Shown here piece by piece: positions 1 to 64,000 of a DNA stretch of 64,000 nt (position 1 is its first letter; the number at the start of each line of letters is the position of its first letter). Under the pieces are notes generated by a model. The model was not told the DNA's origin. It worked only from the letters and a program-made list of their open reading frames with translations, and made no database searches. A program made the position numbers and the translations under genes. Source of the stretch: Dyadobacter sp. 676 (GTDB taxonomy: Bacteria > Bacteroidota > Bacteroidia > Cytophagales > Spirosomataceae); the NCBI RefSeq assembly GCF_040448675.1, contig NZ_CP159289.1, forward strand, positions 7,051,001-7,115,000. Direction: 5' to 3'.

Positions 1-81
1 ATCTCATTAGCATTTTGTGGCCCCACGGTAAATCCGGACCTTAAATCTTTGTGGAATCCTTCACGTCGGTTTCGACGGCGG

Positions 82-1565
82 TCACCGGGCAAACTGGGCG
101 AGTTTGTTAATAGCCACCACCGAGCAGGCATCGCCGCCCGGGGCCTTATAAGGCGGTACGTTGCCGCGGTAACGGAAGTAGCCGGGTCGTCGCAAGCGGT
201 GGCGTCGGGAATGTAGCCGTACGAGCCGTCGGTGTAGCCACCGGTAAGCACGCAAGGCAATGCCGCTTCCTGCTTGATTTTCAACCCTGTTTTTACGAAA
301 GGTTCGTAAGGCAACCCGACAAATCCCACATCGCCGAAACGGGCTACGACGATGCTGATCGGCAGCTCTGTGGGGACGTTCCTGAGGTTGCGGGTTTTAT
401 GCTGGTCCAGTGCCCACACATACCACGGCCGCACCGACTGCACCAGCCGGGCACGGTAAGGTGGAGTGAGGGCCTTCGGAAAATTCATACCCACGCATTC
501 GTAGGTATTTTCATCGCCGGCATCGCCCCTCTTTACAAAATCGTCTATCGACTCGAGGTCCCTTCGCAGGCTCGCCTCGTCCGGTAACGGCGCCAGCGGG
601 ATATACACCGGCTCGCGGCTCCATTCCAGTCCCGAACGTTTCGATTTCCGCAAGGATTTGGCGGCAATCACGAAGGTTTCGCCCAGCTGTTCGCCCAGCA
701 GACGTGCCTGTGCGATGGTGCCTGTGAGCATATGTTTGGCATTGATATCGCCCCCGCAGCCCTGCACGAAAGCCACCGGCGCACCGCCGAGGTATTCCGA
801 CAAAATCTCCGAAGCCACCTGAGGAAATTGTCCGTAACTCATCATTTTTTCGGGATTGTAGGCCGCTACGGGATGTCCGGTAAAGAACGAGAATGCGGCA
901 ACAGGCCTGTCGGACCGGTTTTTAAACACCACCACCATAGCCTCGGGGTCGATCAGGCCACGGTAACCTTCGCCAACCAGCATGCGGTCTTCCTCGCGCA
1001 TAAAATAGGTTTTGCCATTGGGCCGTCTGCCGCGGCGGTTGTAAGTAATGCGGTTTTCCTCGGCCATGCCCCATTCCACCGTCACCGGTTCGAGACTTCC
1101 GGCCATTTGCACAGCGGCTTTCCGCAGTTTTTTCAAAAAATCCTGTCCCAATTCATAATTCAGCATCTGCGGACTGCCTGTTTCGGGAACCGCAGCGCTG
1201 TCCACATGCATCCAAGGAATGGTATGGTTATGCGACGAGGCCGTAACCACCGCCTCCGGCGGAATCCTGAAAACCTGCGACAGGATGTTCACACAGGCGT
1301 TATGTACGAGGCCGCTCTCGACAGTTAATGCGGAAGTAAGGAAACAGAGGCGGTCCGGGCCTTCTTCGAGCAGGATGATCGTCGTTTTCAGATCCCCGTG
1401 CACCACTTCGATTTTGTTGCCGGTTTTGGTATGACCGGCGGGAGTGCCTGGTCTGGGCGTAACGGCGAATGTCCGGCCTGCCGCTTTCAGCCCGTCGGCG
1501 GCCCCCGGGTGTGCAATACCCGATGCCAGCGCAATGAGAATACCAACGCAGATTTTTTTCATCAT
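82..1565 (-). CDS. Neutral/alkaline ceramidase-like secreted hydrolase (frameshifted)
   Basis: About 494 residues if one missing base is restored. The protein starts with a signal peptide (MMKKICVGILIALASG). It resembles the N-terminal domain of neutral/alkaline ceramidases: an HNH zinc-ligand motif near residues 112-114, a downstream TGHP histidine, a LPYEPF glutamate and a late GYIPDA tyrosine motif. The GDxSPN motif holding the ceramidase nucleophile serine is replaced by GCGGDINAK, so true ceramidase activity is doubtful; a related zinc amidase or hydrolase is more likely. Near 183-190 the frame breaks: upstream it reads to GYIPDATACDD, and after a one-base shift it continues GYFRYRG to a stop at 84-82. 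Without that shift the frame runs off the window edge. It is the last gene of the locus, 28 bp after the MFS gene. Family is fairly sure; substrate is unknown. Confidence 0.75.
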
Positions 1566-1593
1566 TTCATAAAGGTTCGGGAATAACAAGGTA

Positions 1594-2866
1594 TTATGGC
1601 TGGTCCGCCGGTTCCAGCGTGGTAACCGGTTCGGGCAGATTTTTAGGTTTGATTCGGAAAAGAAGCCAGGCGCAAAAGAGCATCGTCAGCGCAGCCACCT
1701 GGAACATCGCGCTCAGGTTCACGTCGGCATCGCGCAGGGCCCCGCCCGCATAAATGCCGATGCCTCCTACCACGCAGCTGAAAAGGTTCAGAATGCCGTA
1801 ACCCGTCGCGAGGTAGCGCTGGTCGGCTACCATGCAGAGGATGGGCATCATATTGGCGTCCAGGAACGGCCGGGCAAACGCATAAATCATGAAAGCGGCC
1901 ACAGCGACCCACAATATACCTGTATTGCTGGCAATGAAAACCGCGGGTGTGGCGACCACAAGCCCCAACGCCGGCAACAGTATCCGTGCCCGTTTATTGG
2001 TTTTATCCCAAAAATCGGCGATAGCGCCGCCGGAAAGCACACCGACGAGCATCGGAATGAAAAAATAGCTGGTAGCGTAAATCCCCCGCCTGCGTCTGGC
2101 TCAGGTTAAAATGCTCTTTGTAATAAGTCGGAAGCCAGCCGTTGATCATCCAGCTAACAACCCCGAGCAGTCCCCAGGCTGCCAGCGCGATAAGATAGGC
2201 GGGCTGCCTGAAAAGGTTACGGACCGCATCGGCGAAGCCAGTCACCTCTTCACGCCGGGCCGTTTCGCGTTGCCGGACGGGGGCGTCTTTCAACGAAAAT
2301 GCAAGTATCAGCGCGTAAACCACGCCGATCACGCCAAAAACAACGAATGCGAAATTCCAGGTGCGGCTTTCGGCCAGCCAGCCGCCGACGAAGCCCAGGC
2401 TTTGCCCGATATACACACCCGCCATGTGAATGCCCGTCGCCCGGGAACGCGTGCGCCCGCGGTGATAATCGACGATCAGGGCCAATGCGGCGGGGATGTA
2501 ACAGGCTTCGCTGATGCCCATCAGTGCCCGGGTGACGAGGAGTTCCTCGAATGTGGTAGCCCGGGACGTGAGCCAGGTTACCAGCGACCATACGAACAGG
2601 CTGCCTACGATAACCCGGCTTCGGTTGAAACGGTCGGCCAGGTACCCCGCCACCGGACTAAGCAAGCCATAAATCCACAGAAATACCGAAGTCAGCAACC
2701 CAAACTGCGCCTCGCTCATGGGAATGGCCGCAATAATCGACGACCGCATGGTGGTGATCATCATGCGGTCGAGATAATTGAGCCCGCCGACGACGCAAAG
2801 CATTGCTACAACCAGCCAGGCGTAGGAAAACAGTCGGGATTTAGGATCAGTCGTGCCTGTTGCCAT
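1594..2866 (-). CDS. MFS transporter, anion:cation symporter type (frameshifted)
   Basis: About 423 residues across the break, with the usual twelve hydrophobic segments. The early LNYLDRMMITTMRSSI stretch and the YLADRFNRSR loop fit the ACS family of the major facilitator superfamily (hexuronate/galactonate/tartrate-type importers), so an inner-membrane sugar-acid or small-anion importer is likely. I chose the ATG at 2866 (MATGTTDP); the frame is open further upstream, but only with a non-ATG start. The first ~260 residues and the last ~150 lie in different frames. They join after SQTQAG at a run of five C (2083-2087), where removing one base restores IYATSYFFIPMLVG. A sequencing indel is therefore likely. 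A promoter module like that of susC lies 35 bp upstream, so this gene may start its own transcript with the ceramidase-like gene. Confidence 0.85.
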
Positions 2867-2900
2867 GCAATCACATTGGGTTAAGTAGAACGGGGCCTTT

Positions 2901-2967
2901 ACAAAATTATCTTCCGGCAAATGGGCGTTCCTCTACTTTTTTGGGATTAAGTGATATTATCTTTCAA
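2901..2967 (-). promoter_or_regulatory. Promoter/operator module upstream of MFS gene (copy 2)
   Basis: The first 40 bases match the region upstream of susC (11375-11414) at 33 of 40 positions without gaps, and a further 14 of 17 match at 2951-2967. Read on the minus strand it holds AAAAGTAG, GGAAC, TTTGC and ends in TAATTTTG, which fits the Bacteroidota -7 consensus TAnnTTTG. No TTTG lies at the usual -33 spacing, which suggests an activator is needed. It ends 35 bp before the start codon. Confidence 0.7.
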
Positions 2968-2985
2968 AATACCGGACAACAGCCG

Positions 2986-4431
2986 CTAGTTGAATTTCAG
3001 CGAATACAAATCGCCGTCCCTGATCGTTATCCGCATGCGGACCGGCCTGGACGACAGCCGGGAAACGTCCGCTCCCCCCTTCCACCGCACCACGCGGCTG
3101 ATCTCGTTACCGATAATGGCGGGGCATTCCTCCAATGTAAAACCCGGAATAGGATTGCCGGAGGCATCCTGCAATTCTATTTTCAGTTCGCCGGCTGCCG
3201 AGGTCGAGTAGTTGATTTCCAGCTCCCTGCCTTCAAAAGTAAATGGCTTCGTGAGTACCTCGCCTCCCTTGTAAGGCGCCGCGAGCGAGGCGAATCCGTC
3301 GATACGCATCGAATAGCGCTTCAAATGCGCCGTAGGCTGGGCATATTCCTCGTTCACGAAAACCGACATTTCGGTGTCGCTTGTTTGTACCACGTTCAGG
3401 GCAGGATAATTCGAGCGCGAAACCCAGTTGGCGAGGCCTATTCCGGGCCGGATGAACGACTCCATGAAAGTCCGGTCGTAAACCGCCCCGCCCCGGCTCG
3501 ACATCAGAATGGCGTCGGAGCAGTCGTTGTAATATTTGGGGTTAACGTTCAGGCGTTTGGCATCGTCGTCCGAAACCACCTGCCGGTTGGGCATAAACCG
3601 GGCCCCGATTGCCAGGTAAATGTGCGGCGCGCGGTAATAGGGGCTTGTTTGCTGGGTGTACAAATGTTCCGGCGGTGTATCGCCGAAGGTCATCGGCGTA
3701 GGTTCCGACCAATGGATAAAATCGTCGGAAGTCGTGCGGCTTACCGAACGGTAACCATTGAAGCCGTCGCCCGTCCATGTGCGGAAATAGCAAACATATT
3801 TCCCTTCGTTTTCGGACCAGAACGAGACATTCTGCGAATCGAATAATCCTTTTGTGAACACGCTTCCGGAGGCCATTTTCTTCCAGTGAATACCATCCGG
3901 CGAAGCGTAGGCCACTAAACCGCTCTTTTTCGTCCCGCCCAGCGCCTTGAAGCGCTCTTCCGGTTTCGCTTTCGGATTTTTATCCAGGAAGGGGCTGAAA
4001 TTATGCGTGACAGGCGGCTCGCCCGCCAGAATCGTGTTATTCTTTTCCGAGCCGTCGACCTTGTTGATGCCCAGGTCCGGCTTCACCCAATGCGTGCCGT
4101 CCTTCGATTCGGCATAGCAGGTCACCTCCGAGTCGTTACCGTCGGCACCGGCGTTGCGCACGCCCCGGTAATAGGCCCTGAGCAGCTCGCCGTCCCGGAT
4201 AATGGTGCAATAGCCACTGAAATTGCCTTCCCAGGGCTTGTCGAATTGCAGGACCGGGCCTTCGTTACGCGGATGATGCAATTGCAGGGTTACATTTTGC
4301 AAGCGGTCGATCAGGTAATGATCGACAAATATTTCTCTCCTGCTGCCCAGTTCCAACGGCTGCTGGGCCTGGCAAAACGAACAGAAGAGTATGCCGGTCA
4401 CCAACGGTAAAAGTTGCGGTTTAGGGGTCAT
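2986..4431 (-). CDS. Secreted five-bladed beta-propeller glycosidase-like protein (paralogue 1)
   Basis: 481 residues with a signal peptide (MTPKPQLLPLVTGILFCSFCQA). Repeated blade motifs of the DGxxW type (SKDGTHW, SPDGIHW, DDFIHW) place it in the GH32/GH43/GH68-like five-bladed propeller superfamily; the last ~100 residues look like a beta-sandwich. It closely resembles the product of 5144-6596, sharing the opening LGxRREIF, the HNFSPF.DKNPKA stretch and a YTQQTSPYxRAPHIY stretch. Such proteins usually cleave or bind glycans in the periplasm or at the surface, but I cannot name catalytic residues or the substrate. It lies 23 bp after the FISUMP gene in the same transcript direction and is intact, unlike its paralogue. 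GH activity is inferred from fold only. Confidence 0.8.
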   Translation of the reverse strand: MTPKPQLLPLVTGILFCSFCQAQQPLELGSRREIFVDHYLIDRLQNVTLQLHHPRNEGPVLQFDKPWEGNFSGYCTIIRDGELLRAYYRGVRNAGADGNDSEVTCYAESKDGTHWVKPDLGINKVDGSEKNNTILAGEPPVTHNFSPFLDKNPKAKPEERFKALGGTKKSGLVAYASPDGIHWKKMASGSVFTKGLFDSQNVSFWSENEGKYVCYFRTWTGDGFNGYRSVSRTTSDDFIHWSEPTPMTFGDTPPEHLYTQQTSPYYRAPHIYLAIGARFMPNRQVVSDDDAKRLNVNPKYYNDCSDAILMSSRGGAVYDRTFMESFIRPGIGLANWVSRSNYPALNVVQTSDTEMSVFVNEEYAQPTAHLKRYSMRIDGFASLAAPYKGGEVLTKPFTFEGRELEINYSTSAAGELKIELQDASGNPIPGFTLEECPAIIGNEISRVVRWKGGADVSRLSSRPVRMRITIRDGDLYSLKFN

Positions 4432-4454
4432 AGGGGTTGTTTTTTAGTACAAAT

Positions 4455-5120
4455 TCAATCCTTCACCAGTCGCACGGATAATCCGGCGGTCATCACAAAA
4501 CTCTTCTTTTCCAGCCGGTTATCCCGAAACGAAAGCGTACGACAATAGCTATTGTCGACCAGGTAGCGCGTCGTGCTCCACCAGTAGCCTGCCGTGCCGG
4601 CTTCGAAAAACGGCCCGCCGTAATAGGCAGGGCCTTCATGGCTGCGGTACCCGCCGGGAAGGGCATTGAAATAGCTTTGGTTATTTCCGTTACCTCCGTT
4701 TTTCCATCCTTTTACGGCTTTCAGGCGCATTCCAGCCGCTTCGGCCCCGCCCAGCTCATCTGCCAACTGTTGCCATTCGGCATCCGACGGCACGTGCCAG
4801 CCTTCCGGAGCGAGCTTGCGTTTGTCCATAACCGCCCAGAAGTTGTACAACTTGCCCAGGCCCTTCGCCTTGACCGCATTCTGGCCGTAATAACACCACG
4901 CGGGCCGGCCTTCGATACATGCTTTTTCCCATGCCTCGTAGGTGTTGGCTTCCATAATCGGGTCGCCGTTCCGGAACTTCGTCACAGCCAGGTTTTCGGA
5001 CGTCCATTCCTGGCGGCCAATTACAACGGATGCGGGGTCGATTTCCAGCCGGGTATTTCCAACCGCCGCCATAAGTATCGGCAGGGTTAGTAAAAAGGCT
5101 ATTTTAAAGCATTTCATCAT
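4455..5120 (-). CDS. FISUMP-domain secreted protein
   Basis: 221 residues beginning MMKCFKIAFLLTLPILMAA, a signal peptide; the ATG at 5120 is preferred over a TTG slightly upstream. The body carries hallmarks of the Fibrobacter succinogenes major paralogous domain: IGRQEWTSENLAV, an early YGQNAVKAKGLGKLYNFWAV segment, APEGWHVPSDAEWQQL, LPGGYRS, YWWSTT and the final SVRLVKD. These are extracellular or surface proteins of the Bacteroidota/Fibrobacterota with a C-type-lectin-like or formylglycine-enzyme-like fold and no settled function. Here it sits between the two propeller paralogues, 23 bp from each, so it is very probably co-transcribed and may bind the same glycan. Domain call is secure; function is unknown. 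Confidence 0.85.
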   Translation of the reverse strand: MMKCFKIAFLLTLPILMAAVGNTRLEIDPASVVIGRQEWTSENLAVTKFRNGDPIMEANTYEAWEKACIEGRPAWCYYGQNAVKAKGLGKLYNFWAVMDKRKLAPEGWHVPSDAEWQQLADELGGAEAAGMRLKAVKGWKNGGNGNNQSYFNALPGGYRSHEGPAYYGGPFFEAGTAGYWWSTTRYLVDNSYCRTLSFRDNRLEKKSFVMTAGLSVRLVKD

Positions 5121-5143
5121 TTCAAAAATCAATTAAATCCACA

Positions 5144-6596
5144 CTATTTGAAGCGAACGGAATACAGATCGGCATCTTTGAGATAAATGTGCAGTTGCAC
5201 CGGCTTGCCTGCCAGGGCCGAAATATCGGTCTTCCCGTTCCATGCCACAGTCCGGGCGATCTCATTGCCGACCAGCTCTTCCGAATCGAGCAGCGAATAT
5301 CCCGGCAGATCCTTGCCGTTTTCATCCTGCACGGCAATGCGTATTTCCCCGATGGCCGAAGTGGAATAATTGATTTCCAACGCCTTACCCGTAAACGTAA
5401 ATATCTTCGTTTTAACCGCTCCTCCGTCGTAGGGCGCGTTGAGGCTGCTGAAACCGTCGAGCCGCATCGAATACCGGCGCAGATGGCCGGTAGGTTGCGC
5501 ATAATCCTGGTTTACATACAACGACATCTCCCGGTTACCGACCGGCACGATGTTCAGCGAGGGGTAGTTGGTCCGGGCCGACCAATGGTTGAGTCCCATT
5601 GCCGGGCGGATAAAAGCCTCCATAAAAGTACGGTCGTACACATTCCCTCCGCGCGAAGTCATCAGGAAGGGTTCCGAGAGCCCCTTATGCTGTTCGGGAT
5701 CCACTTTCAGTTCATTCAGCTGGTCCCGAGTGGCAATTTGCCGGTGCGGCACAAAACGCGAGCCGATGGCCACATAGATATGCGGCGCGCGGAAATACGG
5801 GCTCGTTTGCTGGGTGTAAATGTGCTCATAGGGCCGGCTGCCATAAGTCATTTCGACGGGCTTCGACCAATGAATGAAATCGGGGGAAGTGACACGGCTC
5901 ACCGACCGGTAACCCCTGTCACCGCCGCCGGTCCAGGAGCGGAAATAGCACACGTACATTTGCTCGCTTTCCGACCAGAACGACACATTCTGTGAATCGA
6001 GCAGCCCGTCGTTGACGACGCTTTTTTCCTGCATTTTTTTCCAATGGATGCCATCCGCGGAAGCGAAGGGTACCAGGCCGGTTTTGTTAGTGCCCCCCGA
6101 AAGCCTTGAATTTCTCTTCGGGCCTTGCTTTCGGGTTTTTGTCAATGAAAGGGCTGAAATTATGGGTGAACGGCGCCTCTTCAAGAATAATGTTGTTGGC
6201 TTTGGAGCCATTGGCTTCCACAAGCCCGAGTGAGGGCTTCTGCCAGTTGATACCGTCCTTCGATTCGGCGTAGCAGGTGTTGTCTTCCTTTTTTCCACCG
6301 GCACGGATGTGGCCGCCGCGGTAATAGGCACGGTAGGTGTCGCCGTCTTTAAGGATCGTGATGTAAGCGGGCGCATCGCTTTCCCAGGGCTGATCGAAAC
6401 GCATGACCGGCCCCTCGTCGCGGGGCGCATGCATAACGAACCTGGCGCCTTTCATTTCGCCGATCAGGTATCGATCGGCGAAGATTTCGCGACGGTCGCC
6501 CAATGCGATCGGCTGCTTTCCGCCCGGGCCTTTGAAACCACCGAAAAGGACTACTGCAAGTAACGAACCTGTTGTTTTTAATTGAACTTTCAGCAT
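5144..6596 (-). CDS. Secreted five-bladed beta-propeller glycosidase-like protein (paralogue 2, frameshifted)
   Basis: About 483 residues after joining two frames; paralogue of the gene at 2986-4431. The start ATG overlaps the susD stop codon by one base (TGATG), so the two are probably translationally coupled. Blade motifs are SKDGINW, SADGIHW and SPDFIHW. The N-terminal ~165 residues end in RPEEKFKAFGG and the rest resumes as TNKTGLVPFASADG in another frame. The switch falls on a run of six C (6093-6098); deleting one base restores the order seen in the intact paralogue (FKALGGTKKSGLVAYASPDG). A homopolymer read error is the simplest explanation. Probably a periplasmic or surface glycan-active protein downstream of the SusCD importer. 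Confidence 0.8.
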
Positions 6597-8074
6597 CAAT
6601 AACCCGGGTTTTGTTTAACATAAGGTTCCAGACTTAATATCGTCTCGCCCAGCGGGAATAGCAAATCGTTCTCTGTCTTGCCTTTCAGCGAGGGCACTTT
6701 TTCCAGCGCTTTTCCAAACCTCACCAGGTCCCACCAGCGCTTGCCTTCATGCGCGAGTTCGAAAAGCCGCTCCTGTAAAATAGCATCGTCGTTGGCCGCT
6801 TTCGACCCGTTCACGAACGCATGGGCAGCGAATTTGGCCCCATAGGCCCGTTTCCGGATCATATTGACGGCCTCCGACGGATCTTGCCCGAGCCCGTTCT
6901 GCGCCTCGGCTTTCATAAGGATAATATCGGCGTAGCGGTAAAGGATCAGGTCATCGTACATCACGCGTACACCGCCCGTAATGAGGCCGGGCCACTTCTG
7001 GTCGGCATTATACATAAAGCTCGTTACGCCGTCTTTTGTCTGGTTTACTTCGATAAACGTGGCATTCTTGCGGGCATCGTCGTCGCTGAACTGCCTGGTT
7101 ACCTCCCGCGACATCTGCCAATAGCCGTCCTTGCCCGAATAAGGCATGAGCTTGTCGATTACGCTTTGCGGTGTAAAAGGTGCCGTCGGAGCGGCGAGTG
7201 CCGTCACACCGCCATACACGGAGCGCCCGGCCGATTCCCCTTCCGCAAACCGCACCGCCAGGATTACCTCTTTATTTCCCTTGTTGGTAAAAGCGAAAAC
7301 CTGGCTGAAATCGCCCAGGAGCTGCACGTCGCTCTTCTCCACTTCGGCAATGGCGGCCAATGCCGTATTGAAATCCGCCGCACCGCCATTCAGCTTTTTG
7401 GCCGTCCAAAGGAAAACATCCGCTTTCAGGGCGTTCAAGGCCGGTTTCGACCACCTTACGCGGCCGGTAGGAATGTTGTTGGTCGGGAAAAGGGCCAGTG
7501 CGCTTTCGATGTCCTTTTTTATCATGGCGAAAACCTCCGTTTGCGGTTTCCGCTCCTTGTAGATCGTCGAAGGATCGAAGCCCTCCGTCGGCTGATCGAT
7601 GAGGATCAGATCGCCCCAGGTCTTCGTCATCGTGAAATACATGAATGCGCGCATGGCGTAGGCCTGGGCAAGGATTTCGCTCCGGTCAGCCTCCGAGGCA
7701 AACTGGATCGAAGGCACATATTTCAGAATCAGGTTCGCGTCGTGGACAACCGAATACATGGCCGTCCAGTCGGGGCCCGGATTCACGCGGCTGAGGGCAT
7801 TAGTGAACGCGTAGAAATTAATGGAAGGGTCGAACCCGAAATTCTGGACCCAGATTTCGCTCCTGGCCTCGCCCCAGATGAAAAAGTTGGTGGCCGCCTG
7901 CGTGCGCATGCGCACATACATGCCATTGAGCGCGCCGCGCGCCTCCTCGGGCGATTTCCAGAACGACGTGTTGGTGATCTGGCTGATCGGTTTCAGCGTC
8001 AGATCGTCGGTACATGCCGAAAACATCGTGACGGCCATCAGGGAGCCTATCAGTTTTCGCGTGATGGGTTTCAT
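6596..8074 (-). CDS. SusD/RagB-family surface glycan-binding lipoprotein
   Basis: 492 residues from the ATG at 8074 (MKPITRKLIGSLMAVTMFSAC), giving a lipoprotein signal with cysteine at residue 21; the frame is open further upstream but without signal character. SusD-like features include an early FWKSPEEARGALNGMYVRMR, a TPR-like helical core, the late YADIILMKAEAQNGLG segment and the C-terminal LFELAHEGKRWWDLVRFGKA. SusD proteins cap the SusC channel and bind oligosaccharide at the cell surface. The gene starts 31 bp after the susC stop and overlaps the next gene by one base. Confidence 0.93.
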   Translation of the reverse strand: MKPITRKLIGSLMAVTMFSACTDDLTLKPISQITNTSFWKSPEEARGALNGMYVRMRTQAATNFFIWGEARSEIWVQNFGFDPSINFYAFTNALSRVNPGPDWTAMYSVVHDANLILKYVPSIQFASEADRSEILAQAYAMRAFMYFTMTKTWGDLILIDQPTEGFDPSTIYKERKPQTEVFAMIKKDIESALALFPTNNIPTGRVRWSKPALNALKADVFLWTAKKLNGGAADFNTALAAIAEVEKSDVQLLGDFSQVFAFTNKGNKEVILAVRFAEGESAGRSVYGGVTALAAPTAPFTPQSVIDKLMPYSGKDGYWQMSREVTRQFSDDDARKNATFIEVNQTKDGVTSFMYNADQKWPGLITGGVRVMYDDLILYRYADIILMKAEAQNGLGQDPSEAVNMIRKRAYGAKFAAHAFVNGSKAANDDAILQERLFELAHEGKRWWDLVRFGKALEKVPSLKGKTENDLLFPLGETILSLEPYVKQNPGY

Positions 8075-8105
8075 ATACAATGCCGGTTTGGATTGTGGGG
8101 TTTTC

Positions 8106-11100
8106 TTAAAATGCAGGGGTGATCTGTACGCCGAATATAAAGTTGCGGGGCATCGGATAGCGGCCATTGTCGGTACCGCCTTCCTCGGGGTTCAGGCCGG
8201 TGAACCTGGTGAAGTATTTCAGGTTGTTGGCCGTCGCATGCAGTCGTAACGAGGCGATTTTCAGCTTGCCCAGCATCGACTGCGGGAAGTTATAGGCCAA
8301 TGAAATCTCGCGCAGGCAAAGGAAATCGCCTTTTTCATAGTAATGCGAGTTTCCACGGTACAGGTTCGACTGCTGGTTCTGATCGGCCCAGTAGTAGCGC
8401 GGAATATCGGTGATGTCGCCCTGCTTCTGCCACGAACGCGTCACCGCTTTGGAAATGGCGTTCTGGCCAGAGAAATTGCCGAGCACGCGGGCTCTGGTCT
8501 CGTTGTAGATCATGTGGCCCAAGGTATAATCCATCCGGATCGTCAGCCCGAATCCCTTATAGTTCAACCGGTTGGTAAAACCGCCCGTCCAGGTCGGGTA
8601 CGGATTGCCCATGTAAATACGGTCCTTGTCGTCGATAATGCCGTTCCCGTCCGAATCGAGCCAGTTCACGTCGCCGCCGTGCTTGGTTTTATCGGTACCT
8701 ACCACAAGCATGTCTTTCGGGCCGGCAGCGGCTTCCTCGTCCGTGGAGTAAATGCCGAGCTGTTTGTAGGCGAACATATCCCCTATCCTCCCGCCTTCCT
8801 GCAAGCCGCCTTTCCAGGCGTAGGCGCCGGCATTCGGATCCCAGATGTTTACACCGCCGATGCGGTTGTTTTCGATGCCGTTATCGGGCAGTTCAAGGAT
8901 TTTGATCTTTACATAACTCGCATTCAGCGAAGTAGTCCACTGGAATGCCGATTGCGGGGATAGGACCGATGCATTCAGCTCAAATTCGAGTCCCTTGTTT
9001 TCCAGGCTTCCGAGGTTAGTGAGAATGCTGGTAAAACCGGTGGTACGGGGCAATGCAAGGTCGGTGAGCAGGTTATCGGTCACACGGCGATAGCTATCGA
9101 ATATGCCGGAAACGCGGTTATTGAACAAGCCGAGATCGAACCCGAAATTAAGTGTTTTGGAACGTTCCCATTGCAGCGCAGGGTTAGCGAGCGCCGAATT
9201 ATAGATCGCCGCATCGCCGAAATAGCGGTTTCCCACGTCATAGGCTCCCTGCGCCTGGTAATTGCCCAGGCCGCTGATGTTCCCGTTCACGCCATAACTT
9301 CCGCGTAGTTTCAGGCTGTTGACCGCCTGCGGCATGCCTTTCCAGAAATTTTCCCGATGGAGGTTCCAGCCCAGCGATACGCCGGGGAAAAAGCCCCATT
9401 TGTACTCCGCGCCGAGGTTCGAGGCGCCGTCGTAGCGGGCATTCACGCTCAGGAGGTATTTCTGGTCGAAATTGTAGTTAATCCTGCCGAAATAGCCATA
9501 CAAAAGCTGCTCCGATTCCGAGCCGGTGACGCTCCACGGCGTTGCCGAGGCGTTCAGCGTGGGGATAATGTCGGTAGCCGCATTACGGCCGACGGCGGTA
9601 ACGTCGCGGTTCATGGCCTTGAAGTACGAATACCCCACAGTGCCCTCGAAATGGTGCAGATTAGCAATGGATTTGACATAGTTAAAAACCGCATCGGCCT
9701 GCCGCTGGACGAGGTTCGTTTCGGCGAACGTCGCCTCCCGGTTCTGGTTCAGCACGAGCGGGCCGTCGAGGTACGATTTCAGGAAGCTCCGGCGCGCGAA
9801 GTTGTTGTTGATCAGCGATACCTGCGGACGGAACGTCAGCCCGGGAACGATCTCCCATTTTCCGCCCACGACAAACATATAGTTATCGCGGCGGCGTTTC
9901 GCGTCGTAGCGACTGATGTAATAGGCCGGGTTACCGTTGGTAAAAAGGCGCCCCGGCGCGAGCGAACCATCCTCGAACTGGTATTTCGATGTTTGGGCGG
10001 TGTTGATATTGTTTTTGAAAACCACTCCCACATCGGGCACCTGGTTATCGTTCACATTGGCATAGTTGAGCCGGCTGAAAAAATTGAGGTTTTTGGTAAC
10101 CTGCATATCGCCGTTCATATTGAGCGTCACGCGCTGGTAATCCGTATTGATGGAAATACCCTGTGCATTGAGGTACCCCAGGCCCATCGAATATCTGATC
10201 TTCTCCGAGCCGCCCGATACGGACAGGTTATGGTCGTGGGTATAGGCTCTCCTGAAAATGGTTTTCTGAAAATCGGTGCCTTTGAATATCAATGTCTTGC
10301 CCGGATCGAGCGGGTCGGGTGCGGTTTCCCATCTCGCTCCCCACTGGTCGGCGGGTAGACCAAGCAGGTGCTCGTTGTCCGCGTTGAGGTACATGGTGGT
10401 GAAAGCGGTTTTATTCGTCAGGTCGTTGCCTGTGCCGCCGGCATTGGCCTGGGTAAGAAAGGCCAGCGTGCTTGGCGCCTTCACGCCGCTCGCCGCGATT
10501 CCGAGGCGCATAAATTTGATAAAATCCTTCGCGTCGGCCAGTTCGTAAAGTTTTCCGACTTTGGAACTGGTCAGGTTGTAATTATAGGATACCTGCATCC
10601 GGCCGCTTTTGCCCGATTTGGTTTCCACTATTATCACCCCATTGGAAGCCCGCGAACCATAAATGGAAGTAGAAGCCGCATCTTTCAACACCTGTATCGA
10701 CTCGATATCTGCAGGGTTGATATGGTCCATATCGCTCCGGATCACCCCATCGACCACATATAATGGTGTGGAGCCGTTCGGGTTGTTGATGGACGTTCCC
10801 CCGCGCAGGATCACGCGCGGGCGCTCGCCCGGCTGCCCCGATGTGCTCTGTACGCGCAGGCCGGGAACCGTTCCCTGCAACGCGGACGCCGGGTTCGCAT
10901 AGGTAACGTTTTGCATTACACGTGTGTCCAGTTTGGCGATGGAGGTCGTCACCGTTTCCCGCGACTGCGTTCCGTACCCCACCACTACCACCTCGTCCAG
11001 CACGGAAATATCCGCGACCAGTTTCACATCCACCACCGATCCCTTACCTGCGGCCACTTCCTGACTTTTATAACCGATAAAGGAAAAGATCAGCCGGGCG

Positions 11101-11336
11101 TCGTCGGAAGTAACATTAATGGAATAACTTCCGTCCACATCGGTACTCGAGCCGGTGGTGGTACCTTTCAGTTGCACATTGACCCCCGGCAGCGGCTCGT
11201 TTTTTTCGTCCGTCACCTTTCCGGATATTTTTCTGGACTGCTGGGCAATGACATCCGCATTGCCCGGCAGTACCAGTAACAACAACCAAAGAGCGTACCT
11301 ACAAAGAGAAAGATTTAATAAAATTTTCTTTTGCAT
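8106..11336 (-). CDS. SusC/RagA-family TonB-dependent outer-membrane transporter
   Basis: 1076 residues from the ATG at 11336. A signal peptide ending near NADVIAQQ is followed by a carboxypeptidase-like domain (GKVTDEKNEPLPGVNVQLKG), the SusC signature region DEVVVVGYGTQSRETV, a TonB plug with SIQVLKDAASTSIYGSRASNGVI, and a long 22-strand-type barrel ending FIFGVQITPAF. It imports oligosaccharides with its SusD partner, powered by TonB. There is no STN domain, so it is not itself a Fec-type signalling receptor. It is the first gene of the locus, behind promoter module 11375-11437. Confidence 0.95.
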   Translation of the reverse strand: MQKKILLNLSLCRYALWLLLLVLPGNADVIAQQSRKISGKVTDEKNEPLPGVNVQLKGTTTGSSTDVDGSYSINVTSDDARLIFSFIGYKSQEVAAGKGSVVDVKLVADISVLDEVVVVGYGTQSRETVTTSIAKLDTRVMQNVTYANPASALQGTVPGLRVQSTSGQPGERPRVILRGGTSINNPNGSTPLYVVDGVIRSDMDHINPADIESIQVLKDAASTSIYGSRASNGVIIVETKSGKSGRMQVSYNYNLTSSKVGKLYELADAKDFIKFMRLGIAASGVKAPSTLAFLTQANAGGTGNDLTNKTAFTTMYLNADNEHLLGLPADQWGARWETAPDPLDPGKTLIFKGTDFQKTIFRRAYTHDHNLSVSGGSEKIRYSMGLGYLNAQGISINTDYQRVTLNMNGDMQVTKNLNFFSRLNYANVNDNQVPDVGVVFKNNINTAQTSKYQFEDGSLAPGRLFTNGNPAYYISRYDAKRRRDNYMFVVGGKWEIVPGLTFRPQVSLINNNFARRSFLKSYLDGPLVLNQNREATFAETNLVQRQADAVFNYVKSIANLHHFEGTVGYSYFKAMNRDVTAVGRNAATDIIPTLNASATPWSVTGSESEQLLYGYFGRINYNFDQKYLLSVNARYDGASNLGAEYKWGFFPGVSLGWNLHRENFWKGMPQAVNSLKLRGSYGVNGNISGLGNYQAQGAYDVGNRYFGDAAIYNSALANPALQWERSKTLNFGFDLGLFNNRVSGIFDSYRRVTDNLLTDLALPRTTGFTSILTNLGSLENKGLEFELNASVLSPQSAFQWTTSLNASYVKIKILELPDNGIENNRIGGVNIWDPNAGAYAWKGGLQEGGRIGDMFAYKQLGIYSTDEEAAAGPKDMLVVGTDKTKHGGDVNWLDSDGNGIIDDKDRIYMGNPYPTWTGGFTNRLNYKGFGLTIRMDYTLGHMIYNETRARVLGNFSGQNAISKAVTRSWQKQGDITDIPRYYWADQNQQSNLYRGNSHYYEKGDFLCLREISLAYNFPQSMLGKLKIASLRLHATANNLKYFTRFTGLNPEEGGTDNGRYPMPRNFIFGVQITPAF

Positions 11337-11374
11337 AATTATTAGCTTAGAAGGTTTTGCAACACGAGTATTTG

Positions 11375-11437
11375 ACAAAATTACCTTCTAGCAAATCTGG
11401 GTTCCGCTACTTTTGTTTGCTTTTGTAATACTATTTT
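11375..11437 (-). promoter_or_regulatory. Promoter/operator module upstream of susC (copy 1)
   Basis: It shares 33 of 40 bases without gaps with 2901-2940, plus a shorter outer match. On the minus strand it reads AAAAGTAG, GGAAC, TTTGC, then TAATTTTG, a fit to the -7 box TAnnTTTG. It ends 39 bp before the susC start codon, close to the 35 bp seen for the other copy. Conserved sequence well upstream of the -7 box suggests a regulator site. Confidence 0.7.
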
Positions 11438-11459
11438 TCAAGCGGATATGTGCGGGCTG

Positions 11460-11621
11460 TTACTCGCTTCGCAAACTCTTTACAGGGTCGGTTAATGCGG
11501 CGCGGAAGCTCTGCAAACTGACCGTCAGCAAGGCGATGGCGATCATGAGCGCACCCGCTGCCAGGAAGAGTCCCCATGATATACCGACTTTAAACTCGAA
11601 ATTCTGCAACCACCGATGTAT
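11460..11621 (-). pseudogene. C-terminal remnant of a MacB/FtsX-type ABC transporter permease
   Basis: The minus strand encodes about 53 residues: a partial RWLQNFEF segment, a transmembrane helix (GLFLAAGALMIAIALLTVS), then SFRAALTDPVKSLRSE and a stop. The final NPVKSLRSE-like tail is typical of Bacteroidota FtsX/MacB permeases, whose full length is about 800 residues. In frame upstream there is a TGA where the family usually has tryptophan, and then no further homology before the methyltransferase stop at 11646. It is a leftover of a deleted permease gene. Confidence 0.7.
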
Positions 11622-11645
11622 TCACGCAATTGGGGAAGCGTTCGG

Positions 11646-12458
11646 TTACCTGACGACCGTCACCTTCAGAAAAGTGGCAGGAATGGAGGTCGTGTTTTTG
11701 TCGCCGCTCCTGTTCTGGCTCTCGAAAAGGACTTCGAGCTCCTGTTGCAGCTCGGCTTCCCTACCATCCTTCGCGGCGGCTTCGAACGCATTCATCGTGG
11801 GGCCGTAGAACTTCCTGAATCTTTCGAGGAAGGCGGCCGGCGGAATGGGCGCCTCGAATGTGAATGTTTCCCGGCTGAACGAGATGTTATTTTTCTGTGC
11901 CCCTGCCGCCGCAAAGCGTTCCGTTACCTCCTTTTCAACACCCCATAACATAGGGCTGATAAACCCTTCCGGCGGTGCGGGGGTGTATGCCGAGCTCACG
12001 CGCAGGATCTGCGCCACCAGCGTAGGGTCACCGGGAATCCAGTTGCCCATTATGATCTTCCCGCCCGGGCGCGTCACGCGGAACATTTCCCTCGCTACGT
12101 CGAACGGTTTCGGCGCGAACATTGCTCCGAATACGCTTACGACGAGATCGAACGATCCGTCGGGAATGTCGTTCAGATCGACTGCATCGCCTTCACGGAA
12201 AGAAATATTGGTCAGCCCTTCCTCTTTCGCACGGCGGTTTCCCGCCTCCACGAGGTTCCGGGCGATATCGACGCCCTGCACATTGGCACCGAGCTTCGCT
12301 GCCGGGATTGCGGTAGTACCGTCCCCGCAGCCGAGATCGAGCACATCCATTCCTTTTTCGATTCCCAATCCGGCCACCAGTTCGGCACCGCTCCGGCGCA
12401 TGGTTTCGGCCAGACGTGTGAAATCACCTTTTTCCCACAATGCTTTGTTTGGATTCAT
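11646..12458 (-). CDS. Class I SAM-dependent methyltransferase
   Basis: 270 residues from the ATG at 12458 (MNPNKALWEKGDF). Motif I is VLDLGCGDGTTAIPAA (near residues 39-54), followed by an acidic VQGVDIA and the motif IV region SFDLVVSVFGAMFAPKP. The later RVTRPGGKIIMGNW is the usual post-motif of UbiE/Methyltransf_11-type enzymes. It likely methylates a small molecule; the substrate cannot be read from sequence. It is a lone gene with an 18-bp palindrome about 60 bp upstream, which suggests control by a dimeric repressor not encoded in this window. Confidence 0.85.
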   Translation of the reverse strand: MNPNKALWEKGDFTRLAETMRRSGAELVAGLGIEKGMDVLDLGCGDGTTAIPAAKLGANVQGVDIARNLVEAGNRRAKEEGLTNISFREGDAVDLNDIPDGSFDLVVSVFGAMFAPKPFDVAREMFRVTRPGGKIIMGNWIPGDPTLVAQILRVSSAYTPAPPEGFISPMLWGVEKEVTERFAAAGAQKNNISFSRETFTFEAPIPPAAFLERFRKFYGPTMNAFEAAAKDGREAELQQELEVLFESQNRSGDKNTTSIPATFLKVTVVR

Positions 12459-12517
12459 TTCGTTTTGTTTTTGTTGAAAATACGACCGCAAGTTCCGTAC
12501 GCCGGGTTAGGTGCCCA

Positions 12518-12535
12518 ATACTGATTAATCAGTAT
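12518..12535. promoter_or_regulatory. 18-bp perfect palindrome, candidate operator
   Basis: ATACTGATTAATCAGTAT equals its own reverse complement over all 18 bases. It lies 60 bp upstream of the methyltransferase start, where a TetR- or MarR-type dimer could block transcription. No matching regulator gene is adjacent. Confidence 0.5.
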
Positions 12536-12580
12536 GCGGGATCGGGAAGCGCTCTCCAAAGAAGCTTTCACAGGCCAAAT

Positions 12581-12601
12581 ATAGGTTCATAATCAACCTA
12601 T
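12581..12601. repeat. Short inverted repeat ATAGGTT-n7-AACCTAT
   Basis: Seven-base perfect arms around a seven-base AT-rich centre, in the otherwise empty ~290-bp stretch between the methyltransferase and the 25-codon peptide gene. It could be an operator or a weak hairpin; nothing else was recognised in this stretch. Confidence 0.3.
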
Positions 12602-12745
12602 TATGCAGCTTTTATCTTTTTTCGAGTTAACGGAAAAACGCGGCGGTATTTCGAGTAAACGGCGGCGACCGGCCTCGTGGATCTGACTACCCATGAGGTC
12701 GCTACCGAACAACGAATCAACCCACCCGGGGATTGATGTAAGAGC

Positions 12746-12823
12746 CTATTCGGCTTTTTTGCGAAAATAAAGCACTGCAACGATAATCAGGATCAGGGCA
12801 GCCACGATGATGGGAACATACAT
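12746..12823 (-). CDS. Putative 25-residue single-span membrane peptide
   Basis: A 26-codon frame including the stop encodes MYVPIIVAALILIIVAVLYF followed by RKKAE: one hydrophobic helix with a positively charged C-terminal end, a strong small-membrane-protein pattern. It starts 28 bp after the stop of the oxidoreductase gene on the same strand, so it may share its transcript. Function is unknown. The sequence character supports it, but the length is too short for certainty. Confidence 0.4.
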   Translation of the reverse strand: MYVPIIVAALILIIVAVLYFRKKAE

Positions 12824-12851
12824 AACGCTCGATTTTTGGTGGATTCTGCGT

Positions 12852-13976
12852 CTATAATTTCAGGTCAACCGGTTTTGCGGTGCGGGCCGCTTCGTAAATG
12901 GCCATAAGTATCTTCACGTCCCTGAGCCCCATTTCTCCCGGCACGCGGGTCGGCTTGTTGTTGAGAATGCAATTGGCGAAATCGTCCATTTGCAACGCCT
13001 GCTGATTCACGTTTTCCAGCCCCATTGGCCCCTGAGAAGTCTTGCCTTTAATGCCTTTGTACTCGTAGGCCGGTTCCAGTTCGTACCATCCCGTTTTACC
13101 CTCGACGCGCAGGCGGTTGCCGCTTCCGACATAGGCGGTACGGCAGTTCGCAACAGCGCCGCCTGGAAATTCCAGTTGAAAGTCGATAGACTGCTCCACC
13201 TCGGCAAACTTGTCCACATCCGTTTTCGGTCCTTCTTTCGCCAATACCCTGACCGGATTGGCGCCTGCCGAGTAAAGCGCGCCCTGCACGCAATAGATAC
13301 CCAGGTCCATCAGCGGCCCTCCACCCGATCGTTCACGGTCGAGCCGCCAAACGCCTTTCTCCATTTCCTGGCTGTTTTCGGCCACAATTTTCCGGACATC
13401 GCCGTACATTTTCTTTTTTCCGAATTCCATAAAAGTGCGGTGATGCGGCTCGAAATGCAGCCTGTACCCGATCGACAGCATCTTTCCGGCCTGCTTGCAG
13501 GCGGCGATCATCGCCTCGCAATCCTCAACACTGGTTGCCATTGGTTTTTCGCAGATCACATGTTTACCGGCTTTGGCCGCCCGGATCGTGTAAGTCGCAT
13601 GCAGCGCGTTGGGCGTAACCACGTAAACGATGTCGATATCGGGATTGTCCCGGATAGAATCCATGTTCTGGTAATTGTAGATGTTCTTATCCGGTATTTT
13701 ATACTTGTCTTTCCATTTCCCGATTTTCCCGGGCGTTCCCGTGATGATCCCCGTCAACCGGCATCGCTGAGTTTTTTCGAGCGCCGGCGCCAGCTGTTCC
13801 TCGCTGTATTTTCCCAAACCCAGCAGAGCGACGCCCAGTTTTTTGTCCTGGGGAAAAAATGGGGCCTCTTCCGGCGCGTAATGGGCCGCAGCCTGACCGA
13901 TCCCTATCAAACCCATTGCCGGGACGATCATCGCCGTTTGCTGTAAAAACTGTCTTCTTGGAAGCACTATTTTCAT
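12852..13976 (-). CDS. Tat-exported Gfo/Idh/MocA-family oxidoreductase
   Basis: 374 residues from the ATG at 13976. The N-terminus MKIVLPRRQFLQQTAMIVPAM carries a twin arginine and a hydrophobic stretch, a Tat-type signal as in glucose-fructose oxidoreductases. The Rossmann part has LGVALLGLGKYSEEQLAPAL, then VVTPNALHATYTIRAAKAGKHVICEKPMA with the conserved EKP lysine, and GGGPLMDLGIYC later. Such enzymes oxidise or epimerise sugars with tightly held NAD(P) in the periplasm. It is not obviously part of the neighbouring SusCD locus. Family call is secure; the sugar substrate is unknown. Confidence 0.9.
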   Translation of the reverse strand: MKIVLPRRQFLQQTAMIVPAMGLIGIGQAAAHYAPEEAPFFPQDKKLGVALLGLGKYSEEQLAPALEKTQRCRLTGIITGTPGKIGKWKDKYKIPDKNIYNYQNMDSIRDNPDIDIVYVVTPNALHATYTIRAAKAGKHVICEKPMATSVEDCEAMIAACKQAGKMLSIGYRLHFEPHHRTFMEFGKKKMYGDVRKIVAENSQEMEKGVWRLDRERSGGGPLMDLGIYCVQGALYSAGANPVRVLAKEGPKTDVDKFAEVEQSIDFQLEFPGGAVANCRTAYVGSGNRLRVEGKTGWYELEPAYEYKGIKGKTSQGPMGLENVNQQALQMDDFANCILNNKPTRVPGEMGLRDVKILMAIYEAARTAKPVDLKL

Positions 13977-14262
13977 AATTAACCTGATTTTGGTAAACAA
14001 ACCTGCCCGGAACCGGCATCCCTCGCATATTTGCATGCGCTGCCGAGCGCCACATTAACGGGTCCGAAAAATTCAGGCGCTTTCACCTCCCAAAACCATG
14101 CCAGCAGCGCTCCTGCGCGCCGGCCGCTGAAAATCCCCGCTTTCCCCGCGGAATGGGTACGCTTCACACCAAATCACCCCGGCCTCATAGTAGCCAAATA
14201 TGTCCCGACATGCCGCGGAACGAATTTTGTAGACGCCGCGCATCGAAAAAATTGGGGAAATC

Positions 14263-14478
14263 ATGCAAAACCAGAAAGACAAAAACACAGACGAGGCCGT
14301 AAAAAAGGCGCTCGAAAGCGGCAGGAACGCCAACGACAATTTCCAGGAGGGCGAAGTGGACCGGTACGGCGCTGAATCATCCCGGGAAATACAGGAGCGC
14401 GACGAAATCAAGGGCGGTGCCGGCCAGCATGGCAAGGACAGGAACCGCAACGACGATTTCGATCATGACAACGATTAA
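14263..14478 (+). CDS. Small hydrophilic protein of unknown function
   Basis: 71 residues, very polar and rich in Asp, Glu, Asn, Lys, Gly and Arg, with a tail HGKDRNRNDDFDHDND; no hydrophobic segment. I do not recognise a family. It begins a plus-strand run of small and membrane proteins (14263-16168) with short gaps. The ~285 bp upstream, between it and the divergent oxidoreductase gene, show no other gene. The composition resembles disordered stress-associated proteins, which is only a resemblance. Confidence 0.55.
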   Translation: MQNQKDKNTDEAVKKALESGRNANDNFQEGEVDRYGAESSREIQERDEIKGGAGQHGKDRNRNDDFDHDND

Positions 14479-14507
14479 GAAATTACACCAGTCAACCAAA
14501 CATACTT

Positions 14508-14708
14508 ATGGATACCAGAGACTATCCCGCAGATCTGTCGAATGTAATTTTCACGGATCTGCAAGGCATCAGGCGCAGGGGCATTTACAAAAGAGGCCAG
14601 GGTTTCCAGGAGATTTCCGAAACCGAGATACCGCGGGAACAGGAATCCTTCTTTCCTGAGAACGATATCGTAAAGTGGGAATACGAGCCGGAAAGCCAAT
14701 CTGAATGA
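14508..14708 (+). CDS. Small conserved-looking protein of unknown function
   Basis: 66 residues starting MDTRDYPADLSNVIFTDLQG, mixed polar composition with an acidic C-terminus; no signal peptide or membrane span. It follows the preceding small gene by 29 bp and precedes the first DUF421 gene by 60 bp, so they are probably co-transcribed. No family recognised. Confidence 0.55.
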   Translation: MDTRDYPADLSNVIFTDLQGIRRRGIYKRGQGFQEISETEIPREQESFFPENDIVKWEYEPESQSE

Positions 14709-14768
14709 TCCAGTGCGGGCTCCACGCCTGGTCCCACCTTAAAAACTATACGCCTACCTGCCGTTACA

Positions 14769-15491
14769 ATGAAAAAAGAAGACATTATACCGGGAGACTG
14801 GTACCGGATCCTCTTTGGGGAAACACCGGTCGCTTTCCTGGCCGAAATATTCCTCAGAACCATTATTATGTACGTTGTGCTGCTCGTCACCGTGCGGATG
14901 ATGGGCAAGCGTATGGGCGGCCAGCTCACCATTTCCGAGTTGGCCGTAATGATCACCCTCGGTGCCATTGTTTCGCCGGGCATGCAAATGCCGCAAACCG
15001 GTTTGTTGCTTTGTACCCTGATCCTGCTTTGCGCCCTGCTGTTCCAACGTGGCCTCAACCTGCTGGAATATAAAAGCGAGCGCTTCGAGCACATCAGTCA
15101 GGGAAAATTGAGTACGCTGGTCAAGGACGGCATAATGCAGCTGGATGAAATGCATGTTACCAAGGTTTCGCGCCAGCAGCTGTTCGCGGCGCTGCGCAAC
15201 AGGCAAATCTACAACCTCGGCGATGTCGATCGCGTGTACCTCGAAGCCTGCGGACTGTTCAGCGTCTACCGCCACGCCACGCCACGGGCCGGCCTTCCGC
15301 TGTTTCCGCCCCACGATCCGGATATCGCCGGCTTCGGACAGGCGCCCACCGGACATACGCTCGTGTGCGCCAACTGCGGCAAGGTCGCCGAAGGGCCCGA
15401 CAGTAACCGGCCTTGCCCCGTATGCGACGCCACGCAATGGGGTGAGGCCACTATCTCGAATTCCAATCAACCCGCGAGCACGGCCCTATGA
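14769..15491 (+). CDS. DUF421 (YetF/YcaP-type) membrane protein with C-terminal zinc ribbon, first copy
   Basis: 240 residues. Three hydrophobic segments occupy roughly residues 20-95, with the DUF421 hallmark RMMGKRMGGQLTISELAVMITLGA, followed by the soluble KLSTLVKDGIMQLDEMHVTKVSRQQLFAALR domain typical of YetF-like proteins. Unusually, the C-terminal part adds two CxxC pairs (CANCG and CPVCD), a zinc-ribbon-like knuckle. The stop overlaps the next start by four bases (ATGA). The function of DUF421 proteins is poorly defined; the soluble domain lies in the cytoplasm in known homologues. Confidence 0.85.
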   Translation: MKKEDIIPGDWYRILFGETPVAFLAEIFLRTIIMYVVLLVTVRMMGKRMGGQLTISELAVMITLGAIVSPGMQMPQTGLLLCTLILLCALLFQRGLNLLEYKSERFEHISQGKLSTLVKDGIMQLDEMHVTKVSRQQLFAALRNRQIYNLGDVDRVYLEACGLFSVYRHATPRAGLPLFPPHDPDIAGFGQAPTGHTLVCANCGKVAEGPDSNRPCPVCDATQWGEATISNSNQPASTAL

Positions 15492-16168
15492 AAAAAGAAG
15501 ACATTCATTTCGGAGACTGGCAACGCATGTTCCTGGGCGACGTGCCGGGGGGATTTTACTGGGAAGTGGTATTGCGGATTGCGATTATTTACATTGTCCT
15601 GATGGTATCGATGCGCCTGATGGGTAAAAGAATGGCTTCCCAGCTCAGCAGGAACGAAATGCTCGCCCTTGTGTCGCTTGCGGCGGCGATCGGCGTGCCA
15701 TTGCAGGCACCCGATCGCGGCATTCTCGCAGCGGTTGTCATCGCTGCCGTGGTCGTTTTCATTCAACAAATGCTGGCGTCGCTCGCCAGCCGGAACCAGC
15801 GGTTCGAGTCGGCCACCCAGGGCGACATGACGGTCCTGATTACGGACAGCACGCTTAATCTCGAAAAAATGAAAGTGACCGGCATTACCAAAGAAAAGGC
15901 ATTCTCGCAGCTCAGAAGCAACGGCATCCGGCATTTGGGCGAGGTAAAAAGGCTGTATTTCGAAGCGGACGGCTCCTTTGCGATGATCCGCAACACCCAG
16001 GCCCGCCCGGGCCTGGGAATCCTGCCCGAGGACGACACTGACTTTATCAGGCAAGTATGCCGCCCCACCGACGTGCCCGTATGCAAGCGATGCGGCCTCA
16101 CGCTCGGAAGGGATGACCGGAACTGTGGCAAGTGTGGAAGCGACGAGCGCGTGAATGCGGTAATATAG
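15488..16168 (+). CDS. DUF421 membrane protein with C-terminal zinc ribbon, second copy
   Basis: 226 residues, paralogous to the preceding gene. Both begin MKKEDI and continue with GDW. It keeps RLMGKRMASQLSRNEMLALVSLAAA and the soluble domain (MTVLITDSTLNLEKMKVTGITKEKAFSQLR), and ends with CKRCG and CGKCG, again a zinc-ribbon pattern. The four-base overlap with the first copy suggests the two are made in fixed ratio and may form a hetero-oligomer. Membrane and domain assignments are firm; the role is not known. Confidence 0.85.
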   Translation: MKKEDIHFGDWQRMFLGDVPGGFYWEVVLRIAIIYIVLMVSMRLMGKRMASQLSRNEMLALVSLAAAIGVPLQAPDRGILAAVVIAAVVVFIQQMLASLASRNQRFESATQGDMTVLITDSTLNLEKMKVTGITKEKAFSQLRSNGIRHLGEVKRLYFEADGSFAMIRNTQARPGLGILPEDDTDFIRQVCRPTDVPVCKRCGLTLGRDDRNCGKCGSDERVNAVI

Positions 16169-16190
16169 TGCACGATCAATCTATTGAAAT

Positions 16191-17903
16191 ATGGGTAAAA
16201 CTATCATTCCCCTTCTTCTCTTACTGCTGACTTTCCGCGCATTCGGACAGCAGAAGGTGGCCTCCCGGCAATTCAGGGAAAATTTCTGGTACAAAAACAG
16301 CATTATTTACAACCTGGAAATCGGCACCTTCAAGGACAGCGACGGCGACGGGCGGGGCGACATCAACGGGTTGATCAGCAAGCTCGATTACCTGAAAATG
16401 CTGGGCGTCGATGTGATCTGGCTGGCGCCGTTCCAACCCTCGCCCGGTGCCGATGACGGCTATGACGTGGCCGACTACTACGGCATCGAGCCTGCCCTCG
16501 GAACTGCCGGCGACTTCGCCGAGCTCATGCATCAGGTCAAAAAAAGGGGCATGCGCGTTATCATGGACCTGGTGATCAATCACACTTCCGACCAGCATCC
16601 CTGGTTCAAGAACGCACGAAGCGCGAAGAATGCCCGGTACCGCGACTGGTACGTATGGTCGCCCACCAAACCGCGCGATGCCGACAAGGGAATGGTTTTT
16701 CCCGGTGTTCAAAAGTCCGTGTGGACACTCGACAGCATCACGAACGAATATTATTACCATCGCTTCTATAAGTTTCAGCCCGACCTCAACTTCATGAACC
16801 CCGAGGTCATGAAGGAAAGCCAGCGCATTATCGGATATTGGCTCAATCAGGGTATTTCGGGCTTCCGGCTCGATGCCGTGCCGTTTATCATCGAGGTCCC
16901 GTATACCGGTTCCGACAAGCCCAAACTGGATTTCGGCTTCCTGAAAGACATCCGGCAGTTCGCCCAATCGCGTCAGGCCGATGCCGCGATCCTGGGCGAA
17001 GCGAATGTCGAACCGAAGGAAAACATCAGCTATTTTGGCGAGCATGGCGAGGGTATCCAGCTGATGTTCAACTTTTTCGCCAACCAGCACCTGTTCTACG
17101 CATTTGCCACCGGGGACCTGAAACCATTCAGACAGGCCATGCAAGAAACCGCCACCATCGCGGAAAGCGCTCAATGGGCCTATTTTCTACGGAACCACGA
17201 CGAGATAGACCTCGGCCGGCTGAGCGATGCGCAACGCGAGCGCGTTTATGCGGCCATGGGCCCGGACACCAACATGCAGCTTTACGACCGCGGTATCCGC
17301 CGCAGACTGGCCCCGATGATGCGCAATGACCGCCGCCGGCTCGAAATGGCTTACAGCCTGCTGTTCTCGCTCCCCGGCACGCCGGTGATACGTTATGGCG
17401 AAGAGTTGGGAATGGGCGACGACCTGCGGCTCAAGGAACGGCTCTCCGTTCGCACACCCATGCAATGGAATTCCACTAAAAATGCCGGCTTCACAACCGC
17501 GGGCTCCGCATTCAGGCCCGTAATCGACGAAGGCGAATACGGCTTTAAAAAAGTAAACGCGGAAGCACAATGGCGCGACAGTACTTCGCTGCTGAGCCGG
17601 ATCGCCGCGATGACCCGGGTCCGTAAATCATGCCCGGAGATAGGCTTGGGCAGCCCCACAATCGTGGAAAGCGGCTCGGAAGATATTCTCGCCATCCGTC
17701 ACGACTATGAGGGTAAATCGCTGATTATACTACACAATTTTTCCAATGCCCCCCGGAAAGCCAGCTTCGCAATCAAAACCGGTCGAAAGCTGTACGACCT
17801 GTGGAATGTGGCGGGAGACAGGGAAGTCGCCGACGGCCGCGTCTCCGTCGAACTTCCGGCTTATGGCTACCGCTGGTTCCGGATTGACGGGGTATTGCCC
17901 TGA
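16191..17903 (+). CDS. Secreted GH13 (alpha-amylase family) enzyme, trehalose-synthase/oligo-glucosidase-like
   Basis: 570 residues with a signal peptide (MGKTIIPLLLLLLTFRAFG). The (beta/alpha)8 motifs are clear: YKNSIIYNLEIGTFKDSDGDGRGD, VIMDLVINHTS, GFRLDAVP with nucleophile near Asp228, LGEANVEP with acid near Glu270, and FLRNHDE near 333-338. A small C-terminal beta domain follows. The closest character is GH13 trehalose synthase/alpha-glucosidase-like enzymes that act on alpha-glucosidic bonds, but export to the periplasm is unlike cytosolic TreS. It starts 22 bp after the DUF421 pair on the same strand. Confidence 0.9.
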   Translation: MGKTIIPLLLLLLTFRAFGQQKVASRQFRENFWYKNSIIYNLEIGTFKDSDGDGRGDINGLISKLDYLKMLGVDVIWLAPFQPSPGADDGYDVADYYGIEPALGTAGDFAELMHQVKKRGMRVIMDLVINHTSDQHPWFKNARSAKNARYRDWYVWSPTKPRDADKGMVFPGVQKSVWTLDSITNEYYYHRFYKFQPDLNFMNPEVMKESQRIIGYWLNQGISGFRLDAVPFIIEVPYTGSDKPKLDFGFLKDIRQFAQSRQADAAILGEANVEPKENISYFGEHGEGIQLMFNFFANQHLFYAFATGDLKPFRQAMQETATIAESAQWAYFLRNHDEIDLGRLSDAQRERVYAAMGPDTNMQLYDRGIRRRLAPMMRNDRRRLEMAYSLLFSLPGTPVIRYGEELGMGDDLRLKERLSVRTPMQWNSTKNAGFTTAGSAFRPVIDEGEYGFKKVNAEAQWRDSTSLLSRIAAMTRVRKSCPEIGLGSPTIVESGSEDILAIRHDYEGKSLIILHNFSNAPRKASFAIKTGRKLYDLWNVAGDREVADGRVSVELPAYGYRWFRIDGVLP

Positions 17904-17931
17904 TGCGCTCTATTTAACCCAATGCAATATC

Positions 17932-18132
17932 ATGCAAACAAAAGCCAAATTTCAATTAAAAGAAGGGCAGTCGGAAACGGTTCGCATCGCCCGCGAGGAT
18001 GTGCAAGAGATCGTTCCGGATGCCGATTTCCGGTTTAGTCTGATCATACTCAAAGACGGCGCAAAGCATTTTGTATGCGGAACACTGGAAGAGGTAAACC
18101 AGCAATTTGAACAAACCAACCGTGCTTTATGA
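17932..18132 (+). CDS. Small protein of unknown function, coupled to outer-membrane protein gene
   Basis: 66 residues starting MQTKAKFQLKEGQSETVRIARE, with mixed polar composition and a central hydrophobic FRFSLIILKDG strand. The ATG at 17932 is preferred because the reading frame upstream is antisense-like noise within the GH13 gene. Its stop overlaps the next gene by four bases (ATGA). No family recognised; probably a small cytosolic alpha/beta protein. Confidence 0.6.
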   Translation: MQTKAKFQLKEGQSETVRIAREDVQEIVPDADFRFSLIILKDGAKHFVCGTLEEVNQQFEQTNRAL

Positions 18133-18854
18133 ATAAAATTATCCGTTTGATCCTGGCTATTGTATTCCTGACCGCCTGCTGCCGGGTGGCGAACGCCCAA
18201 CTAACTGTTTTCAATGTGCCCTCATCGGAAATAACCGACCGTGGCAGGCTCAGTTTTCAGCAGCAGTTCGAGATCAGCGAACAAGTAGAGTCGTCGACCA
18301 CGATAACCTACGGCCTCGGAAAAGGCTGGGAAGTGGGCCTGGACGTCTTCAACCTCGATTACAACCTCAAAACGAGGCATTTCGAGTCCAACGACCTTAC
18401 CGATTCGATTCCTTACGCGCCGCTGCTGATGGCCAACGCGCAAAAGAACTTCGAACTGCCCAACGGCATTTCCATCGGGCTCGGGGGAATTGCGGGCACC
18501 AATTTATCGGGGCACCATCGTGCGGCATTTGTTTATTATGGCTATTCCAACCTGCTTTTCGAAACGGGGCCGCTGGGACAATACAAGTTCGTGGCGGGTC
18601 CGTACGTGAGCAATCACCGCTACCTGAGCCGCGGACCCGTGGCGGGTTTCCAGGGCGGGCTGGATGCGGGTATATGGTATCAAAAGTTGCATCTGCTCGC
18701 CGACTGGATTTCGGGCAGCCATCAAAAAGGCCGGCTGACGCTCGGAATAGGTGTTTATCTGACGGATCAGATTCCACTTTCACTTGGCTGGCAACGCCGG
18801 AACAGCGACGGCTCCCAGGCCGCCGTTGTCCAGCTGACGATCCTTCCGAAATGA
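18129..18854 (+). CDS. Probable outer-membrane beta-barrel protein
   Basis: 241 residues with a signal peptide (MNKIIRLILAIVFLTACCRVANA). The mature part alternates short amphipathic strands rich in Gly, Tyr, Phe and Leu (for example ITYGLGKGWEVGLDVFNLDY and GIGVYLTDQIPLSLGWQRR) as in small transporter or porin-like barrels. No conserved enzymatic motif. It is translationally coupled to the preceding 66-residue protein and ends 10 bp from the convergent VOC gene. Barrel assignment rests on pattern alone. Confidence 0.65.
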   Translation: MNKIIRLILAIVFLTACCRVANAQLTVFNVPSSEITDRGRLSFQQQFEISEQVESSTTITYGLGKGWEVGLDVFNLDYNLKTRHFESNDLTDSIPYAPLLMANAQKNFELPNGISIGLGGIAGTNLSGHHRAAFVYYGYSNLLFETGPLGQYKFVAGPYVSNHRYLSRGPVAGFQGGLDAGIWYQKLHLLADWISGSHQKGRLTLGIGVYLTDQIPLSLGWQRRNSDGSQAAVVQLTILPK

Positions 18855-18864
18855 GCCGGCCGGG

Positions 18865-19782
18865 CTACTGTCCGTTAAACTCCTTTTCCAAAACGGCCAG
18901 ATCGATCCTCTTCATCGGGAACAATGCCCGGCATACGCGGTTGATCTGCTCCCGCGAACCGTTAACAAGCATTTCTTCCAAAGCAATGGGGGAAATCTGC
19001 CATGAAACGCCAAATTTGTCTTTAATCCACCCGCATTGCTCGGCATGGGGAACGGCAGACATCCTGTCGGTATAGCGATCCATTTCGGCCTGATCCTCGC
19101 AATTGACAAGCAACGAAACGGCTTCATTGAATGCGAACTTGTGTTCATGGGCGCTATCCATCGCCGCGAACCAGGAGTCGGCCAGTTGAAAATCCGCGAA
19201 CATGACCGTACCGGGCTTATCCGGGGCCATGCCCTCGGCGTAGTGGTGTATCCCTCCTATTTTAGAGTCCGGAAAAACCGAACAGTAAAAATTGATCGCC
19301 TCCTCGGCCCTGCCACATTGCTCTCCTACAAACAGAAGCGAAGGTATGATCGGCGGACGAGGGTCTCCGTCGGGATTGGTGAGGATCAACTGCCATGAAA
19401 CGCCGTATTTATCCGCCACCCATCCGTACCGCTCGCTAAATGGATATTTATCGAGCGGCATCAACGCCGAACCACCGTCGGACAGTTGACTCCACACCTG
19501 GTCCAGTTTTGCCCGCGCGGCGTCCGCGGACCCGCCGAAAAACAACGGATCGAAATTCACCATAAACGAAATGGACGGATTGAACTTGAAAAGCGGCCCC
19601 GCGCTGATCGCGTAGAACTTCTGGTGCCAGAGCTCAAAAACAACCATATCGCAATCGCCGGACGGCGAGCCTTCGATGGTGGTAATGCTGGTGACACGGG
19701 ATTCTGGAAATACGGAAGTATAAAACGCCGCTGCCTCTTCGGCTTCCTTGTCAAACCATAAATGTGGGACTATTTTTTGCAT
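18865..19782 (-). CDS. Tandem VOC/PhnB-like domain protein
   Basis: 305 residues from the ATG at 19782 (MQKIVPHLWFDKEAEEAAAFY). Two PhnB/3-demethylubiquinone-methyltransferase-like VOC domains are fused in tandem, each with a F(W)-YxSVFP(E/D)S element (residues ~10-25 and ~165-180) and a YG(V)WxxDKxGVSWQ-type closing motif (WVADKYGVSWQLI and WIKDKFGVSWQIS). VOC proteins of this type bind small molecules or metals, and most PhnB-like members have no proven enzymatic role. It is a stand-alone gene, divergent from the DUF3574 gene. Confidence 0.85.
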   Translation of the reverse strand: MQKIVPHLWFDKEAEEAAAFYTSVFPESRVTSITTIEGSPSGDCDMVVFELWHQKFYAISAGPLFKFNPSISFMVNFDPLFFGGSADAARAKLDQVWSQLSDGGSALMPLDKYPFSERYGWVADKYGVSWQLILTNPDGDPRPPIIPSLLFVGEQCGRAEEAINFYCSVFPDSKIGGIHHYAEGMAPDKPGTVMFADFQLADSWFAAMDSAHEHKFAFNEAVSLLVNCEDQAEMDRYTDRMSAVPHAEQCGWIKDKFGVSWQISPIALEEMLVNGSREQINRVCRALFPMKRIDLAVLEKEFNGQ

Positions 19783-19965
19783 GGCCAGTGAGTTTAAGTT
19801 GTTAATGAAAAGGATGCAGGCTACCCGCCCGATAAATGTAAGCGAAAATTCCACACCGGCGCCTACCGGCTGTCATTTTAGTTCGACAACTCTTTCAGGG
19901 CCGCATAACTTGATGTATGTTTACGAAAGACACCTTCAAACCGCCGCACTAACCCACGTCGACCC

Positions 19966-20367
19966 ATGATAAACCTGAAACAACTCCGTGCCTGGACTAC
20001 GGTTGCGCTTCTGGGCCTTTCGTCCTGCGCAGGCTATCAGCGCACCGACCTGTACTTCGGCCGGGACATTCCGGGCGGCGGAACGGTAACCGACCAGCAA
20101 TGGAAGAATTTCAGCGACAGTGTCATCAGCGCCTATTTTCCGGAGGGTTACACGGAGTGGGATGCTCATGGCCGGTGGAAAGACACCGAAACGAAACAAA
20201 CGATCACCGAACCTACCAAAGTGGTCACATTTCTGGGCCGGAAGACCCGGCAAAGGAGCGCCGCACTCGACAGCATTACCCAGTGCTACCTGCGCCGGTT
20301 CCGCCAGCAGAGCGTACTACGCACCGACATGAAACCGAAAGTAAAGTTCATCGGCAACACACCCTGA
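19966..20367 (+). CDS. DUF3574-domain lipoprotein
   Basis: 133 residues with a lipoprotein-type signal (ALLGLSSCAGY). The body matches the DUF3574 pattern: RTDLYFGRDIPGGGTVTDQQWKNF, then FPEGYTEWDAHGRW and TKVVTFLGR. DUF3574 proteins are small periplasmic or lipid-anchored proteins of unknown function. It stands alone between a divergent VOC gene and the low-complexity secreted protein 130 bp downstream. Confidence 0.8.
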   Translation: MINLKQLRAWTTVALLGLSSCAGYQRTDLYFGRDIPGGGTVTDQQWKNFSDSVISAYFPEGYTEWDAHGRWKDTETKQTITEPTKVVTFLGRKTRQRSAALDSITQCYLRRFRQQSVLRTDMKPKVKFIGNTP

Positions 20368-20496
20368 TTCCGCCGCCGGAACAGCCCGCCCCGTAGATTG
20401 AAACCGCTAAAAGACGTACCGGCCGGTCACGCCGCAGATTGGCACGGTTTTTACATTTCGGAAATCGACAATCAACCATTATAAGAGGTAATTGCT

Positions 20497-21009
20497 ATGA
20501 GAAAGCTTTTGATAACCACGGTAATTTCATTGGCTTGCTCGGTTACGTACGCGCAAAGCACCAGCAGCTCAACCGACAAGTCTAAAACGAGCAAAGCAAC
20601 CGGCCAAGGGGTACAAACACCGACGCCCAGGAACGAAAAACAGAAAGCCGATCAGGCGAAAGACCAGCAAGCGCAAACCAGCCAGGCGCAGGGCGCAAAC
20701 TCCAACAAGCAGAACCCGACCGACCAGGTAGCGCAGCAAAGCAGCGAAAACGACGGCAGTACCAGGCCCGGCGGTGCAACCCACGAAAACGCCAACTATG
20801 TAGGCCGGTATTCGGATCGTGAGGATAACAAGTCCATGCTGTTTTCCAAAGAAGCCATCGCAATACGCCGCAAGAACCTGACCGAACCCGATACCGTAAT
20901 GAAAAAGGGCAGTGGCGCGTCCGAAAACAATATGAGAAATCATACCGGCACAACCGGCAATTACCGCAACCTTGCTACCCAGACAAGCCGGATACCGTCA
21001 CGGGAATAA
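20497..21009 (+). CDS. Secreted low-complexity Gln/Ser/Thr/Lys-rich protein
   Basis: 170 residues with a signal peptide (MRKLLITTVISLACSVTYAQ). Residues ~21-95 are biased to Gln, Ser, Thr, Lys, Asn and Ala (for example QAKDQQAQTSQAQGANSNKQ) and should be disordered. The C-terminal third is more ordered, with NYVGRYSDREDNKSMLF. No family recognised. A GC-rich hairpin just after the stop (21042-21061) probably ends transcription. Confidence 0.65.
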   Translation: MRKLLITTVISLACSVTYAQSTSSSTDKSKTSKATGQGVQTPTPRNEKQKADQAKDQQAQTSQAQGANSNKQNPTDQVAQQSSENDGSTRPGGATHENANYVGRYSDREDNKSMLFSKEAIAIRRKNLTEPDTVMKKGSGASENNMRNHTGTTGNYRNLATQTSRIPSRE

Positions 21010-21041
21010 ATCACCGGTATCCGCAAAACGATACAGGCAAC

Positions 21042-21061
21042 CCCCCGGGATATTCCGGGGG
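21042..21061. terminator. GC-rich hairpin between convergent genes
   Basis: CCCCCGG, six-base loop, CCGGGGG, followed on the plus strand by a T-rich stretch. It lies between the secreted-protein stop (21009) and the convergent GT92 remnant stop (21066), and could act in either direction. Confidence 0.5.
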
Positions 21062-21065
21062 ATTG

Positions 21066-21510
21066 TTATTTGTCCGCTATTCGATTGGCCGGGCTGCTTT
21101 TTAGTTTCTGCAAGACTTCCAAAATGGTGGTATCCTCGACTACATTGGAATCGGCGTCGTGATAGTAAAAATCGTCCATTTTCCACTTGCGCATTTCCCC
21201 TCTCGACTTTCAACCGGTATTCTTCCAGCGAGCGGCAGTAATAATGGTTCAATTGAATGGTGTCGATACTCGGATCGGGCGTAGCATGTTCGATCAGCAC
21301 AAAATGCTCGGTAACACAGAAACAGCCGGGTTTGTAATAAAAGCAATGCTCCCTATGCGCCAGCTGGACATGGCGCGGCTGGACAATACTTTTAATATGT
21401 CTGTGGGAAGGGAGGACGTTTCCGACCGGCGCGTAAAGTTTTCCAGTTGCCGCCCGGACGGTTTTCCGAACGTCGTTACTGGAACCGAATATCAACCACG
21501 AAACGCCCTA
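21066..21510 (-). pseudogene. C-terminal remnant of a family 92 glycosyltransferase
   Basis: The minus strand retains GT92-like sequence: WLIFGSSN, HIKSIVQPRHVQ, FYYKPGCFCVTEH and INRIQ-type IQLNHYYCRSLEEY, then after a frame change GEMRKWKMDDFYYHDADSN and a stop at 21068-21066. The frame breaks near 21200 (GAGAGGGG run), and an in-frame stop lies upstream of WLIFGSS. The N-terminal two thirds expected for GT92 (~260-300 residues) are missing, replaced by the promoter region of the divergent Crp gene. Degenerate; family recognised from the C-terminal motifs. Confidence 0.55.
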
Positions 21511-21604
21511 TCCGCCGCCAAGCTGCGTAAACGCCGCATGCTTTCCAGTTACCTGTCGGCGTCCGGCATAGTCGGAGCGCTGAGATTTTGCATATATTTG
21601 GTTT

Positions 21605-22204
21605 ATGCATACGGACTTCGAACATTATCTGGCCAAACAAACGACGCTGCCCGCCGAGACCATCAGGTACATCAGCGGCCTGGCGGTCCTGCGGGGGCTG
21701 CACAAGAACGAAGCGCTCCTGAATGCGGGGGAAATCTGCCGCCATAAAATATTCGTTATAAAAGGTATGCTCCGTACCTACCATATCAGGCCCGACGGCA
21801 ACGAGCATATTCTTCAGTTTTCGCCGCAGCATACGTGGACGCTGGACGTTGAAAGCTACGACAGGCAAGTACCATCGCTGGTGAACATCGCGGCGGTGGA
21901 ACGAAGCGAGGTCTTGCTCTGGAAAAAAAGCGATTTCGACAGCCTCCTGAGGAATATTCCGGAACTTAAAAGCCTTTCCGAAAGGCTTATTTCCCGCAAT
22001 ATCTATTCAAGCCGGAACCGCATCCTGACGATTCTGAGCGGCACGCCGGAGGAACGGTATGCCGATTTTGTCCGCGCATTCCCCGACTACCTTTCGCGAA
22101 TGCCGCTTCGGATGGTCGCCGGCTACCTGGGTATTTCCCTGAAAACCCTGACGCGGATACGACACGCGCAACTGCGGCGCGAAGCAGGAATTATGGACAA
22201 ATGA
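21605..22204 (+). CDS. Crp/Fnr-family transcriptional regulator
   Basis: 199 residues: a cyclic-nucleotide-binding-like domain (VLRGLHKNEALLNAGEICRHKIFVIKGMLRTYHI, roughly 28-115) and a C-terminal winged helix containing MVAGYLGISLKTLTRIR. It lacks the FNR cysteine cluster and the full cAMP-site motif, as is usual for Bacteroidota members, so the ligand is unknown. TATATTTG at 21593-21600 resembles a -7 box but sits only 5 bp before the start codon. Fifty-five bp downstream lies an SDR gene that it may control. Confidence 0.88.
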   Translation: MHTDFEHYLAKQTTLPAETIRYISGLAVLRGLHKNEALLNAGEICRHKIFVIKGMLRTYHIRPDGNEHILQFSPQHTWTLDVESYDRQVPSLVNIAAVERSEVLLWKKSDFDSLLRNIPELKSLSERLISRNIYSSRNRILTILSGTPEERYADFVRAFPDYLSRMPLRMVAGYLGISLKTLTRIRHAQLRREAGIMDK

Positions 22205-22259
22205 CCTTGTTCGCGCCTCCGCGCAGTTTCAATTTTGCATCAAACAAAATTGAAACCAT

Positions 22260-23174
22260 ATGCGTGTATTTGTAACAGGGGCCTCGGGGTTCGTAGGCTC
22301 CGCGATTGTCGACGAACTCTTAAAAAATGGCCATGAAGTGCTTGGTCTGGTACGCTCCGACAAAAGTGCCGGAGCATTGGAAGCAGCCGGGGCGACGCCG
22401 CTCCGCGGGGATGTAAACGATGCCGGAGTACTCTACGCCGGAGCGACAAATGCCGATGCCGTCATTCATACGGCATTCAATCATGATTTTTCCCAATACA
22501 AAGCCAACTGTGAGGCCGACAGGCAGGTCATCAAAACGCTCGGTGAGGCGCTGGCAGGTTCCGGCAAACCGCTCGTGGTCACTTCCGGGACCGGCATTTT
22601 GCATTACGACCGGCCGATCACCGAGGACGACGTGCTGAGCGCGGGCTCGGACGTTATCCCGAGGGCGGTCACGGACGAAGCCGCCAATGCCGTCGCAGCT
22701 ACGGGCGTCGACGTATATATCGTGCGCCTGCCGGCTAGTGTACACGGCGCGGGAGATCATGGTTTTGTGCCGATTATCGTCGGCATCGCGAAAGAAAAAG
22801 GCGAGTCGGCCTACATTGGCGACGGCGACAACCGCTGGCCGGCGGTGCACCGCTTTGACGCGGCCGTGCTTTATCGCCTGATCATCGAAAAACGTCCGGA
22901 CCTTAAAGTGCTGCATGCCGTAGCGGAAGAAGGTATCCCGTTCCGCGAAATTGCCAAAACGATCGGCACGGGGTTGAACCTGCCCGTGACGGGAAAAACC
23001 GACGAAGCAGCTACTGCCCATTTCGGCTGGTTTACCCATTTCGCGGGCATGAACTGCGTAGCGTCGAGTGCCAGAACACGGGAAACACTCGGCTGGGATA
23101 CAAACGCTCCCGGCTTGCTTACCGACATCGAAACGGCGGGTTACCTCACCGCTTCTCCCGCAGCCCGGCACTAA
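22260..23174 (+). CDS. Extended/atypical SDR-family NAD(P)-dependent epimerase/dehydratase
   Basis: 304 residues starting MRVFVTGASGFVGSAIVDEL, a Rossmann TGxxGxxG motif, followed by GDVNDAG and the NADP-binding region. The late GDGDNRWPAVHRFDAAVLYRL segment is typical of SDRs of the NmrA/YwnB and dihydroflavonol-reductase-like groups. I do not see a clear YxxxK pair, so catalytic type is uncertain. It lies 55 bp after the Crp-type regulator on the same strand and may be its target. Confidence 0.85.
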   Translation: MRVFVTGASGFVGSAIVDELLKNGHEVLGLVRSDKSAGALEAAGATPLRGDVNDAGVLYAGATNADAVIHTAFNHDFSQYKANCEADRQVIKTLGEALAGSGKPLVVTSGTGILHYDRPITEDDVLSAGSDVIPRAVTDEAANAVAATGVDVYIVRLPASVHGAGDHGFVPIIVGIAKEKGESAYIGDGDNRWPAVHRFDAAVLYRLIIEKRPDLKVLHAVAEEGIPFREIAKTIGTGLNLPVTGKTDEAATAHFGWFTHFAGMNCVASSARTRETLGWDTNAPGLLTDIETAGYLTASPAARH

Positions 23175-23290
23175 AAGGTCCCGCAATGCGAGATAATTCA
23201 TGTGTTAACACCAGCTTACCTGATCGCAAGATACTGAAAATGCATTAAAATAGATTTTTACTATTGAATTATAGAATTAATCGATTTTGA

Positions 23291-25648
<2,358 letters not shown>

Positions 25649-25677
25649 TTTTCAGCAATTATTCACCCACGAATACG

Positions 25678-25712
25678 GGCCGGTCCGGAGTGATTCCGGG
25701 CCGGCCTTTTTT
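25678..25712 (+). terminator. Rho-independent terminator of katG
   Basis: A 12-base stem (GGCCGGTCCGGA with TCCGGGCCGGCC, one G-T wobble), five-base loop, then six T. It ends at the stop codon of the convergent acyl-AMP ligase gene (25711). Confidence 0.85.
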
Positions 25713-27252
25713 ATTTCCCGCGAGCGACCTGCATCCGGAGTTTTGTATAGTCTATTTTGGAATTGTGCCGCGGGTCCCTGGGGATTTTGGGTACAAAAAT
25801 AACCTCGTCCGGCACCACCGGCAGTTCGCTCACAGCCGCCCTGACCCGGGCGGGGTCAGCGGCCGGGTCCAGCTCGACGACAGCGGCCAGTTTGTTATCC
25901 AACATCATTACGGTTCCCATTTCCACGCCTTCAATAGCCTGCAAATGGTTTTCAAAAAGAAATGTCGACAACAACCCGTCGGTCGTGCGGATCAAAGATG
26001 TGCAGCGGCCCATCAGAAAGAGGTTACCATTTGCATCGAAGAAACCGCTGTCGCCCGTCCGGTGCCAGCACTGGTCGCCTATGAAAATTTTATTGCGTTT
26101 GAGCGCTTGCGGATTATGGAGGTAATCCCGCAGAACATGTTTTCCCGAGACGATAATCTCGCCGATCTCCCCTTGTTGTAATTCCAGGACAGCCAGCTCC
26201 CCCGGAGTGGAAGCAGTAATCTCGCCGTCGCGGATTCCGATAATTCTGACCATCGCACCCGGCTCGGTTTTCCCTACTTTCAATCCCTTACCCGTATCTG
26301 CGACTATCAGCTCGTCGGCAGCGATCACGGTCATTGGCTCCGCTTCTGTAGAGCCATAGACGATACGGATCGAGGCATTGGGGAATGCATTCCGGTAGCT
26401 CTTCGCTTCGCTGGGGAAAACCGGCGCGCCGCCGGTGAGTATTTTCTGTATACTATTCAAAACCAAACCGTTATCCAGCAAATACCGGGACAATCGCTTA
26501 ACAAAGAACGGCGACGCGATGACCGTACGGACACGGTGCCGGCTGATCTGAGCAGCGATCGTAGCCGGCTGCATGGTATCGGGTTTCCGCGGATTAAATC
26601 CTGCGATCACCGACGTTACACCCGCGCCCAGGTTGATCAGCAGAACTATCGGCAAAACCGGCATGCAAACTTCCTCCTGTTGCGCGTCGATAAGCGGCAA
26701 CAATGCCTGGAATTGCTCGTGCAGCAAGCCGTGCGTTCGAATGGCCGCTTTGGGAATGCCTGTGCTTCCCGTCGTGAATGTGATCAGTGCGACGTCGGCC
26801 CGCCCTGTTTCAGGAAAAACCGGCACAGGCAAGCCGGCATCGTATTGCACGCCCAAACGCAACGGAATAGACCGCAATCCGGGCAGCAGCCACGCCAGCA
26901 GCCGGCCCTTAAAGGTGCCGATAAACGCCCTGCATTGCGCCAACCGGCAGCATTCGTTCAGTCTTCCTGCCCTCACCCATTCATCCAGAAACACCGCCAC
27001 CGCCCCAAGCCGAAGCAGCGCCAGCACGACCCGGTACAGATCGGTGCTCATCGGAACAAACACCAGCACACGATCCCCTTTACCGATACCTTTATGTGCA
27101 AGATGCGCGGCCATCCGTATTACTTCCTTTTCGAAATCGCCGAAGGAGACCGCCTGGTCCCGATAAATGATCGCGGCCTTCCCCGGATGCGCTTGTGCGG
27201 CGTCATGAAAAAGATCGACCACATTGAAATGTTCAGCGGATTGGCCTGCCAT
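25711..27252 (-). CDS. Acyl/aryl-AMP ligase (ANL superfamily)
   Basis: 513 residues. The AMP-forming signature is TFTTGSTGIPKAAIRTHG (near residue 160), then YGSTEAEPM and HRTGDSGFFD, with a likely C-terminal catalytic lysine in SKIDYTKLR. ANL enzymes activate a carboxylic acid as an acyl-adenylate. There is no fused carrier protein or reductase, so the acyl group must go to CoA or directly to a partner. It is the last gene of the seven-gene operon and overlaps the GNAT-like gene by 20 bases. A fatty acid or an isoprenoid acid is a plausible substrate. Confidence 0.88.
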   Translation of the reverse strand: MAGQSAEHFNVVDLFHDAAQAHPGKAAIIYRDQAVSFGDFEKEVIRMAAHLAHKGIGKGDRVLVFVPMSTDLYRVVLALLRLGAVAVFLDEWVRAGRLNECCRLAQCRAFIGTFKGRLLAWLLPGLRSIPLRLGVQYDAGLPVPVFPETGRADVALITFTTGSTGIPKAAIRTHGLLHEQFQALLPLIDAQQEEVCMPVLPIVLLINLGAGVTSVIAGFNPRKPDTMQPATIAAQISRHRVRTVIASPFFVKRLSRYLLDNGLVLNSIQKILTGGAPVFPSEAKSYRNAFPNASIRIVYGSTEAEPMTVIAADELIVADTGKGLKVGKTEPGAMVRIIGIRDGEITASTPGELAVLELQQGEIGEIIVSGKHVLRDYLHNPQALKRNKIFIGDQCWHRTGDSGFFDANGNLFLMGRCTSLIRTTDGLLSTFLFENHLQAIEGVEMGTVMMLDNKLAAVVELDPAADPARVRAAVSELPVVPDEVIFVPKIPRDPRHNSKIDYTKLRMQVARGK

Positions 27253-28243
27253 ACAATAGATAGTTTCTGTAATTGCTTCCCGAAAAATGCGCGGAAAGCT
27301 TCGTCGAAGTGCCCTGCTCGTAGATAAACGAATGAATAGCGCTGGTGTACCCGAGTTCGAGGGCTTTGCGGTAAATCACGTTACCGATCACATGGCCCAG
27401 TCCGCTCCATTCGGGCGCCGGGTGCCGCGCCAGGGTTTTTACGATCAAAGATTTATTAACAGTGTTATAAAAATCGCGAATGCAGAAAAAATAGCCGACC
27501 AATCCCCCGCCGGCCTCCTCGGCAAGCAACGTCAGTTCCGGATCGATCAGCCCTTTTACCTGCATGTATTTTTTCATAAATGCTTCCCTGCCGATCGGCG
27601 TATAAAGGAAGTTGGTTTTGAATGCGAGCAGATTGAAATCATAAATCCGTGAGATTTCCGCTTCGAAACCTGAAAGATCTATCGGCCTGATCGTCATACC
27701 TTTGGCTTTCAGATCCATTTCCCGGGCAAGTATTTCGGGGTTATCCGGCTCCAAACCATAGTCAATATTGCTGAAATACCGCGCAATGGGTTCAAAACCC
27801 ATCTTTTTGAACTGGTCGTTATAGTACAAATGATGGTATGGCTCCGTGAAAAACAATGGATTGTTCTGATCGGCCAGGAACCGGTAGCTCTCCCAGGTAC
27901 TGCCGTTCATCGGCCCGATAAGATATTCTCCACCCCTCTTTTTAACATTCGAAATAATATGGTCCAAAAGCTCCCGCGCACATTCGTCACGCACGGCACA
28001 TTCGTAGTTCCCGACCAGGAAAGTCCTCTGACCGGCATATCGGATAAGCGGGTTGTCGTAAACGGCCGCCCTGGCGACGATAGTCTCGCCATCTTTCAGC
28101 AGATAACAGGCTGTGAGAAAATCGGTCGGTACGGTGTCTGGCGTTTTAAACCGCATGCTGTCCGCGGGATAAATGTCCCTCAGCATTTCCGTAAACAAAT
28201 GGAAATCAGACCGGTCGGGACCGGTTTCGATAATGCCCGTCAT
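27233..28243 (-). CDS. GNAT-like acyltransferase
   Basis: 336 residues with a GNAT-type layout: the opening MTGIIETGPDRSDFHLFTEML, then TIVARAAVYDNPLIRY, VGNYECAVRDECARELLDHI, and a second GNAT-like half ending GNVIYRKALELGYTSAIHSF. Similar long proteins are found with lipid and peptidoglycan modification genes. It overlaps the kinase-like gene upstream by four bases and the ligase downstream by 20, so it is made with them. It could be the transferase that uses the activated acyl group from the ligase; that link is inferred from position only. Confidence 0.7.
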   Translation of the reverse strand: MTGIIETGPDRSDFHLFTEMLRDIYPADSMRFKTPDTVPTDFLTACYLLKDGETIVARAAVYDNPLIRYAGQRTFLVGNYECAVRDECARELLDHIISNVKKRGGEYLIGPMNGSTWESYRFLADQNNPLFFTEPYHHLYYNDQFKKMGFEPIARYFSNIDYGLEPDNPEILAREMDLKAKGMTIRPIDLSGFEAEISRIYDFNLLAFKTNFLYTPIGREAFMKKYMQVKGLIDPELTLLAEEAGGGLVGYFFCIRDFYNTVNKSLIVKTLARHPAPEWSGLGHVIGNVIYRKALELGYTSAIHSFIYEQGTSTKLSAHFSGSNYRNYLLYGRPIR

Positions 28244-28902
28244 AATACCAGCCAGAGGATTGTTGCTACGCTCGCCGGGATCGTCAGGTTGTCCATGCCT
28301 TTAATTCCCAATGCTTCGGAAACGGTTGCCGTAACCGGAACCGTCAGGCAGAGCCTCTTTCCCGATTGAGTGATCCCGAGCATGTCGACCACAATGACCG
28401 TCACCGCGACCGCCGCGATGAAAAATGCCGCCGAGCCCGATGCGGATTTGCCACAACCGCATATCCGGTACCTGCCGAGCGGGAAACGTTTTCCCGCCAA
28501 TGCGGCCAGCGGGTCGCAGACAGCCAGGATCAGGATCGGGAGATAAAACACGATCAGGCCTTTTCCAGCCATCCGGAATACTACAAAAAGTGCATAAACG
28601 ATTACCGGGAACAATATGCTCCCGTACGAAAGCCGGTCGATAGCATTGATCGAGGGCAGCCAGCCAAACCGCAGGCTGGCCAGCAGTATCAACAGAAAGC
28701 TGCCGCACAGGAACAGCACCTGCCAATGGCTGACGAGCACCAGCGGAAAAAGCAACGTCAGCAGTCCTGTACCGGTGTGAACGATTTTACGCGTCCATTC
28801 CGCCCGTACCTTCCCAAAGTGGTAAAGCAGCTCGGCCACGCCGAACAAGGCCAAAAAGCAGGCTGCGAGAACAAGCGGAGGGACTATTTCTTTCGGTGTC
28901 AT
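28240..28902 (-). CDS. Dolichol/phytol-kinase-like (CTP-transferase fold) membrane protein
   Basis: 220 residues, about six hydrophobic spans. RAEWTRKIVHTGTGLL near residues 34-48 is the recurring R-K-x-x-H motif of the SEC59/VTE5 (dolichol kinase, phytol kinase) group related to CdsA phosphatidate cytidylyltransferase; a later ILAVCDPLAALAGKRFP carries the conserved D-P-x-A-x-x-x-G. Such enzymes move the phosphate of CTP onto an isoprenoid alcohol. In an operon with HMG-CoA reductase and a UbiA enzyme, an isoprenoid-alcohol kinase role is a reasonable inference. It overlaps both neighbours by four bases. Confidence 0.75.
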   Translation of the reverse strand: MTPKEIVPPLVLAACFLALFGVAELLYHFGKVRAEWTRKIVHTGTGLLTLLFPLVLVSHWQVLFLCGSFLLILLASLRFGWLPSINAIDRLSYGSILFPVIVYALFVVFRMAGKGLIVFYLPILILAVCDPLAALAGKRFPLGRYRICGCGKSASGSAAFFIAAVAVTVIVVDMLGITQSGKRLCLTVPVTATVSEALGIKGMDNLTIPASVATILWLVL

Positions 28903-29994
28903 TTCACGGTGTCAATGATGAATTCCTTGTAAAAAAAGCCTCTATCGATCGCCGTCAACCGCGCGGCCTCGGCCTGGTTACAGGTTACGGCTTCCGGTAG
29001 TATTTCTGAAATCCGCCGTGGTACCATCAGGTTCCAGTAAGCCAGCCTGCCTCCCGGTTCGGTGCCGTCGATAAGCCTAAGGGCTGTCTTTGCGAACAGT
29101 TCGGGGTCCATATATTCGAAAATATCCGACAGATTCATACAATGAAACCTGCCGTACCGGCCGATTGCCGCCTGAGCGTAGCCTTCCTGCAAATGCAGCC
29201 TGTCCAGATTGCGGCGGATCATCCCGTAATTCTCTTTTTGAAGATAATGCGGCAAAAGTCGGTCAAAGCCGCCAGTCAACGTGTACCGTAAAATAAAGTT
29301 ATCCTGTGCAGCCACCGAGGCGAGCTGGCCGGCGGCTTTCTCGAATATGAATTTTGAAACGGAGCCGCGAACCTGTTTCTGAAACTCGGGATCGCGCCCG
29401 TATCTGCCCATCACATATTTGCTGAAAAAAAAACGGAAAAGAAGCCGCCAGCGCCAGGTATTCCATTTTTGATGGTAAAAATGGGCTTGCTCCACCGGCG
29501 GTTTTGGTGCAAAAAAGACCGTCGATAACCCGCTTCGAGTGAATCCATGGCAGGATTTTGCCACTGAATAATTGAAAATACCGCTCGAATTTCCCCTGGT
29601 GGATAACCCCGCCCCGGATCATCGCCAGGTTCGATTCCCAATATGCTTTTGCCTCGCTGGTCAACTGGCCTTTCAGCGACCGGAAGCATTTCTCCCGGTC
29701 GCCGGCGGCGTGAAATCCCAAAAACGCCAGTGCTTCCTCCCATTCGAGATTCCGGATACAGACCTTTTTCAGTTCGATCAGAAAAAGCTGGATACGGTTC
29801 ACATCGACGGCAACGACCATTTCAGGGTCTCCGGCCAGACACGAAAAACTGTTATCTCCCGCCGATCCGATCGAGAGTACCCGCTTGCCCGGCCCCGGCT
29901 CAAGACCGGCCAGCAACACTTCGGCGTCCTCCCAGCAGTTGGCATACCGGATAATTTCAAAATTGACTCGCTGCGTCAGATCGTCCCTTCTCAT
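28899..29994 (-). CDS. DUF3419 BtaA-like 3-amino-3-carboxypropyl transferase (frameshifted)
   Basis: About 364 residues after joining two frames. The N-terminal half has VNFEIIRYANCWEDAEVLLAGL and RVLSIGSAGDNSFSCLAGDP followed by VVAVDVN, the SAM-binding pattern of DUF3419/BtaA. That family transfers the 3-amino-3-carboxypropyl group of SAM to diacylglycerol to start betaine-lipid synthesis. The C-terminal part (YVMGRYGRDPEFQ, MNLSDIFEYMDPELF, RLAYWNLMVPRR) also fits. The frame changes at six A (29511-29516), where one fewer base joins HSKRVIDGLF to APKPPVEQAHFYH. Four-base overlaps on both sides place it inside the operon. Here the acceptor may be an isoprenoid or other lipid alcohol rather than diacylglycerol. 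Confidence 0.8.
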
Positions 29995-32603
29995 CGCGAA
30001 ACCCTCCTGATAATGCCCGTACTACCATCCATTTCGATCTCGTCCCCGGTTTTCAGCACTTTCAGTAACCCCGTCACGCCTACAATGCATGGTTTACCCA
30101 TCTCCCGGGAAACGATCGCCGAATGGCTCAGCAGACTGCCGCGCTCGACGATAATGCCCAGAGCGCCGGGAAAGAGCGTCACCCATCCGGGATCGGTACT
30201 GGAAGTCACGAGAATATCGCCATTCAACGAAGCAACCTCAGCCGGGTCCAGCACTACTCTCGCCTTTCCGGAAACCCTGCCGGGTGAACATCCGATTCCC
30301 TTCAATTCGCCGTCATGGGTTTCTACGCGGTCCATACTGAAAAAGTCGTTGCCATGGTAAGGCACGCCGTAGGTCGCAAACCGCTCCGAAAGGGCTCCCA
30401 GCCGGGTATATGTCTGAAACGCCGCTTTCCGCAATGCAACCAATGCCCCGACGTCCTGTGTTACCGCCGTCCCTTCTATATAGCTGAAAATCTCTTCTTT
30501 GGTGAGGTAAAAAATATCCCGTGGCTCGTCCAGCAGCCCGTTGGTGTAAAACCGCTTTCCTATAAACGTAAAAATCTCCCGCACGATCCCGAACGCCCGT
30601 GTGCGCTCGTAGCGCAGGTTCTCACGTGCACTTACAAGCTCACGCGCGTAATGAAGGGTGATCCGCATTTTCCACCGCCTCAGTGGCTTCCCTTTCAGGT
30701 ATTGTTTCATTTCCGCTTCCGCACGCAAGCGAATTACCTCCTCTCTTCCGCCCGAAATCTGTTCGGCGGTGATGCCGGTTTCCACATACGATTTCAGGAC
30801 TTTGATAAAACGGGCGGGCTCCTGGGCGTAGGACACCGTTTCCAGTTTCAGCTCGCCCACACAGCGTTCGCCGAAATCGGCGATATATCGGTCGATATCC
30901 GTTTTTACAGCCATCCAATCGGGCGAGGTCGCCGTTGCGAGCTTCTCGTGGATCGCGCATTCGTTTTCGGTCAGAAACAGGTCCCTAAGTGGGGCGATCG
31001 AAGCGATGCACGCCGCGATCGCGATGCTGCGGTGGACCGGTTGTACCGAAATAATGTCGTTGCTCCCGCAAAGCAGATCGTTATGCAGGTTCGGATTACA
31101 GCCATCGGTGATTTGTTCCGATTGTTTTTGCAGCATACCGAACCAGATCATCGCGAAAAAGTCGTTCAGCAGAGGGGCTTTCCATTCGAGCAGCAGTTTC
31201 CGTTCAAAATCGAGATACAAATGCATGAGCGCGGCAGCGTCCTTTTCTCCAAAGGGGATTGCCTTGTATTCGGCGATCGTACTCTCGACCAGCCGCATAA
31301 ACTGTCGCCGTTTCCGCGGAAGTGCCCAAAACCGAAAAAGCATCCGCACGACCATTTTTGAGATGCCCCACCAAGCTTTACCCTTCGTCAGGCGGTAAGA
31401 AGCCGGAATATCGAATTGCTCCTTCACTCCCATCATTTTTTCCATGAAACGGGCGTTGATACTGTAACCGGGCAGCATTGCCAGCATGTGATACCAGCTT
31501 TTAAGGTTATAGTAGACCCGGCCGTTAAGGAACCCCAGCGTATTGGCAAATACTCTTTCATTCCTTTTGATGACAGATGCGCTTACTCCGAGATAGGCGC
31601 TGAAAAGCTTGTAGGCCGTTTCATAGGATTTACTGATAAAGGAAAAAGTAAGCGGTGTCGTAACGCCGGGGTACGATTCGACGATATTGCTGTTATCCCA
31701 TAAAATATAATTAGCGGGCCGCCTGCCGGCGGTAATCAGCGTGGTAACCGGCCTGGTTTGAAGTAAGTAAATTTCCCCTTTCCTGATAGCGAACTCGATA
31801 TCCTGAGGCTGCCCCAGCTCTTTTTCGAGCTGGTCGAGAATTGCCCCGATGCGGTAAATCTGATCGTCCGTAAGCGCCGGCTTGTGCCGATCGGCCTGCG
31901 GTACGGGCTGTAAAACGACACCGGTTCCCTTTACGGCATCTTGCACCGACATTTGTGTTTTAATTACCGTTTTGGCCTGAATATCCCTGCTACTCAGAAC
32001 AAACTGGTCGGCATCCAGCTCTCCGGAAACCAGCCCGTCCCCCAATCCGAATACGGCATTGATCACCTTTTCCTTCCGGTTGCCCGTTACGGGATTCGCT
32101 CCGAAGGCGACCCCGGCAACATCCGCATCGATCATTTCCTGCACCACCACCCCTACGCCGGCCGGTCGGAGAAGCCCGTGATGGCGCCGGTAAGCGGATA
32201 CCCTCTCCGAAAACGCCGACTGCCAGACCTCTCTGATCCTGACCGCCAAATGCTGCCGGTTGACAAACAGGAAGCTTTCCAACTGGCCCGCGAACGAAAA
32301 TCCCTGCCCGTCCTCATCCACGGCCGACGACCGTACCGCATAATACGGCACATCTCCCAATGCTTGCGACAACGCCAGTATGAAGTCACAATCGATAACG
32401 ATCCCGTCCATACTACGTCGTAACGCCGTATGGTCGCCGATCAGAAGCGCCTCCGGCATACGGCCAAGCAACGATTCCCAGGGGATCACGGCGAACCGCG
32501 GGACCGGCATTCCCAGGTTCTTCAACCGGAAGAGATTCCCCGCTTTGCCGCCGACTGTGAAGTCCGCCGCTTTGTGTGATTCCGTATCGGAAATGAAGTG
32601 CAT
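29991..32603 (-). CDS. PEP-synthase/rifampin-phosphotransferase-like dikinase
   Basis: 870 residues from the ATG at 32603, which overlaps the UbiA stop by one base. The N-terminal third is a PPDK_N/ATP-grasp domain (VGGKAGNLFRLKNLGMPVP, YYAVRSSAVDEDG, QDIEFAIRKGEIYLLQTRPV). The middle ~400 residues have no recognised enzyme motif. The C-terminus is a phosphohistidine swivel domain (IIVERGSLLSHSAIVSREMGKPCIVG, catalytic His near 827). Length and order match rifampin phosphotransferase, which phosphorylates a small molecule rather than pyruvate; the PEP-synthase PEP-binding barrel appears absent. It may phosphorylate an isoprenoid alcohol or head group in this pathway. The frame is open upstream of 32603 but that stretch is antisense-like UbiA noise. 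Confidence 0.85.
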   Translation of the reverse strand: MHFISDTESHKAADFTVGGKAGNLFRLKNLGMPVPRFAVIPWESLLGRMPEALLIGDHTALRRSMDGIVIDCDFILALSQALGDVPYYAVRSSAVDEDGQGFSFAGQLESFLFVNRQHLAVRIREVWQSAFSERVSAYRRHHGLLRPAGVGVVVQEMIDADVAGVAFGANPVTGNRKEKVINAVFGLGDGLVSGELDADQFVLSSRDIQAKTVIKTQMSVQDAVKGTGVVLQPVPQADRHKPALTDDQIYRIGAILDQLEKELGQPQDIEFAIRKGEIYLLQTRPVTTLITAGRRPANYILWDNSNIVESYPGVTTPLTFSFISKSYETAYKLFSAYLGVSASVIKRNERVFANTLGFLNGRVYYNLKSWYHMLAMLPGYSINARFMEKMMGVKEQFDIPASYRLTKGKAWWGISKMVVRMLFRFWALPRKRRQFMRLVESTIAEYKAIPFGEKDAAALMHLYLDFERKLLLEWKAPLLNDFFAMIWFGMLQKQSEQITDGCNPNLHNDLLCGSNDIISVQPVHRSIAIAACIASIAPLRDLFLTENECAIHEKLATATSPDWMAVKTDIDRYIADFGERCVGELKLETVSYAQEPARFIKVLKSYVETGITAEQISGGREEVIRLRAEAEMKQYLKGKPLRRWKMRITLHYARELVSARENLRYERTRAFGIVREIFTFIGKRFYTNGLLDEPRDIFYLTKEEIFSYIEGTAVTQDVGALVALRKAAFQTYTRLGALSERFATYGVPYHGNDFFSMDRVETHDGELKGIGCSPGRVSGKARVVLDPAEVASLNGDILVTSSTDPGWVTLFPGALGIIVERGSLLSHSAIVSREMGKPCIVGVTGLLKVLKTGDEIEMDGSTGIIRRVSR

Positions 32604-33574
32604 CAATGGAACAACAGTTTTGAGATCATTGGTCCGCCGCCAAGCGTGAGATACATGGCAATCGTCCAGAACGCAGAGGCATATTCGATCATTTTTGAAA
32701 ACTTCACCGTCGGGGAACGCAGGAACAGCAAAGCCGGCAAGGCGCACAGCAGAAACACCGATCCCAGCACGGCAAGAACGGCAACGCCGTAACCGGCAAA
32801 AAGCGACGCCGCAATGCTCAGTAACCCCGTAGCGGTCAACGTTGCCAGCCACAGCCCCACCGCCCGCGAAATACCGAGCATGGATGTATACGTGAGTACT
32901 CCCTCGGATTCCTTTTCCGGCGCACGGATTTTCCTGCCGACTTCCAGCACGACGCCATTCATATAGGATACCGCAAAAAAGAATAACAGGCCTGCCGGAG
33001 CATCCGCATCTGCCAGGAGCCAGTCGAGCCCGCTGGCGTAGACATCGATGAGCGGTATGATGAACATATGGGATGCTACATACCAAAACTGATGTTTTTT
33101 CAGCCATTCGGCCACAAAGAACTCCTTTCCCATCAACAACAGGTACCCCATCACCACCGCGTAAATGGACAGCATACGGGGAAAGAAAACCAGATTTACC
33201 AGAATCTGCGCCGATGCGACGACAATTCCGGATACAGCGAGCTCCCGGAATGTGACCAGTCCGCGCGGAACGGGAAGCTCCCGCCGGAAGCGGGCGTCGT
33301 CGGCCGCGTCTTTGAACTCATCGAATATCCTCACAAGCAGGAAAAGCGATATCGTGGTAAAAATGCCCGTTGCAAATGTTTTGCCATCCACAAAACCTTC
33401 GCCCCCACGGCATATCCGCGAGTAGGAAATAGCCGAAAAGCTGAATGCGGCCACCAGCAGGCCGTGGCCCAATAACGGAAACCGCTCTTTTTGATAGATA
33501 TAAAGGCGACGGACGAGCGGCGCACTGTTCTCCCGCGCGTCGCTGTATTCGTTTCCCTGTGCCGGCAGCTTCAT
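32603..33574 (-). CDS. UbiA-superfamily prenyltransferase
   Basis: 323 residues, about eight hydrophobic spans. The first aspartate-rich motif is RIFDEFKDAADD (residues ~82-93), in a DEFKD-type variant rather than the NDxxD of UbiA itself; the second polar loop is GRKIRAPEKESEG. UbiA enzymes join a prenyl diphosphate to an acceptor inside the membrane. The acceptor is not evident. It overlaps HMG-CoA reductase by four bases and the dikinase gene by one. Confidence 0.88.
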   Translation of the reverse strand: MKLPAQGNEYSDARENSAPLVRRLYIYQKERFPLLGHGLLVAAFSFSAISYSRICRGGEGFVDGKTFATGIFTTISLFLLVRIFDEFKDAADDARFRRELPVPRGLVTFRELAVSGIVVASAQILVNLVFFPRMLSIYAVVMGYLLLMGKEFFVAEWLKKHQFWYVASHMFIIPLIDVYASGLDWLLADADAPAGLLFFFAVSYMNGVVLEVGRKIRAPEKESEGVLTYTSMLGISRAVGLWLATLTATGLLSIAASLFAGYGVAVLAVLGSVFLLCALPALLFLRSPTVKFSKMIEYASAFWTIAMYLTLGGGPMISKLLFH

Positions 33575-34848
33575 TTCTTCCGGCCGAATTTCTTGTGTGC
33601 GGCCGAAAATTGCCCGGCCGACAATGCTGCCGCAATCGATATTTCACCGGCCAGCACCACAGCCCCGCATATTTCGGCGAACTTCCGCGTGTTACCGGCG
33701 CCATAGCACCCCAGCAGTTCCAGACATTCTCTTTGCGTAGGCAGCGAAGTTCCGCCGCCTACCGTGCCGACGATCAGGTTAGGCAGCGTTACCGAAACAT
33801 ATAAACCGCCATCGTCCGTAAGTTCCATGCGTGTAATACCTACAGACGCCTCCGAAACGCAGGCGACGTCCTGCCCCGTGGCGATGAAGAGCGCCGTCAG
33901 GCCGTTGGCATAATGGCCCTGTGCCCCAATGGCGCCACTCTGTATGGTACCGATCGTCGACGACCGCCAGTAATCCGCCATGGCCTCCGGTGTTGTCTTA
34001 AGCACCTCATGCACAACCCGTTTCGGAAGTGCTATTTCGGCCGTTACTTTCTTGCCCCGCACATTGGCAAAAGAATGCGAAGTCGCCTTCTTGTCGCCGG
34101 AAAAATTACTCTCGATAAACCAGAATTGCGGCTGCACTGGCGCATTTTGGATAATATGCTGGCAGATGGCGTCGGTACAGATCGTCACCATGTTTTGCCC
34201 CGAAGCATCACCCGTGTGGTATTCGAATGTCAGGATAAGGTGGTTTCCCTCGACGTTGGATTTCATGTCGATCAGCTTCGCGAAACGGCTCGTCCGCTCG
34301 GTAATGCGGTGGAATTTGTCGATCTGGCCCAGTATCCAGACCAGAAAAGTACCCAGATTCCCGAGATTGTCGAATTTGAAAACCGGCGACCTTTGTACAC
34401 CGTCGATCAGGCACACCGAAGTAGCTCCACCCGCCAGATAGCAGGCCTTTGCCCCGCGATGGTACGAGGCCAGCAAACTGCCCTCGCTCGTTGCCATCGG
34501 CACATAAAAGTCGCCCTTCGCCATCGATCCGAGCACCGACACCGGCCCGATCACACCGGTTGGCACCAGCGACATTCCAATGTAATTCTCGATGTTCCCT
34601 TCCAGAGCCGAGAGCTCCGAAAAATGCTTTTCTCCGCTCAGATAAGGAAAATCGCTGCCGGTCTTGTTCAGCAAAAACGCAAGCCTTTTCCGAATTCCGT
34701 CCGGAGAGACCGGTATCTCGGCAGGCAAATTCTCCGGCGGTTCCTTACTTGCAGGCTTTTTCCTTATGTCCTCCAACAACTGTTCGAGATTTTGCAAAGC
34801 ACTCATGGCACGTAGTGCTTTCTGTGTGGTTTCACTGGATGAGGACAT
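33571..34848 (-). CDS. Hydroxymethylglutaryl-CoA reductase
   Basis: 425 residues. All four catalytic residues of the family are visible: Glu122 (MATSEGSLLAS), Lys253/254 (GDKKATS), Asp327 (IATGQDVAC) and His418 (SAAHKKFG). ENYIGMSLVPTGVIGP and TVGGGTSLPTQRECLELLG are further signatures, closer to class I than to the degradative class II enzymes. It makes mevalonate from HMG-CoA with NADPH. No other mevalonate-pathway gene is in this window. It is the first gene of the operon; the ~95 bp upstream to the hydrolase gene hold no clear consensus promoter. Confidence 0.95.
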   Translation of the reverse strand: MSSSSETTQKALRAMSALQNLEQLLEDIRKKPASKEPPENLPAEIPVSPDGIRKRLAFLLNKTGSDFPYLSGEKHFSELSALEGNIENYIGMSLVPTGVIGPVSVLGSMAKGDFYVPMATSEGSLLASYHRGAKACYLAGGATSVCLIDGVQRSPVFKFDNLGNLGTFLVWILGQIDKFHRITERTSRFAKLIDMKSNVEGNHLILTFEYHTGDASGQNMVTICTDAICQHIIQNAPVQPQFWFIESNFSGDKKATSHSFANVRGKKVTAEIALPKRVVHEVLKTTPEAMADYWRSSTIGTIQSGAIGAQGHYANGLTALFIATGQDVACVSEASVGITRMELTDDGGLYVSVTLPNLIVGTVGGGTSLPTQRECLELLGCYGAGNTRKFAEICGAVVLAGEISIAAALSAGQFSAAHKKFGRKK

Positions 34849-34944
34849 AGGGCGGACGGATGTTTGACAACAAAGGATATGATGCCAAACGGTGCAGCTG
34901 CTTGGCGACCGCTAACATAATAAACTATCCTATCTAAGTCAAAA

Positions 34945-36264
34945 TCACTTATTAAACTGAAAACTCTCCCCATCCTGCGTCAGCGTAAAGGCGTTCTCTT
35001 CGGGGCGGAATTCCATGGTTACACGTGCCGCGTCGAACCGGAACACGTCTTTTTTAACGGGCGTCAGGCGGAAGGACGACTGTCCGGTTGCCTTGGCAAG
35101 GAGCCTGTCGCCGTGCCGCCAAATAGTCATTTTGAGGGGTAACTGCTTGCTCGAATAAACACCCACGTATTGGTCAAGTTCCTCCGGCCGCAGCGCAACG
35201 GTGTCGAACGTTGGGATAATAACGGGCATTTTATAGTAAGCGCTCAGCAAGGCGATAAGAATGTCGTTCAAAGCATATTCCACCCCATTGGAAAACACGG
35301 CAGCCGCAAGGCTATCGGCGGGATAATACGCTGCCACCGTCTGAAAACCATCGAGCCCGCCGGTATGTCCATAACCTTTTTTCCCGTAAAAAGGCATGGG
35401 CGCCAGGCCAATGCCATGTCCGTCCACGAAATTGGTCATTTGTCGGAGACTTTCTTTTGAAACCAGTTTGCCGTCAAAAAGCGCCGAGAGGAACGTGGTA
35501 ACATCGGCGGGCGTCGAAACAATGGCGCCCGCCCCCGCGGGCTGGCTCAAATCAGTGTCTTCCTGTTTCTCCCAGCGTTTGGAAAATATATAAGAATAGG
35601 CGTCCCCCTTATCGGGATCGATTCCGCCTCCATAACGGGTATTTTTCAGTCCTGCACGCGACAGAATGCGCTCTTGCAGGTTTGCCCCGTAGGTTTTTCG
35701 GGTGATGTCCTCAATGATGTAGCCCAGCAACACATAATTGGTATTACTATATATCGCTTGCTCGCCGGGTTTGAAATCCGGTTTGTGCGTTGCGAAGTTG
35801 TTCAGCATTCCGGCAGGGGTAACGGGCTTCGTCATCGATTCCCAATATGCATCGTCATCGGTAAAATTGTGGATCCCGCTGCGGTGCCTCAGCATCATTT
35901 CGATGGTTATTTCGCCCGCATTGGGGATTGCTGGGAAATATTTGGCCAGACGCGTATCCAGGGTCAGTTTCCGTTCTTCCACCAGTTGCATGATCATGGT
36001 GGCCGTGAAAGTCTTGGTAATGGACCCGATGCGGTAGCGCGTCGCGGGCGTTGCTCTTATCTGACGAGTACTGTCGGTAACCGCGTAACCGATAGCCCGC
36101 TCGTAGATTTTAACGCCGTTGCGAGTCAGCAACACACTTGCCATCGATTTGTTATGGACAGTAAGCGAATCGAACAACCGGTCGAGATCGGCCGTATCGA
36201 TTTGCTGGGCGGATACCGAAATTGTGAAAAGTAGTGCGGCGATCAGCGGCAGGGTGTTTTTCAT
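34945..36264 (-). CDS. Beta-lactamase-fold serine hydrolase
   Basis: 439 residues from the ATG at 36264, with a signal peptide (MKNTLPLIAALLFTISVSA). The class C beta-lactamase/DD-peptidase motifs are SITK (Ser81, Lys84), YSN (Tyr173) and a late YGHTGG in place of KTG. A C-terminal lipocalin-like extension follows (LRPEELDQYVGVYSSKQLPLKM). Such proteins are esterases or peptidases in Bacteroidota periplasms; drug resistance cannot be inferred. It is about 95 bp upstream, in transcription order, of the HMG-CoA reductase start. Confidence 0.9.
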   Translation of the reverse strand: MKNTLPLIAALLFTISVSAQQIDTADLDRLFDSLTVHNKSMASVLLTRNGVKIYERAIGYAVTDSTRQIRATPATRYRIGSITKTFTATMIMQLVEERKLTLDTRLAKYFPAIPNAGEITIEMMLRHRSGIHNFTDDDAYWESMTKPVTPAGMLNNFATHKPDFKPGEQAIYSNTNYVLLGYIIEDITRKTYGANLQERILSRAGLKNTRYGGGIDPDKGDAYSYIFSKRWEKQEDTDLSQPAGAGAIVSTPADVTTFLSALFDGKLVSKESLRQMTNFVDGHGIGLAPMPFYGKKGYGHTGGLDGFQTVAAYYPADSLAAAVFSNGVEYALNDILIALLSAYYKMPVIIPTFDTVALRPEELDQYVGVYSSKQLPLKMTIWRHGDRLLAKATGQSSFRLTPVKKDVFRFDAARVTMEFRPEENAFTLTQDGESFQFNK

Positions 36265-36404
36265 GGGAGGAAATGGTCTTTTTTTTACAAATAAACCACT
36301 TAACCGGGATGTCGGGTAACCGAACGTCACATTTTTGGTAATCCAAACTGATGTGCGGCTAGCCGGATGGATGTCTGAACCGTCGGTAAACGCAGTAATC
36401 TTGT

Positions 36405-37655
36405 CTATTTCAGGTAGAAACTCCGGTTGCCGCTGGTTTGCCGGAAGTGTAACACGTAGTCGAAATCATCGAGAAGATTTCCCTCGAAAAACTGCTCGCG
36501 GGCCAGGCCGTACACGAGTAACCTATAACGGCGCGGAAGCTGTGCCGCGGGTGGCTTTTGCATCAATGGTGAAGTTTCAAATGCAAATACGGGACTGTTT
36601 ACCTGTGAAAGATAATGCTCGAAAGTCGTGGCGTCGCCGGCCTTTACCTCGTTCCCGTCCGTAATTGCCCCTGCCTTCGGGTTAAAAGTCGTGTAAGAAC
36701 CAGCGGAGGTCGTCAACCCAACACATCGATAGCCTGATTTCAGGTTTCGCGCTAAAAAGAACCCGACGCTTTTCGAAAATATGTTCGGCGTTTTCTGCAA
36801 ATGAGCGTTATGCGCCAGAACGACCATTTTTTCTCCCGGTTTCATTTCCGAGAGTATGTTTTCGGCCATTAGCGAATCCCGTATTTCTGCAAGCACGCGG
36901 CCGTCGTAGCCACGAGCCGGGTCGTTGAGTAGCAGAAATTGCCGATAATTGGCGATGTTCTTCCGGACAACGCTATCTTCGGCCAGACGGGCATCAAGCT
37001 GGTTGAAAATCAGCTCGCTCGTCTTTTTCAGATCGGCAAAATCCGCTTCGGAAAATCTGTGATTGTATATTTCGTCGTTGAGCAAACTGTAATAATGCAG
37101 CAGTTTTTTCAGCGAATCCGCAGCCTCGCCGGTAACGCCCGAACCGAGGATGTTTTGCAGCGATTGAAACGGGCTTTGCATATCGAAACCGAAAAATACC
37201 AGATACTCCCTACGCCCTTGGTTTATTCGCCGGACGTCGTTTACAAGCTCCGCAAATTCCCGGCATTCATATCCGTACAGCCTGAACGACCGGAGAATTG
37301 CCTTTAAATCACCCTGCCCGCCGCGCAGATAATCGTTCAGTTTGTCCACTTCGGCCATCGGCGCTTCCAGACCGATTTTTGTCAGTGTATGGTCGATTCC
37401 GAGCGCTTTGAGGAACATTGTCCTGGCCGTAAAAAACTCCGAAGTACCATGCGATTGCTCCCCTATGCCCAGAACCCTAAAGTTCGTGCCGATCAGCTGC
37501 CGGATTTTGCCCGCGTTTTCGTCTCCCGAAAGATGCGTCGAATCGAGCCGAATAGCGTTGCGGCACAATTGTCGAACCAACCCGTCGGACTGGCCCTGAG
37601 CCACATCCGTACAAAGCAGTACAGCCAGGCAAATATTCCGCAGGTATATATTCAT
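36405..37655 (-). CDS. Erythromycin-esterase-like protein
   Basis: 416 residues with a signal peptide (MNIYLRNICLAVLLCTDVAQG). It shows LGIGEQSHGTSEFF (family GExxHGxxE), the later FFGFDMQSP, and VLAHNAHL. These histidine and glutamate positions match EreA/EreB-type esterases, but most homologues have unknown substrates, so macrolide resistance is not implied. The start is preceded by ATTTTGACAGGTTTAA, the same 16 bases found before the gene at 53828. It is followed by a serine hydrolase gene 140 bp away on the same strand. Confidence 0.85.
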   Translation of the reverse strand: MNIYLRNICLAVLLCTDVAQGQSDGLVRQLCRNAIRLDSTHLSGDENAGKIRQLIGTNFRVLGIGEQSHGTSEFFTARTMFLKALGIDHTLTKIGLEAPMAEVDKLNDYLRGGQGDLKAILRSFRLYGYECREFAELVNDVRRINQGRREYLVFFGFDMQSPFQSLQNILGSGVTGEAADSLKKLLHYYSLLNDEIYNHRFSEADFADLKKTSELIFNQLDARLAEDSVVRKNIANYRQFLLLNDPARGYDGRVLAEIRDSLMAENILSEMKPGEKMVVLAHNAHLQKTPNIFSKSVGFFLARNLKSGYRCVGLTTSAGSYTTFNPKAGAITDGNEVKAGDATTFEHYLSQVNSPVFAFETSPLMQKPPAAQLPRRYRLLVYGLAREQFFEGNLLDDFDYVLHFRQTSGNRSFYLK

Positions 37656-37732
37656 TTTGACAGGTTTAATTTTTATGTAATAAATTTACATATAAAGGTA
37701 AATAAATGAACATATACTTTTCCGTGCGGAAG

Positions 37733-38629
37733 TTAAAGCCCGCGTGCGACCCTGTAAGTATTCGCATGCGCCTCGATAATTACTTTGAGCTGTGCCGAAT
37801 AGCCCCCTCCCATACTGCATTGAACAGGAATGTTATGCTTTCGGGCGGTTTGCAGTACGATCTCGTCGCGCTGCCGACAGCCTTCGATGGTACACGCCAG
37901 GCGGCCGAGCTTATCGGAGGATAGAATATCGACGCCAGCCTGGTAGAAGATGAAATCGGGCTTTATCTTCTCGATGAGCTTTGGAAAGGTCTCGCTGAGC
38001 AGCGCCAGGTATCCGCTGTCGCCGGTGCGGTCGGGAAGCGCGATATCGAGGTCGCTCCTCGTCTTCCTGAACGGATAGTTGCCCGCCGCATGCATCGAAA
38101 AAGTGAAAACCCTGGATTCTCCGGTGAAAATATCGGCGGTCCCGTTGCCCTGGTGCACATCCAGGTCGACAATAAGGACCTGTTTCGCCCTTCCATGATC
38201 GACGAGGTATTGCGCCGCCACGGCCTGGTCGTTGATCATACAAAAACCTTCGCCCATCCGGCGGGATGCGTGGTGCGTGCCGCCCGCAATGTTGAATGCA
38301 ATGCCGGTCCCGAGTGCTTTGAGCGCTCCTTCCACAGTTCCCTGCGCGATCCGCAACTCCCGTTCCACGAGCGCGGGCGAATGCTTAAAACCGATCCGTC
38401 GCATTTCCTGGCGTGTGAGCGCGCCAGCCACGAACCTGTCCACATAGGCGCGGTCGTGCACTGCATACACGTGTGCGAGGCCGACCGGTTCCGGACTGAA
38501 AAAGTCTGATTCTTCGGCGATGCCCTCCCGGAGCAGTTGCAGGGGCAGCAGCTCGTATTTATCCATCGGGAAACGATGGCCTTCGGGAACCGGATATTTA
38601 AAAACAGGATGATATGCGATAGGAAACAT
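37733..38629 (-). CDS. Histone-deacetylase-family (AcuC-like) deacetylase
   Basis: 298 residues from the ATG at 38629 (MFPIAYHPVFKYPVPEGHRF). The active-site motifs are present: GGTHHASRRMGEGFCMIND with the His119-His120 pair, LIVDLDVHQGNGTA with zinc ligands Asp157 and His159, and AGVDILSSDKLG with the third zinc ligand aspartate. These bacterial enzymes deacetylate small amides such as acetylpolyamines or acetylated proteins. It stands alone between the terminator at 38662-38697 and the esterase gene, reading leftward. Confidence 0.92.
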   Translation of the reverse strand: MFPIAYHPVFKYPVPEGHRFPMDKYELLPLQLLREGIAEESDFFSPEPVGLAHVYAVHDRAYVDRFVAGALTRQEMRRIGFKHSPALVERELRIAQGTVEGALKALGTGIAFNIAGGTHHASRRMGEGFCMINDQAVAAQYLVDHGRAKQVLIVDLDVHQGNGTADIFTGESRVFTFSMHAAGNYPFRKTRSDLDIALPDRTGDSGYLALLSETFPKLIEKIKPDFIFYQAGVDILSSDKLGRLACTIEGCRQRDEIVLQTARKHNIPVQCSMGGGYSAQLKVIIEAHANTYRVARGL

Positions 38630-38661
38630 GCAAACGGGCAATACTGAGCGCGCAAATTTGC

Positions 38662-38697
38662 AAAAAAGAAAGCGACCCTCCGAAAAGGGCCGCTTTC
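38662..38697 (-). terminator. Rho-independent terminator of the susD gene at 38857
   Basis: Read on the minus strand: GAAAGCGGCCCT pairs with AGGGTCGCTTTC over 12 positions with one mismatch and a small loop, then a run of T. It lies between the SusD stop (38857) and the HDAC gene start (38629). Confidence 0.75.
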
Positions 38698-38856
38698 AAA
38701 AACGGGTGCTGGATTATTCATTTTCCCCGGCAATTACGCCAAACTCCGCGACATCGGCATAATTAATTCGATTTAATGTGGCAAACCACTCTAACCGCGG
38801 GGCGAACAAGGCGAAACCAGGGACGAAATATTTCAGCCAGCATTCAAAAACTCATA

Positions 38857-40569
38857 CTACCATGGCTTGCCCGTTCCCTGCACCAGCCAGGGTTTCGACC
38901 ATTGGCTGTTTTTCTTACGCGGGCCGGAGAAAATGGTCTCTTCCAGTTTCTCGATAGCACTTTTAACGCTTTCGCCATTATTGTTCAGCTCGTTGTTGCT
39001 GTAAATAAACCGGAGCGGCAACGCGCGCGATTTGGGTGCCGCACCAAGTACCAATGCCGGCAATCCCGTACGACGATAATCGAACCACGCTTCGGTCGAC
39101 ATTGTCCAGCCGGCGATCCATTTCTGCTCGATAATCTGTGCCAATGTGCCTTTGTAAGTCACATTTTTCAGGTAAGCGTCATATTGGTCGGCGACGCCCC
39201 AGGTTTGGAGCGATTGTTTGATACCATTATTATAATGTGCTTCCGCACCACCCACGGCCCATCCTTTCAACGCCGCCTCGGCAAAGATAAAAGATGTTTC
39301 GGAGGCGGACGCCAGGCGGGCTTTCAATAAACCGCCCTTGGATCCCTGGTAGGTGTAGCTGAGCTGCGAAGCGTGCTGGTTCTGTACCTGTTGCCCGGTC
39401 GTGGGGTTTTCGTTGTAGTAGGTGGGGTCGATCATGCCCGCGGGAATACCTACATATTCGCCCGTATTGATCGGACCATTGAACAAATCTGCATGGGTTG
39501 GTTTATACAGCGCCGGGTTGAAATGACGGGTAAACTTATGCCCGGCCGAGATCTCGGCGCGCAACTCCTGCTCGGTCAGCGATTTCACGCCATTCTGGAT
39601 CACACCGTCCTTGCGGATGAACTCGTCCATGCCGGTTTTCAGAGTAGGGTCCGACACCCAACGCACATGCACGGGCTGGAACCATACTTTCAGGCGCGGG
39701 TCTTTGCCGGCGACCATGGTATTGAGCAACGTAGCCGCGGGCCTTCTCCGCCGCCAGTTCGATTCACTTACATCGAATGCGACGGCGGTAGGCCACGAAT
39801 CGCCGGGGGCCGAACCGATATAGTCCATGGTCGCATCTTCGGCAGCGTCTTTCAGGTAAATGCCCGATGTGTAGATTTGCTCGATCCCCGCTTTCGCGAT
39901 ATCGGGCAGTTTGGCGGAAATACGCATGTAGTAGCGCAGCAGCAGCGAGTTGGCAAACTTCTGCCATTTCGCTCTGTCGCCATTGTAATACACGTCGTAA
40001 CCGGTAGCGTAGGTCGAAACATCGGCATTGGCAAACAACGACGACGCCTTTTTCAGGTCTTCGATAATACCTTTATAAATCACCTCCTGGCTATCGAACG
40101 CGGGCAGCATTTCGCCCTGGTCGCCTTTCAAGGCATTGGTATAAGGCGCATCGCCCCAAAGGTCGGCGATCGTTCCGAAAATGAATGCCTTCATCGTCAA
40201 TGCAATGGCCTCGTGAAAGGTGTAGCCCATCTCGACCGAGCGGTTGTAAAGCAGGTTATTGTTCCGCAGAAAGCCGTACCACGCCCTCCACTCGTCGTCC
40301 TCTTCCGACCAGTCGTAGTCATTGAAACCGTCTTTCCATGCATCTTCCTGGGTATGCTGGATCACGCCGGCTATGCGGCCATAACCCAGTTTCAGATACT
40401 GATTCCCGACGCCGGTCATAACCGTCGGCAGAAGCAAATTAGGGTTGGCGCTATTCGGATCGACGCCATTGGGGTTTTCATTGATTTCCGTGAGGTTGTC
40501 CTTACACGACGACGCTGCGAGCACGGCGAATATGAAAACGATTCTTGGGATATATTTTAAAATCTTCAT
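38857..40569 (-). CDS. SusD/RagB-family lipoprotein
   Basis: 570 residues with a lipoprotein signal (MKILKYIPRIVFIFAVLAASSC). It contains NENPNGVDPNSANPNLLLPTVMTG at the start, IADLWGDAPYTNAL, and AKWQKFANSLLLRYYMRI, matching the SusD-like group that pairs with the ALGI-type SusC proteins. It lies 24 bp after the degenerate SusC at 40594-43577. If that SusC is truly broken, this lipoprotein is orphaned. A terminator follows at 38662-38697. Confidence 0.9.
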   Translation of the reverse strand: MKILKYIPRIVFIFAVLAASSCKDNLTEINENPNGVDPNSANPNLLLPTVMTGVGNQYLKLGYGRIAGVIQHTQEDAWKDGFNDYDWSEEDDEWRAWYGFLRNNNLLYNRSVEMGYTFHEAIALTMKAFIFGTIADLWGDAPYTNALKGDQGEMLPAFDSQEVIYKGIIEDLKKASSLFANADVSTYATGYDVYYNGDRAKWQKFANSLLLRYYMRISAKLPDIAKAGIEQIYTSGIYLKDAAEDATMDYIGSAPGDSWPTAVAFDVSESNWRRRRPAATLLNTMVAGKDPRLKVWFQPVHVRWVSDPTLKTGMDEFIRKDGVIQNGVKSLTEQELRAEISAGHKFTRHFNPALYKPTHADLFNGPINTGEYVGIPAGMIDPTYYNENPTTGQQVQNQHASQLSYTYQGSKGGLLKARLASASETSFIFAEAALKGWAVGGAEAHYNNGIKQSLQTWGVADQYDAYLKNVTYKGTLAQIIEQKWIAGWTMSTEAWFDYRRTGLPALVLGAAPKSRALPLRFIYSNNELNNNGESVKSAIEKLEETIFSGPRKKNSQWSKPWLVQGTGKPW

Positions 40570-40593
40570 CGCTTTGATTTTTGCAGTAGTTGA

Positions 40594-43577
40594 TCAGAAA
40601 TCGAAATTCAGCTTGAAACCGAACGGGATCGTCCATGGCATCACGTTCTGACGCTCGATGCCCTGGCGGAAGCCGCCCTTGTTCGGGTCCGCCCAGAAAG
40701 CGCGCTCCGGATCGATGCCGATTTTGGCCGCATTCCAGAGCATGATGTTCCGGGTATAGAGCGACAGGCTCGCATTGCGGATCGAATTGAACAGTGTCGG
40801 GATCTTGTATGTCAAAGTTACTTCACGCAGCTTTATAAACGATGCATCGAAAGTGACCTGCTGGTTGAAGCCCCATGGGTACATGGCCGTAATCGGCATA
40901 TATTTTGTGCCGGGACCGCCGAGCCATTCGTGATAGTTACCGTCCTTGTCCTCCCAAACACCCGGGATAAACGCACCATCGCCATCGGCGCCGAATCCAC
41001 CGGTGGCGGCTGTATGGCCACCCACGCGCGGGAAGTTTCCGTTTTTCGGGATAATGTATTTCTCGGGGTCCGATTTCAGTAATGCAACCAGTTCATCCGG
41101 CGAATAAAGCCCACCCGGGATCAGGTTGTCGATCTGGCGCTGCGACTTCCAGTCAGACTCTCCATAGCGATAAGTGAACGACATAAATTCGCCACCCTGA
41201 CGCCAGTCGAGGCTTAAACCGAGCGAAAAACGTTTATAGGAAAGATTTACCTGGCCTCCCACCATGAAATCGGGATTGTAGTTACCAACCTTCACGTTGT
41301 TCTCGCGGCCACCGAGCTGTTGCCAGTCCATATCCCCGCCGCCACCGTCATAAGCGATGATCGGCCAGCGGTAGTAAGGAGAATCGGGGTCGGTTACCGT
41401 GGCAAAACCACGGCTGTAAATATTACCGATCTCCCAGCCGCGGCTGACGAGCTTGCCGGCGTTGATGTTCTTGTTCGTATACCCTGTCGAAGGCGCCATC
41501 GGTACGCTGAAAATCTGGTTGGTATTGGCGCGGTCGTAGTACGTCAGGTCGAAACGCAGGCGGTTGTTGAACATATTCAGGTCGATACCGCCTTCGGTGG
41601 AAGTCGCGATTTCCGGAAGCAGGGTCGGGTTAAGGAGCGTCTCACCGAGGTTGACCGTCACGAGGTTGCCCCAGTTTCCGGTTCCCAGGTTGGGGTACAA
41701 CTGGTAAGGATCGGTATCGTTGCCCACCTGTGCCCAACCTCCGCGGAGTTTCAGGAGCGAAATGTAGGAAGGCATGCTGAAGGTCGTGCTTGCCAGCCAG
41801 CTCAGCGACGCCGAAGGGTAGAAATACGAACGGTTCGCTTCGGGCAGCGTGCTCGACCAGTCGTTACGCGCGGTTAAGTCAAGGTAAAGCTGGTTTTTGA
41901 AACCGAAAGAACCCAATGCGTACAAACTGTAAATCGCTTTTTTTGTAGCTGCCGTTCGTTACGACCCGGTTCGTAACCGGAACGCTCGAGATATTATAAA
42001 GGCCTGGCACCGAAAGGTCGCGTCCGCCGAGTGCCGAGCTGTTGCCCTTTTGCCGCATAATGTTACCCCCTCCGGAGATATTGATGTCGAATGCACCCGC
42101 TTTGATGTTTTTTGTAATCAGAAAGTCTGCGTTCCCTTCGTTACGGCCTACGTTTTCGAGATAATACCCTCCTTTTGCCATGCTTTTGTAGCTCCATGGT
42201 ATTTTGGTCTCCCGGTCTTCGTCATACATATCGTGCGAATAACGGATGAAGGCCGTCAGGCCCGGAGCGATGGTCCAATCGAGTCTCAGGTTGCCGTACA
42301 GGCGGTCGCGCACGTAGGCGTTGGTGAGGTGTTTGGCCAGGAAGTAAGGATTGTCGGTCTCGCCTGGCGCTATCGTCAATTGTTCGATTTCCTCGCGGCC
42401 GGGCTTCCATACCCTCTTGAGGTCCCTCACGTCGTAGCTCGGCGAATAATAAACGGCCTGCAACGGGTTGGCATCGCGTTCCGACGTCTGCGGGCGGCTG
42501 TTCGAGTTCGATCTCACAAAGTTGATATTCGTGCTCAGCTCCACTTTTTTGGGCATATCGAACGTCAGGGCCGAGCTCAGTGAATTGCGGTAAAGGTCCG
42601 AATTCGGGATCAGCCCGCGGTTACTCATATTGTTGTAGGAAACACGGTAAGTAGCTTTGTCTGTCGAGCCGGATACGGTGAGGTTATTGGTAGAAGTGAT
42701 TCCTGTTTGCAGGAAGTTCTTCATATTGTCCTTGTACGATTTCAATTCGGTCGGAATCGGCTGGCCATTGGCGTCCAGCGGCGAATTCCATTGTACCGCC
42801 TTGTTGCCCACATCCAGCGGCAGGCCGCCCCAGTAAGCCGAAGCCTCGTCCAGCTGGAACGGCCGCTCGCCGTTAGCGTATTTGTAATGGAAGTCGAGGT
42901 AGCGGTAAGGCTTCTCGAACACATTGGAAGTTGAAAACGAAACACCGAGGCCCTTGCCTTTTTTGCCCGACTTCGTAGTAATCAGGATGACGCCGTTACC
43001 CGCGCGGGAGCCGTACAATGCAGCGGCGCTCGGGCCTTTCAGCACGGACATGCTTTCGATATCGTCGGGGTTAATGTCCGAGATCGCATTACCATAGTCC
43101 ACTTTGTTGCCGCTTCCTTTTTCGCTCACGTTGGCAAGGCTGTTGGCCAGCGGTACGCCATCCACCACAAACAACGGCTGGTTGTTCTTTAAGGAAGCCG
43201 CACCGCGGATGATGTTGCTGATCGACGACCCGACACCGCTGGTTTGGTTAATGGAAACCCCCCGAAACACGGCCCGAAAGCGATGTAAGCACGTTTTCGT
43301 TCGCCACATTCGAAACGTCGCGGCCTTCCACCTTGCCTACATTATAACCCAGCGAGCGCGTCTCGCGTTTGATACCCAACGCCGTGACTACCGCTTCCTG
43401 CAGGGTTGCAACGTTCTCCTGCATTACCACATCCACGACGCTCTTCCCCCGACCGGCAATTCGGTCGTATTGAAGCCGATGTAGGAAAATACGAACACCG
43501 CGTCTTTGGAATCCACATCGAGCGTATATGTCCCTTCCGCATGCGGTGCCGTGTCCGCACGAGCGGAACCGGTGCAT
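40594..43577 (-). pseudogene. Degenerate SusC/RagA TonB-dependent transporter, 5'-truncated
   Basis: Recognisable from a partial carboxypeptidase-like domain (TYTLDVDSKDAVFVFSYIGFNTTELPVG) through [61 protein letters not shown], to the barrel end (MPWTIPFGFKLNFDF). The start codon, signal peptide and first ~40-50 residues are missing; the last recognisable sequence is followed upstream by a TAG and AT-rich DNA. Three more breaks interrupt it: a C5 run at 43446-43450, a C6 run at 43258-43263, and a T7 run at 41938-41944. Each alone could be a read error. The absent 5' end suggests real decay. Confidence 0.75.
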
Positions 43578-43874
43578 TTGTTCTGTCCGCCTTCCGGCTG
43601 CAGACTCTAAGCCAAACCTGGAACAATCCTATTCCGGTTTTTTTATTTTTTTAATCTATTAAACCGATAGATATTAATCATTTTAAGTTATTTTTAATAC
43701 ATTTACAAAATATTTATTAATACAATCTTAACAATTTCGTCATTTAAGCCGGTCTAACGGAATTAAATTTCATAAAATCCGGTTCACAGAAAATCATTTT
43801 AATCTCAACCAGCCAAACAACCACAGAAAGTTCCAGCACAGCAATTCAACAAAATCCTCACCGAAATACAATTC
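43578..43874. promoter_or_regulatory. AT-rich divergent region between two susC genes
   Basis: About 300 bp between the decayed left SusC and the intact right SusC, strongly AT-rich between 43640 and 43770 (TATTTATTAATACAATC and similar). I found no convincing -33/-7 pair and no repeat. It presumably holds the promoter of the intact susC at 43875 and once held the start of the left gene. Confidence 0.4.
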
Positions 43875-46800
43875 ATGAAAACCAGATTTATCTACCTCAT
43901 CCTTGTGATTTTGCTCGCGACCGGCCTGGCGAACGCCCAGCAACGGACCATTACCGGCACTGTCACCGACGCCAACGACGCCAGCGGGCTGCCGGGGGCT
44001 TCCGTCACCATAAAAGGCTCATCTACCGGCACGTTGACCGACGCCAACGGCGCGTTCAGCATCGACGTCGGCACGGCATCGCCGGTGCTCGTCGTTTCGT
44101 TTATCGGCTACATTACCCAGGAAGTCGCCGTGGGCAACAGCGATAAAATCGCCGTCGCATTGAAGCAGGACGCGAAAATCCTAAACGAAGTAGTAGTAAC
44201 CGCGCTCGGTATTTCCCGTGAGAAACGTGCCCTGGGCTATGCCGTGCAGGAAGTAAAGGGCGAGGCTTTGCAAACGAGGCCGACCAATGCGCTGAGCGCC
44301 TTGTCGGGCAAGGTGGCCGGCTTGCAGGTCACTTCCTCGGGTGGTAATATGGGTGGTTCCTCGCGCGTGCTGCTGCGCGGTATCAACTCCATTTCCGGAA
44401 ATAACCAGCCCCTGTACGTGATCGACGGTACGCCCATCGACAATGCCGACCTCAACAGCGCGGCTACAAGCGCCGGCAGCGGCGGCAAGGACGTCGGTAA
44501 TATGATCCAGGACCTCAACCCGGACGATATCGAAAACATTTCGGTGCTGAAAGGCCCATCCGCGGCAGCGCTTTACGGTACCCGTGCGGCGAACGGGGTG
44601 ATTTTGATCACAACCAAAAAAGGCAAGGAAAACAGCAAGGTGAACATCACGCTCAACACCGGCGTGGAGTTCGAAAACATCGTGCGCCTGCCCAAACGCC
44701 AGAAACTGTATGGCGGGGGTTTTTCGAGCACGTTTCAGAAAGCCAATATCGGCGGCACCGACTACAATATCGTAGAATATGCGGTGGACGAAAGCTGGGG
44801 GCCCAGACTGGACGGTACGCCCGTGCTGCACTGGTATAACCTCGATCCCGAAAATACGGCGGAGTACCTGAAACCGCAGCCATGGGTTTATCCCAAAAAC
44901 GATGTACATACTTTTTTCGAAACCGGGGTGTCCAATACCAACAGCCTGGCGGTGAGCGGCGGCAATGCAAACTCGACATACCGGATTTCGTTCACCAATA
45001 AAAATGTGAAAGGCACCGTGCCGAACTCCTCGCTCAAGCGCAATTCGATCAATTTCTCGGGTTCGACACAAGCGGGCAAATTCAAGTTTTACAACAATTT
45101 CAATTACATCAAAAACCAGTCGACCGGCCGGCCGTGGACCGGTGCTACCAACAGGAATATTATTCTGGAAGCATTCCAATGGGGACAGGTGCAGGTGGAT
45201 TACAAAAAGCTGAAAAACTACAAACGCGCAGATGGCACCCAGATCCTCTGGAACCGGAGCGGATATCAGGACACGCCTGCCGGCGAAGCAGCCAAATTCA
45301 TCGATAACCCGTATTGGTCGGCGTACCAAAGCTACCTCGAAGAAAACCGCGACCGTTTCTACGGCAACGTGGGTGTGGTATACGACGTGAACAGCTGGTT
45401 GAAAGTGAGCGGAAAAGTGAATGCGGATGTGTACCAATACCAATACCAGGACCGCATTGCCGTATATTCACGGACGCAGTCGCAGTACCAGGAGTACAAC
45501 AACAATTTCAGTGAGTTCAACTACGAATTACTGGCTTCCGCGACCAAAAACTGGGGGGATATTTCGCTGAACGTGAATGCCGGGGGTAACATCATGAGCC
45601 AGCACCGCCGGGTCAGCGATGCTGTAACGCAGGGCGGGCTGATCATTCCGGAGTATTATAACCTTAAAAACGCGAGCTCGGTGCTCGTCAACTCGAATGC
45701 TTACCGCAAGCAGATCAACTCCATCTTCGGGAGCTTCTCGCTGGGTTGGAAAAGCCTGCTGTTCCTCGACGGAACGTTGCGTAACGACTGGTCTTCCACC
45801 CTGCCGCTCAACCGCAATTCTTTTGCATATCCCTCGCTCACGACCAGTTTGATTCTCAGCGAATTGAATGGCGTGAAGGATATTAATTGGCTGGATTTCG
45901 CCAAAGTCCGCCTTGGTTGGGCCCAGGTGGGTAACGATACCGACCCTTACCAGCTGCAACGCGCCTACGAAGCAAGCCAGTCGTTCGACGGCCTTCCTTC
46001 CTACAAACTGCCCGCACAGCTGAACAATCAGTCGCTGAAACCGGAAATTACCAGCTCCTGGGAAGCCGGTCTGAACATCCAGGCACTTAAAAACCGCGTC
46101 GGGCTCGATATTACCTATTACGACAATGTGAGCCGCAACCAGATCATCAACATCCCGGTATCGTCGGCATTCGGTTACGATTCGAAAGTGATCAATGCGG
46201 GTAAGATCAATAACAAGGGTATTGAAATCACGCTGACCGGTACGCCTATCCGTTCGAACGGCTTTGAATGGAATTCGAGCCTGAACTGGTCGAGAAACCG
46301 CAACAAGGTGATCCAGCTTGCGCCGGGCGTGAATACATTCCAGCTCGCCAACAGCCTCGTGACGCTCGTCGCACGCGAAGGCCAGCCTTACGGGCAAATC
46401 CTGGGCAACGATTTCGTATATACCGAAGGTGGCCAGAAGGTGATCAAAGCCGACGGGACCTATGAGCGCGCGCAACAGCTTACCCCGCTGGGAAGCGTTC
46501 TGCCCAAATACCTGTTTGGTTTCCAGAACAGTTTTACTTACCGGAATTTCAACCTGGGCTTTCTTATCGACGGGCGCGTAGGCGGCAAGTTCTTTTCGCA
46601 GACCTATAAAGTGGCTATGTACGCGGGCGTTCTGGACAAAACCGCCGCTAACAACGTACGCGAAACCGGCGTCGTGCTCGACGGCGTGAAAGGAACTGTT
46701 ACCTACAACGCCGACGGCACCTACCAGGTGACCAACATTACGCCCAACGATACCCGCATTACGGCGCAGGCATGGTCACGGGGCGAATACAGCGGACCTA

Positions 46801-47054
46801 CCCCGCAGACGATCTTCGACGCGACGTTCGTGAAGCTACGGGAGATCACATTCGGCTACAATCTGGCGCTGAACAGCAAGGCCGTGAAGCAGATTTACTT
46901 CGGGGTTTACGGACGTAACCTCGCCAACATTTACACAGCCAGCAAGTACATCGATCCCGAATTCGCCAACAGCGGCGGCAATATCCAGGGTATCGAGGGC
47001 GGCAACATTCCCGTACCAGCCACCTACGGCCTGAACGTAAACGTGAAGTTCTAA
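43875..47054 (+). CDS. SusC/RagA-family TonB-dependent outer-membrane transporter
   Basis: 1059 residues, intact. Signal peptide MKTRFIYLILVILLATGLANA, carboxypeptidase-like domain (GTVTDANDASGLPGASVTIKGSS), the SusC box LNEVVVTALGISREKRALGYA, plug motif [22 protein letters not shown], and a barrel ending YGLNVNVKF. No STN domain. It pairs with the SusD gene 19 bp downstream. Its relation to the decayed SusC to the left is head to head, with similar ALGI-type features. Confidence 0.95.
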   Translation: MKTRFIYLILVILLATGLANAQQRTITGTVTDANDASGLPGASVTIKGSSTGTLTDANGAFSIDVGTASPVLVVSFIGYITQEVAVGNSDKIAVALKQDAKILNEVVVTALGISREKRALGYAVQEVKGEALQTRPTNALSALSGKVAGLQVTSSGGNMGGSSRVLLRGINSISGNNQPLYVIDGTPIDNADLNSAATSAGSGGKDVGNMIQDLNPDDIENISVLKGPSAAALYGTRAANGVILITTKKGKENSKVNITLNTGVEFENIVRLPKRQKLYGGGFSSTFQKANIGGTDYNIVEYAVDESWGPRLDGTPVLHWYNLDPENTAEYLKPQPWVYPKNDVHTFFETGVSNTNSLAVSGGNANSTYRISFTNKNVKGTVPNSSLKRNSINFSGSTQAGKFKFYNNFNYIKNQSTGRPWTGATNRNIILEAFQWGQVQVDYKKLKNYKRADGTQILWNRSGYQDTPAGEAAKFIDNPYWSAYQSYLEENRDRFYGNVGVVYDVNSWLKVSGKVNADVYQYQYQDRIAVYSRTQSQYQEYNNNFSEFNYELLASATKNWGDISLNVNAGGNIMSQHRRVSDAVTQGGLIIPEYYNLKNASSVLVNSNAYRKQINSIFGSFSLGWKSLLFLDGTLRNDWSSTLPLNRNSFAYPSLTTSLILSELNGVKDINWLDFAKVRLGWAQVGNDTDPYQLQRAYEASQSFDGLPSYKLPAQLNNQSLKPEITSSWEAGLNIQALKNRVGLDITYYDNVSRNQIINIPVSSAFGYDSKVINAGKINNKGIEITLTGTPIRSNGFEWNSSLNWSRNRNKVIQLAPGVNTFQLANSLVTLVAREGQPYGQILGNDFVYTEGGQKVIKADGTYERAQQLTPLGSVLPKYLFGFQNSFTYRNFNLGFLIDGRVGGKFFSQTYKVAMYAGVLDKTAANNVRETGVVLDGVKGTVTYNADGTYQVTNITPNDTRITAQAWSRGEYSGPTPQTIFDATFVKLREITFGYNLALNSKAVKQIYFGVYGRNLANIYTASKYIDPEFANSGGNIQGIEGGNIPVPATYGLNVNVKF

Positions 47055-47073
47055 CCACCTCAAACTGAAAATC

Positions 47074-48621
47074 ATGCAAAAGTCCATATATAACAAAAGT
47101 ATTCTGGCACTCGGAATCGGCACATTGCTTGCCTCCTGCTCCGACAGCCACTTCGAGGAGATCAACAAGGACCCGAACCGTCCCGAAAACGCGACTACGA
47201 CAACGATCCTGCTTTCCGCCGAGAAACAGGTGATCGACAACATCCGCAACGAGAACAGCTCCCTGCGTGGTTCGCAGCTTTTTGCCCAGTATTACAGCCA
47301 GAACATTTACAGCGACCAGTCGCGCTACGACATCCCCAGGTCGTACTCGGATACCTATTGGAGCAATGCCTACAAAGCATTGAACAACCTCAACGAGATC
47401 ATCAGGCTGAACACCGACCCGGCTACCAAAAATGTAGCGGCCGCCGGAAACGCCGGTAGCAACGCCAACCAGATCGCCATTGCCCGCATCCTGAAAGCAT
47501 ATGCGTTTCAGAACCTGACCGATGTGTTCGGGAACGTTCCTTACCAGTCATACGGCAACCAGGACCCGGAATTTCAGGCATTGCAGCAAGACCCGGAGAA
47601 CCTCAGCCCGGCTTATGCGAGCCAGCAGAAAATCTATCTCGACATCCTGAACGAGCTGAAAGCGGCAGGCGACACCCTGATCAAGTACAAGTCGGGGACC
47701 ACGTTCGGCAACTATGACGTGATCTACAAAGGCAGGAACGAACTGTGGGCCAAGTTCGCGAACTCGCTACGCCTGCGCATCGCGACGCGCATCCGCAAGC
47801 AGCAGCCGGCCGAATCGAAGAACCATTTCGACGACGCATTGGCCAAAGGCGTCTTTACCTCGAACGCCGACAATGCCGTGTTCAAATACCAGGCGCTCGC
47901 CCCCAACGAAGCGCCGCTTTACCGCGCCACTGTGACAGCCAACCGCAAGGACTTCGCCGTTTCGCACGTGCTCATCAATGTGTTGAAAGGCCAACTGGGC
48001 ACCGTAAAAGTGCAGGATCCGCGTTTGCCGGTGTATGCCACCAAAAATGCGGCCGGCGATTATGTGGGCCAGCCTTACGGATTGCCCGTGGCAGCGGCGG
48101 GCCTGCTGACCGCCACCGACGTGAGCCTTCCCGGCGCGGTGGTGAATGCGGCCAATTACGGAGAAGTTTTACAAGAATATGCCGAAGTGGCATTCCTCAT
48201 TTCGGAATACAAAAACTGGGACCAGCAGGAATATATCAACGGCGTGACCGCTTCGCTGCAAAAATGGGGTATTGCGCAGGCCGATATCAACACTTACCTG
48301 GCCGCGCTTCCCAAAGCCGACAAAGCCAATGTACTGAACCAGAAATATCTGGCGCTTTACACCCAGGGTGACGAAGCCTGGGCGGAAATCCGCCGTACGG
48401 GCTACCCGACGTTCCTTGTGAAGCCTGGTGACATCGTATGGAGCCGCACCGTGGACGGAAAAACCACCGACTACAAATTCCAGCCGCTCTTCGGCGAGGG
48501 TGTGCCCCAGCGCCTTTATTATCCGCCCAAAGAACAGAGCGTAAACCTGGCTAATTACCAGAATGCCGTGAAAGCGCAGGGCAACGACGACATTACTACG
48601 CCGCTTTGGTGGAACAAGTAA
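47074..48621 (+). CDS. SusD/RagB-family lipoprotein
   Basis: 515 residues with a lipoprotein signal (MQKSIYNKSILALGIGTLLASC). SusD features include HFEEINKDPNRPENATTTTI, FQNLTDVFGNVPYQ, and LWAKFANSLRLRIATRIRK. It is the partner of the SusC encoded 19 bp upstream. A perfect 13-bp hairpin terminator follows, so the pair forms a two-gene transcript with no enzyme gene attached. Confidence 0.92.
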   Translation: MQKSIYNKSILALGIGTLLASCSDSHFEEINKDPNRPENATTTTILLSAEKQVIDNIRNENSSLRGSQLFAQYYSQNIYSDQSRYDIPRSYSDTYWSNAYKALNNLNEIIRLNTDPATKNVAAAGNAGSNANQIAIARILKAYAFQNLTDVFGNVPYQSYGNQDPEFQALQQDPENLSPAYASQQKIYLDILNELKAAGDTLIKYKSGTTFGNYDVIYKGRNELWAKFANSLRLRIATRIRKQQPAESKNHFDDALAKGVFTSNADNAVFKYQALAPNEAPLYRATVTANRKDFAVSHVLINVLKGQLGTVKVQDPRLPVYATKNAAGDYVGQPYGLPVAAAGLLTATDVSLPGAVVNAANYGEVLQEYAEVAFLISEYKNWDQQEYINGVTASLQKWGIAQADINTYLAALPKADKANVLNQKYLALYTQGDEAWAEIRRTGYPTFLVKPGDIVWSRTVDGKTTDYKFQPLFGEGVPQRLYYPPKEQSVNLANYQNAVKAQGNDDITTPLWWNK

Positions 48622-48636
48622 TAATCAATTTCAGGA

Positions 48637-48674
48637 AAATGGCTGCTCATTTAACGGTGAGCAGCCATTTTTTT
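48637..48674 (+). terminator. Rho-independent terminator after susD
   Basis: Perfect 13-base stem AAATGGCTGCTCA / TGAGCAGCCATTT with an eight-base loop, then TTTT. It follows the SusD stop at 48621. Confidence 0.88.
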
Positions 48675-48757
48675 GCTGGATATTCAATTTTGTCCCGCTA
48701 TATTTGTGGTACAACTTTTATCTATTTGTAGAATAAGTTGTATTCAAATAATCTCCT

Positions 48758-48880
48758 ATGAAAAACCTTACGACCGACGATATCCTGAAAGTGGCTGTTT
48801 TTCTGCCGGTGCTGGTGCCTATTTACCTGGCATATGCCTGTTTTAAGGCCCTGAAGGCATTGCTTGAATTCCAGGACTGA
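48758..48880 (+). CDS. Putative 40-residue single-span membrane protein
   Basis: A 41-codon frame encodes MKNLTTDDILKVAVFLPVLV, a hydrophobic span continuing to about residue 28, then a charged end KALKALLEFQD. Composition and one-helix layout fit a small membrane protein. It lies ~85 bp after a terminator and ends 68 bp before the convergent susD stop. No family recognised. It is short, so coding status is tentative. Confidence 0.4.
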   Translation: MKNLTTDDILKVAVFLPVLVPIYLAYACFKALKALLEFQD

Positions 48881-48948
48881 TATACTCGCACCGCAGGAGC
48901 TTCATGCCCCGACGCGTACCGTAGCAAATGCTCCACACCATTTGTGGT

Positions 48949-50559
48949 CTACCAGTTGGGATTTTGCTTCATCTTGCTATTCGCATTTAGCTCGGTCAGC
49001 GGGATCGGCCAAACATAATCCCGCGCAGGATTGAATTTCCGCTGCTCCACCACCACGGGTTTGCCCGTCGCCGGATCCACGGCCCCGTACACCGTGCCGT
49101 TCAGCACCTTCTCGCCGATCTTCCAGCGACGGATGTCGTAAAAACGCTGGCCTTCGAATGCAAGCTCCACCTGCCGTTCCCTCCTCACGAACTCGCGCAT
49201 CTTTTCCTGCGTATTATACCTTTTCACGTCCACGTCCGGCATTCCCGCACGCTTGCGGATCATATTCAGGTAGCGGGTCACATCGGGGTCCTGCCATTTG
49301 CCCGTTTCGATCAACGCTTCCACGTAATTGAGCAATATTTCGGCATAGCGGATAATGAAAAAGTCGAGCTGGCCGTCGGCCTGGTTGCTGATATCCCTCG
49401 CATCCAGCCATTTTTTGATCCAGAAACCGGTCTGGGTCGACTGCGTCTGGCCAATCAGGTCTACGCTCGTGGTAGTGAAGGGGTCCATAACCTTGCCCAG
49501 GAAGGTCTCGCCGGGCGCCAGGATCGACGCTTTGAAACGCGGGTCGCGGTTATTGTTGAAATTGGGGTTCCTGACGTAAATCGCCATGCTGTCGGCACCA
49601 AGTTCCTGGATCGTTTTGCCCTGCTTCGTCTCGTAGGTGTTCACAATGGCCGCTGTGGGAGATGTGGTCGAGTTTGCCCCGCCGAAACTCTTGGGTCCCA
49701 GTCGCAGGAAAGCCTGGCGCTGGCCGGTACGGTAAAAGAAGATACGCTCCCTGTTGACTACGCCGGTGTAGGTGAACAGCGCTGCGTAATTGCCGATGTT
49801 GGGATCGGTGCTGTGATAGAGCTCGTAAATATTCTGGTCGATCACCTGTTTCGCCTTCATCGCCGCATTGGCATAGTCGTTCACAAACATATAAACCTCG
49901 CATTCCATGGCATAACAAATCGCCTTGTTGATACGGTACGCTTCGCTATCGGGATATTTGACGGGCAATACAGCCGCAGCCGCCTCCAGTTCGGCAATGA
50001 TGAACCGCAGCATTTCCTCCTGTGTCGGGCGGGCGGCATATTGCTCGGCAGGAGAAAGAGAATGGTCGACAATCGGCACCGGACCGAAATAGGCAAACAG
50101 CTCGAAATGGTACCACGCGCGTAACGCCCGTGCTTCGGCGGCATACCGCTCTTTCAGCGACGGGTCCTGCACGTATGCTTTGGCATAGTTTTCCAGAAAC
50201 CGGCACGCATTCCTGATCGCACGGTACTTATTGCGGTACTGCTGCAACGGGATTCCCGAAGAGCTGGTGGCCGTTCCCAATGTAAATACTTCAAAATCGG
50301 TATAATTGGCACGAAATACCGATTCGTCCGAAGCGCCGGACAAATGTACCCGCGCATTGGAATAGAAATCGTTGTAGACAATTACCCCCGACGGGACGCC
50401 CGCATAGATGTCTTCCAGCGCCGCCCTCAGGTCGGTTTCCAGGTTCCACCATTTTTCGTCCGTCGTGGCGGTCGGGTTGTCCCTTTCCAGAAAATCGGAG
50501 CAGGCGGCATGTATCAGCAGCAATGCCAGGCATATGCAGAGTGTTCTGTATCTTTTCAT
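48949..50559 (-). CDS. SusD/RagB-family lipoprotein
   Basis: 536 residues with a lipoprotein signal (MKRYRTLCICLALLLIHAAC). Early DEKWWNLETDLRAALEDIYAG, RALRAWYHFELFAYFGPVPIVD, the late RRERQVELAFEGQRFYDIRRWKI and the terminal NANSKMKQNPNW are classical SusD features. It is the partner of the STN-bearing SusC 17 bp upstream. No glycosidase gene follows on its strand in the window, so the cargo must be guessed from elsewhere. Confidence 0.93.
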   Translation of the reverse strand: MKRYRTLCICLALLLIHAACSDFLERDNPTATTDEKWWNLETDLRAALEDIYAGVPSGVIVYNDFYSNARVHLSGASDESVFRANYTDFEVFTLGTATSSSGIPLQQYRNKYRAIRNACRFLENYAKAYVQDPSLKERYAAEARALRAWYHFELFAYFGPVPIVDHSLSPAEQYAARPTQEEMLRFIIAELEAAAAVLPVKYPDSEAYRINKAICYAMECEVYMFVNDYANAAMKAKQVIDQNIYELYHSTDPNIGNYAALFTYTGVVNRERIFFYRTGQRQAFLRLGPKSFGGANSTTSPTAAIVNTYETKQGKTIQELGADSMAIYVRNPNFNNNRDPRFKASILAPGETFLGKVMDPFTTTSVDLIGQTQSTQTGFWIKKWLDARDISNQADGQLDFFIIRYAEILLNYVEALIETGKWQDPDVTRYLNMIRKRAGMPDVDVKRYNTQEKMREFVRRERQVELAFEGQRFYDIRRWKIGEKVLNGTVYGAVDPATGKPVVVEQRKFNPARDYVWPIPLTELNANSKMKQNPNW

Positions 50560-50576
50560 GGTATTTTCGGTATGGA

Positions 50577-53500
50577 TTAGAAGCGCACGTTCAGGCCGAT
50601 CGTGTTGGTTTTGAATAGCGGGTATGTGCCCTGGTCGCCCTTGGTCTCCGGGTCAATTACTTTCAGTTTCGTGAAAGTGAGCGGGTTCTGCGCATTCACA
50701 TACACACGCAGGCCACGGATATGCAGGCGGCGGCTTACGGCTTCGGGAAGATTGTAACCCAACTGCACATATTTGACCCGGGCGAATGCGCCATTAGCCT
50801 GCCAGAAGTCGGACAGCAGCCCGTTGTTACCCGGTGCGGTGAGCAGGCGCGGGAACCGGGCGTCGGGATTCTCGGCTGTCCAGTAATCTCGGTGCCAGTT
50901 CAATGGCGTTCCGCCTTCACCGGATACATTCAGCGGAATGGCGATCCGGCCGGTATAGAACACCGCCACCTTGCCGGTACCGGTGACGAGCGCTTCGAAA
51001 TCGAAATTCCGAACCCTGACAGAGAGGTTACCAAAATAGGTAGTCACGGGATCGACAGGGCCGAGGGCGACGCGGTCGTCGTTATTGATGATCCCGTCGC
51101 CGTTCATGTCGGCATAACGGATATCGCCCACCCCTTGCCCGGCAATAACCGGGACGTTGTTGTCCATGTCCCGCTGCTGGATCAGCCCCAGGCTCTTGTA
51201 CCCATAAAATTCCGTGATCGCCCGGCCTTTCTGCCGGATTTCGTTGCCGGCCACGATGGGCGTCTCCTGCGAGAGTTTCAGCCATTCCGACCTGTTGCGT
51301 GAATAGCCTAGGTTGACGCTGAAACTGATGCGCTCGGTGACCGAATGGTTAAAACCCGCTTTCAATTCCCATCCTTTGTTCACCACGCTTCCGATATTGA
51401 TCGGGCCGGTCAGCAGCGCCGACGTGAGTGTCGGTTGCGGGTTAAGAATCAGATCGGTCGTTTTCTTGTTGTACCAGTCAAAAGTAATGTCGAGTTTCCG
51501 GCCGAAAAGGCTCGCATCCGCGCCGATATCCAGAATACCCACTTTTTCCCAGGTAATATCCGGGTTGCCGATCGTACTTTCCGTACCATTGCCGGTGTTT
51601 ACGGTCGACTGGTAACGATACGGCTCGATATTGTTATTTCCGAGCATTCCGTAGGAGCCGCGCAGTTTGAGTTGTTTTACAAACGAAACGTCTTTCATAA
51701 AACCTTCGTTGCCGACATTCCAGCCCGCGGCCAGCGATGGGAAATTCCCCCATTTCTTTCCAGGCGCGAAGAGCGACGACCCATCCCGGCGCATCCCTGC
51801 TTCGAGCAGATATTTGTCCCTGAAACTGTAATAGGCTTTCCCGAACACCGAAAGCAGCCCGATTTCCTTCCAGGCATCGGCATTATTCATTTCCTGCGAA
51901 AAACCGGCGATGAAGTTCACCCGGTGGTCGCCGAAATTTTTGTTATAGTCGAGATTGCCGCCTGCATAGTAATAGCTCGACCGGTTGGTAGGCCCGGCCG
52001 ACTTGATCGTGCCGTAATCCCAGCCGGCTTTTTCGCCGGTGAAGTAATCGAAAAAAACAAACGACTCGCGGTCGGTTTTGTCGGCTCCCGACGACACGCG
52101 ATAGCTGAATTGCCCTTTCACCGTCAGGTCCCTCGAGACATCCCATTTGGGGCGGAGATTGATCAGCACCTCATCGCGGATGCGCCGGATGGTACCGCCC
52201 TTTTCGATCTGCGCCAGGGGATTCCAGCTCTCGCCATAGGTTCCGTAATAGCTGTACCCCGGCCTGTCGGGCTTCTCGGGGTATTTGGCCATGATATTCG
52301 GCGGGGCGGTGTAAATCCAGTTGAGCAGCCGCGCACTTTCGCCGCCATAGGCATAGGGCTGCAGCTGATCGTCCCGCGAGGCGAACAAATCCATAAAAAC
52401 CACCACGTCCTTACGTAAATCGATGCTGGTGTTGGCGCGGACATTGGCGCGGTTGAAGTTCGAGTTGGTCAGCATGCCGTCCTGCTTGAGATAATTGGCG
52501 GCGAGCGAAAAGCGGGCCGTATTGTTCCCGCCCGACACCTGCAATCCGTGCTGCTGGATCATGGAATTGGATTTGAGCAGCAGCTTGCCCCAATTGGTGT
52601 CGGGGTTGCGGAGCGGTTCCACGCCATTCCGGGTGTTGTTGATTACATCCTGCGAATAAGTCGGATCGCCGCCCGTGTTCCTGCGGGCCTCGTTTACCAT
52701 TTCCATGTAAGTGGCGGCGTCTACGAAATCGGGCTTGTACATGGGGCTCTGGTTGCCGTAAAACACATTGTACTGAACATCCACCTTGCCGGCGACGCCC
52801 CGTTTGGTCGTGATCAGGATCACGCCATTGCCCGCACGCGCGCCGTACACCGAAGCGGCCGCGGCGTCCTTGAGAATGGAGATACTCTCGATCGTATTCG
52901 GGTCCAGTTTGTTCATATCGAACGGAACACCGTCCACGAGTACCAGTGGCGACGAGCCCAGGAGCGACCCTACGCCCCGGATCTTGATCGAAGCCGCGTC
53001 GCCACCGGGAAGCCCGGAACTCTGGTTAACATTGATACCCGTCGTTCCGCCCTGTAATGCCTGCGAAAGCTGGGTAATGGGCTTGTTGTTCACGTTATTC
53101 ATGGAAATCGTACTCACGGAGCTTGCCAGGTATTTCACTTTTTGCTCCGAAAAACCGGTTACGACCACTTCGTTCAACGCGGTGGTGGTCTCGGGAAGCG
53201 AGATGACCAGGTTCCGCTCGTTGCCGTTCACCGTGTATTCCTTGCCCGTAAATCCGACGAAAGTGAACACCAGCACGTCTCCCATTCGGGTATAAATCTC
53301 AAAAAAACCGTCATTATCGGTGGTAGCGCCCTTTTGCGTGCCTTTAATGACCGCGGTAACGCCCACCAGCGGGCCGGGCGGTTCTTTCTGGTCGAGTACA
53401 CGGCCGCGCACGAGGATGGTATCCGCACGAACGCCTTTCGGCTTGCTCCGTTCGGGCATTTCCTCGCCTTTCCGGATCACTATGCTGTTGCCCATCAATG

Positions 53501-53828
53501 CGTAGGAAAGTCGGTAGGGTCGGAGTAATTTGGATAAAATATCACGAAGCTTCTCGTTTCTGGCCCGTATGGTGGTCGAAGGCATGGTGGCTGTCTTGCC
53601 TGCAAAAACGATATTGACATTCGCCCGGCCGGCGATCTCGTCCAGAGCGTCGGAGAGCGGAACATTTCTGAGGTGGATCGTTACGGGCTTTTCCAGCACT
53701 TGCGCGTTCGAGTCGCGGGCAGCGGACAGGGAAGCAGCGCAACATATAAGGCCAATGACGACGGCGCTGTATCTCATCGCGGTAAGAATATAGTGGACCA
53801 CTTCACTCCTTGGGAGAGATTTTTTCAT
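50577..53828 (-). CDS. SusC-family TonB-dependent transducer with STN domain
   Basis: 1083 residues from the ATG at 53828. After the signal region an STN (secretin/TonB N-terminal) domain is seen: VTIHLRNVPLSDALDEIAGRANVNIVFAG near residues 50-80, then the carboxypeptidase-like domain (VRGRVLDQKEPPGPLVGVTAVIKG), the SusC box LNEVVVTGFSEQKVKYLASSV, the plug motif SISILKDAAAASVYGARAGNG, and the barrel. The STN domain signals to a FecR-type anti-sigma, which is encoded directly upstream at 54018. The product should both import a ligand and induce its own transcript. Confidence 0.95.
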   Translation of the reverse strand: MKKSLPRSEVVHYILTAMRYSAVVIGLICCAASLSAARDSNAQVLEKPVTIHLRNVPLSDALDEIAGRANVNIVFAGKTATMPSTTIRARNEKLRDILSKLLRPYRLSYALMGNSIVIRKGEEMPERSKPKGVRADTILVRGRVLDQKEPPGPLVGVTAVIKGTQKGATTDNDGFFEIYTRMGDVLVFTFVGFTGKEYTVNGNERNLVISLPETTTALNEVVVTGFSEQKVKYLASSVSTISMNNVNNKPITQLSQALQGGTTGINVNQSSGLPGGDAASIKIRGVGSLLGSSPLVLVDGVPFDMNKLDPNTIESISILKDAAAASVYGARAGNGVILITTKRGVAGKVDVQYNVFYGNQSPMYKPDFVDAATYMEMVNEARRNTGGDPTYSQDVINNTRNGVEPLRNPDTNWGKLLLKSNSMIQQHGLQVSGGNNTARFSLAANYLKQDGMLTNSNFNRANVRANTSIDLRKDVVVFMDLFASRDDQLQPYAYGGESARLLNWIYTAPPNIMAKYPEKPDRPGYSYYGTYGESWNPLAQIEKGGTIRRIRDEVLINLRPKWDVSRDLTVKGQFSYRVSSGADKTDRESFVFFDYFTGEKAGWDYGTIKSAGPTNRSSYYYAGGNLDYNKNFGDHRVNFIAGFSQEMNNADAWKEIGLLSVFGKAYYSFRDKYLLEAGMRRDGSSLFAPGKKWGNFPSLAAGWNVGNEGFMKDVSFVKQLKLRGSYGMLGNNNIEPYRYQSTVNTGNGTESTIGNPDITWEKVGILDIGADASLFGRKLDITFDWYNKKTTDLILNPQPTLTSALLTGPINIGSVVNKGWELKAGFNHSVTERISFSVNLGYSRNRSEWLKLSQETPIVAGNEIRQKGRAITEFYGYKSLGLIQQRDMDNNVPVIAGQGVGDIRYADMNGDGIINNDDRVALGPVDPVTTYFGNLSVRVRNFDFEALVTGTGKVAVFYTGRIAIPLNVSGEGGTPLNWHRDYWTAENPDARFPRLLTAPGNNGLLSDFWQANGAFARVKYVQLGYNLPEAVSRRLHIRGLRVYVNAQNPLTFTKLKVIDPETKGDQGTYPLFKTNTIGLNVRF

Positions 53829-53930
53829 AATTTTGACAGGTTTAAAATGTAAATCAGCTGGTTGTGCGCGACGCCCTAGACTTCGACCCCTGTGGCGCCC
53901 GCGCAATTTTGAACTTGCATTTTGACTCTT

Positions 53931-53958
53931 TCCCCGGGTTCGCGTCCGGGGATTTTTT
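53931..53958 (+). terminator. Hairpin with U-tract, reading opposite to flanking genes
   Basis: TCCCCGG pairs with CCGGGGA over an eight-base loop, and TTTTTT follows only on the plus strand. It lies in the ~190-bp gap between fecR (ends 54018) and the STN-susC start (53828), both minus-strand. It would end an antisense transcript, or act as a folded element of the leader RNA. Confidence 0.4.
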
Positions 53959-54017
53959 CTAGGTAATGTGCTTCATATTTGCGCGGTTTGGTGAATACTA
54001 TTCCTGATTGTGTGTGC

Positions 54018-55034
54018 TCAAAGGCATTCGCCGGTAACCAGCGTATAGCCCGCCTGCCGGTTCCCTTCCAGCTTTCCACTCAGGGAAGCCGCAAGCATTC
54101 CGAGAATTTGCGTAACGGGCTCCGTGTCGTCGAAATCCGCATGGACGGGGCAATCGCGTGCCCGGTCGTCGAACTTCACCGCCACGTCGAACCGCCGTTC
54201 GAGCGTCCTTATGACCTCGTGCAGCGGGCTGTTGCGGAATTGCAGCCTGCCGTCCTTCCACACCGATAACCCGCCGGCATCGGGATATGCCCTGGCAAGG
54301 AGCCTGCGGTCGAATTTCCCGTAAACCGCCTGCTCGTCGGGTGAAAGCTCGACGGACGCCCCCGATTCCACCGAACTGACATTGACCCGCCCCGTCACCA
54401 CCGAAACGGCAATGGAGGAATCCTCCGGGTAAGCTTTGATATTGAAACTGGTGCCGATGACCCGCGTACGCAATGCGCCGGTGCAGATGACGAACGGGCG
54501 CGCCGTATCACGCGCGACCTCGAAGAATGCCTCGCCGGTAAGATTGACGTTCCGTTCCTTGTCCTGGAAAACGCGGGGATAATCGACCGAACTGCCGGCA
54601 TTCAGCCAGATATGCGAGCTGTCGGGCAGAACGACCTCCTTCTTTTCTCCCGCGGCCGCTTCGGCATGAAGCATTGCCACGGCCCCGCCGGCTTTTTCAC
54701 GACGGTTCAAAATGTATAGAACGGCTCCGGCCGAAAGCAAAACGAGCAGCCAGACGGCCGCATTCCGAATGTACGGGGCAATAAGCGGCCGCACGGGTTT
54801 CCGCACAGGGGTTGCGATCCGGTCGGCCAGGGAGGCGTAAACTTCCCGCACGGCAGGCCCGTATTTTTCGGCTCCGGCATCCGCCGCGTCGAGTTCTGCG
54901 GCGATCAGTCTCCGCAGCTGCTCTTCGTCCTCGCCGGTCCGGAAATGGGCCAGCAGCTTCGCCACTTCCTCCGGCGTGCATTTATTTTCAAGGAAGCGCC
55001 TGAACAGCGTTTCAATAGGGATAGGGTTTTCCAA
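54018..55034 (-). CDS. FecR-family anti-sigma factor
   Basis: 338 residues. A cytoplasmic N-terminal part (LFRRFLENKCTPEEVAKLLAHFR), one membrane span around residues 90-110 (AAVWLLVLLSAGAVLYIL), and the periplasmic FecR domain (LPDSSHIWLNAGSSVDYPRVF, LTGEAFFEVARD, VIGTSFNIKAYPEDSSIAVSVVTGRV) ending in a DUF4974-like segment. It holds the sigma factor at 55136 in check until the STN-SusC binds ligand. It is about 100 bp from the sigma gene on the same strand. Confidence 0.94.
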   Translation of the reverse strand: MENPIPIETLFRRFLENKCTPEEVAKLLAHFRTGEDEEQLRRLIAAELDAADAGAEKYGPAVREVYASLADRIATPVRKPVRPLIAPYIRNAAVWLLVLLSAGAVLYILNRREKAGGAVAMLHAEAAAGEKKEVVLPDSSHIWLNAGSSVDYPRVFQDKERNVNLTGEAFFEVARDTARPFVICTGALRTRVIGTSFNIKAYPEDSSIAVSVVTGRVNVSSVESGASVELSPDEQAVYGKFDRRLLARAYPDAGGLSVWKDGRLQFRNSPLHEVIRTLERRFDVAVKFDDRARDCPVHADFDDTEPVTQILGMLAASLSGKLEGNRQAGYTLVTGECL

Positions 55035-55135
55035 AATATTCGCGTTTTTTCGCTAATACGTTTCCCGGAAAAACATCCTCTGCTCTTCCCCGAAAAAAAA
55101 TTCAGTTTTTTCTTTGATGTATACCAAACCTGACA

Positions 55136-55747
55136 CTACAAATCGGCGCCAAGCAGGGCAATGACGAGCGAAAACGCCACGTCTGTCCGGCTGTTGAGAT
55201 AGGCTTTGATGAAACGGTTGGCTTTTACGATATGATCGCTGATGGTAGAGGGTGAAATGCCCAGCTGGACCGAGATTTCCTCGTAGGATTTGCCTTCGAT
55301 TTTACCCAGCACGTAAACCCGTCGCCGCATCTCGGGCAATCGGGCAATAGCGGCATTGATCAGTTCCAGGCTTTCATTGTAAATGACGGCTTCTTCCAGG
55401 TGACTGTATTGTCCTTCCAAAACATACAACAGCCTGTCGGACAGCTTTTTATCACGCGAAACTTTTCTGAAATGGTCATAAACGAGGTTTCCCGCCATCT
55501 TATAGAGAAATGACCTGAATGACCTTTCAGGGTCAATCTGCGTCCTCAATTCCCATATTTTCAGGAAGAGGTCCTGCAAGAGCTCCCTGGCGGTGTCTTC
55601 GCATTTCACAAGGCGCAGTATATTGGCGTAGAGTTTCAGGCTGTACTTTTCGTAAAGCACCGTAAATGCCGCGGCGTCACCGCCTGCCAGCTTTTCCAGT
55701 AGTATTTTTTCATTGATTTCCCCGGCCTGCAACATGTTTAGCGGCAT
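55136..55747 (-). CDS. ECF-family RNA polymerase sigma factor
   Basis: 203 residues from the ATG at 55747 (MPLNMLQAGEINEKILLEKL); an ATG at 55735 is also possible. Region 2 is seen in LYEKYSLKLYANILRLVKCEDTARELLQDLFLKIWE and SFRSFLYKMAGNLVYDHFRK, region 4 in LPEMRRRVYVLGKIEGKSYEEISVQLGISPSTISDHI. Its partner is the FecR anti-sigma downstream; together with the STN-SusC it forms a surface-signalling cassette. Confidence 0.94.
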   Translation of the reverse strand: MPLNMLQAGEINEKILLEKLAGGDAAAFTVLYEKYSLKLYANILRLVKCEDTARELLQDLFLKIWELRTQIDPERSFRSFLYKMAGNLVYDHFRKVSRDKKLSDRLLYVLEGQYSHLEEAVIYNESLELINAAIARLPEMRRRVYVLGKIEGKSYEEISVQLGISPSTISDHIVKANRFIKAYLNSRTDVAFSLVIALLGADL

Positions 55748-55998
55748 ATAATATCGTCGCCGGCGCACGCTCCGGCGCACGGTAAATATAATCTTTTGTA
55801 GATAAAACAAGTAAATATCCGGAAAACCACTATCCTGCCCTGTCGGATACGGCCACGGAATTGTCTGATCCGGCTACCGATTTGTCCGGTTCGGCGATGT
55901 TGCGATTTCCGTGTGACGAGCCGCGGCTAATTTTGAACCACCGGAACAGGAAAATTTCCTTGCGGAACATCAAGCCACCGACTTTAAACAATACCATC

Positions 55999-57042
55999 AT
56001 GGATAACAACAACCATTACAGCCGCCGCCATTTTCTGGGCCTTGCTACGCTCTCGTTCGCAGCTTCTCAGCTCCTGCCTTCGCGCGCATTCGCAAATACC
56101 GGAAGAAATCGCACACCGGACGGCGCTTTCACCACTTTCAGGGAAATCAAACAAATCGAGGCCGGCGTGTTAAATACAGGCTACGCGGAAACCGGTCCGG
56201 CGGACGGCCAACCGGTGATCCTGCTGCATGGCTGGCCGTACGATATCCACAGCTACGCCGAAACGGCCGCCTTGCTTGGCGACGCGGGCTACCGGGTGAT
56301 CGTGCCCCACCTTCGCGGCCATGGCACGACGAGGTTTCTTTCCGACAAAACCTTTCGCAATGGCCAGCAAGCGGCAGTAGCTACCGACATAATCGCCTTG
56401 ATGGACGCGTTGTATATCGGAAGGGCCGTCATCGGCGGCTTCGATTGGGGAGCGAGGACAGCCAACATCATCGCGGCGCTATGGCCCGAACGATGCAAGG
56501 CGATGGTGTCGGTGAACGGCTATCTCATCAACAACCTCGAAAGAAACAGGCAGCCGCTCGCCCCGGCGGCGGAATGGGGCTGGTGGTATCAATATTATTT
56601 CGCCACCGACCGCGGCAAAAAAGGTTACACGGCGAATTGGTACGATTTCAATAAGCTGATCTGGAAAAATATATCGCCGAAATGGGCATTCGACGACGCT
56701 ACCTACGCCCGCTCGGCCGAATCCTTTAAAAATCCCGATTATGCGGCCATTGTCATACACAACTACCGCTGGCGGCTCAGCCTCGAACCCGGCGAAAAAC
56801 AATATGACGAAATCGAGCAAAAACTCGCGGCCGGCCCGGTAATTCCGGTCCCCGCCGTAACCCTCGACGGCGATTCCGACGGCGTGGTACCTGCCGGCGA
56901 CGGCTCCGCATTCGCCCGCAAGTTCAGTGGCAGGCATGTGCACCGTGTCGTAAAGGGAGCCGGCCATAACCTGCCGCAGGAAGCGCCACGGGCATTTGCC
57001 GATGCCATTATCGAGGCGGACAACTTCGCAAATAACGGCTAA
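55999..57042 (+). CDS. Tat-exported alpha/beta hydrolase, epoxide-hydrolase-like
   Basis: 347 residues from the ATG at 55999. The N-terminus MDNNNHYSRRHFLGLATLSF is a twin-arginine signal. The fold motifs are ILLHGWPYD and the nucleophile elbow GGFDWGART, with aspartate (~149) instead of serine as in epoxide hydrolases and haloalkane dehalogenases; the catalytic histidine is in KGAGHNLPQEAP. It may open an epoxide or remove a halogen in the periplasm; substrate unknown. It is convergent with the GH28 gene, 5 bp away. Confidence 0.88.
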   Translation: MDNNNHYSRRHFLGLATLSFAASQLLPSRAFANTGRNRTPDGAFTTFREIKQIEAGVLNTGYAETGPADGQPVILLHGWPYDIHSYAETAALLGDAGYRVIVPHLRGHGTTRFLSDKTFRNGQQAAVATDIIALMDALYIGRAVIGGFDWGARTANIIAALWPERCKAMVSVNGYLINNLERNRQPLAPAAEWGWWYQYYFATDRGKKGYTANWYDFNKLIWKNISPKWAFDDATYARSAESFKNPDYAAIVIHNYRWRLSLEPGEKQYDEIEQKLAAGPVIPVPAVTLDGDSDGVVPAGDGSAFARKFSGRHVHRVVKGAGHNLPQEAPRAFADAIIEADNFANNG

Positions 57043-57047
57043 GCGCC

Positions 57048-58631
57048 CTATTCCCGGCCTTCGGGCTTTGCCGGGAGGCAATCCACAAAACGGATGTCCT
57101 TCGAATTTTGAATATCCATGGTCAGTTGCTTCCCGGGCGTTTCGAAAGTCACTTTTTCAAAAAGTACATGCCGGATATCCAGGCCGCGCAAAAGCGGATC
57201 GGTGGCGATAATGGACGCATTCCGGATCGTCACGCGCTCCGCGTCGCTCGCTTTGAATGCGGTCCGCACGTTAACACTGGCATTTTCGACGAGCAGGTTC
57301 GTCGCCGGCGATTCGGGAATGCCGGTGATATCCACGAATGTCCTGGCCTTTTCCACGACGATGTCCCGGGCCGTGATATTCCTGTATGCAGGTGTGAGCT
57401 TGTCCACGGGGCGTGCCGGAAGGCGGTCGGCGAGTTCGCCCACGTATTGCCTGCTGCCGAGCATATCGAATTTCACGGCGTCGCCGCGCAGTTTCATACG
57501 TATGCGCTCATACACAAGGTTATCGCCGCCGCCCGCACGCGAGCGCCGGGTTTTGAACCGCAGGCCGGTATCGGTATCGTCGAAAACGCAGTCGTGAACA
57601 TACAGGTTACGGATCATCCCGGCCGTTTCACTGCCGCAGGTAATGCCGCCGTGGCCCTGGCGCGCAAGGCAGTGGCGAATCACCACATTTTCGGTCGGCC
57701 TGTTCACCCGGATACCGTCCTCGCCCCGGCCGGCCTTGATCGTAAAGCAGTCGTCGCCGCTGCTTAATGTGCAGTATTCGATCAGCACGTTCCGCGACGA
57801 CTCGATATCGATGCCGTCCCCGCGCGGAATGCCCACCGAGCGCACCGTGATGCCCCTGATAACCACATTGTCGCAATACACCGGTACTACGTTCCAGAAA
57901 GGCGTATTTTCCAGGGTGATGCCTTCGATATAAACTTTTTTACAACGAATGGGCGAAACGAACATCGGCGGGAATATGAAGCCGCCATCCCTGCCGTCGT
58001 AAATCCTTTCTCCGACCGGCTTATCGGCCGGGACCACTTTTTCGATTACGTCGGTGGTCATAATCCGCTTCCTGACAGGCCCGTCGGGCGGGCCTATCAG
58101 TTTGCCTTTTCCGGTTACAGCGATATTTTCCTGGCCATCGGCATAAATCAATGCCCCGAGCGACATCAATTCCACGCCTTCGTTCCTGGTGAATACCGCC
58201 GGAAGATAATCGCCGATCTCCGCGCTGAAATGCAGCTCCGCGCCTTCACCGACATGCAGGTTTACATTGCTTTTCAGAATGATGCGTCCGGTTTTCCAGA
58301 CGCCCCGCGGAACCACGACCGTACCGCCGTTCTTTTTGCTCACCTCGTCGATGGCCGCCTGGATCGCCTGCGTGGCCATTATGCCCATACGAGCGCCTTT
58401 ATCGGTAATGCTCACCGTCAGCTCGGGGAAAACGGGTTTTACAAAAACAGGCATCGGGAAAGGCGCCCTTACCGGCGCGATGTCGGCCGGAAGTTTGGCG
58501 GCACCTACATCGGCGACCGTCGGAACCACGGCGCTCCCGCCGGGTTTTTGTGCGGAGGAAGAATTGATTTTTCCGACGCTTATCAGAATGAAAACAAATA
58601 TTGAAAATCCAGAACACTTCACGTGTATCAT
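57048..58631 (-). CDS. GH28-family (polygalacturonase-like) parallel-beta-helix glycosidase
   Basis: 527 residues with a signal peptide. The GH28 motifs are all present: GDGIDIESSRN (in place of NTDG), SSGDDCFTIKAG with the two catalytic aspartates, QGHGGITCGSE with the histidine, and GLRFKTRRS in place of RIK. Repeated short beta-coil turns follow. It would hydrolyse a galacturonan or rhamnogalacturonan-type bond. The AraC regulator gene lies 222 bp upstream on the same strand, with nothing clear between. Confidence 0.93.
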   Translation of the reverse strand: MIHVKCSGFSIFVFILISVGKINSSSAQKPGGSAVVPTVADVGAAKLPADIAPVRAPFPMPVFVKPVFPELTVSITDKGARMGIMATQAIQAAIDEVSKKNGGTVVVPRGVWKTGRIILKSNVNLHVGEGAELHFSAEIGDYLPAVFTRNEGVELMSLGALIYADGQENIAVTGKGKLIGPPDGPVRKRIMTTDVIEKVVPADKPVGERIYDGRDGGFIFPPMFVSPIRCKKVYIEGITLENTPFWNVVPVYCDNVVIRGITVRSVGIPRGDGIDIESSRNVLIEYCTLSSGDDCFTIKAGRGEDGIRVNRPTENVVIRHCLARQGHGGITCGSETAGMIRNLYVHDCVFDDTDTGLRFKTRRSRAGGGDNLVYERIRMKLRGDAVKFDMLGSRQYVGELADRLPARPVDKLTPAYRNITARDIVVEKARTFVDITGIPESPATNLLVENASVNVRTAFKASDAERVTIRNASIIATDPLLRGLDIRHVLFEKVTFETPGKQLTMDIQNSKDIRFVDCLPAKPEGRE

Positions 58632-58853
58632 ACCTAAAACCTTTCAACCATCGGGAAGACGACCGCGGCCCGCAACTACTCTTAAAAAACATTTCATTTT
58701 ATCCGTCCGCGAATCACCATGCATGCTATCTTGGTACATCAGCCAGTCCCTATTCGATGCAAACGGAAGATTATGCCGATGCTTATGGCTTCGAAGATGT
58801 AAAACAGATTGAACCCGGAGTGAAAGGAGCATGCCTGGCAGCAACCCTGCGGT

Positions 58854-59777
58854 TCACTTCAATAAGTGACCTTTCCGGTAGCCGGCCGGGCTTTGGTGCG
58901 TATGCTTTTTGAAATAATTGCTGAAATGCGGCGCTTCCAGAAAGCCTAGCCGCACAGCGATTTCCTTAACGGACAAGGCCGGGTCCTGCAACATTACTTT
59001 CGCTTCCGCAATGGTTTTATCTGCGATCCACGCACTGACCGACTTGCCCGTTTTGTTGCTGATCACGCTCGACAGGTAGTTGACATGCAGCGATTGCAAA
59101 TCGGCATAATCCTGCACCCGCAAGGGTACCTCCACACTGCCGCTCACGAGATCCCTGAAATGTCGTTCGAGGTTTCGCTTGAACGTTTTGACGATCTGGG
59201 AACTTCGATTGCCTTCGTAAATCGGGTTATAATTCTGAAAAAAATACTCCTTGATTTTCAGGAGCAGGGCGACCATCAGGCTACCGATAATCCTGTTTTT
59301 ATATGGCGAATGGCCAAGGTGCTCGCTGTGAATTTGCTCGTAAAGCCGCCTGACGACCTCGAACTGCCCCTTCGACAGCACCCGTGGCTCCACCGTTTCG
59401 GTGAGCAGAAACGAAAAGTCGCGGTAAACGTCTTCGTGCACGTTTTCCTTTAAATAGGCTTCGCTGAAAGTGATCAGGCAGGTGTCTGTGATGCTGTGCC
59501 ATTCGAAAATGCGGTAATTCCCCGGGTTGGTAAAATATACGGTCCTCGGGCGCACGTCGAAAACCTGGTCGTCGATAGTATACCTGCCAAATGCCTCCTG
59601 AACAAACAGAAAACTGAAATAATTGGGCCGGAAGGGCACCGACGTGAAGGGAAACCGGGTGAAGGTCTGTTGCAGATAATGGATCGTAAGACCGGACGAC
59701 GCATCTACCGGATCGACCGGCAGGCCCATCGTTTCGTATAGTTCGGGAAGGTCCCTGACAGTCAGATTACGCACCAT
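58854..59777 (-). CDS. AraC-family transcriptional regulator
   Basis: 307 residues. An N-terminal cupin-like ligand domain (FLFVQEAFGRYTIDDQVFDVRPRTVYFTNPGNYRIFEW) is followed by a two-helix-turn-helix AraC DNA-binding domain (SVSAWIADKTIAEAKVMLQDPALSVKEIAVRLGFLEAPHFSNYFKKHTHQSPAGYRK). It may control the GH28 gene downstream or the divergent sensor gene at 60023; which is not shown. A TACTTTTG sequence 4 bp before the ATG resembles a -7 box but is too close for a normal leader. Confidence 0.92.
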   Translation of the reverse strand: MVRNLTVRDLPELYETMGLPVDPVDASSGLTIHYLQQTFTRFPFTSVPFRPNYFSFLFVQEAFGRYTIDDQVFDVRPRTVYFTNPGNYRIFEWHSITDTCLITFSEAYLKENVHEDVYRDFSFLLTETVEPRVLSKGQFEVVRRLYEQIHSEHLGHSPYKNRIIGSLMVALLLKIKEYFFQNYNPIYEGNRSSQIVKTFKRNLERHFRDLVSGSVEVPLRVQDYADLQSLHVNYLSSVISNKTGKSVSAWIADKTIAEAKVMLQDPALSVKEIAVRLGFLEAPHFSNYFKKHTHQSPAGYRKGHLLK

Positions 59778-60022
59778 GTTTCAAAAGTAAACAAAACCAT
59801 TCAATAAGTGGAATTTGCGCTAAACCGTAAAATTTGTAGTATTCATTGTTGCCACGACTGGTAAAAATACGTGAGTGTGACTAATTCCTGCTATGCACGG
59901 AATGTCACACAGTAGAAATGTTTTTACTACCGATGGAAATTGTTCCAAAACTAGGTTATTATTGTACCCCCGTTCAAATCTCCCCGACCGTCATCGAACG
60001 ACAACCTATTGCTGATTCGGCC

Positions 60023-63000
60023 ATGAATATCGCGAGGATCATACCCCTTCTAGCATTCCTCACACTGGCGGTACATGCATACGGGCGGGATGTCTCCGAC
60101 TTCACGGAGCAGCATTTCACAAGCGACAACGGACTTCCGCAAAACAGCGTCATGCAGCTCCGGATGGATAAAAACGGATTTATCTGGATGACTACCCAGG
60201 GGGGACTGGTGCGTTTCGACGGCACGCGGTTCGTGACCTACAACCTCAGCAATGTGCCCGGGCTTATCAGCAACCGCATTATCGATCTCGGGCTTACGGG
60301 CGACAGCACGGTTTTTTTCAAGGATACCAGTTTCAAAGTCTTTTCATTCGATAAGAACAACCAGCCGTTCCTGCTGAACCCGCATATTCGCAACAGGTAT
60401 GTGATCCTGCAATCGCCCGGGGACCAGTTCGATGTAATCCGCAACCTGATACCCGGGGACCGGCGACGCGTCGAATCGCTTTTTGCCGCATTTGCGGCGC
60501 AGGTTATCTATAACCGGATCGGGGCACGCGGGGACGGTTTTCTGAGGATCGGCGACAATCTGCTGCTTTACTTTTACCAGAAAAAGATCATTTCCTTTAA
60601 AACATTCGAATACGGCGCGGCCATGGCATATGATAACGCGGGTGTTTTGGGTAAAAAAATGTATTTCCTCAATGAAAAAAAGCAACTGGCCGGCATCGAT
60701 TCGTCGGGACGGGAGTATGCCGTTTTCCTCAGACTGCCCGGCCGCGACCATCCGGAGCTCAGCGGCCCCTCGCATTTGTTTCAGCAGGGCGAGCGGCTTT
60801 TCCTCCACGATTCAAATACTTTTTATGAACTTAAACCCGAATCCGGCAACGCGCTGGTTGGCGAACCGGTATTGAAAACGAAGGACGTCGGTCGTGTGGC
60901 CTGTTACCTGAACATTCCGGAAAAGGGCATTCACATGCTGGGCACCGAGACCGGCGGGCTCTATATTTTCAGAAAAAAGCAGTTCAAAACCGTTCGTATC
61001 GCGGGCACGAACAACAATTTTTACAGTCAGCATCTGTATCGGAACAATGGCTTGATCACAGGGCTGGGCGCCATCCTGCCCGCGGGCACGATCACCGGCG
61101 AACCGTTTCCGCTGACGGACCGGAGCGGTATCCTGGTCGATAAGGAGGGATATATCTGGTTAAATGCCAGGACAGGTAAAATCGAAAAGCGTACCGCCGA
61201 CTTAAAACTGGTTCAACAGTTCGATGTCGAACGGGAAGCCGCCAAATTCGCCCAGACAGCCGACGGAACTATCTGGGTCAACCTGGTATCGGGGAAAATG
61301 GGCAAAATCTCGGGCGATTCGATCCAATGGATGAAGCTGGCCAAGGGGGGTTACCGCTTTTGTGCCGGTCAACGACAAGGAGTTTTTTGCCTCGAATGGC
61401 CGCGGCGTTTACCGGCTGGAGATTTCAAGGCCGGCCTTGCACGAAATCCCGGAATTGAACGGAAAGGAAGTCCGGACATTTTATTTCGACAGGCGGAAAA
61501 CGCTTTGGGCCGGAACCTACGGACAGGGGTTTTACGCCATCCGGAACGGCAAAACGAGTGCGTTGCCGCTCGACCGGAACGGTTACCTGCTGGTCGTGCA
61601 TGCATTTCTGGAAGACCGGAAGGGCTTTATGTGGATGAGCACCAACCATGGCCTTTTCAAATGCAAGACGCAGGACCTTTACGATTACCTCGACGGCAAA
61701 TCGGGCAGCGTTTTTTATTACTATTACGATAAAAGCAACGGTTTCGACAACAACGAGTTCAACGGGGGATGCAACCCTTCGGCGGTTGTGTTTCCGGACG
61801 GGAAATTCTCGTTCCCTTCCATGGACGGCCTCGTGCAGGTGTATCCCGACAGCATAACGGACATCCTTCCGTCCTCGAAGATCCTTATCGACAAGTTCAT
61901 CGTCGATGGGAAGGAACAGCCGTTCAGCGCCGACCTGCGGCTTGAACCGTCCTTCAACCGGATCGAGGTATTACTGGCGTCGCCCTATCTCGGGCTGCCC
62001 GAGAACCAGCTTCTGGAATACAACATCAAAGGCCTCGACGACCAATGGTACGAGCTGAAAAACACCATGACGATTACGCTCAACCGGCTCGGTCATGGCG
62101 ATTATGTATTGCAGGTCAGGAAAAAATCGGGGTTCGGGCGTGGCAATCTGGGCCTGCTGGCCAAGAAATTCACGGTAAATCCATTCTGGTACCAGACGTG
62201 GTTTTTCGCGGCATTCGCATTGGTATTGCTGCTATTTTCATTCTATCTCGTGGTTAAGCTGCGTTATCATTACCTCACGCTCCGGAAAAAACAGCTCGAA
62301 GCACAGGTACGGGAGCGCACCAGGCAATTGGAATACAGTAACCGGCTGAAAGAAAAGATCACCCTCCTGCTCGCGCACGATCTGCAATCGCCGATACATT
62401 TTCTGAACCTGCTGTCGGACCATGTCGCCGCTTCGCTGGAAAGGAACCGCCTCGACGACGCCCGGACCGGCACCGCGGAGATCAAAAAAGCGGCAGCCAA
62501 CATTCATGCGTTCGTGAAGGAGATCAACCTCTGGACCAAGTCGCAGCAGGAAGGGTTTTACCTTGTCAGGCGACCATTTCCATTCGACGACCTTGCCGGG
62601 GAACTGCACTCTTTTTTCAAGGAAATGCTTTATTTAAAGAATAATACCCTCGCATTTGTCAACCCGGAGAAATCGGTACTTTTTACCAACCGCGAGATAC
62701 TGAAAGCGGTCGTCCGTAACCTGATCGACAATTCGAACAAATACACAACCGGCGGCCATATCATTGTGGAGCTGGAACGGCTTGACGGGGACTTTATGCG
62801 GCTGTCGGTTTCCGACAATGGCCGGGGAATGTCGCCCGCCGACCTGAGCAAGATCAACCGGCGCATAGAGCATGTGCTTACCACCGAAGGGATCGAGCAA
62901 AGCGGCCGGCTCGGCTACCAGATCATTATCGACTTCGTGGCCCGCCTCGACTGCAAACTGGAAGTGGAAAGTACCGTGGGACAAGGCACGCGGGTGACCA

Positions 63001-63083
63001 TATCCGGGTTGCTTTCGGGACAACCCGACCATCAGGACGCCGTACTTTCCGACAGTACCCCAACCAATTTTACTACGTTATGA
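60023..63083 (+). CDS. Two-component sensor histidine kinase with periplasmic beta-propellers (frameshifted)
   Basis: About 1019 residues across the break, from the ATG at 60023 with signal peptide MNIARIIPLLAFLTLAVHAYG. A large periplasmic region begins with FTSDNGLPQNSVMQLRMDKNGFIWMTTQGGLVRFDG (two-component-regulator propeller repeat), then a Y_Y_Y-type domain near residues 640-716, one membrane span near 725-747, a dimerisation/phosphoacceptor segment LLAHDLQSP with His ~785, and an ATPase domain with NLIDNSNKYTTGG and SDNGRGMSP. Unlike hybrid SusR-type regulators it has no fused receiver or AraC domain. The break is at six G (61345-61350); one fewer base joins LAKG to VTAFVPVNDKEF. Confidence 0.87.
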
Positions 63084-63709
63084 AAAGGATATTGATTGCC
63101 GACGATCATTCGCTGGTCCGATATGGACTCAAAGTTGCATTGCTCAACCATTTCCCCGACGCGCATATAGACGAAAGCTGGGACGGCCAGTCGGCCATGA
63201 CATGCCTGAAAAACGCCTTCTACGACCTTGTACTGCTCGATCTTAGCATGCCCGACACCGACGCGAATACCGTTTTACATTGGATCAGAAATATGTACCC
63301 CGACACGAAAGTCCTGATCGTATCGATGAACAACGAGGCGATTTTCGGAAAAAGGGCCCTCCAAATGGGCGCACACGGCTACATCGAAAAAGACGCTTCG
63401 CCCGACGACCTGATCAGGGCCGTCAATGTCGTCTTTTCGGGGAAAAAGTATATGAGCGCCGACCTGGCGGAGATTATCGTCAACGACACGCTCAACCGGA
63501 AGTCGATGAACCCGTTCGACGAACTTACACCGCGCGAGTTTCAGGTGGCGATGTACATCATCCAGGATTACACCATCACGCAGATCAGCGAACTGATGCA
63601 GCTGCAATATACCTCCGTAAGCACATTCCGGCGCCGTATTTTCGAAAAACTGAATATTTCCGACCGCAAGGGGCTCGTTCAACTGGCCGACGCCTACAAG
63701 CTCGGCTGA
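63080..63709 (+). CDS. NarL/LuxR-type response regulator
   Basis: 209 residues: a receiver domain (ILIADDHSLVRYGLKVAL, VLLDLSMPDTD with phosphoacceptor near Asp54, YIEKDASPDDL with the conserved Lys) and a C-terminal LuxR-type helix-turn-helix (LTPREFQVAMYIIQDYTITQISELMQL). It overlaps the sensor kinase by four bases (ATGA), so the two are a matched pair. Target genes are not evident from the sequence; the nearby GH28 and SusCD genes are candidates by position only. Confidence 0.93.
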   Translation: MKRILIADDHSLVRYGLKVALLNHFPDAHIDESWDGQSAMTCLKNAFYDLVLLDLSMPDTDANTVLHWIRNMYPDTKVLIVSMNNEAIFGKRALQMGAHGYIEKDASPDDLIRAVNVVFSGKKYMSADLAEIIVNDTLNRKSMNPFDELTPREFQVAMYIIQDYTITQISELMQLQYTSVSTFRRRIFEKLNISDRKGLVQLADAYKLG

Positions 63710-63728
63710 ACCGTTGCCATCGGGAAAT

Positions 63729-64000
63729 CTATTTCGCAAGTTTCTCTTCGCCCTGCCGGTAATGTTCCCGGGTAACCACCGGCTCGCCTTTACCCTTGTT
63801 CATCCGCATCTGGAACACGTCGACCAGCAGGGAAAAGGCCATCGAGAAATAGACATAGCCCTTGGGAATTTCGAGTCCGAAACCTTCGCTGACGAGCGAA
63901 AAGCCGATCAGTAACAGGAACGACAACGCGAGCATTTTGAATGCCGGGTGGCGGTTTACGAAATCACTGATTTTTTCCGCCGCCAGAAGCATGAGCAATA
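63729..64000 (-). CDS. TerC-family integral membrane protein (C-terminal part; gene continues past the window)
   Basis: The last ~90 residues of a minus-strand gene. The sequence includes FLLLIGFSLVSEGFG and EIPKGYVYFSMAFSLLVDVF, the closing transmembrane segments of TerC/YkoY-type proteins, then a charged tail ending QGEEKLAK. TerC proteins have been linked to tellurite resistance and manganese export. The start lies beyond the right edge. Confidence 0.75.
   Translation of the reverse strand, partial: LLMLLAAEKISDFVNRHPAFKMLALSFLLLIGFSLVSEGFGLEIPKGYVYFSMAFSLLVDVFQMRMNKGKGEPVVTREHYRQGEEKLAK

What the first reader, a model, noticed from the sequence alone, without database searches (positions are those of the whole stretch)
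25711..34848. Seven-gene overlapping operon combining HMG-CoA reductase, UbiA, a dikinase, a BtaA-like transferase, a dolichol-kinase-like protein, a GNAT-like transferase and an acyl-AMP ligase
All seven genes read leftward with overlaps of 4, 1, 4, 4, 4 and 20 bases, so they are almost certainly one transcript. Each part fits a step in making an unusual isoprenoid-derived lipid: mevalonate supply, prenyl transfer, phosphorylation, aminocarboxypropyl or betaine head-group addition, acyl activation and acyl transfer. I know of no described pathway with this set. I cannot exclude that it has been described under another name.
Basis: partly seen in the sequence, partly recalled or inferred. Interest (0 to 1): 0.9.

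Follow-up and report, generated by a model that had tools for sequence, protein, structure and literature searches.

The report
Conserved seven-gene lipid-type operon
A Dyadobacter genome carries a tight run of seven genes, kept together in the same order in many Bacteroidota and on one alphaproteobacterial plasmid, that probably builds an undescribed lipid-like molecule, perhaps with mevalonate as a building block rather than as an isoprenoid precursor.

Summary
In detail: seven leftward genes with overlaps 4, 1, 4, 4, 4 and 20. One correction: the DUF3419 (BtaA-like) gene is broken in the window by one extra T in a T6 run. It is intact in 9 of 9 congeners and two other homopolymer frame breaks lie in the window, so an assembly error is likely. 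The gene set is a real unit: of the best 80 of 315 GTDB stretches found with the UbiA family, 56 hold all seven genes in the same order, and an alphaproteobacterial plasmid carries all seven. In 13 of 80 loci the cluster also contains a CdsA-like and a CDP-alcohol phosphotransferase gene, which points to a phosphate-containing lipid. "Mevalonate supply" for isoprenoids is not supported: 20 of 23 carriers have the MEP marker DXR and 22 of 23 lack HMG-CoA synthase. My best reading is a dedicated pathway for a lipid-like product in which HMG-CoA reductase makes mevalonate as a building block, activated by the AMP ligase and transferred by the GNAT, as fungal SidI/SidF do. No product is known; the step order is inference. 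None of the papers listed by ten full-text searches describes this gene set.

The parts
33571..34848 (-). gene A: class I HMG-CoA reductase-like, 425 aa
   Evidence: PF00368 E=2.6e-116; E87, D252, K253, D327, H418 invariant in 70 of 70 copies examined
32603..33574 (-). gene B: UbiA-superfamily membrane prenyltransferase-like, 323 aa; first Asp motif DExxDxxxD kept, second motif replaced by ExxRK...E
   Evidence: PF01040 (E up to 0.1) in 21 of 22 family members, not in the window copy; only PDB profile hit DGGGP synthase 6m31, E=0.0026; motif residues invariant in 81 of 81
29991..32603 (-). gene C: PPDK_N + PEP-utilizer dikinase, 870 aa
   Evidence: PF01326 and PF00391; best NCBIfam match PEP synthase PRK06241.2-2, 749 bits, cut-off 883; H827 invariant in 70 of 70
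29299..29994 (-). gene D, first part: DUF3419 (BtaA-like) up to the frame break
   Evidence: PF11899 E=6.3e-34
28899..29564 (-). gene D, second part, in another frame after the break at about 29511
   Evidence: PF11899 E=1.6e-20; single ORF in 9 of 9 congeners; one extra T
28240..28902 (-). gene E: dolichol-kinase/CTP_transf_1-type membrane protein, 220 aa
   Evidence: PF01148 (E up to 0.1) in 6 of 20 family members, not in the window copy; R38 K39 H42 D130 K152 D204 N205 invariant in 65 of 65
27233..28243 (-). gene F: GNAT-type acyltransferase-like, 336 aa
   Evidence: PF00583 (E up to 0.1) in 13 of 20 family members, not in the window copy
25711..27252 (-). gene G: AMP-binding acyl-adenylate ligase, 513 aa, nearest PRK09274 and the OleC models
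   Evidence: PF00501 E=4.2e-46; PRK09274 342.6 bits, below its cut-off 478; K168, E303, D401, R416, K499 invariant in 55 of 55
25677..25707 (.). GC-rich hairpin between the operon's end and a convergent ORF; terminator-like, the T tail is on the + strand
   Evidence: 14-pair stem (18 such sites found in the region against 12.3 expected); operon-strand fold z=-2.94

Best explanation
The seven genes form one dedicated biosynthetic pathway for an undescribed membrane-associated lipid-like product. Shown: the gene set, its order, its spread and invariant motif residues. Inferred: HMG-CoA reductase (A) turns HMG-CoA into mevalonate, which is kept as a building block and not turned into isopentenyl diphosphate. 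The AMP ligase (G) activates that (or another) acid as acyl-AMP, and the GNAT (F) places it on an amine. The amine would come from DUF3419 (D), which like BtaA would transfer the 3-amino-3-carboxypropyl group of SAM to a hydroxyl. UbiA (B) attaches a prenyl chain; the dikinase (C, ATP) and the dolichol-kinase-like protein (E, CTP) phosphorylate hydroxyls. In a subset, X2 (CdsA-like) and X1 (CDP-alcohol phosphotransferase) take the lipid phosphate through a CDP-lipid to a phospholipid head group. The step order is a proposal only.
For: Order A-G conserved in 56 of 80 loci, in 8 of 36 congeners and on the Roseinatronobacter sp. S2 plasmid, where HMGR appears to run across the record origin and is not in the gene table. 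HMG-CoA synthase (PF08540) absent in 22 of 23 carriers, while the model does find G056; DXR present in 20 of 23. HMG-CoA-lyase-like proteins in 29 of 29 genomes but all below the cut-off, and the control shows that weak matches to this model are common, so HMG-CoA from leucine breakdown is possible, not shown. X1 and X2 together on the cluster strand in 13 of 80 loci, one or both on the opposite strand beside it in 3 more. START-like gene H in 12 or 13 of 80 loci. Mevalonate to SidI (ligase) to SidF (transferase) is the fungal precedent (passages of PMC3709128).
Against: No product, substrate or phenotype is known. No SidI or SidF sequence was compared, and no SidH-like hydratase is among the seven genes. 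HMGR is not beside B in L090, L091, L099 and L122 although about 10 kb lies upstream, nor within 2.4 kb in L130; it is elsewhere in the genomes of L090 and L122, was not found in that of L091, and was not sought in those of L099 and L130. In Dyadobacter G013 only 37 aa of HMGR remain while B, C, D, F and G stay open. X1/X2 are a minority feature; X1 has only weak Dyadobacter matches (X2 not tested). Two recalled HMG-carboxylate contacts of human HMGR (S684, K735) are replaced (E246 and S) in the window enzyme and changed in order-level relatives too, so another acyl-CoA substrate is possible. The absence of mevalonate kinase is not firm: 0 of 31 genomes pass the cut-off, including G056, which looks like a mevalonate user.
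Confidence: 0.45

Rival explanations
1. Ether-lipid pathway of archaeal type: B works as a DGGGP-synthase-like enzyme on a prenylglyceryl phosphate, E/X2/X1 act like the CDP-archaeol and head-group steps, and the rest decorate the lipid.
For: Only PDB hit of the B profile is DGGGP synthase; X2 matches a CDP-archaeol synthase model weakly and X1 archaetidyl-head-group models weakly; GGGP synthase family present in 23 of 24 Bacteroidota genomes tested.
Against: GGGP synthase occurs in 17 of 18 carriers and in 6 of 6 non-carriers tested, so it does not track the cluster; B's second motif is replaced; X1/X2 are absent beside most clusters; HMGR, C, D, F and G have no role in that pathway.
Confidence: 0.2
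2. Soluble or pigment-like prenylated secondary metabolite, not a membrane lipid.
For: Patchy presence (HMGR-bearing cluster in 9 of 37 genomes of the genus counting the window); dikinase also matches, far below cut-off, prodigiosin ligases PigC/RedH and rifampicin phosphotransferase; P450 gene beside one cluster.
Against: The CTP_transf_1-type protein E was detected in 66 of 80 loci and CDP-lipid genes in a subset; both are typical of membrane lipids.
Confidence: 0.2
3. Homoserine/betaine-type lipid head-group operon used under phosphate shortage.
For: D belongs to PF11899, the family of BtaA, and shares WED and SAM-loop motifs (read by eye) with the S. meliloti BtaA-like gene that sits before a SAM methyltransferase.
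Against: None of the seven genes is a methyltransferase and none is evident among the widely recurrent flanking families (flanks were not scanned with Pfam as a whole; one methyltransferase is inserted in L055). Two kinase-type genes and CDP-lipid genes argue against a phosphorus-saving lipid. BtaB was not sought elsewhere in the genomes.
Confidence: 0.1
4. HMGR supplies mevalonate to the ordinary mevalonate pathway for prenyl diphosphates.
For: Class I catalytic residues intact; three carriers (G349, G377, G258) lack DXR.
Against: 20 of 23 carriers have DXR and 22 of 23 lack HMG-CoA synthase, the three without DXR included.
Confidence: 0.05

Closest known systems
Fungal siderophore module SidI - SidH - SidF fed by mevalonate
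   Same: mevalonate is activated by a CoA ligase and the derived acyl group is moved to an amine by an acyltransferase (PMC3709128, passages; that HMGR makes the mevalonate is recalled)
   Different: no sequence comparison made, no SidH hydratase or ornithine oxygenase among the genes; this cluster adds UbiA, DUF3419, a dikinase and a kinase-like protein
BtaA/BtaB betaine-lipid pathway
   Same: DUF3419 family, WED and SAM-loop motifs
   Different: no N-methyltransferase among the seven; six other conserved genes
Archaeal/FCB ether-lipid pathway (GGGPS-DGGGPS-CarS)
   Same: UbiA protein nearest DGGGP synthase among PDB sequences; CdsA/CDP-alcohol enzymes in a subset (PMC7852524, passages)
   Different: GGGPS is elsewhere and in non-carriers too; unusual second motif; HMGR, dikinase, DUF3419, GNAT and ligase are extra
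ebo cluster with UbiA-297/EboC
   Same: conserved UbiA-bearing operon of Bacteroidota (PMC9235831, parts 1-2 of 4 read)
   Different: its partners EboA, TatD-like hydrolase, dehydroquinate-synthase-like and TIM-barrel proteins are not among these seven genes
PEP synthase, prodigiosin ligase PigC/RedH and rifampicin phosphotransferase
   Same: PPDK_N and PEP-utilizer domains as in gene C; PEP-synthase model PRK06241.2-2 is the best match
   Different: below every cut-off: 749 of 883 bits for PRK06241.2-2, about 300 of 999-1350 for the others

Membership tests
Class I HMG-CoA reductase | PF00368 match and catalytic Glu/Lys/Asp/His (human E559, K691, D767, H866; numbers recalled) | tested here: met
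   E87, K253, D327, H418 in 70 of 70
Class I HMG-CoA reductase | HMG-carboxylate contacts S684 and K735 (recalled) | tested here: not met
   E246 and S at these places in the window; order-level relatives also differ
Mevalonate pathway | HMG-CoA synthase in the genome | tested here: not met
   PF08540 absent in 22 of 23 carriers, found in G363 and in non-carrier G056
Mevalonate pathway | mevalonate kinase in the genome | tested here: inconclusive
   0 of 31 over cut-off, likely mevalonate user G056 included; 27 of 31 have some match
BtaA (DUF3419) | PF11899 domain over the full length | tested here: met
   (two halves, window); for the plasmid copy, residues 10-362
BtaA/BtaB betaine-lipid operon | N-methyltransferase in the operon | tested here: not met
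   none among the seven genes; genome-wide BtaB not sought
BtaA | aminocarboxypropyl transfer from SAM to diacylglycerol | not testable with these tools
   needs enzyme assay
UbiA superfamily | PF01040 match | tested here: met
   21 of 22 members at E up to 0.1, best 4.8e-14 (not the window copy)
UbiA superfamily | two Asp-rich motifs | tested here: inconclusive
   first motif invariant in 81 of 81; second replaced, E211 R214 K215 E222 invariant in 81 of 81
Dolichol kinase / CTP_transf_1 | PF01148 match | tested here: inconclusive
   6 of 20 members, best E=6e-05, window copy not among them
ebo cluster | EboA, B, D, E partners in the operon | tested here: not met
   the seven genes belong to other families; Ebo proteins themselves were not searched for
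SidI/SidF | sequence membership | not tested
   no SidI/SidF sequence compared; F matches only general GNAT models among the better hits

The most novel reading that the evidence does not exclude
A widespread, unrecognised bacterial pathway that takes HMG-CoA (for instance from leucine breakdown), reduces it to mevalonate and builds that six-carbon unit, with a SAM-derived aminocarboxypropyl group and a prenyl chain, into a new class of membrane phospholipid. This would be a mevalonate fate apart from isoprenoid synthesis in bacteria that use the MEP pathway.
Probability: 0.3. Interest if true: 0.9.

Novelty: new variant of a known kind. Interest (0 to 1): 0.72.

Why it matters
A gene set kept in fixed order across many Bacteroidota and found on an alphaproteobacterial plasmid usually makes something useful to the cell. 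B homologues occur in 12 families by record label (MAG labels may be wrong). No paper listed by the searches joins these enzymes in one pathway. If the reading holds, it explains why Bacteroidota with the MEP marker DXR carry an HMG-CoA reductase with intact catalytic residues, and it gives a direct target for lipidomics: named strains exist (for example Dyadobacter fermentans JDP9, D. soli DSM 25329, Sphingobacterium and Parapedobacter strains).

Tried and rejected
Rejected: loss of the catalytic lysine in HMGR, my first impression from a mis-set motif; the printed alignment to human HMGR showed the DKK motif intact. Rejected: HMGR absent from the alphaproteobacterial cluster, as the gene table suggested; a six-frame search found it in two pieces on either side of the record origin. 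Rejected: identity with the ebo/UbiA-297 operon or with the lipocone operons (passages of PMC12419801). Rejected as informative: GGGP synthase co-occurrence. Not conclusive: mevalonate kinase and HMG-CoA lyase models. The tree of B is a quick tree, its careful search unfinished, with a very long branch for the plasmid copy. A structure model of D from congener L016 (mean pLDDT 92.2) was made but no fold comparison could be run, so it adds little; F was never modelled.
Full report
Observation. The seven ORFs lie at 33571-34848 (A), 32603-33574 (B), 29991-32603 (C), 29299-29994 with 28899-29564 (D), 28240-28902 (E), 27233-28243 (F) and 25711-27252 (G), all leftward, and the overlaps are as stated. 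D is broken: two PF11899 halves in different frames, one extra T at about 29511 against 9 of 9 congeners. Of 30 ORFs of congener G035 matched to the window, 3 change frame in the window; the other two changes lie near a T7 run (about 41940) and a G6 run (about 61345). The genome is one contig with 95.3% completeness, where 34 of 36 congeners have 99-100%. I read the break as a likely assembly error, not proven.

Families. A is PF00368 (E=2.6e-116); C has PPDK_N and PEP-utilizer domains; D is DUF3419; G is AMP-binding. B, E and F of the window have no Pfam match of their own. Among aligned cluster homologues, at E up to 0.1, 21 of 22 B proteins match UbiA, 6 of 20 E proteins match CTP_transf_1 and 13 of 20 F proteins match GNAT. 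The B profile's only PDB hit is DGGGP synthase, E=0.0026. C's best NCBIfam match is a PEP-synthase model, 749 bits with cut-off 883. G is nearest PRK09274 and the OleC models, below cut-off.

Conservation. HMGR as query found close full-length homologues in 8 of 36 congeners and each of the 8 holds all seven genes in order. A ninth, G013, has a 37-aa HMGR remnant and a frame change in E. The four order-level HMGR loci (L024-L027) hold no other cluster gene within the fetched 19 kb. Six non-carrier congeners tested have no DUF3419 match. In the class, 23 of 395 genomes, the window's included, have a B match, two of them weak; 20 regions were fetched and 15 hold all seven genes. In GTDB genomes, 315 stretches encode a B relative and the best 80 were fetched, partly the same genomes: Dyadobacter, Sphingobacterium, Parapedobacter, Rhabdobacter, Botryobacter, Fluviicola, Saprospiraceae, Chitinophagales, Microscilla and others. 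Of these 80, 56 hold A-G complete in order on one strand: 46 plain, 8 with H between F and G, 2 with H before A. Of the other 24, 14 are cut by the end of the locus or contig. The remaining ten depart: no A beside B in L090, L091, L099 and L122 (about 10 kb of room) and L130 (2.4 kb of room); only B in L118 and L126; D 20 kb away in L120; no G in L097; no E detected in L103 and L130. L110 has an insertion between C and D. HMGR lies on another contig in the genomes of L090 and L122; HMGR and DUF3419 exist beyond the fetched flanks in those of L118 and L126; none was found for L091, and L099 and L130 were not tested. L126 is labelled Chlorobi, but its B sits among Crocinitomicaceae in a quick tree, so mis-binning is possible.

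Beyond the phylum. tblastn with D against plasmids gave 13 records; the best, Roseinatronobacter sp. S2 plasmid unnamed3, has UbiA, PEP/pyruvate-binding, DUF3419, a 439-aa protein, a 281-aa protein and an AMP-binding protein in a row. Profiles identify the two unnamed ones as E (with a longer C-terminal membrane part) and F. HMGR pieces lie on both sides of the record origin directly upstream of B. So all seven are there in the same order, at 33% (D) and 35% (B) identity.

Active sites. Copies on the expected strand and at least 85% of the window's length were checked: A 70, B 81, C 70, E 65, F 54, G 55; D was not in this check. The residues examined are invariant except H312 of A (69 of 70) and three F positions (53 of 54 each). 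Human residue numbers and the roles of the motif residues are recalled. Two HMG-carboxylate contacts are replaced in the cluster HMGR and in order-level Bacteroidota HMGRs, among them that of G056, which has HMG-CoA synthase and no DXR; this does not by itself exclude HMG-CoA.

Extra genes. Clustering of 642 flanking ORFs of the 80 loci shows three most widely recurrent extra families: X1, PF01066 CDP-alcohol phosphatidyltransferase, 15 loci; X2, PF01148 CdsA-like, 15 loci; H, Polyketide_cyc2/START-like, 12 loci (13 by tblastn) (Pfam). X1 and X2 lie together on the cluster strand in 13 of 80 loci, 12 between A and B and one (L121) between C and D; L115, L119 and L124 have one or both on the opposite strand. 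The 16 genus members tested have only weak X1 matches. E, X2 and X1 together would be the classical order lipid-OH, lipid phosphate, CDP-lipid, phospholipid (established knowledge).

Isoprenoid supply. Among 23 carriers (the decayed G013 included), DXR is present in 20 and HMG-CoA synthase in 1, G363. The synthase model does find a Bacteroidota case that lacks DXR, G056. Mevalonate kinase: 27 of 31 genomes have some match, none over the cut-off, so nothing can be concluded. HMG-CoA-lyase-like proteins occur in 29 of 29 genomes, all below the cut-off; the model also gives matches in all 14 control genomes.

Mechanism. I commit to a dedicated lipid-type pathway with mevalonate as building block (confidence 0.45). 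I am surer that the genes make one product (about 0.9) and that it is lipid-like (about 0.7) than of the mevalonate step (about 0.45) or of any step order (about 0.2). The fungal SidI/SidF route is the analogy for A, G and F. Its acceptor here, an amine placed by D, is inference.

Literature. Ten full-text searches listed no paper that appears to treat this gene set; lists were capped (20 of 159 papers, 5 of 27). Read: PMC9235831, parts 1-2 of 4; passages of PMC12419801, PMC7852524 and PMC3709128; all others as listings only. Papers outside the open library were not searched.

Noticed in passing
window about 41940 and about 61345: Two more genes change frame against congener G035 near a T7 and a G6 run, suggesting residual homopolymer indels in this assembly.
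   Followed up: partly
L028:8228-16821: Dyadobacter genome G013 carries a decaying copy: HMGR reduced to 37 aa and a frame change in E, other genes open.
   Followed up: partly
window:23375-25648: Catalase-peroxidase (KatG)-like ORF (name recalled, not scanned) convergent with the operon; a similar ORF lies after the cluster in 8 Dyadobacter loci.
   Followed up: no
L189:1-523 and L190:3-527: HMGR of the Roseinatronobacter plasmid lies on both sides of the record origin and is missing from the gene table.
   Followed up: partly
L053:2624-3997 and L057:16941-18449: Cytochrome P450 and a dolichyl-phosphate-mannose mannosyltransferase-type gene directly follow the cluster in two genomes.
   Followed up: no
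L017, L018, L019, L020, L021 gene C: Dikinase is 825-827 aa in five congeners against 870 aa in the window; cause not examined.
   Followed up: no
L215:2381-3630: BtaA-like gene of S. meliloti Ak57 is unannotated and reads as two ORFs, followed by a SAM methyltransferase.
   Followed up: no
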